From assembly GCA_002685275.1 (NCBI GenBank), contig NYWX01000002.1, positions 7,482 to 28,618 of the forward strand: 21,137 bases of DNA. The letters are read 5' to 3'. The stretch's first letter is position 1, and every line of letters starts with the position of its first letter. Under the pieces are notes generated by a model. The model saw nothing but the letters and a program-made list of their open reading frames with translations. It ran no database searches and was not told the DNA's origin. The position numbers were made by a program, and so were the translations under genes. This document shows, one piece after another, positions 1-21,137 of this stretch. The DNA comes from Gammaproteobacteria bacterium. GTDB taxonomy: Bacteria > Pseudomonadota > Gammaproteobacteria > Woeseiales > Woeseiaceae.

Positions 1-1076
1 CCTGGGTAATCATGAGATAGAGGAATATAAGCTGCTTCATTTTTACTAACAGACAATGACAATCCAACAATTTTTGCATCCATATAGTAAATGTTAGTAG
101 TTTCAGTATCAAAAGCAGTGAGTTTTGATTTATTAATTTTTTTTAACCAACGATCAAAGTCCTTCCAAGTGTGGATAGTTTCATAATTTTTTATTTCTGT
201 TTTCTTCTTTAAATCAGGATGATGCTCTTTTTTATCATCAATTTGTTCTAACAAAGAGCGTAATTCATAATGTTCAAAGATTTCACGCAAACGATCATTA
301 TCAGCTTTTGTTGGTATCAAATCTTTGATGTTGACTGAAAGATTAAGATCCAACCGAATCGTCGCAAGATTCTGTGATAGATGAAGTTGCTCTATATTTT
401 CTCGAAGGCTGTCACCCACCTTTCCTTTAATCTCATTGATATTTTCTAAAATAACATCAACATCTCCATATAAATTTAGTAATTTCGCAGCTGTTTTAGC
501 ACCTACTTTTGGAACGCCTGGGATGTTATCTGATGTATCGCCTACCAAAGCAATGTAGTCAACAATTTGTTCTGGGAAGACATCAAATTTTGATTTGACC
601 CCTTCACGATCCATCAACGAATCATTCATTGTATTAATCAATGAAACCTTTTTATTTACTAATTGGGCTAAATCTTTATCACCAGTAGAAACTAATACAT
701 CAAGATTTTCTTCATAAGCCTGCTTGCATAAAGTTCCAATAACATCATCGGCCTCTACCCCTTTTATTTGCAGTAATGGGAGCCCCATTGCTTTAATTGC
801 ATCTAAGATTGGTTGAATCTGGGAGCGTAATTCATCAGGCATGGGTGGCCGGTTATTCTTATATTTAGGGTATAGTTCATCACGAAATGTTTTGCCAGGC
901 GCATCAAAAATAATGGCAATGTTGTTGGGTTGCTCCTTACGAAGGAGCTTTTGTATCATTGTTAATACTCCATGCAACGCGCCTGTTGGCTCACCTTCAG
1001 TATTGGTCAGTGGGGGTAATGCATGGTAAGCACGATATAAATAAGAAGATCCATCTATTAAAACAATATCGGGCAT
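1..1076 (-). CDS. polA: DNA polymerase I, N-terminal part (cut by window edge)
   Basis: Reading the minus strand from ATG at 1076 gives 358 codons, open to the left edge. The protein starts MPDIVLIDGSSYLYRAYHAL, the opening of the 5'-3' exonuclease (FEN-like) domain. Further family motifs follow: IFDAPGKTFRDELYPKYKKN, GVEADDVIGT, STGDKDLAQL and the helix-hairpin-helix region GDTSDNIPGVPKVGAKTA. Near residue 320 the 3'-5' exonuclease domain begins with AFDTET, the DxE metal-binding motif of E. coli Pol I, so at least the first proofreading motif is kept. The role is Okazaki fragment processing and repair synthesis. The start lies 2 bases after the stop of the small lipoprotein gene, suggesting co-transcription and coupling. 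The polymerase domain is outside the window, so I cannot say whether the gene is intact. Confidence 0.96.
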   Translation of the reverse strand, partial: MPDIVLIDGSSYLYRAYHALPPLTNTEGEPTGALHGVLTMIQKLLRKEQPNNIAIIFDAPGKTFRDELYPKYKNNRPPMPDELRSQIQPILDAIKAMGLPLLQIKGVEADDVIGTLCKQAYEENLDVLVSTGDKDLAQLVNKKVSLINTMNDSLMDREGVKSKFDVFPEQIVDYIALVGDTSDNIPGVPKVGAKTAAKLLNLYGDVDVILENINEIKGKVGDSLRENIEQLHLSQNLATIRLDLNLSVNIKDLIPTKADNDRLREIFEHYELRSLLEQIDDKKEHHPDLKKKTEIKNYETIHTWKDFDRWLKKINKSKLTAFDTETTNIYYMDAKIVGLSLSVSKNEAAYIPLSHDYP

Positions 1077-1078
1077 TA

Positions 1079-1267
1079 TTATTTCTGCCCAATAATTTTG
1101 ATGGTGCCCTCATTTTTTTCATGGTTACCAATCTTATTTATTTCTTGCAATGAGGGAGAAATAATTTGACTTGAATGTGCAGGAATATACAAAGGACCAC
1201 TTTGTCCACAACTTGAGGTAAACAGCATGAAAGCAGGCACAACAAAAAATAATAAAGTACATTTCAT
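1079..1267 (-). CDS. lptM: Small LptM (YifL)-like lipoprotein
   Basis: A 62-residue protein with a hydrophobic signal segment (about residues 4-18) and a lipidation cysteine at C20, followed by CGQSGPLYIP. The C-G-x-x-GPLYxP stretch is the hallmark of LptM/YifL, the outer membrane lipoprotein that assists oxidative maturation of the LPS translocon LptD-LptE. The residue three before the cysteine is Thr rather than the usual Leu, so the lipobox is imperfect. In many gammaproteobacteria this gene sits beside lysA or dapF; here it directly precedes polA with a 2-base gap. The tail is short and charged. The family call rests on the motif and size; the neighbour gives no functional support. Confidence 0.8.
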   Translation of the reverse strand: MKCTLLFFVVPAFMLFTSSCGQSGPLYIPAHSSQIISPSLQEINKIGNHEKNEGTIKIIGQK

Positions 1268-1306
1268 AATATTAATCGTTCGTTAATGTTAGAGGGTACT
1301 AGTTAT

Positions 1307-1312
1307 ATTATA
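1307..1312 (-). promoter_or_regulatory. Possible -10 box for lptM-polA
   Basis: The minus strand reads TATAAT here, about 40 bases upstream of the lptM start, inside the 69-base gap after argH. No good -35 match lies 16-18 bases upstream (the 17-base position reads GCATCT), so this is only a candidate. It would give lptM-polA transcription independent of the arginine operon. Confidence 0.3.
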
Positions 1313-1336
1313 AAAATTTAATTTATAAAAGATGCA

Positions 1337-2521
1337 CTATTTTGTGAACCGCTTAGCAATTTCTTTGTAGGCATCACGAAAAGGAATATTTTTTTCTTGC
1401 ACTAGTTTGTATGCTTCTTCAGTTGCATAAATCCCTTGATCAAGATTAATGTTTTCTGGAATAAATTTCAGTCCGCCCAAAAGATATGCCATGATATCCA
1501 CGCTATCAATAGCTAAATCAATGGAACGAAACAATGGCAATTTTAATCTTTGCAAGTCCCGATGATAGCCTGATGTAAGCTTTGCTGTAATCATCAGTGC
1601 TTCATTAAGGCAAGCATGTGAAGTTGATGATGAAGCTCTAAGTAGCTCCAGAACATCAGGATTACGTTTTTGTGGCATTATTGATGATCCAGTTGTTACC
1701 TCTGTTGGAAGCGATATATAGGCAAATTCTTGCGTATAAAACAATAGTAAATCACTAGCCATGCGACCTAGATCTTGAAGCAATAAAGTTATTTCAAAAA
1801 GGAAAGCACTCTCAGCTTTACCCCTTGATAGTTGTACAGCTGTAACAGGATTTTGAGTAATATCAAATTCAAGTTTTTGTGTTGTCATCTCTCGATCGAT
1901 TGGAAGTCCTGGGGTTCCATAACCAGCAGCACTTCCTAATGGATTTTTATTTATCCGTTTTTTTAATAATGCTAATCCTTCTGCAGCATCTTTGAATCCT
2001 TCCTCAAAGCCATTACACCAGAGTGCTACGGATGATGGCATCGCATGTTGCATATGTGTATAACCAGGCAACTTAATATTACCTTGATCATTTTGAAGAA
2101 TTGTAATTGTCTGTCTTAATTTTACAACACGTTTTGTAAGATCAACTGCCGCATCTCTTAAATACATTCTTAGAGCTGTCAAGACTTGATCATTTCTAGA
2201 GCGTCCTAAGTGTAGTCGACCTCCCACTTGACCAATTGCATCAGTTAATCTTGATTCAAGGGCAGTGTGTGCATCCTCATCTTCTAGGCTGATATCCCAT
2301 TCACCTGCCTCAAAACTTTTGCCGAGCTCAGTTAAGCCATTACAAATTAGAGTGCAGTCAGATTCTTTAATTAAGTTTTGAGCGGCTAACATTTCAACAT
2401 GAGCAATTGAAGCAAGCACATCATATACGACCAGCCGAGCATCTAATAGATGATCTTCTCCTGCGGTGTATTGCAAGATTCGTTTGTCTAGCGGTAAGCC
2501 TTTTTCCCAGAGTCTACTCAT
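1337..2521 (-). CDS. argH: Argininosuccinate lyase, short C-terminus
   Basis: Splits argininosuccinate into arginine and fumarate, the last step of arginine synthesis, in the cytoplasm. Visible motifs are LHLGRSRNDQV (residues 103-113), the catalytic-histidine segment THMQHAMP (155-162) and the fumarase/aspartase superfamily signature GSSIMPQKRNPD (278-289) on the mobile loop with the catalytic serine. At 394 residues it is shorter than the usual 430-460. It ends soon after PFRDAYKEIAKRF, where relatives generally continue for some 40-60 residues. The frame beyond the TAG shows no recognisable continuation, so a recent frameshift is unlikely. ATG overlaps the argB stop by 4 bases (ATGA), and argH is the last gene of the operon. 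Confidence 0.95.
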   Translation of the reverse strand: MSRLWEKGLPLDKRILQYTAGEDHLLDARLVVYDVLASIAHVEMLAAQNLIKESDCTLICNGLTELGKSFEAGEWDISLEDEDAHTALESRLTDAIGQVGGRLHLGRSRNDQVLTALRMYLRDAAVDLTKRVVKLRQTITILQNDQGNIKLPGYTHMQHAMPSSVALWCNGFEEGFKDAAEGLALLKKRINKNPLGSAAGYGTPGLPIDREMTTQKLEFDITQNPVTAVQLSRGKAESAFLFEITLLLQDLGRMASDLLLFYTQEFAYISLPTEVTTGSSIMPQKRNPDVLELLRASSSTSHACLNEALMITAKLTSGYHRDLQRLKLPLFRSIDLAIDSVDIMAYLLGGLKFIPENINLDQGIYATEEAYKLVQEKNIPFRDAYKEIAKRFTK

Positions 2522-3447
2522 AAGTCAGCACTTTTTTCAGCAGGCGTTAATCCTTCAATATCATCAACAATAAGAGTTCCTGTTCCTTCATTAGTAAACA
2601 CTTCAAGAAGTATACTATTAGCAACTTTACTAGAAATAACATGCACACGCTGTACTCCATTTGCAATAGCAGAGTCTATTGCTGCAGCTTTTGGAAGCAT
2701 ACCATCTGCAATGCTTCCTGACTTACAGAGTTTTTTTAATGCAGCTCTGTCTAAATAACTTATCAGTGAAGTTGGATCATTAATATCTTCAAGTATTCCA
2801 GCAGCCCCTGTTGCCAGTATAAGTTTTTCAGCGCCTAGTTCAGCAGCAATCGCTGCTGCAACTGTATCTGCATTAATATTAAGAATAGTACCTGATTCAT
2901 CGCAAGAGATTGGACTCACAACTGGCATCATTCCGTTGTCAAGTTGCTTACGAAGAACATCCGCATCAACGGAATCAATATCACCAACAAAACCATAATC
3001 AATTGAAGCTTTTCCATCACACTCTACAGGTGGTCGTTTATGTGCACGAATTAATCCTGCATCAACGCCACTGATACCAACAGCAGGTATTTGTAAGTCT
3101 CTACAAGTAGCTAGAATTCTAGTATTGATTTGACCATTTAGAACCATTGTCGCCACATCCAGTGATTCACTATTTGTTACACGACGACCTTCAATAAAGG
3201 TGGTTTCAAGTCCCAAATCAGATGCAAGTTTTGTAGATTGCGGCCCCCCGCCATGAATTAATACAATTTGCACACCAACTTGGTAAAGAATCCCAACCTG
3301 TTCCATTAATGCAGCAGCTTTTACTTTATCAGCAAAAATTTCTCCACCTGCTTTAATTACAAAAATCTTTCCTTTGTAAAGACGTATATAGGGAGCTGCA
3401 TGTTTAAGCGCTGAGACTACTATTGCATGATCATTTTTTTTGCTCAT
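2518..3447 (-). CDS. argB: N-acylglutamate kinase (acetylglutamate kinase family)
   Basis: Phosphorylates the gamma-carboxyl of an N-acylated glutamate using ATP, the second arginine step. The 309-residue amino-acid kinase fold shows the nucleotide-binding KAGGEIF (residues 32-38), the acylglutamate/ATP loop IHGGGPQ (64-70), NINADTVAAAIA and a C-terminal GSIADGMLPKAAAIDSAI segment that contacts ATP. There is no fused GNAT domain, unlike the bifunctional synthase-kinase of Xanthomonas, so the first step must come from elsewhere. Because its partner transcarbamylase looks succinyl-type, the natural substrate could be N-succinyl- rather than N-acetylglutamate; the kinase sequence does not decide this by eye. 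It lies 2 bases after argF', and its start has a GGA about 8 bases upstream. Confidence 0.94.
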   Translation of the reverse strand: MSKKNDHAIVVSALKHAAPYIRLYKGKIFVIKAGGEIFADKVKAAALMEQVGILYQVGVQIVLIHGGGPQSTKLASDLGLETTFIEGRRVTNSESLDVATMVLNGQINTRILATCRDLQIPAVGISGVDAGLIRAHKRPPVECDGKASIDYGFVGDIDSVDADVLRKQLDNGMMPVVSPISCDESGTILNINADTVAAAIAAELGAEKLILATGAAGILEDINDPTSLISYLDRAALKKLCKSGSIADGMLPKAAAIDSAIANGVQRVHVISSKVANSILLEVFTNEGTGTLIVDDIEGLTPAEKSADL

Positions 3448-3449
3448 AT

Positions 3450-4451
3450 TTATTTTCCAAGCATTTGATGAAGCACAGCCATTTGTGCAAGCATACGATT
3501 ACGTGCTTCATGAATAACAACACTTCGTGGACCATCAAGTATGTTGTCACTTACAACTACGCCTCGCCTTACAGGTAAGCAGTGCATGAAACGACAATCT
3601 TCTTTAGCATTATCAAACCAGGGTTCATCTATACACCAATCAAGATATTGTTCACGTAGCTTTTGGTCATTAATCTTTTCACCGTAATGACGTGTAGATG
3701 ACCATGATTTTGCATAAATAACATGAGCGCCTTCCATAGCTTCTTTTTGTTGATCAGTTTCTTTTACAGATCCACCATTTAAGGTTGCAACTGAAGTTGC
3801 TTGTTGCATTAAAGGAGCTGGCAATTCAAAGCCATCTGGCCTTAACACCGTTACATCCATACCGCGTTTAGCTGCCATGTAAAGAGTAGAAACTGGTACA
3901 GCCAATGGTAAAGCAAGTGGATGGTAAGCCCAGCTTATAACAAACTTACCACCATTTTTTGGAATCTCTAGGTCATCCATAGTTTTCCAATCTGCAAGAT
4001 TCTGACAAGGATGGTTCATTGCGGATTCCATATTTATATACGGTGTATCAATTAAATTTACCAAAGAATTAAATTCTTTTTCTTGTATATCTGTTTCAAT
4101 GTTTTTGCGTTCAGCAAAAGCTCGAATACCAATAGCATCACCATAGGATGCAATTACTGGAACAGCCTCCCTAATATGTTCAGCCGCCGCCCCGTCCATA
4201 ACGATACCCGGTCTGGTTTCTATTCCATGGATGGACATGTCAGGTGAAATTACAAATGATCCTCCTCCAAGACGTGTCATTGCTGCCTGGAAAGAAGCTA
4301 AAGTTCGTAAAGAAGGATTTAAAAATAAAAGTGATAAAACTTTTCCTTTCAAGGCTTCTGGCTCCGGGTGCGAGTCGAGTCGACCTGCTAGCTCCACAAG
4401 TGCTTGAATTTCTTCATTTGAAAAATCAGCCAGATTATTAAAAGATTTCAT
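3450..4451 (-). CDS. argF': N-acylornithine transcarbamylase (AOTCase/SOTCase family, succinyl-like specificity residues)
   Basis: Transfers the carbamoyl group of carbamoyl phosphate to an N-acylated ornithine, giving N-acylcitrulline. The 333-residue protein has the carbamoyl-phosphate motif SLRT (47-50), HPCQ (147-150), YAKSW with K248, and HCLPVRR (290-296). The segment VMDGAAAEH places Ala90 at the position that is Glu92 in Xanthomonas campestris N-acetylornithine transcarbamylase and Pro90 in Bacteroides fragilis N-succinylornithine transcarbamylase. The Xanthomonas Lys302, which is carboxylated in that enzyme, aligns with Val299 here (VRRGVVVSD). LPLAVP also looks like the succinyl enzyme. 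Leu51 replaces the usual Arg after SxRT. I chose ATG at 4451, with AAGAGA upstream, over the TTG one codon earlier. It is not an ordinary ornithine transcarbamylase. Confidence 0.9.
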   Translation of the reverse strand: MKSFNNLADFSNEEIQALVELAGRLDSHPEPEALKGKVLSLLFLNPSLRTLASFQAAMTRLGGGSFVISPDMSIHGIETRPGIVMDGAAAEHIREAVPVIASYGDAIGIRAFAERKNIETDIQEKEFNSLVNLIDTPYINMESAMNHPCQNLADWKTMDDLEIPKNGGKFVISWAYHPLALPLAVPVSTLYMAAKRGMDVTVLRPDGFELPAPLMQQATSVATLNGGSVKETDQQKEAMEGAHVIYAKSWSSTRHYGEKINDQKLREQYLDWCIDEPWFDNAKEDCRFMHCLPVRRGVVVSDNILDGPRSVVIHEARNRMLAQMAVLHQMLGK

Positions 4452-4462
4452 CAATATTTCTC

Positions 4463-5647
4463 TTAGTTATTTAAAGGTGTAATATTTTTTAACGCCTTAG
4501 CGAGTTGATCAATGTGTTCTGATTTTAGGATCAAAGGAGCAAGTATTCTAATTACATTTGGATCACTACTGGTTCCCGTTAGGATATTTTGTTCCAAAAG
4601 TGCATCACGTACCTCCACTGCTGGACGATCACAAATTAAACCCAATAAGAGACCTTTTCCTTGAATCTTTTTTATAGGCCCAGTGATACATTTTTTTCTA
4701 ATAGCCACTTCGGATTGACATACATTATAGAGAAGATTTTCCTCATTAATTATATCGATAGTGGCTACTATTGCCGCCGCCGCTAACGGGCCACCACCAA
4801 ATGTAGTGCCTAAATCACCATTACCAAAAGAAGATGCAACTTCTTCACTGCAAAGAACGGCTCCGCATGGAATTCCACCACCTAATGCTTTTGCGCTTGT
4901 AAGGATATCAGGTGCAACATCGTGTATATCCACTGCAAAGAACTTGCCACAACGACCCATTCCAGACTGAACTTCATCCGCAATTAAAAGTGCACCATGT
5001 GCTTTTGTTAACTTACGTAAAGCTCTAATAAATTTTGTAGATAAATCATAGCCACCAGCAACACCCTGAACAGGTTCAAATATTACCGCTGCTATGTCGT
5101 CGTTAATCATTCTTTTTGCAGATTCGATATCATCCCGAGCTATGAAATCAACCTCAAATGGTTTTTCTGCAAAGCCATACCAGCGTTCAGCATTCCATGT
5201 TATTGCAGCAGCAGCAGCAGTCCGACCATGAAAACCATGAGTTATAGCAAGTATTTTTTTACGTCCTGATGCCATACATGCCATACGCAAAGCATTTTCA
5301 TTTGCTTCGGCACCTGAATTTACAAAAAAAACGCGGTTCAGCTCTTTTGGGGTAATATTTATAAGCTTTTCTGCAGCTTGAGCTCTTATATCTAGAGCAA
5401 CTACGTTACTTTGAAAAAGTAATTTACCGCATTGATCTGTTATTATTTTTATTTGTTTTGGATGACTATAGCCTAGTGCTGCAACCGCATGACCCCCATA
5501 AAGATCAAGAATACATCGACCATCGTTTGTATATATATCACATCCAAAAGCTCTTTCTGGAACAAACGGCAGTTGTCCATAGACAGGCACCATTGCATTT
5601 GCTTCACGAACTAGTGGATTTGACGATATTATTTGATTGTCACTCAT
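4463..5647 (-). CDS. argD: N-acylornithine aminotransferase
   Basis: A PLP-dependent class III aminotransferase that converts N-acylglutamate semialdehyde to N-acylornithine with glutamate as amino donor. Its 394 residues show SGAEANE (111-117, phosphate cup), HGFHGRT (137-143, cofactor ring stacking), EPVQG (191-195), ADEVQSGMGR (223-232, Asp to the pyridine nitrogen) and TSAKALGGGIP with Schiff-base lysine K253. A TTG five codons upstream is in frame, but it overlaps argC; the ATG at 5647 leaves a 5-base gap and fits the family N-terminus better. An alanine run near residue 145 comes from a GCA-type triplet repeat in the DNA. Homologues can double as succinyldiaminopimelate aminotransferase, so a second role in lysine synthesis is possible. 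Confidence 0.94.
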   Translation of the reverse strand: MSDNQIISSNPLVREANAMVPVYGQLPFVPERAFGCDIYTNDGRCILDLYGGHAVAALGYSHPKQIKIITDQCGKLLFQSNVVALDIRAQAAEKLINITPKELNRVFFVNSGAEANENALRMACMASGRKKILAITHGFHGRTAAAAAITWNAERWYGFAEKPFEVDFIARDDIESAKRMINDDIAAVIFEPVQGVAGGYDLSTKFIRALRKLTKAHGALLIADEVQSGMGRCGKFFAVDIHDVAPDILTSAKALGGGIPCGAVLCSEEVASSFGNGDLGTTFGGGPLAAAAIVATIDIINEENLLYNVCQSEVAIRKKCITGPIKKIQGKGLLLGLICDRPAVEVRDALLEQNILTGTSSDPNVIRILAPLILKSEHIDQLAKALKNITPLNN

Positions 5648-5652
5648 AATAA

Positions 5653-6714
5653 TTAAGTCCAACCTGGTGCTGAGGCAGTAAGACCAGAGGTTTCAGGTAG
5701 ATCCCAGAGTCGATTCATCCACTGTATGGAGCCTCCAGCTGCACCTTTTATTAGATTATCGATTACACTCATAATAACTATTGAATCACCATCAGTAGCA
5801 ATTCCAATATGACACATGTTGCTTGCAACGACATTCTTTAATTTTGGCGTTTTATCCACTATTTCAATGAATGGCGAGTTTTTATAAGCGTCTAAATATA
5901 TTTCTAAAAGCTGTTTTTTATTAACAGCTTTAACTGTTTTAGCTTGAACAGTCACATGAATACCTCTTGCAAATGACCCTGAATGAGGTACGAAATGCAC
6001 ATTTGTATTATACCCACTCGCAATTTTGGTTAGGTGTTCAATCTCCGGAGAGTGACGATGAAATAACGGATTATATGCATATAAATTGCTATTACGATCT
6101 GGGTGATGAGTGCCTGTCTGCGGGCTTCGCCCAGATCCAGTACTACCAGTTATACCTGAAATAAAAATATCTGATTGTATTAATTCTGACTTGGCAAGTG
6201 GCACTGTCGCAAGCAAGCTCGCTGTTGCAAAACAGCCCGGGTGCCCAACATGATCAGTAGATATAACATCAAGATGCTCAGGTAGAGCACAACTAAAACT
6301 ATTTGATAAATCTGGCGCACCATGCTCAATACCGTATATTGTTTCCCAGGTAGATTGTTCAGGAAATCTAAAATCAGCAGATGAATCTACAATGTGAAGA
6401 TTAAACTTTTTCTTTTTACCAACTTCAATAACCGCTGCTAGAGTTTGAGCTGACGCTCCATGCGGAGCAGCAGAAAATAAAGCAACATTGGCACCATCTT
6501 CAATATTTTTCATCCAATCGTCACGAGAAACAAAATAAGTATCAGGTAACGCTTGAGAGAGATGACCGAAAGTTTTACTAACGAGTTGTCCATTACTACT
6601 GTTAGAAACAGCTGCAGCAAGATCAAAATTTGGATGATTTGCTATCAACCTCAATAATTCACCACCAACGTAGCCATTGGCGCCTATAACAACTGCTTTA
6701 ATTGAGTTATTCAT
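5653..6714 (-). CDS. argC: N-acyl-gamma-glutamyl-phosphate reductase
   Basis: Reduces N-acylglutamyl phosphate to the semialdehyde with NADPH, the third arginine step. The 353-residue protein has the Rossmann motif GANGYVGGEL (11-20), SAAPHG, DSSADFRF (110-117), the catalytic cysteine C161 in HPGCFAT, and a substrate-binding HRHSPEIE (219-226). The loop TGSTGSG (189-195) followed by THHPDR is closer, as I recall them, to Bacteroidetes-type ArgC than to the enterobacterial SGVSGAGR form; this agrees with the operon's argG and argF' types. It lies 2 bases after the P-loop gene. The ATG at 6714 is the only good start. Confidence 0.95.
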   Translation of the reverse strand: MNNSIKAVVIGANGYVGGELLRLIANHPNFDLAAAVSNSSNGQLVSKTFGHLSQALPDTYFVSRDDWMKNIEDGANVALFSAAPHGASAQTLAAVIEVGKKKKFNLHIVDSSADFRFPEQSTWETIYGIEHGAPDLSNSFSCALPEHLDVISTDHVGHPGCFATASLLATVPLAKSELIQSDIFISGITGSTGSGRSPQTGTHHPDRNSNLYAYNPLFHRHSPEIEHLTKIASGYNTNVHFVPHSGSFARGIHVTVQAKTVKAVNKKQLLEIYLDAYKNSPFIEIVDKTPKLKNVVASNMCHIGIATDGDSIVIMSVIDNLIKGAAGGSIQWMNRLWDLPETSGLTASAPGWT

Positions 6715-6716
6715 AA

Positions 6717-7766
6717 TTAATCCTTGCCAAGCAACTCAGCAATCTTATCGCCTAATACAAAGCCACTTGAGAGTGCGTTGATTCCTGGTAAAGATAGACG
6801 ATCAGCAATTTGCTGAATACCAACATCATTGTCTGTAGCTGGCCCAGTTACAACTGCAGGCTCAATGTTAAATTCATCTCGTAGAATTTTTACTCCTCCC
6901 CAAGCTGATACAGGGTCGTTAGCACAAAGCACAACTGCTGTTAATGACTTCTTAATTTGTTTATCAGCTAGTATCGCTCCAACGCCATATGTTCCAAGTA
7001 AACCGTCACCTAGCTCAAGGACAATAACATCGGGTTCTTTTTCACCCATACTAGTCAATAGAGAGCGTGTAATAGCAGGGCCATTCTTAGCTGTTGTGGT
7101 AACAATACCAAGATCTGAAAAAATCATTGTATATTTTGCGCCCGCATCTTCCATTGCAAGCACATCTCTACGCAATGAAACGCCCGCAGCTTTGCAGGCA
7201 GCTACGGTTAAACCAAGATGTCGCAATCTACCAACTATTGCACAAGCTGCAGCTGTTTTACCAGAATCCATGCAAGTACCGGCAAGCGCTACCACAGGAA
7301 CATTGTTGACATTTAATTTTGAATTGATATCAAGTTTAGAAGACCCAGCACGCGCTGGCACACCAATGCGCTCCCCTAGGTAAGGAAATTCTAAGACAGT
7401 CCCGAGTACTTCACAGTTAAATGCAGTGCCAACCTCAGGATTTGTTGAATCACAAATACCGATTACTCCACCTATATTAAGAATTTGCACATGATCACCA
7501 ACTGAAAGCTCATTTGGTAAATGTCCAGAATAACCTCTAAGAGCATTACGATGCCCAAGCGCTCCAACGACAACATCACCCATAGTGATAGTCGCCATTC
7601 GACCTGATGTTAACTCAAGCTGGTTATATCTAGATTTGTTATTCAATACACGTACAGCAATAAGTATTCCTTCTTCGCATGTGATTTCAGACGAAAGTCT
7701 TAGCACAGAAGTTATGTCATTGTGTTGAGCAATGGATGCTATTTTATCAACTACAATATTTCTCAT
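6717..7766 (-). CDS. Unassigned P-loop protein in the arginine operon (BioD/DUF1611-like C-terminal domain)
   Basis: I do not recognise this gene as a named arginine enzyme. The 349-residue protein has two parts. Residues 1 to about 150 look like an all-beta domain rich in Gly/Val: TMGDVVVGALGHRNALRG (61-78), then LSVGDHVQILNIGGVIGICD (87-106). Residues 157-349 are a P-loop domain with GTCMDSGKT (163-171), i.e. G-x5-GKT. That spacing is seen in dethiobiotin synthetase (GTDTEVGKT) and, from memory, in DUF1611 proteins (GTDCAVGK), not in the usual Walker A. Further motifs are CKAAGVSLRRD (191-201), VIVLELGDGLLG (247-258) and AVVLCANDP (277-285), placed like the later strands of that fold. One DUF1611 member, DgcN, is reported to N-acetylate D-glutamate. 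The gene sits 1 base after argG and 2 before argC, with GGAAG upstream of its ATG, so it is firmly in the operon. No synthase or deacylase gene is present nearby. Confidence 0.93.
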   Translation of the reverse strand: MRNIVVDKIASIAQHNDITSVLRLSSEITCEEGILIAVRVLNNKSRYNQLELTSGRMATITMGDVVVGALGHRNALRGYSGHLPNELSVGDHVQILNIGGVIGICDSTNPEVGTAFNCEVLGTVLEFPYLGERIGVPARAGSSKLDINSKLNVNNVPVVALAGTCMDSGKTAAACAIVGRLRHLGLTVAACKAAGVSLRRDVLAMEDAGAKYTMIFSDLGIVTTTAKNGPAITRSLLTSMGEKEPDVIVLELGDGLLGTYGVGAILADKQIKKSLTAVVLCANDPVSAWGGVKILRDEFNIEPAVVTGPATDNDVGIQQIADRLSLPGINALSSGFVLGDKIAELLGKD

Positions 7767-7767
7767 A

Positions 7768-8976
7768 TTATTCTTCCGCTGCTTTTGTTTGGAGCGAACC
7801 TGTTAAAGACAAAATTTTTGCAAAACCAAGCGTATCAACGGCAGTCCATTCACCTGCAGATTCTCCATACACACCTTTAGTTGCCGATAGTAGCGAATAT
7901 TTTGAATTTGTTCCTTCAATAAACAAATTCCCTGGTTGTAACGTGAAGGTAACTGTTCCACTGACACGTTTTTGAGAGGAATTAAAAAAGGCTTCAATAT
8001 CTTCACAAACTAAATCCAACTGTTTTCCCTCATGCACTAGATCTCCATATATTGCAGAGATACTATCTTTAACGCGCATTTGTTGAGCACTTAAAACTAA
8101 CTTTTCAAGTTCTCGATGTGCTGTGATTAGCGTTGCTGCTGCAGGCGCTTCAAATGCAACTCGTCCTTTAGTACCGAGAACTGTATCGCCAAGATGAATG
8201 CCTCGCCCAATACCATAGCTTCCCGCAATTTTTTCAAGTTCTTCAATAAGTTTTACTGGGGTAAACTTCTTTTTGTTTAGAGCAACCGGAACACCTTGAA
8301 AAAATTCAAGACTGTGAGTAGATTTTTCAAGGGGCTTCAAAAAAGCAGTTGGCGATAGAACCCATGCTGATTCTGGTATTGATGACACCGAAGTTAAAGT
8401 TTCTTGACCGCCAATCGTGATACCCCATAAACCTCGATTTATAGAGTAAGAAGAACCCTGAGACGGTAAAGGTAAATGATTTTCTTTAAGGTAATTTAAT
8501 TGCTTTTCTCGAATCCAATTGTTATCTCGAACTGGCGCTAAGATTTTTAATCCAGGGTTTAATGTTCTTAGGGCTACTTCAAATCTTACTTGATCGTTAC
8601 CTGCTGCTGTACATCCGTGGGCAACTGTTGTTGCACCTCGCTCAGCGACAATCTTTGCAATCTTTTCTGCTTGGAGACCTCTTTCAGCTCCAACACATAA
8701 GGGGTAAGCTTGTCCACGCAACACGTTACCTGTAATTAAATGCTTTATAACATTATCAAAAAAATCTTGTTTTGCATTTACTAGAATATGATCTATTGCA
8801 CCTAAAGCAATGGATCGTTCTTTGAGTTTTACCGCAGCATTGTCACTAATACCTCCAGTATCAATGCATACAGTGATAACTTCTCGATTATAATTTTCCT
8901 TTAACCAAGGAACACAGAATGAAGTATCCAGGCCGCCTGAAAATGCCAAAATAATAGGTGATGTGTCTGTTTTCAC
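7768..8976 (-). CDS. argG: Argininosuccinate synthase
   Basis: Joins citrulline and aspartate with ATP to form argininosuccinate. The N-terminal ATP-pyrophosphatase loop is AFSGGLDTS (residues 11-19); further motifs are AHGCTAAGNDQVRFE and the subtype segments SINRGLWG and IGGQETLTS. These match the Bacteroidetes/Xanthomonas subtype of ArgG as I remember it rather than the E. coli long form. I start at GTG 8976 because GGAG (8983-8986) lies exactly 6 bases upstream; the in-frame TTG at 8988 overlaps that ribosome site. This gives 402 residues and a 15-base gap after argR. If citrulline arises only as N-acylcitrulline, an acyl-citrulline deacylase must act before this enzyme, and none is encoded here. 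Confidence 0.95.
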   Translation of the reverse strand: MKTDTSPIILAFSGGLDTSFCVPWLKENYNREVITVCIDTGGISDNAAVKLKERSIALGAIDHILVNAKQDFFDNVIKHLITGNVLRGQAYPLCVGAERGLQAEKIAKIVAERGATTVAHGCTAAGNDQVRFEVALRTLNPGLKILAPVRDNNWIREKQLNYLKENHLPLPSQGSSYSINRGLWGITIGGQETLTSVSSIPESAWVLSPTAFLKPLEKSTHSLEFFQGVPVALNKKKFTPVKLIEELEKIAGSYGIGRGIHLGDTVLGTKGRVAFEAPAAATLITAHRELEKLVLSAQQMRVKDSISAIYGDLVHEGKQLDLVCEDIEAFFNSSQKRVSGTVTFTLQPGNLFIEGTNSKYSLLSATKGVYGESAGEWTAVDTLGFAKILSLTGSLQTKAAEE

Positions 8977-8991
8977 AAATTTCTCCAAAAG

Positions 8992-9438
8992 CTAAAGTCT
9001 AGAAAAGTGCTTAATTTTTGAGATTATATTTTTTTGTGCAACGCCAGATTCAGTTGCAACAAATACCGTGTCATCCCCACCTATACTGCCAACAACTTCT
9101 GGCCAATTGCAACGATCAAAGGCTAACGCAACGCGTTGTGCCGCGCCAATTGCAGTATCAACAACAAGTAAATTAGGTCCCGCAGGTAACATTGCTCTTA
9201 AAAGATCATTAACTTCTGCAAAATGATTGTCGTTTAAATCATTTTCTTCGGGAAGTTCATATCCTTTGCTTGTTTTGATTGCACCAAGTCCTTTAAGATC
9301 ACGGCTAACACTTGATTGAATAGATTTATAACCTAGTTCGTTTAAAGCAAGCACTAACATTTCCTGTGTTTGAGAATTGCCTTTTGTTAACAGCTGTCTA
9401 AGAATTTCGCGACGTTTTTCATGGTGTGTTGTAGACAT
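8992..9438 (-). CDS. argR: Arginine repressor
   Basis: Hexameric arginine-sensing repressor of 148 residues. The N-terminal winged helix carries SSVSRDLKGLGAIK (42-55), equivalent to the Ser-Arg DNA-recognition segment of E. coli ArgR. The C-terminal oligomerisation domain ends with GSIGGDDTVF (117-126); the GDDT aspartates bind L-arginine in the family. ATG at 9438 is chosen because AGGAA (9444-9448) lies 5 bases upstream. A possible upstream start at 9474 would place the operator and -10 region inside the gene and add an atypical N-terminus. As first gene of the operon, with palindromic sites overlapping its own promoter, it probably represses itself and all the arg genes. Confidence 0.95.
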   Translation of the reverse strand: MSTTHHEKRREILRQLLTKGNSQTQEMLVLALNELGYKSIQSSVSRDLKGLGAIKTSKGYELPEENDLNDNHFAEVNDLLRAMLPAGPNLLVVDTAIGAAQRVALAFDRCNWPEVVGSIGGDDTVFVATESGVAQKNIISKIKHFSRL

Positions 9439-9447
9439 ATAAATTCC

Positions 9448-9473
9448 TGCATAAATATGCACATAATTATGCA
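9448..9473. promoter_or_regulatory. Candidate ArgR operator (overlapping ARG-box-like palindromes)
   Basis: Two palindromes share a central TGCA: TGCATAAATATGCA (9448-9461) and TGCACATAATTATGCA (9458-9473), the latter with perfect core CATAATTATG. The first fits the E. coli ARG box core TGAATWWWWATTCA at 12 of 14 positions. They cover the -10 box, the likely transcription start and the edge of the argR ribosome site, which suits repression. Their centres are 12 bases apart, not the 21 typical of paired E. coli ARG boxes. A further half-site ATTCA is at 9497-9501. Confidence 0.6.
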
Positions 9474-9494
9474 ATAATGATCATATTAAGTCAA
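9466..9494 (-). promoter_or_regulatory. Promoter of the arginine operon (argR first)
   Basis: The minus strand reads TTGACT (9489-9494), a 17-base spacer, then CATAAT (9466-9471). Both hexamers match the sigma-70 consensus at 5 of 6 positions with optimal spacing. Transcription would start near 9459, leaving a leader of about 20 bases before the argR ATG. That is too short for attenuation, so control should be by repressor binding. Confidence 0.7.
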
Positions 9495-9556
9495 TTATTC
9501 ATCAATCTATCTTAATTTATGCGTTAGTATTATTTTTTAAAAGATTGGAGTAACTT

Positions 9557-10216
9557 TTGCAACAGATTGAAAGTATTGAAATAAACACTGACACTAACCC
9601 TATTGGAAGTATTATCTGGCTACATGGCTTAGGAGCGGATGGCCATGATTTTGAACAAATTGTGCCGGAACTAAATCTACCAAAAGATATTCCATTACGT
9701 TTCGTTTTTCCGCATGCTCCAATTCAGCCAGTGACTGTCAATAATGGAATGGCTATGCGTTCATGGTACGACATATTAAGTTTTGATCGTGAGGGAAGAG
9801 CTGATAGAGAAAGTTTTTTAAAAAGCTGTGATTTTCTATGTTGTTTAATTGATAAAGAAATTAAACGCGGCATAAAGGAAGATAAGATTGTTATTGCTGG
9901 GTTTTCGCAGGGCGGTGCTGTTGCTATACATACAGCATTACAGTCAAGCTACAATATAGCAGGACTAATGGCGCTTTCTACTTATGTAGCTTTATCTGAT
10001 ATTTCAGATACCGCAATATGTCGAAAAAACTTACCAATTTTTATGGCGCATGGCACATTCGATCCAGTGTTAGAAATTGACTGGGGTAGAGAGTCAGCTA
10101 ATAAAATTATCGAGTCTGGTTATTCAGTTGATTGGCATGAATATTCGATGGGCCACACTATTTCTTCAAAAGAAATAACAGATATAAGTAAATGGTTATC
10201 GCATATTTATTTATAG
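9557..10216 (+). CDS. Alpha/beta-hydrolase carboxylesterase (acyl-protein thioesterase/EstB type)
   Basis: A 219-residue cytoplasmic hydrolase of the phospholipase/carboxylesterase family. It shows the oxyanion region WLHGLGADGHDF (21-32), the nucleophile elbow GFSQGG with S117, D169 in AHGTFDP and H200 in MGHTIS, a complete catalytic triad at family spacing. Length equals that of Pseudomonas fluorescens esterase II (about 218). No signal peptide is seen. The start is TTG, supported by GGAG (9547-9550) 6 bases upstream; no ATG lies in frame near it. It is transcribed divergently from argR across a 118-base gap and may share that control region, though nothing links its activity to arginine. 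Natural substrate unknown. Confidence 0.9.
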   Translation: MQQIESIEINTDTNPIGSIIWLHGLGADGHDFEQIVPELNLPKDIPLRFVFPHAPIQPVTVNNGMAMRSWYDILSFDREGRADRESFLKSCDFLCCLIDKEIKRGIKEDKIVIAGFSQGGAVAIHTALQSSYNIAGLMALSTYVALSDISDTAICRKNLPIFMAHGTFDPVLEIDWGRESANKIIESGYSVDWHEYSMGHTISSKEITDISKWLSHIYL

Positions 10217-10220
10217 GATG

Positions 10221-10237
10221 AAAATTAAATTAATTTT
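10221..10237. terminator. A/T-only inverted repeat between convergent genes
   Basis: AAAATTA-AAT-TAATTTT is a perfect 7-base inverted repeat between the esterase stop and the nudC stop (it overlaps the latter). Its position fits a bidirectional terminator, but the stem has no G or C and would be weak. Confidence 0.3.
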
Positions 10238-11138
10238 ATCTAGAGTTAGAAAGTGTAATCCAAGTATCAATAAGTCTTCGAGCTATTGACATTTTATTTG
10301 GAAGTTTAGGAAAATCTGATAGTAATTCTTTCCGGGAAAACCAAGCAGCATGCTCTAATTCCTCATCATTTAAACAAATATTTTGGTCAACTGTGGAATC
10401 AACTTCTGCAGTAAAACCGAGCATTAGTGAAGATGGAAATGGCCATGGCTGTGAACTGCAATATTCAATTTTACAAACAACAATATTAGTTTCTTCAAAT
10501 ACCTCACGGCAAACAGCATCTTCTAAACTTTCCCCTGGTTCAACAAATCCAGCAATTGTTGAATAACGTTCTTTAGGCCAACCGGCCTGCCTTCCAAGTA
10601 AGCATTTTTCACCATTGGTAACTAAAACAATAATCGCAGGATCTACTCTTGGAAAAATTGTATTATCACAAACACTATTTTTGCAGCGCCGTGAATTTCC
10701 TCCTTTTTCTGGTTTTGTCAAAGATCCACATTTAGAGCAGAATATTTGAGAATCGTGCCACTTAACTAATCCACAAATATAAGCAGCTAAATTAGCTTCA
10801 TCAGTTGCTATTACATTGCCAAGATAACGAAGATTCTTAAATTTACCAATTTTACTGAATGGGGTTTTTATATTTTCATTCATTATGATTGCAAATATTG
10901 GATGTCCGCGGAAATACCCAAGAAAAATATTATTTTTCTTAGTTTGTGAATAATTAAAATCATTGCTTTTCAGGAATATAAGTTTTGTGAGTGTTTCATT
11001 TACTAGAAAACACTCATCCCAGATTGGAATGAAGCGAGTATTTTCCTGTAATAGCGCCTTTTCAAGCCAATCATTATCTTTGCGCTTAAGTGTCTTTCGG
11101 TCAACGAATGCACCGGCAAAAACATTGTGTTCTTCCAT
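10236..11138 (-). CDS. nudC: NADH pyrophosphatase / NAD-decapping Nudix hydrolase
   Basis: Hydrolyses NAD(H) to NMN(H) and AMP, and in E. coli removes NAD caps from RNA 5' ends. The 300-residue protein has a variable N-terminal domain, a zinc ribbon (C134, C137, C152, C157), a complete Nudix box running from G197 to about residue 219 (GFVEPGESLEDAV then REVFEET) and SQPWPFPSSLM (229-239), the signature specific to NADH pyrophosphatases. It is single-gene, convergent with the esterase and divergent from the ABC exporter operon. No strong ribosome site precedes the ATG. It is somewhat longer than the E. coli protein (257) because of the N-terminal domain. Confidence 0.95.
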   Translation of the reverse strand: MEEHNVFAGAFVDRKTLKRKDNDWLEKALLQENTRFIPIWDECFLVNETLTKLIFLKSNDFNYSQTKKNNIFLGYFRGHPIFAIIMNENIKTPFSKIGKFKNLRYLGNVIATDEANLAAYICGLVKWHDSQIFCSKCGSLTKPEKGGNSRRCKNSVCDNTIFPRVDPAIIVLVTNGEKCLLGRQAGWPKERYSTIAGFVEPGESLEDAVCREVFEETNIVVCKIEYCSSQPWPFPSSLMLGFTAEVDSTVDQNICLNDEELEHAAWFSRKELLSDFPKLPNKMSIARRLIDTWITLSNSR

Positions 11139-11197
11139 ACTGAATATCGCGTCTTTATGTTATTACAATTTATATCAATTAGTGGATAATACATTAA

Positions 11198-11203
11198 TAT
11201 AAT
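11198..11203 (+). promoter_or_regulatory. Possible -10 box for the ABC exporter operon
   Basis: TATAAT in the 121-base gap between divergent nudC and the ATPase gene, 56 bases before its ATG. The -35 position 17 bases upstream reads TCAATT, a poor match, so this is tentative. Confidence 0.3.
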
Positions 11204-11259
11204 TTTTAGATAAAAAGCAGTAACGACTTAGATGTAACATCACGACTATACCAAAGATT

Positions 11260-12192
11260 ATGAATGCTTTAAAAATAAGAAACCTTCAAAAAACATATGA
11301 TAACGGTAATCAAGCGCTTAAAGGCATCGATCTGACAGTAGATGCAGGTGATTTTTATGCTTTATTGGGACCGAATGGCGCAGGAAAATCTACAGCTATT
11401 GGTATTATCAGTTCATTAATCAATAAATCATGTGGCGAGGTAGAAATTTTTGGTCATAATTTAGATAAAGATCTCGAAGCTGCTAAATCTTTTGTTGGTT
11501 TAGTTCCTCAGGAGGTTAATCTTAATCTTTGGGACACCGTACTTAATATCGTAATTAACCATGCGGGCTATTACGGTATTGGAGGAAAGGTAGCCAGAAA
11601 AAGAGCAGAAAAATACCTCCGTGCTCTTCACTTATGGGATCGACGTAAAGATGTTGCCATGAGTTTATCAGGAGGAATGAAGCGTAGATTGATGATTGCA
11701 AGAGCGCTAGTACATGAGCCAAGTTTATTGATCCTAGATGAGCCGACAGCTGGAGTAGATATCGAAATTCGTCGCTCAATGTGGAATTATCTTCAAAAAA
11801 TTAATGAATCAGGCACTACGATTATATTAACAACTCATTACTTAGAAGAAGCCGAAACTTTGTGTCGCCATATTGCTATTATTGATGAGGGTAAAATAAT
11901 AGAAGATGCAAGAATGAGTACAGTCTTGCGTAAAATACAACGAGAAGTACTTATTCTTAATTTAGCAGTTGATCTGAAACAAGCACCTTTTCTTGAGGGT
12001 TTCAAAGTTAAATTGCGTAATGATTGTGAGTTAGAGGTTGAAAAAGGGCCCAATCAAAATATAAATAATTTATTTGAGCAACTTGATCTAAATAACATCA
12101 AAGTGGTTAGCATGCGAAATAAAGCAAATCGCCTTGAAGAATTATTTTTGCGTTTAGTGGATAGCAAAAATGAATCAGAGAGTGATTTATGA
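11260..12192 (+). CDS. yadG: ABC-2 type exporter ATPase, YadG family
   Basis: The 310-residue ATPase energises the membrane permease encoded next. It has Walker A GPNGAGKST (37-45), Q-loop VPQE (82-85), signature LSGGMKRR (136-143), Walker B LLILDEPTAGVD (156-167) and the switch histidine H193 in TTHYLEEAE. Long stretches match E. coli YadG as I know it (DFYALLGPNGAGKST, IIGIISSL-type region, MRNKANRLEELF near the C-terminus), so orthology is likely. The substrate of YadGH is not established. The stop overlaps the permease ATG by 4 bases. The ATG lacks a clear ribosome site. Confidence 0.93.
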   Translation: MNALKIRNLQKTYDNGNQALKGIDLTVDAGDFYALLGPNGAGKSTAIGIISSLINKSCGEVEIFGHNLDKDLEAAKSFVGLVPQEVNLNLWDTVLNIVINHAGYYGIGGKVARKRAEKYLRALHLWDRRKDVAMSLSGGMKRRLMIARALVHEPSLLILDEPTAGVDIEIRRSMWNYLQKINESGTTIILTTHYLEEAETLCRHIAIIDEGKIIEDARMSTVLRKIQREVLILNLAVDLKQAPFLEGFKVKLRNDCELEVEKGPNQNINNLFEQLDLNNIKVVSMRNKANRLEELFLRLVDSKNESESDL

Positions 12193-12962
12193 ACATTCAA
12201 TTAAATTTAATTGCTGTAAGAACTATTATTAGAAAAGAAATGAATCGGGTTCTTCGAATCTGGGTACAAACGATCGTACCACCAGCTATCACAATGACAC
12301 TTTATTTTATAATTTTTGGCAACTTAATAGGCCGTCGTATTGGCACTATGGATGGCTATGATTATATGCAATACATAGCACCAGGCTTAATAATGATGTC
12401 TGTAATTACGAATTCTTATGGAAATGTTGTCTCTTCATTCTTCGGTGCAAAATTTAGTGGTTATATCCAGGAAATGCTGGTTTCACCAATGTCATATGCA
12501 AGTATCATTATTGGACATGTTTCAGGAGGTGTCTTACGCGGTATGTTAGTTGGCTTATTAGTAACCATTATTGCGTTATTTTTTACACGGATTGAAGTTG
12601 TTCATCCATTCATAATGTTATCAGTAGTTTTGTTATCATCGATTGTTTTTTCGTTAGCTGGATTTATAAATGCAATTTTTGCTAGGAAATTTGACGATAT
12701 TACGATAGTACCAACATTTATATTAACCCCACTCACATATCTAGGGGGAATATTTTATTCAATATCATTATTGCCTGATTTTTGGCAAAGCGCTTCTAAA
12801 TTGAACCCAATTCTATATATGGTTAACGCGTTTCGTTACGGTATCTTGGGCACGTCAGATATAAATATTTATTATGCTTATATAATTTTGATTGTATTCA
12901 TGATTCTTTTATTTTTTGTAAGTATATTGCTGATGAAAAAAGGTGTAGGAATACGCGAATAG
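12189..12962 (+). CDS. yadH: ABC-2 type exporter permease, YadH family
   Basis: A 257-residue inner membrane permease with about six hydrophobic spans, roughly residues 28-48, 65-85, 105-130, 138-162, 175-195 and 228-250. It matches E. coli YadH in ABC-2 motifs such as RIWVQTIVPPAITMTLYFII, FGNLIGRRIG, GLIMMSVITN, SSFFGAKF, TFILTPLTYLGGIFYS and LNPILYMVNAFRYG. It should form a homodimer driven by the preceding ATPase. What it exports is unknown for the family. The SRAP gene begins 1 base after its stop. Confidence 0.93.
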   Translation: MNIQLNLIAVRTIIRKEMNRVLRIWVQTIVPPAITMTLYFIIFGNLIGRRIGTMDGYDYMQYIAPGLIMMSVITNSYGNVVSSFFGAKFSGYIQEMLVSPMSYASIIIGHVSGGVLRGMLVGLLVTIIALFFTRIEVVHPFIMLSVVLLSSIVFSLAGFINAIFARKFDDITIVPTFILTPLTYLGGIFYSISLLPDFWQSASKLNPILYMVNAFRYGILGTSDINIYYAYIILIVFMILLFFVSILLMKKGVGIRE

Positions 12963-12963
12963 A

Positions 12964-13638
12964 ATGTGTGGAAGATTTGTTTTTTATTCCTCTAATAAAA
13001 AAATAGAGGAAAAATTTGGTATCCGTAGTTCATTAAAATCTGAACCACGATACAATATCTCGCCAACACAATATGTAGCTGCAATTCGAGAAGAAAATAA
13101 CAAAAAACGTGAAGTTGCAACTCTTCGTTGGGGTCTAATACCGTCTTGGTCAAAAAATATTGCAATAGGAAATCATATGTTCAATGCCCGCGCAGAGACA
13201 ATATTAGAGAAACCCTCTTTTCGTTCTGCGTTTATGAATCGTCGTTGTATTGTGTTAGCCGATGGCTTTTATGAGTGGCATAAAAGTGGTAATAAAAGAA
13301 TTCCCTATTTTATATCTTTGGTAAGTAGTGAGCCTTTTGCTTTAGCCGCAATCTGGGAAAAATGGACGGATGTAAAAACTGGAGAAACTATACAAACAAC
13401 GTCAGTTCTTACGATGGCCTCAAATGATTTTATGTTACGACTACATCATAGAATGCCAATAATTATTGAATCTAACGCAATTGGGGATTGGTTAACTGGA
13501 AAAAATACTTTTTTTAAAAATGCGATGCAAAGAATACCGAAACTCCATGCTTGGCAGGTAACTAATGAAGTGAACAATTCTCGTAATCAAGGCAAATTTC
13601 TAATTAATCCTGTTGAGAAAGATCATCAAATGATATGA
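12964..13638 (+). CDS. SRAP-domain abasic-site crosslinking protein (HMCES/YedK family)
   Basis: Forms a covalent, protective thiazolidine link with abasic sites in single-stranded DNA during replication. The 224-residue protein has the invariant N-terminal MCGRF (Cys2 becomes the N-terminal nucleophile after Met removal), NISPTQ (31-36), MFNARAET with N74, ADGFYEW with E104 and HHRMP with H162, all key positions of E. coli YedK. It follows yadH by one base, an odd partner for an exporter, and likely shares its transcript. Its 3' end overlaps the convergent DAK2-DegV gene by 35 bases. Confidence 0.93.
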   Translation: MCGRFVFYSSNKKIEEKFGIRSSLKSEPRYNISPTQYVAAIREENNKKREVATLRWGLIPSWSKNIAIGNHMFNARAETILEKPSFRSAFMNRRCIVLADGFYEWHKSGNKRIPYFISLVSSEPFALAAIWEKWTDVKTGETIQTTSVLTMASNDFMLRLHHRMPIIIESNAIGDWLTGKNTFFKNAMQRIPKLHAWQVTNEVNNSRNQGKFLINPVEKDHQMI

Positions 13639-15442
13639 CCGGGCAGGTTGATACAGTTAATGTTCCCGGCCCTCCATGAGCTCCAAGTGCAGGGCCTAGT
13701 TCACAAATTTGTAATTTATCTATACTTAGATTCTTACTTCTTATTTTTTTTGCAAGCTCTTTCGCACCTTTTTCATAAATCGCATGCCCAATACCTATTT
13801 GTATTTTTTCCTTTTTATTGTGTTGAGAAGCAATAAACTTTGAATATTTACTTAAATTATCACGATGCCCCAGGAAAAATGTCGCTATTCCAATTTTTCC
13901 ATTTGCTTTAATGCACATTATTGGTGTTATTCGAAATAAATCCGCCATCCACTTAACCCATATTGACAAACGACCACCTCGAACTGCATAAGACAAATCT
14001 TGGAGCATAATAAAAGTTTTAATCTTTGGTATTGCTCGTTTAATAACTTGTAATGCTTCATCAATACCCATTCCTGCGGCAGCACATTCGGCTGCTAAAA
14101 CAGATAATTGACCTTGCCCCATAGAAGCATTCAAAGAATCAACTACATATATATGTTTTGAAGAATCACTTCTTTTTGCCGCTAAATAAGCTCCTTCATG
14201 AGTTCCACTAGCATGAGAACTAAGTGTAATTGAAAGAACTTTTTCGTAATGGCTGGTTAAGAATTGAAATTGGCGTTTAAAGTCACCTGGCGATGGACGT
14301 GAAGTTGTTGGGTAATTTTTGTTTTTTCTAATTTTTGAATAAAATTCACTTGCGGTAATGCTTACTTTATCAAGGTAGTCATCTTTGCCAAATTGAATCC
14401 TACAAGGAACCATATAAATATTTAATTCTTCCATGTCTTCATCGCTTATGTCAGCTCCTGAATCCGTTATAACAGCAAATTTTTTTGACTTGTTAAATAT
14501 AATACCTTGTTGTCTAAACATATCATCAGCTTTCTCTCCAGTAACCTCACCAAACTGTTTCGTTTTTAAAAAAACTTTATCTGGATAATTTGTGTGGATG
14601 TGAACTTTTACCTTATTTTTGCTACCGGCTAAAACCATTGAATCGCCAAGCTCAATGAGGGCTTCTTGTAATTTTTTTTTATTAATATCTTTTGAACTGA
14701 CAAAACATTCTGTGCAGAAACGAAATTTTGATTGATGTTCATTATCGGAAATATTTACTTGTTTTTTGATTTTATTAACTAAAAATTTTTCTGGTAAAAG
14801 TTTAATTTCCCTATTCTTCAGGTAATAAGACATTCCATCAATAAGAAGCGCAAAACCTTGAGCACCAGCATCGACTAGGCCTGCTTTTTTTAGAACATTT
14901 AGTTGTTGGGTTGTATTTATAAGTGCTTTGTTAACATTAAATTGAGCTTTACTTATAATTTCTTCGAATTTGATATTTGGATCTTTTGAGACTAGCTCAG
15001 AGATGCAATCAGCAAAAGCCTGCATTACCGATAAAACAGTACCTTCACGAGGCTTCAAAAGTGCTTCATGGGCATATTGATACCCTAAATTAATAGCTTT
15101 ACTTAAAGTTTGCACTGTAAATTGTTTTTGTTCTACGGAAGACTCGCTGAGTCCTTGGAAAAATTGAGCAAATATTGCACCAGAGTTTCCACGCGCTCCA
15201 TCTAGCAATGCATCTGCTAAAGCTTTAAGCATTTCATGTAAATCTTTATCTTCATCATCTTTAATTACTGTTAACGCAGAATTTAATGTAAGACTAAGAT
15301 TTGTTCCAGTATCACCATCTGGTACTGGAAATATATTAATGTGGTTGAGATGGTCTTGTTCAGCAATTACACAATGGAAGCCCGAAACTAAAGCATTAGT
15401 TAGTTCATTATTTTCTATGTAAGAATAATGTTGCTTATTCAC
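13604..15442 (-). CDS. DAK2-DegV fusion (FakA-like plus FakB-like fatty acid kinase parts)
   Basis: A 612-residue two-part protein. The N-terminal DAK2/DhaL domain shows FPVPDGDTGTN (38-48), GARGNSGAIF and DAGAQGF, the Mg-ATP-binding loops of FakA/YloV-type kinases. A middle segment (about 240-315) contains FCTECFV, VKVHIHT and a region ending DDMFRQQ, as in FakA. From about residue 322 an EDD/DegV fatty-acid-binding domain follows, with AVITDSGADIS, TSRPSPGDF, SITLSSHASGTHEGA and VRGGRLS. In Firmicutes these are separate proteins that phosphorylate exogenous fatty acids for PlsX/PlsY; the same role is inferred here. I prefer GTG at 15442, overlapping the gspB stop by 8 bases. ATG codons at 15472-15464 and 15487 would add a hydrophobic stretch made of the antisense-free gspB tail. 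No strong ribosome site precedes any of these. Confidence 0.88.
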   Translation of the reverse strand: MNKQHYSYIENNELTNALVSGFHCVIAEQDHLNHINIFPVPDGDTGTNLSLTLNSALTVIKDDEDKDLHEMLKALADALLDGARGNSGAIFAQFFQGLSESSVEQKQFTVQTLSKAINLGYQYAHEALLKPREGTVLSVMQAFADCISELVSKDPNIKFEEIISKAQFNVNKALINTTQQLNVLKKAGLVDAGAQGFALLIDGMSYYLKNREIKLLPEKFLVNKIKKQVNISDNEHQSKFRFCTECFVSSKDINKKKLQEALIELGDSMVLAGSKNKVKVHIHTNYPDKVFLKTKQFGEVTGEKADDMFRQQGIIFNKSKKFAVITDSGADISDEDMEELNIYMVPCRIQFGKDDYLDKVSITASEFYSKIRKNKNYPTTSRPSPGDFKRQFQFLTSHYEKVLSITLSSHASGTHEGAYLAAKRSDSSKHIYVVDSLNASMGQGQLSVLAAECAAAGMGIDEALQVIKRAIPKIKTFIMLQDLSYAVRGGRLSIWVKWMADLFRITPIMCIKANGKIGIATFFLGHRDNLSKYSKFIASQHNKKEKIQIGIGHAIYEKGAKELAKKIRSKNLSIDKLQICELGPALGAHGGPGTLTVSTCPVISFDDLSQQD

Positions 15443-16031
15443 GAGGCAAAGAAAATAAATAACCATCATCATCAAGAATAACGCCATTATCCGTTATCTT
15501 TATGATTTTAGGGCCTTCAATGAGTTGTGAACCTTCTTTCAGCTTTATCATATTTATAAATACAAACCTATTTTTGGGGTCAACACTATATACATGAATA
15601 TCTAAGTGAAGTTCAGGAATACTTTTATTTCTTGATCTAGCTTCATCTATGGATGGTAATAACTCGTATGATGGGATTGCAAATGAATTTTGATCTCTTG
15701 AAATTTGGTTAGGTTTTTTTAATTTTAGGGCTTGATCTTTATTTAATATTTTTTCTTCATTAATTTCAACTTGATTACCAAAACCAAAAGATTTATTAGT
15801 TGGAATTATTACAGATTCTATTTCAGACTTTTTTGTGGAGATTTGAGGTAGATTAATTTTATACATAAGAATCGCGAGAACAAAAAAATTAATAGATAAT
15901 AAAATAACAATAATCCAAATCCAACCAGGCTTTGCTGAATTCGATTCACTTATTGGTATATCAGTGAATTTAGTGTCACTCTGCTTACGATCAATTTCTG
16001 ATTTTTTTAGTGCATCTAAGATAAATGACAT
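15435..16031 (-). CDS. gspB: General secretion pathway protein B
   Basis: A 198-residue inner membrane protein that works with GspA (ExeA/ExeB) to place or assemble the type II secretion secretin in the outer membrane. It starts with the family opening MSFILDALKKSEIDRK, has one membrane span at about residues 37-57, a low-complexity periplasmic linker, and the C-terminal GspB domain (about 140-198) with HVYSVDPKNRFVFIN and ITDNGVILDDDG. It begins 2 bases after gspA. No other type II secretion gene is in the window, so the pair stands apart from any gspC-N cluster. Confidence 0.9.
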   Translation of the reverse strand: MSFILDALKKSEIDRKQSDTKFTDIPISESNSAKPGWIWIIVILLSINFFVLAILMYKINLPQISTKKSEIESVIIPTNKSFGFGNQVEINEEKILNKDQALKLKKPNQISRDQNSFAIPSYELLPSIDEARSRNKSIPELHLDIHVYSVDPKNRFVFINMIKLKEGSQLIEGPKIIKITDNGVILDDDGYLFSLPRE

Positions 16032-16033
16032 TT

Positions 16034-17668
16034 TTATTCCTGATTAATATCAATAATTGAAAGTCGTGGAGATTTAGTTAAACCTAAAAGTGAATTGATA
16101 ATAATTAAGGTTTGCTGGCCAACGAGACCATCAATTTTGAGGCGGTTATCTTGCTGGAATTGTTTTACTATTTGAATAAGTTCTTGATCATAAGAGTCGT
16201 CATCAACATTTTTACTTAAATATTTGCTATTAATTTTTGCCAGACTTTTTTTCAGCCAAATAACATCAGGCCCTGTTGATCTTGATGAAAACGAGGATGA
16301 AATACCGTCATATGGGCGCCATAGCATCATAAAATCGCCAAACCAAATATCTGTAATTTCATGAATTGGATGGCTGACTATTGCACCACCCACTGATAAG
16401 TTTGCAACATCTCCATTTACACTAATCAAAACTAATTCATGAGAGGATCCATCAGCACCAACAACTTTTAAAATTGCAGGGCGATCGAGTTTGCTAAGTC
16501 CATTCCATGATTCACGTTGATAGATACAACCTAAGCCAGCATTTGTAGCTTGTAAACAGATGTCCGAAGCTTCAGGTTTGTAAGTAACACCCCAAAGATT
16601 AAATAATGCAGTCATTGCTGAGTGTTTCGTTGTCGATTCATGAGTTAGTGGTAGTCTTTCAAGCAATCTCAATGGCTTTGAATTTTCAGTCTTGATAATG
16701 GATTTCTCAATTTCAATAATTGGGTCTGAAATATTTCCAGAAAAGCTGTAATTTGAATTTAATTCATCTATATAAAACCATGTAATCATTGTAATTATTA
16801 TTAATATAAATAATCCAATACTTATTGGGACCGTTGGAAGATTTACTTTATTTTTTAATTCACCAGCAATTTCACCTGCAGCACAGCGAATTATTTTTTT
16901 TGTAATTACTCGCTGATCCAGGCTATATGCGCCTAATAGGGCTCTATCACAGATAATATTAATTAATCTTGGTATTCCTTTGGACAAGAAAAATACTTCT
17001 TTTTTTGCTCTATTGTCTATTATTTCACCTAGCGCTCCCGCAACACTAAAGCGGTGTTTTATATATTGAAAAGTTTCTTCTTTTGAAAGGGGTTCGAGAT
17101 GATATCTCCCAGTAATTCTTTGAGCTAATTGTCTTAAGTCATTACGTTTAAGAAGTTCGCGTAGTTCTGGTTGGCCTATTAAGATAATTTGTAATAATTT
17201 TTGCTTAGCAGTTTCCAAATTAGTTAAGAGCCTTACCTGTTCTAGTACTATTGGAGTAAGGTTTTGAGCTTCATCTATAATTAGAATTGTCTTTCTTCCA
17301 CAAGCATGCGCTTTCAATAGGTATTTATTAAGAGCATCAGTTAATGCTTTAATGCTGTTTAAATTTTTTGGGGCTGCAATATTAAGTTCCTCGCATATTG
17401 TCAGAAGAAATTCTTGTGACGTTATTTGCGAATTCAACACAACAGCTACATTTGCATTATCGGGCATTCGACTTATCAAAAGACTACGTATTAATGTTGT
17501 TTTGCCTGTCCCTACTTCACCAGTTAATTGTAAAAAGCCACCGCTCTCAGTTACTCCATATACTAAGTGTGCTAGCGCTTCACTATGCCGCTCACTCATA
17601 AAAAGATATCTCGGATCCGGTGTTATTGAGAATGGCTTTTCATTGAGCCCAAAGAAACTTGTATACAT
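16034..17668 (-). CDS. gspA: General secretion pathway ATPase GspA (ExeA)
   Basis: A 544-residue inner membrane ATPase with periplasmic peptidoglycan binding. Domain order: cytoplasmic AAA ATPase (1 to about 270) opening MYTSFFGLNEKPFSITPDPR, with Walker A GEVGTGKT (50-57), Walker B ILIIDEAQN (128-136) and GIPRLIN; membrane span 281-300; a papain-like C39-type domain (about 355-450); and a PG_binding_1 domain (about 469-528) ending in IDGLVGQQT. The order is that of ExeA from Aeromonas. The C39-type domain begins NLWGVTYKP without the catalytic cysteine there, so it is probably non-catalytic. It lies 41 bases after ispA. Confidence 0.92.
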   Translation of the reverse strand: MYTSFFGLNEKPFSITPDPRYLFMSERHSEALAHLVYGVTESGGFLQLTGEVGTGKTTLIRSLLISRMPDNANVAVVLNSQITSQEFLLTICEELNIAAPKNLNSIKALTDALNKYLLKAHACGRKTILIIDEAQNLTPIVLEQVRLLTNLETAKQKLLQIILIGQPELRELLKRNDLRQLAQRITGRYHLEPLSKEETFQYIKHRFSVAGALGEIIDNRAKKEVFFLSKGIPRLINIICDRALLGAYSLDQRVITKKIIRCAAGEIAGELKNKVNLPTVPISIGLFILIIITMITWFYIDELNSNYSFSGNISDPIIEIEKSIIKTENSKPLRLLERLPLTHESTTKHSAMTALFNLWGVTYKPEASDICLQATNAGLGCIYQRESWNGLSKLDRPAILKVVGADGSSHELVLISVNGDVANLSVGGAIVSHPIHEITDIWFGDFMMLWRPYDGISSSFSSRSTGPDVIWLKKSLAKINSKYLSKNVDDDSYDQELIQIVKQFQQDNRLKIDGLVGQQTLIIINSLLGLTKSPRLSIIDINQE

Positions 17669-17709
17669 TAATATATTTTGCCCTTTAAATTGAGTTTAAG
17701 AGCCTGACA

Positions 17710-18600
17710 TCACAGTCCACGCTCAACAATAAACCGAGCAAGCCATGCTAATGAATTACTAGCCTCTCCAAGTTGGGACAACTCATCGAGCGCTTGATCA
17801 AGTAGTTCATTACAACGAGCTTCTGATTTTTTTATGCCAAATAAAGAAGGATAGGTTGCTTTATTTTGATTTTCGTCAGATTTAGCTGGTTTACCAATAG
17901 CTTCTGTTTTTCCAACTACATCGAGAATATCATCTTTTATCTGAAATGCTATTCCAATGATTTTACCAAAATTATTAAGTGCTCTTAAGTCATTTTTGCA
18001 GGACCTTTCACTTAAAATATATGCAGACATAATAGCAGCATGAATCAAGGCACCTGTTTTTAAGGAATACATATGTTCAATTGCATTTACAGAAAGCTCC
18101 CTGCCTTCAGCTGCAAGATCAATAAACTGTCCTCCTGTCATACCAATTGATCCACAAGCTTCTGATATGAGTTTAATAAGTTTAGTTGCTGCATCTGGAG
18201 GTCCCTCTCTAGCACTAGCAAGTATTGAAAATGCTAGTGGCTGAAGCGCATCTGCAGCTAGTATTGCAGTAGCCTCATCATATTGCTTATGAACTGCAGG
18301 TTTACCACGACGTAAATCGTCATCATCCATTGCAGGAAGATCGTCATGAATTAATGAAAATGCATGGATTAGCTCTATAGCAATAGCGGGAACATCAAGT
18401 AGTTCAGCATCAACATTTAAAGTTTCGCCTGCAGCATAAACTAATAATGGCCTGATACGCTTACCACCATTAAAAACTGCATATCGCATGGCGTCGTGCA
18501 GTCGCTCAGGAGTTCTATCGACAGGAGGGAGAACAGTATTTAAACCACCATCAACTCTTGTGGTATAAACCTTAATACGATCTTTGAATTTAGAGGACAA
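17710..18600 (-). CDS. ispA: Farnesyl diphosphate synthase (polyprenyl synthetase)
   Basis: Condenses IPP with DMAPP and then GPP to farnesyl diphosphate. About 296 residues show GGKRIRPLL (45-53), the first aspartate-rich motif DDLPAMDDDDLRRG (86-99), GMTGGQFIDL (153-162) and the second motif FQIKDDILD (219-227). The extended first motif (DDx4D) is typical of bacterial FPP/GPP synthases. No ATG is available before residue 38; TTG at 18600 is the upstream choice, without a clear ribosome site, so the exact start is uncertain. It is divergent from the mevalonate genes across 118 bases, coupling C5 supply with chain elongation. Confidence 0.93.
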   Translation of the reverse strand: MSSKFKDRIKVYTTRVDGGLNTVLPPVDRTPERLHDAMRYAVFNGGKRIRPLLVYAAGETLNVDAELLDVPAIAIELIHAFSLIHDDLPAMDDDDLRRGKPAVHKQYDEATAILAADALQPLAFSILASAREGPPDAATKLIKLISEACGSIGMTGGQFIDLAAEGRELSVNAIEHMYSLKTGALIHAAIMSAYILSERSCKNDLRALNNFGKIIGIAFQIKDDILDVVGKTEAIGKPAKSDENQNKATYPSLFGIKKSEARCNELLDQALDELSQLGEASNSLAWLARFIVERGL

Positions 18601-18672
18601 GTCATTACCATTAATATGTTAATTATTAAGCGTACACGGAATTAAGTCGCTGTGCGCGTCTCTCTCTAAGGA

Positions 18673-18678
18673 TATAAT
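18673..18678 (+). promoter_or_regulatory. Possible -10 box for the mevalonate operon
   Basis: TATAAT in the ispA-mvaD gap, 40 bases before the chosen mvaD start. The expected -35 position reads CTGTGC, a poor match, so an activator may be needed or the site may be spurious. Confidence 0.35.
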
Positions 18679-18718
18679 TCATGTTATTAATAAAAAATTA
18701 CTTATGGGGCGCATGAAT

Positions 18719-19681
18719 ATGTATGCGACAGCAACTGCACAGCCAAATATTGCACTGATTAAATATTGGGGAAAGCGTGATATACCAAAAAATTTACCTG
18801 CAGTAGGGTCAATTTCCATAACACTCAACGATTTGTTTACTGAAGTCTGTGTCAATTTAAAACCCTGCCTATCAAAGGATGAATTGATTGTTAACGGCAA
18901 ACGCAACTTTGAAATGTTACCACGCATTGCCGCATGTATTGATAATATCTTAGGAGAGAAGCGATCAAGAGTTCAAGTAAGTAGTAAAAGCAATTTCCCA
19001 ATTGCTGCTGGATTAGCATCATCTGCATCAGTATTTGCAGCAATAACAAAGGCTACCACCACCGCTGCAGGATTAAAGTATACAGATTTAGATTTAGCAA
19101 AATTAGCTGGGCAAGCATCAGGATCTGCTGCTCGTTCGCTTTATGGAGGTTTTGTAGAACTCAACAATGCTAAAAATAGCATAGAAGTAAAATCACTTTG
19201 TGACCCAAATTCATGGCCTTTGCAGGTGGTCATTGCTATTACGGAAACAGAGAAAAAAGCCATTAGCTCTAGTCTTGCTATGGAAATTTCTCGTAAAACA
19301 TCGCCATTTTATAGAACATGGATTGCACAACAAGACCAAGATCTTGAAACTGCACGCATCGCTATTAAACATCATGATTTTGATAAACTTGCTACTGTTG
19401 CTGAGCATAGTTGCCTCAAAATGCATTCAGTCATGTGGGCATCCAGGCCTCCATTAATATATTGGAATTCTGCAACAATAGCTTGCATGCAGAAAGTAAG
19501 AAAATTACGGCAGGAAGGTTTTAAAGTTTTTTTTACAATTGATGCAGGTCCACAAGTAAAAGCAATATGTCTTAAGGAGCATGCTAAGATCGTACGAGAA
19601 GAATTAGAGAAAACATCTGGAGTTAAGCAAGTAATGGAGAGTAGCATAGGTGCTGCAGCTCGTGTGGTTGGATCTTCATGA
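18719..19681 (+). CDS. mvaD: Diphosphomevalonate decarboxylase
   Basis: ATP-dependent decarboxylation of mevalonate diphosphate to IPP, the last step of the classical mevalonate pathway. The 320-residue GHMP-fold protein has PNIALIKYWGKRD (9-21), PAVGSISITL, the phosphate loop AAGLASSASVFAA, GQASGSAARSLYGGFVELN (with the catalytic arginine) and FFTIDAGPQVKA with the catalytic aspartate near residue 275. In-frame ATGs exist at 18704, 18713 and 18719; I chose 18719 because GGGG (18706-18709) lies 9 bases upstream and the protein then starts MYATATAQPN like relatives. The stop overlaps the next ATG by 4 bases. Confidence 0.95.
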   Translation: MYATATAQPNIALIKYWGKRDIPKNLPAVGSISITLNDLFTEVCVNLKPCLSKDELIVNGKRNFEMLPRIAACIDNILGEKRSRVQVSSKSNFPIAAGLASSASVFAAITKATTTAAGLKYTDLDLAKLAGQASGSAARSLYGGFVELNNAKNSIEVKSLCDPNSWPLQVVIAITETEKKAISSSLAMEISRKTSPFYRTWIAQQDQDLETARIAIKHHDFDKLATVAEHSCLKMHSVMWASRPPLIYWNSATIACMQKVRKLRQEGFKVFFTIDAGPQVKAICLKEHAKIVREELEKTSGVKQVMESSIGAAARVVGSS

Positions 19682-20661
19682 GTTTACTTGTTAAAGCTAG
19701 CTCTCCAGGCAAAGTTATTCTCAGTGGCGAATATGCTGTTTTAGATAAAGCTCCAGCTATATGTATGGCAGTTAACTGTCGTGCAGAGGTAATAATTGAA
19801 AAGTGTAATAATGGAATTTCTCGAGTTGAATCTTCTGGCTATCATTCAAAAAAAGGTGAGTTTGAATTTCTAGAAAAAGGTATTTTATGGCGAGACGGCC
19901 AAGAGTCATTTGCTGTAATTGATGCTGTTTGGCAGGTTATTGATAACTATGTGCCTATAAATCAAAAGATAAACCTTAATACCATCGCGTTTGTTGATGA
20001 GTATTGTAATAAAAAATTAGGCCTTGGATCGAGTGCTGCGATCATTGTTGCTTTAATTGCAGCTGTCAAAAAGTGTGATGATCTAAAAAAAATTAAAATT
20101 TTAGCCCATCAAGCCCATAAAAAATTACAAGGTGGTCTGGGAAGCGGTGTTGATATTGCAACAAGTTTATATGGCGGCTTATTAGAATTTCAAATAGAAA
20201 ATTTCACCACAAAGTCTTTATCGTGGCCTGATGGTTTATGTTATCGACTTATTTGGACTGGTTCTTCCGCAAGTACAAAAGATAAGTTAAGGCGCTTTTT
20301 TGGAGGTAGAGATAAATCTTCTCGAAGAGAATTGATAGATGCATCAAAGATTATGGCAGCTCATTGGCAAAATAGTGATGCTGAAAAAATTCTAGCTGGG
20401 TATGTAGATTATTGTAAATCACTTTATGATTTTAGTTGTGATTATAATCTAGGAATTTTTCAAATGGGCCATGAAGAGTTATTTCAAGAAGCAAAGAAAA
20501 AAAACCTTATATATAAACCTTGTGGTGCAGGTGGCGGTGATATTGGTATCCTTTTAGGATTAAATTCTGAAGAATTAGATAAATTTTGTTCTTCTATGTC
20601 AAAAAGCTTTAAAAAGCTAGACTACAAGTTGAGTATTGATGGCGTTAGAATTGAAGTATGA
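19678..20661 (+). CDS. mvaK2: Phosphomevalonate kinase (GHMP kinase)
   Basis: Phosphorylates mevalonate 5-phosphate to the diphosphate. The 327-residue protein has the N-terminal APGK-like SSPGKVILSGEYAVL (8-22), the ATP loop KLGLGSSAAIIV (113-124), LQGGLGSGVDIATSLYGG (150-167), WTGSSAST (193-200) and GAGGGDIGI (283-291). GAGGGD and WTGSxAS match phosphomevalonate kinases such as the Staphylococcus MvaK2, whereas mevalonate kinases usually read GAGGGG; I therefore prefer this over mevalonate kinase. It is joined by ATGA overlaps to mvaD before it and mvaA after it. Confidence 0.87.
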   Translation: MSLLVKASSPGKVILSGEYAVLDKAPAICMAVNCRAEVIIEKCNNGISRVESSGYHSKKGEFEFLEKGILWRDGQESFAVIDAVWQVIDNYVPINQKINLNTIAFVDEYCNKKLGLGSSAAIIVALIAAVKKCDDLKKIKILAHQAHKKLQGGLGSGVDIATSLYGGLLEFQIENFTTKSLSWPDGLCYRLIWTGSSASTKDKLRRFFGGRDKSSRRELIDASKIMAAHWQNSDAEKILAGYVDYCKSLYDFSCDYNLGIFQMGHEELFQEAKKKNLIYKPCGAGGGDIGILLGLNSEELDKFCSSMSKSFKKLDYKLSIDGVRIEV

Positions 20662-21137
20662 ATAAATCGCGTATTTCAAAATTGTATAAACTATCAATCG
20701 CTGATCGTATTATAGAGCTTGAGAGTTTGGGCTGGCTTTCATCTGATAACGCCAAAAGATTAAAATCGGGACTTCATGTTATCAATAATGCTGTTGCAGA
20801 TAAGATGATTGAAAATACTGTGGGAGTCTTTGGTCTTCCAATATCTGTTGCTCCTAATTTCATTATCAATAACCGCGAATGCATTGTACCTTTAGTTGTT
20901 GAGGAACCCTCAATTGTTGCTGGTTTAAGTCAAGCTGCATTAATGGCTAGAGACACAGGAGGGTTTAGAGCTCATCTTCCTCAATCATTACTTACTGGCC
21001 AAATTCACCTCATTAATATTAAGAATATTGAAGCATCTTTAACATCTTTACAAAAAGAATGCTCATATTTAATGCGTAAAATAGATGAAATTCATCCGAG
21101 GCTAAGTGCTCGTGGCGGTGGAATTCGCGACATTGAA
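20658..21137 (+). CDS. mvaA: Class II HMG-CoA reductase, N-terminal part (cut by window edge)
   Basis: 160 codons, open to the right edge. Converts HMG-CoA to mevalonate (or the reverse). The sequence ENTVGVFGLPISVAPNF (residues 54-70) followed by CIVPLVVEEPSIVAG holds the class II HMGR pattern seen in Pseudomonas mevalonii, with the catalytic glutamate in VEEPSIVA. RGGGIRDIE appears at the edge. No membrane anchor is present, as expected for class II enzymes. Cofactor preference cannot be judged from this part. The ATG overlaps the kinase stop by 4 bases. Presence with the two preceding genes indicates a biosynthetic role. Confidence 0.93.
   Translation, partial: MNKSRISKLYKLSIADRIIELESLGWLSSDNAKRLKSGLHVINNAVADKMIENTVGVFGLPISVAPNFIINNRECIVPLVVEEPSIVAGLSQAALMARDTGGFRAHLPQSLLTGQIHLINIKNIEASLTSLQKECSYLMRKIDEIHPRLSARGGGIRDIE

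Follow-up and report, generated by a model that had tools for sequence, protein, structure and literature searches.

A P-loop protein encoded between argG and argC is a candidate N-acyl-L-glutamate synthase of gammaproteobacterial arginine operons

To our knowledge the acylglutamate synthases known so far all belong to the GNAT-type or ArgJ families, and M20 hydrolases are the usual deacylases. In dethiobiotin synthetase (BioD) we take the GKT of the Walker A motif together with a conserved Lys, Asp and Glu to be the residues acting at the Mg-ATP site. For the carbamoyltransferase of Xanthomonas the exchanges E92A, E92P, E92S and E92V reportedly convert the enzyme. This conversion is supported by the GapMind study, since in the part of it used here a preference for the succinyl compound is said to be caused by S, P, A or V in this place of the carbamoyltransferase (PMC7311316). 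The gene dgcN of the DUF1611 family has been placed in D-glutamate use and in Woeseiales, as far as the excerpts of the two respective papers go (PMC12363236, PMC10845958).

The window, meaning the whole stretch of 21,137 nucleotides that was analysed, contains an arginine operon on the minus strand with the gene order argR-argG-P-loop gene-argC-argD-argF'-argB-argH. The run starts with the arginine repressor gene argR (8992..9474, -; PF02863 and PF01316 over cut-off), followed by the upstream neighbor of the P-loop gene, argG for argininosuccinate synthase (7768..8988, -; TIGR00032 over cut-off). The downstream neighbor argC (5653..6714, -) encodes N-acyl-gamma-glutamyl-phosphate reductase (TIGR01850 over cut-off). 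For argD, the N-acylornithine aminotransferase gene (4463..5662, -), TIGR00707 was the best match with 339.9 bits, which is below its cut-off of 410.05, and PF00202 was over cut-off. The N-acylornithine carbamoyltransferase gene argF' (3450..4454, -) reached 327.4 bits with NF003384 (cut-off 288). The last two genes encode an acylglutamate kinase of 309 aa without GNAT domain (argB, 2518..3447, -; TIGR00761 over cut-off; in Pfam only AA_kinase and a sub-cut-off PA match) and an argininosuccinate lyase of 394 aa without GNAT extension (argH, 1337..2521, -; TIGR00838 over cut-off; in Pfam only Lyase_1 and a weak ASL_C2 match). Neither an acylglutamate synthase nor an M20 deacylase was found among the window proteins scanned, in agreement with the initial annotation, which had pointed out that the operon lacks both steps. 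Outside the operon, genes for a diphosphomevalonate decarboxylase and a GHMP kinase (probably mevalonate kinase) lie at 18704-20661 (+) and 17710-18600 (-) beside a polyprenyl synthetase; mevalonate-type isoprenoid genes are unusual in Gammaproteobacteria. A 627-aa protein (13604-15487, -) combines DAK2, FakA middle and DegV domains, as though a single chain contained the two halves of a fatty acid kinase.

The ORF located 1 base from argG and 2 bases from argC (6717..7766, -) begins with ATG and encodes a protein of 349 aa, which we regard as a candidate N-acyl-(probably N-succinyl-)L-glutamate synthase on the basis of the ORF itself, its position in related loci, its AF2 model and its fold matches. 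The translation confirmed the length, the two gaps and the G-x5-GKT motif at residues 163-171 as they had been described initially. This Walker A motif reads GTCMDSGKT (7254..7280, -), and its G169, K170 and T171 as well as K192, D201 and E251 are unchanged across 87/87 homologues. In a scan of species genomes 116 stretches encoded a relative, of which the best 80 with 63-88% identity were kept; these loci come from records titled Woeseiaceae, Woeseia, Gammaproteobacteria, Proteobacteria or Chromatiales. In all 80 the P-loop gene is located between argG and argC on one strand with a median gap of -4 bases on each side, so that its co-occurrence with arg genes holds in the relatives. In 73 of these 80 loci argR has a carboxylesterase-like gene as its divergent neighbor, located at 9557-10216 (+) in the window. 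Because 6998 of 8000 scored homologue candidates pass E ≤ 0.001 and the position is kept in every one of the 80 loci, the 349-aa ORF is a real gene and not a chance ORF.

A Pfam and NCBIfam scan of the protein yielded no model at its cut-off. Its sole Pfam match is a weak one to MobB (PF03205, 18.3 bits, cut-off 26.6), and with 20.1 bits for TIGR00176 (cut-off 76.2) it does not qualify as a MobB protein. It contains no GNAT or NAT domain of Pfam and thus does not belong to the GNAT-type N-acetylglutamate synthases. A PDB search with the single sequence gave no match, none of the best 120 of the 6998 homologues carried a functional name from any source, and in a literature search covering titles and the openings of abstracts we recognised no study of this protein.

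The AF2 model of the full-length protein (mean pLDDT 94.2, pTM 0.91) bears out the proposed division into a beta-rich N-terminal half and a C-terminal P-loop domain: it shows strands and lacks helices of at least 4 residues ahead of residue 170, and an alpha/beta domain begins at residue 158. From the secondary structure of the full model we delimited the beta-rich N-terminal domain to residues 1-153 (7308..7766, -). It was assigned to no known family: the window piece matched no Pfam family, and among seven N-terminal pieces searched against Pfam at E ≤ 10 we found one weak match, to a minor capsid protein (E 0.067), which was taken as chance. Since a Rossmann pattern is also absent from this half in the model, the initial annotation was right in setting it apart from the Rossmann domain of DUF1611. 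As to its further suggestion of a new architecture, we claim no new fold, because the N-domain predicted alone (54 close sequences) reached a low pLDDT of 56.5. The C-terminal domain, residues 154-349 (6720..7307, -), has the fold of CTP synthase, dethiobiotin synthetase and DUF1611. The fold matches span mainly these residues and barely probe the N-domain. HypB is among them, and because SRP-type GTPases come first when Foldseek matches are ranked by E-value, the predicted fold alone does not point to a synthetase. The closest folds that have conserved residues in common with the P-loop protein are nevertheless those of synthetases: the BioD-type GKT and the conserved Lys, Asp and Glu of the Mg-ATP site are present in 87/87 family members, with GKT, Lys and Asp aligned to BioD by hhalign and the equivalence of Glu set by motif. 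As measured by TIGR00347 the P-loop protein lies outside BioD; it gave no match at E ≤ 0.1, and a relative from Priestia scored 26.2 bits (cut-off 83.3). Matches of family members to MobB, CbiA and AAA_26 were taken as reflecting the common P-loop.

In a sample of the class comprising 275 gammaproteobacterial genomes, 19 matched the P-loop protein at E ≤ 1e-10. Seven of these hold the arginine type (E < 1e-70) and 12 only relatives at ≤ 32% identity. All seven arginine-type copies sit between argG and argC, even at 42-46% identity. Two genomes (G060, G134) show the order argD-argF'-argB-argH-argG-P-loop gene-argC; in a third (G247) the end of the contig is reached, and argD, argF', argB and argH are located on another contig. 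At the level of the order the gene was found in 152/196 genomes at E ≤ 1e-60 and was missing from 44, and at the level of the phylum it was found in 2/398. The model for N-acetylornithine carbamoyltransferase was matched over its cut-off in 10 of the 275 genomes, namely the seven with the P-loop gene and three others (202 genomes match this model at E ≤ 1e-40, most of them far below the cut-off). The probability of this overlap is 5.5e-12 in a hypergeometric test that ignores kinship. The three others (L200-L202) have an operon of argF', argG, argB, argC and argH without P-loop gene, for which we coined the name Xanthomonas-type. In one genome (G169) an argF' fragment of the Ala type on a 3-kb contig scored 275.7 bits, under the cut-off, and no P-loop gene was detected; this genome is either an exception to the co-occurrence or incomplete. 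Two additional carbamoyltransferases, G183:C5 (251.7 bits) and that of G085 (242.6 bits), were not counted, being under the cut-off, away from arginine genes and gapped at the specificity position.

When the window ArgF' is aligned to the Xanthomonas campestris enzyme, it has Ala at the position where the structures 3l02, 3l05 and 3m4n show A, S and E, respectively. We take it to be the specificity position Glu92 of X. campestris and regard 3l02 and 3l05 as mutant enzymes. Ala is found here in 70/70 loci holding argF' (of the 80 loci), and among the seven class-wide genomes with the P-loop gene the residue is Ala in four, Pro in one and Val in two. The window ArgF' thus carries one of the residues S, P, A or V that mark an N-succinylornithine carbamoyltransferase, and N-succinylornithine is its predicted substrate. 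Taking the Ala, Pro and Val residues together with the GapMind rule, the pathway beside the P-loop gene probably runs on N-succinyl intermediates, a prediction made from one residue.

Because of its fixed place in the operon, the succinyl-class argF', the lack of GNAT parts in the ArgB and ArgH proteins scanned and the BioD residues, we propose with a probability of roughly 60% that the P-loop protein performs the first committed arginine step, the synthesis of N-acyl-L-glutamate and most likely of its N-succinyl form. An acylation, with N-succinyl as a guess, had already been put forward in the initial annotation and is the reading best supported by sequence and gene context: the gene is locked into the operon, tracks the special carbamoyltransferase class and is absent from Xanthomonas-type operons. 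The protein would join the acyl group to the alpha-amino group of L-glutamate by an amide bond, the beta-rich N-domain might hold the amino acid, and the resulting N-acyl-L-glutamate, most likely N-succinyl-L-glutamate, would be passed to ArgB. ATP could activate succinate in the manner of dethiobiotin and CTP synthetases, or succinyl-CoA could be used alternatively; by analogy, the ATP-activated donor, counted within the main reading, has in our view a little less than an even chance. The acyl group would be removed later, from N-succinylcitrulline, by DapE.

Known synthases and deacylases were searched in relatives, among them a set of 22 selected from the 80 loci because of their large contigs and their divergence, at unstated completeness. 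The genome-wide search for synthases comprised the ArgJ, classical NAGS and short NAGS models. ArgJ was absent in 22/22 relatives and present in 10/14 control genomes, and the classical NAGS (ArgA) model was over its cut-off in 0/22 relatives and in 1/14 controls, so that for these two enzymes the gap seen in the operon extends to the genomes of the relatives. Each relative gave one match of 147-165 bits to the classical model, which covers the kinase part and was attributed to ArgB, with nothing else in 11/22; ArgB consists of the kinase domain only in the window and in two further loci (L154, L205). NF005921, which we take to be the model for short NAGS, was over cut-off in 0/31 genomes, yet also in 0/14 controls, which makes its absence weak evidence. 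Weak GNAT matches to it occurred in 24/31 genomes, including 21 of the 28 that have the P-loop gene, and no match whatever was obtained in G002, G019, G021, G022, G037, G060 and G286, all of which carry the P-loop gene. As true DUF1611 proteins of the DgcN kind are present in only 14/22 relatives, they are too few to be a general source of N-acylglutamate. On the side of the deacylases, ArgE was over cut-off in 2/28 genomes with the P-loop gene and DapE in 27/28, the remaining DapE being split over two frames. M20 hydrolases were present in 22/22 relatives; in G020 a search with the DapE model matched DapE alone, and Pfam added three further M20 matches. DapE may serve as a common desuccinylase for lysine and arginine.

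The weak GNAT matches in 24/31 genomes would be in line with an unrecognised GNAT protein making N-acylglutamate and the P-loop protein acting at another step, either as N-acylcitrulline deacylase or as a regulatory NTPase. We consider this unlikely. A deacylase is indeed also missing from the operon, and the same fold is found in NTPases with regulatory or assembly functions, namely SRP-type GTPases and HypB; however, the residues shared with dethiobiotin synthetase fit a synthetase, the seven genomes lacking any short NAGS match all have the P-loop gene, and given the M20 hydrolases in every relative and DapE in 27/28 genomes a different hydrolase is unnecessary. The deacylation that the initial annotation had offered as a second option is also disfavored by the synthetase folds with common conserved residues.

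Within the proposal of an N-acylglutamate synthase, the acyl group could come from acyl-CoA, with the P-loop holding the CoA phosphates. This variant draws on DgcN, which has the same fold and is titled an N-acetyltransferase in its PDB entry, but we judge it distinctly unlikely: DgcN has GKM and TGQTG where the P-loop protein has the BioD set of GKT, K192, D201 and E251, and the hhalign probability is 8.7% for DUF1611 and 87.9% for BioD. The likeness to DUF1611/DgcN noted at the outset was rejected as membership, given this low probability, the lack of a PF07755 match at E ≤ 1 and the missing motifs: GTDC-x-x-GK(M/R/K) is replaced by GTCMDSGKT, and the stretch with TGQ(T/S)G by K192. The N-terminal Rossmann-like domain of DUF1611 is not found either, hhalign aligning just 41 columns at the P-loop. 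Contrary to this exclusion, 15/87 family members match PF07755 at E ≤ 0.01 (best 6e-5), and some distant relatives are assigned to PF07755 in precomputed annotation. The link to DUF1611 is a common fold and not membership.

A tree of 50 family members (midpoint root, deepest forks weak) contains an arginine-type clade (98/95), a flavin reductase-M20-associated clade (100/100) and an ABC-transporter-associated clade (98/98); the arginine-type clade has as its sister P0201, an acidobacterial protein. Flavin reductase, M20 hydrolase and P-loop paralogue form a conserved row of three in six loci, L121 (4242-7106), L124, L125, L127, L128 and L160, with the domains scanned in L121 only. On a plasmid of Priestia megaterium (L081, 4730-13418) a P-loop relative is accompanied by PEP mutase, a carbamoyltransferase, two ATP-grasp proteins and an M20 amidohydrolase, a cluster which looks like a phosphonate pathway. 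In Gammaproteobacteria and on plasmids of Rhodobacterales (L122, L123, L082, L084) another paralogue has an ABC transporter as its neighbor, together with an alpha/beta-hydrolase-like protein. Since relatives occupy these other contexts, the arginine case does not fix the common chemistry of the family; the recurrent pairing with M20 fits, without proving it, a family making N-acyl amino acids or similar amides. Such paralogue contexts could also mean that the arginine-operon copy has an unrelated role, e.g. the conversion of glutamate or ornithine to a side product, which is very unlikely given that the arginine type forms a clade of its own present in 152/196 genomes of the order and that the tight operon in 80 loci speaks for a core role.

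The N-acylglutamate synthase proposed here could belong to a broader scheme that we put forward tentatively and hold to be doubtful as a whole. The protein would be a new class of ATP-dependent succinate:L-glutamate ligase, a P-loop amidoligase replacing GNAT and ArgJ enzymes in Woeseiaceae and some other Gammaproteobacteria; DapE would serve lysine and arginine synthesis, both succinylated, and the wider family would make N-acyl amino acids paired with M20 hydrolases. If true, a P-loop enzyme would be a further solution for acylglutamate synthesis, and the family, which counts 6998 relatives or more, would obtain its first function. Carbamoyltransferases now named N-acetylornithine carbamoyltransferase by the database model would have to be corrected. 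The succinyl arginine pathway, described for Bacteroidetes in the part of the GapMind study used here (PMC7311316), would extend to marine gammaproteobacteria.

Compared to BioD, the P-loop protein adds a beta-rich N-domain and stands in an arginine instead of a biotin operon. From DUF1611/DgcN (PF07755; PDB 7xrj, 2obn, 2g0t) it differs in the N-domain and in having GKT and K192 where those proteins have GKM and TGQTG. The Xanthomonas-type operon resembles that of the window in having an N-acylornithine carbamoyltransferase alongside argG, argB, argC and argH. It differs in that ArgB carries a fused NAT domain in the one operon scanned (L200), an M20 gene is located between argG and argB (the other two show an M20 match at the same position), all three genomes have Glu at the specificity position and the P-loop protein is absent. 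With the Bacteroides-type succinylated arginine pathway, as outlined in the excerpt of its description, the window operon has the succinyl-class residue of the carbamoyltransferase in common (PMC7311316). According to the same excerpt the proposed synthase of that pathway is BT3761, which is >50% identical to Cabys_1732 (PMC7311316), whereas here the P-loop protein stands in the operon.
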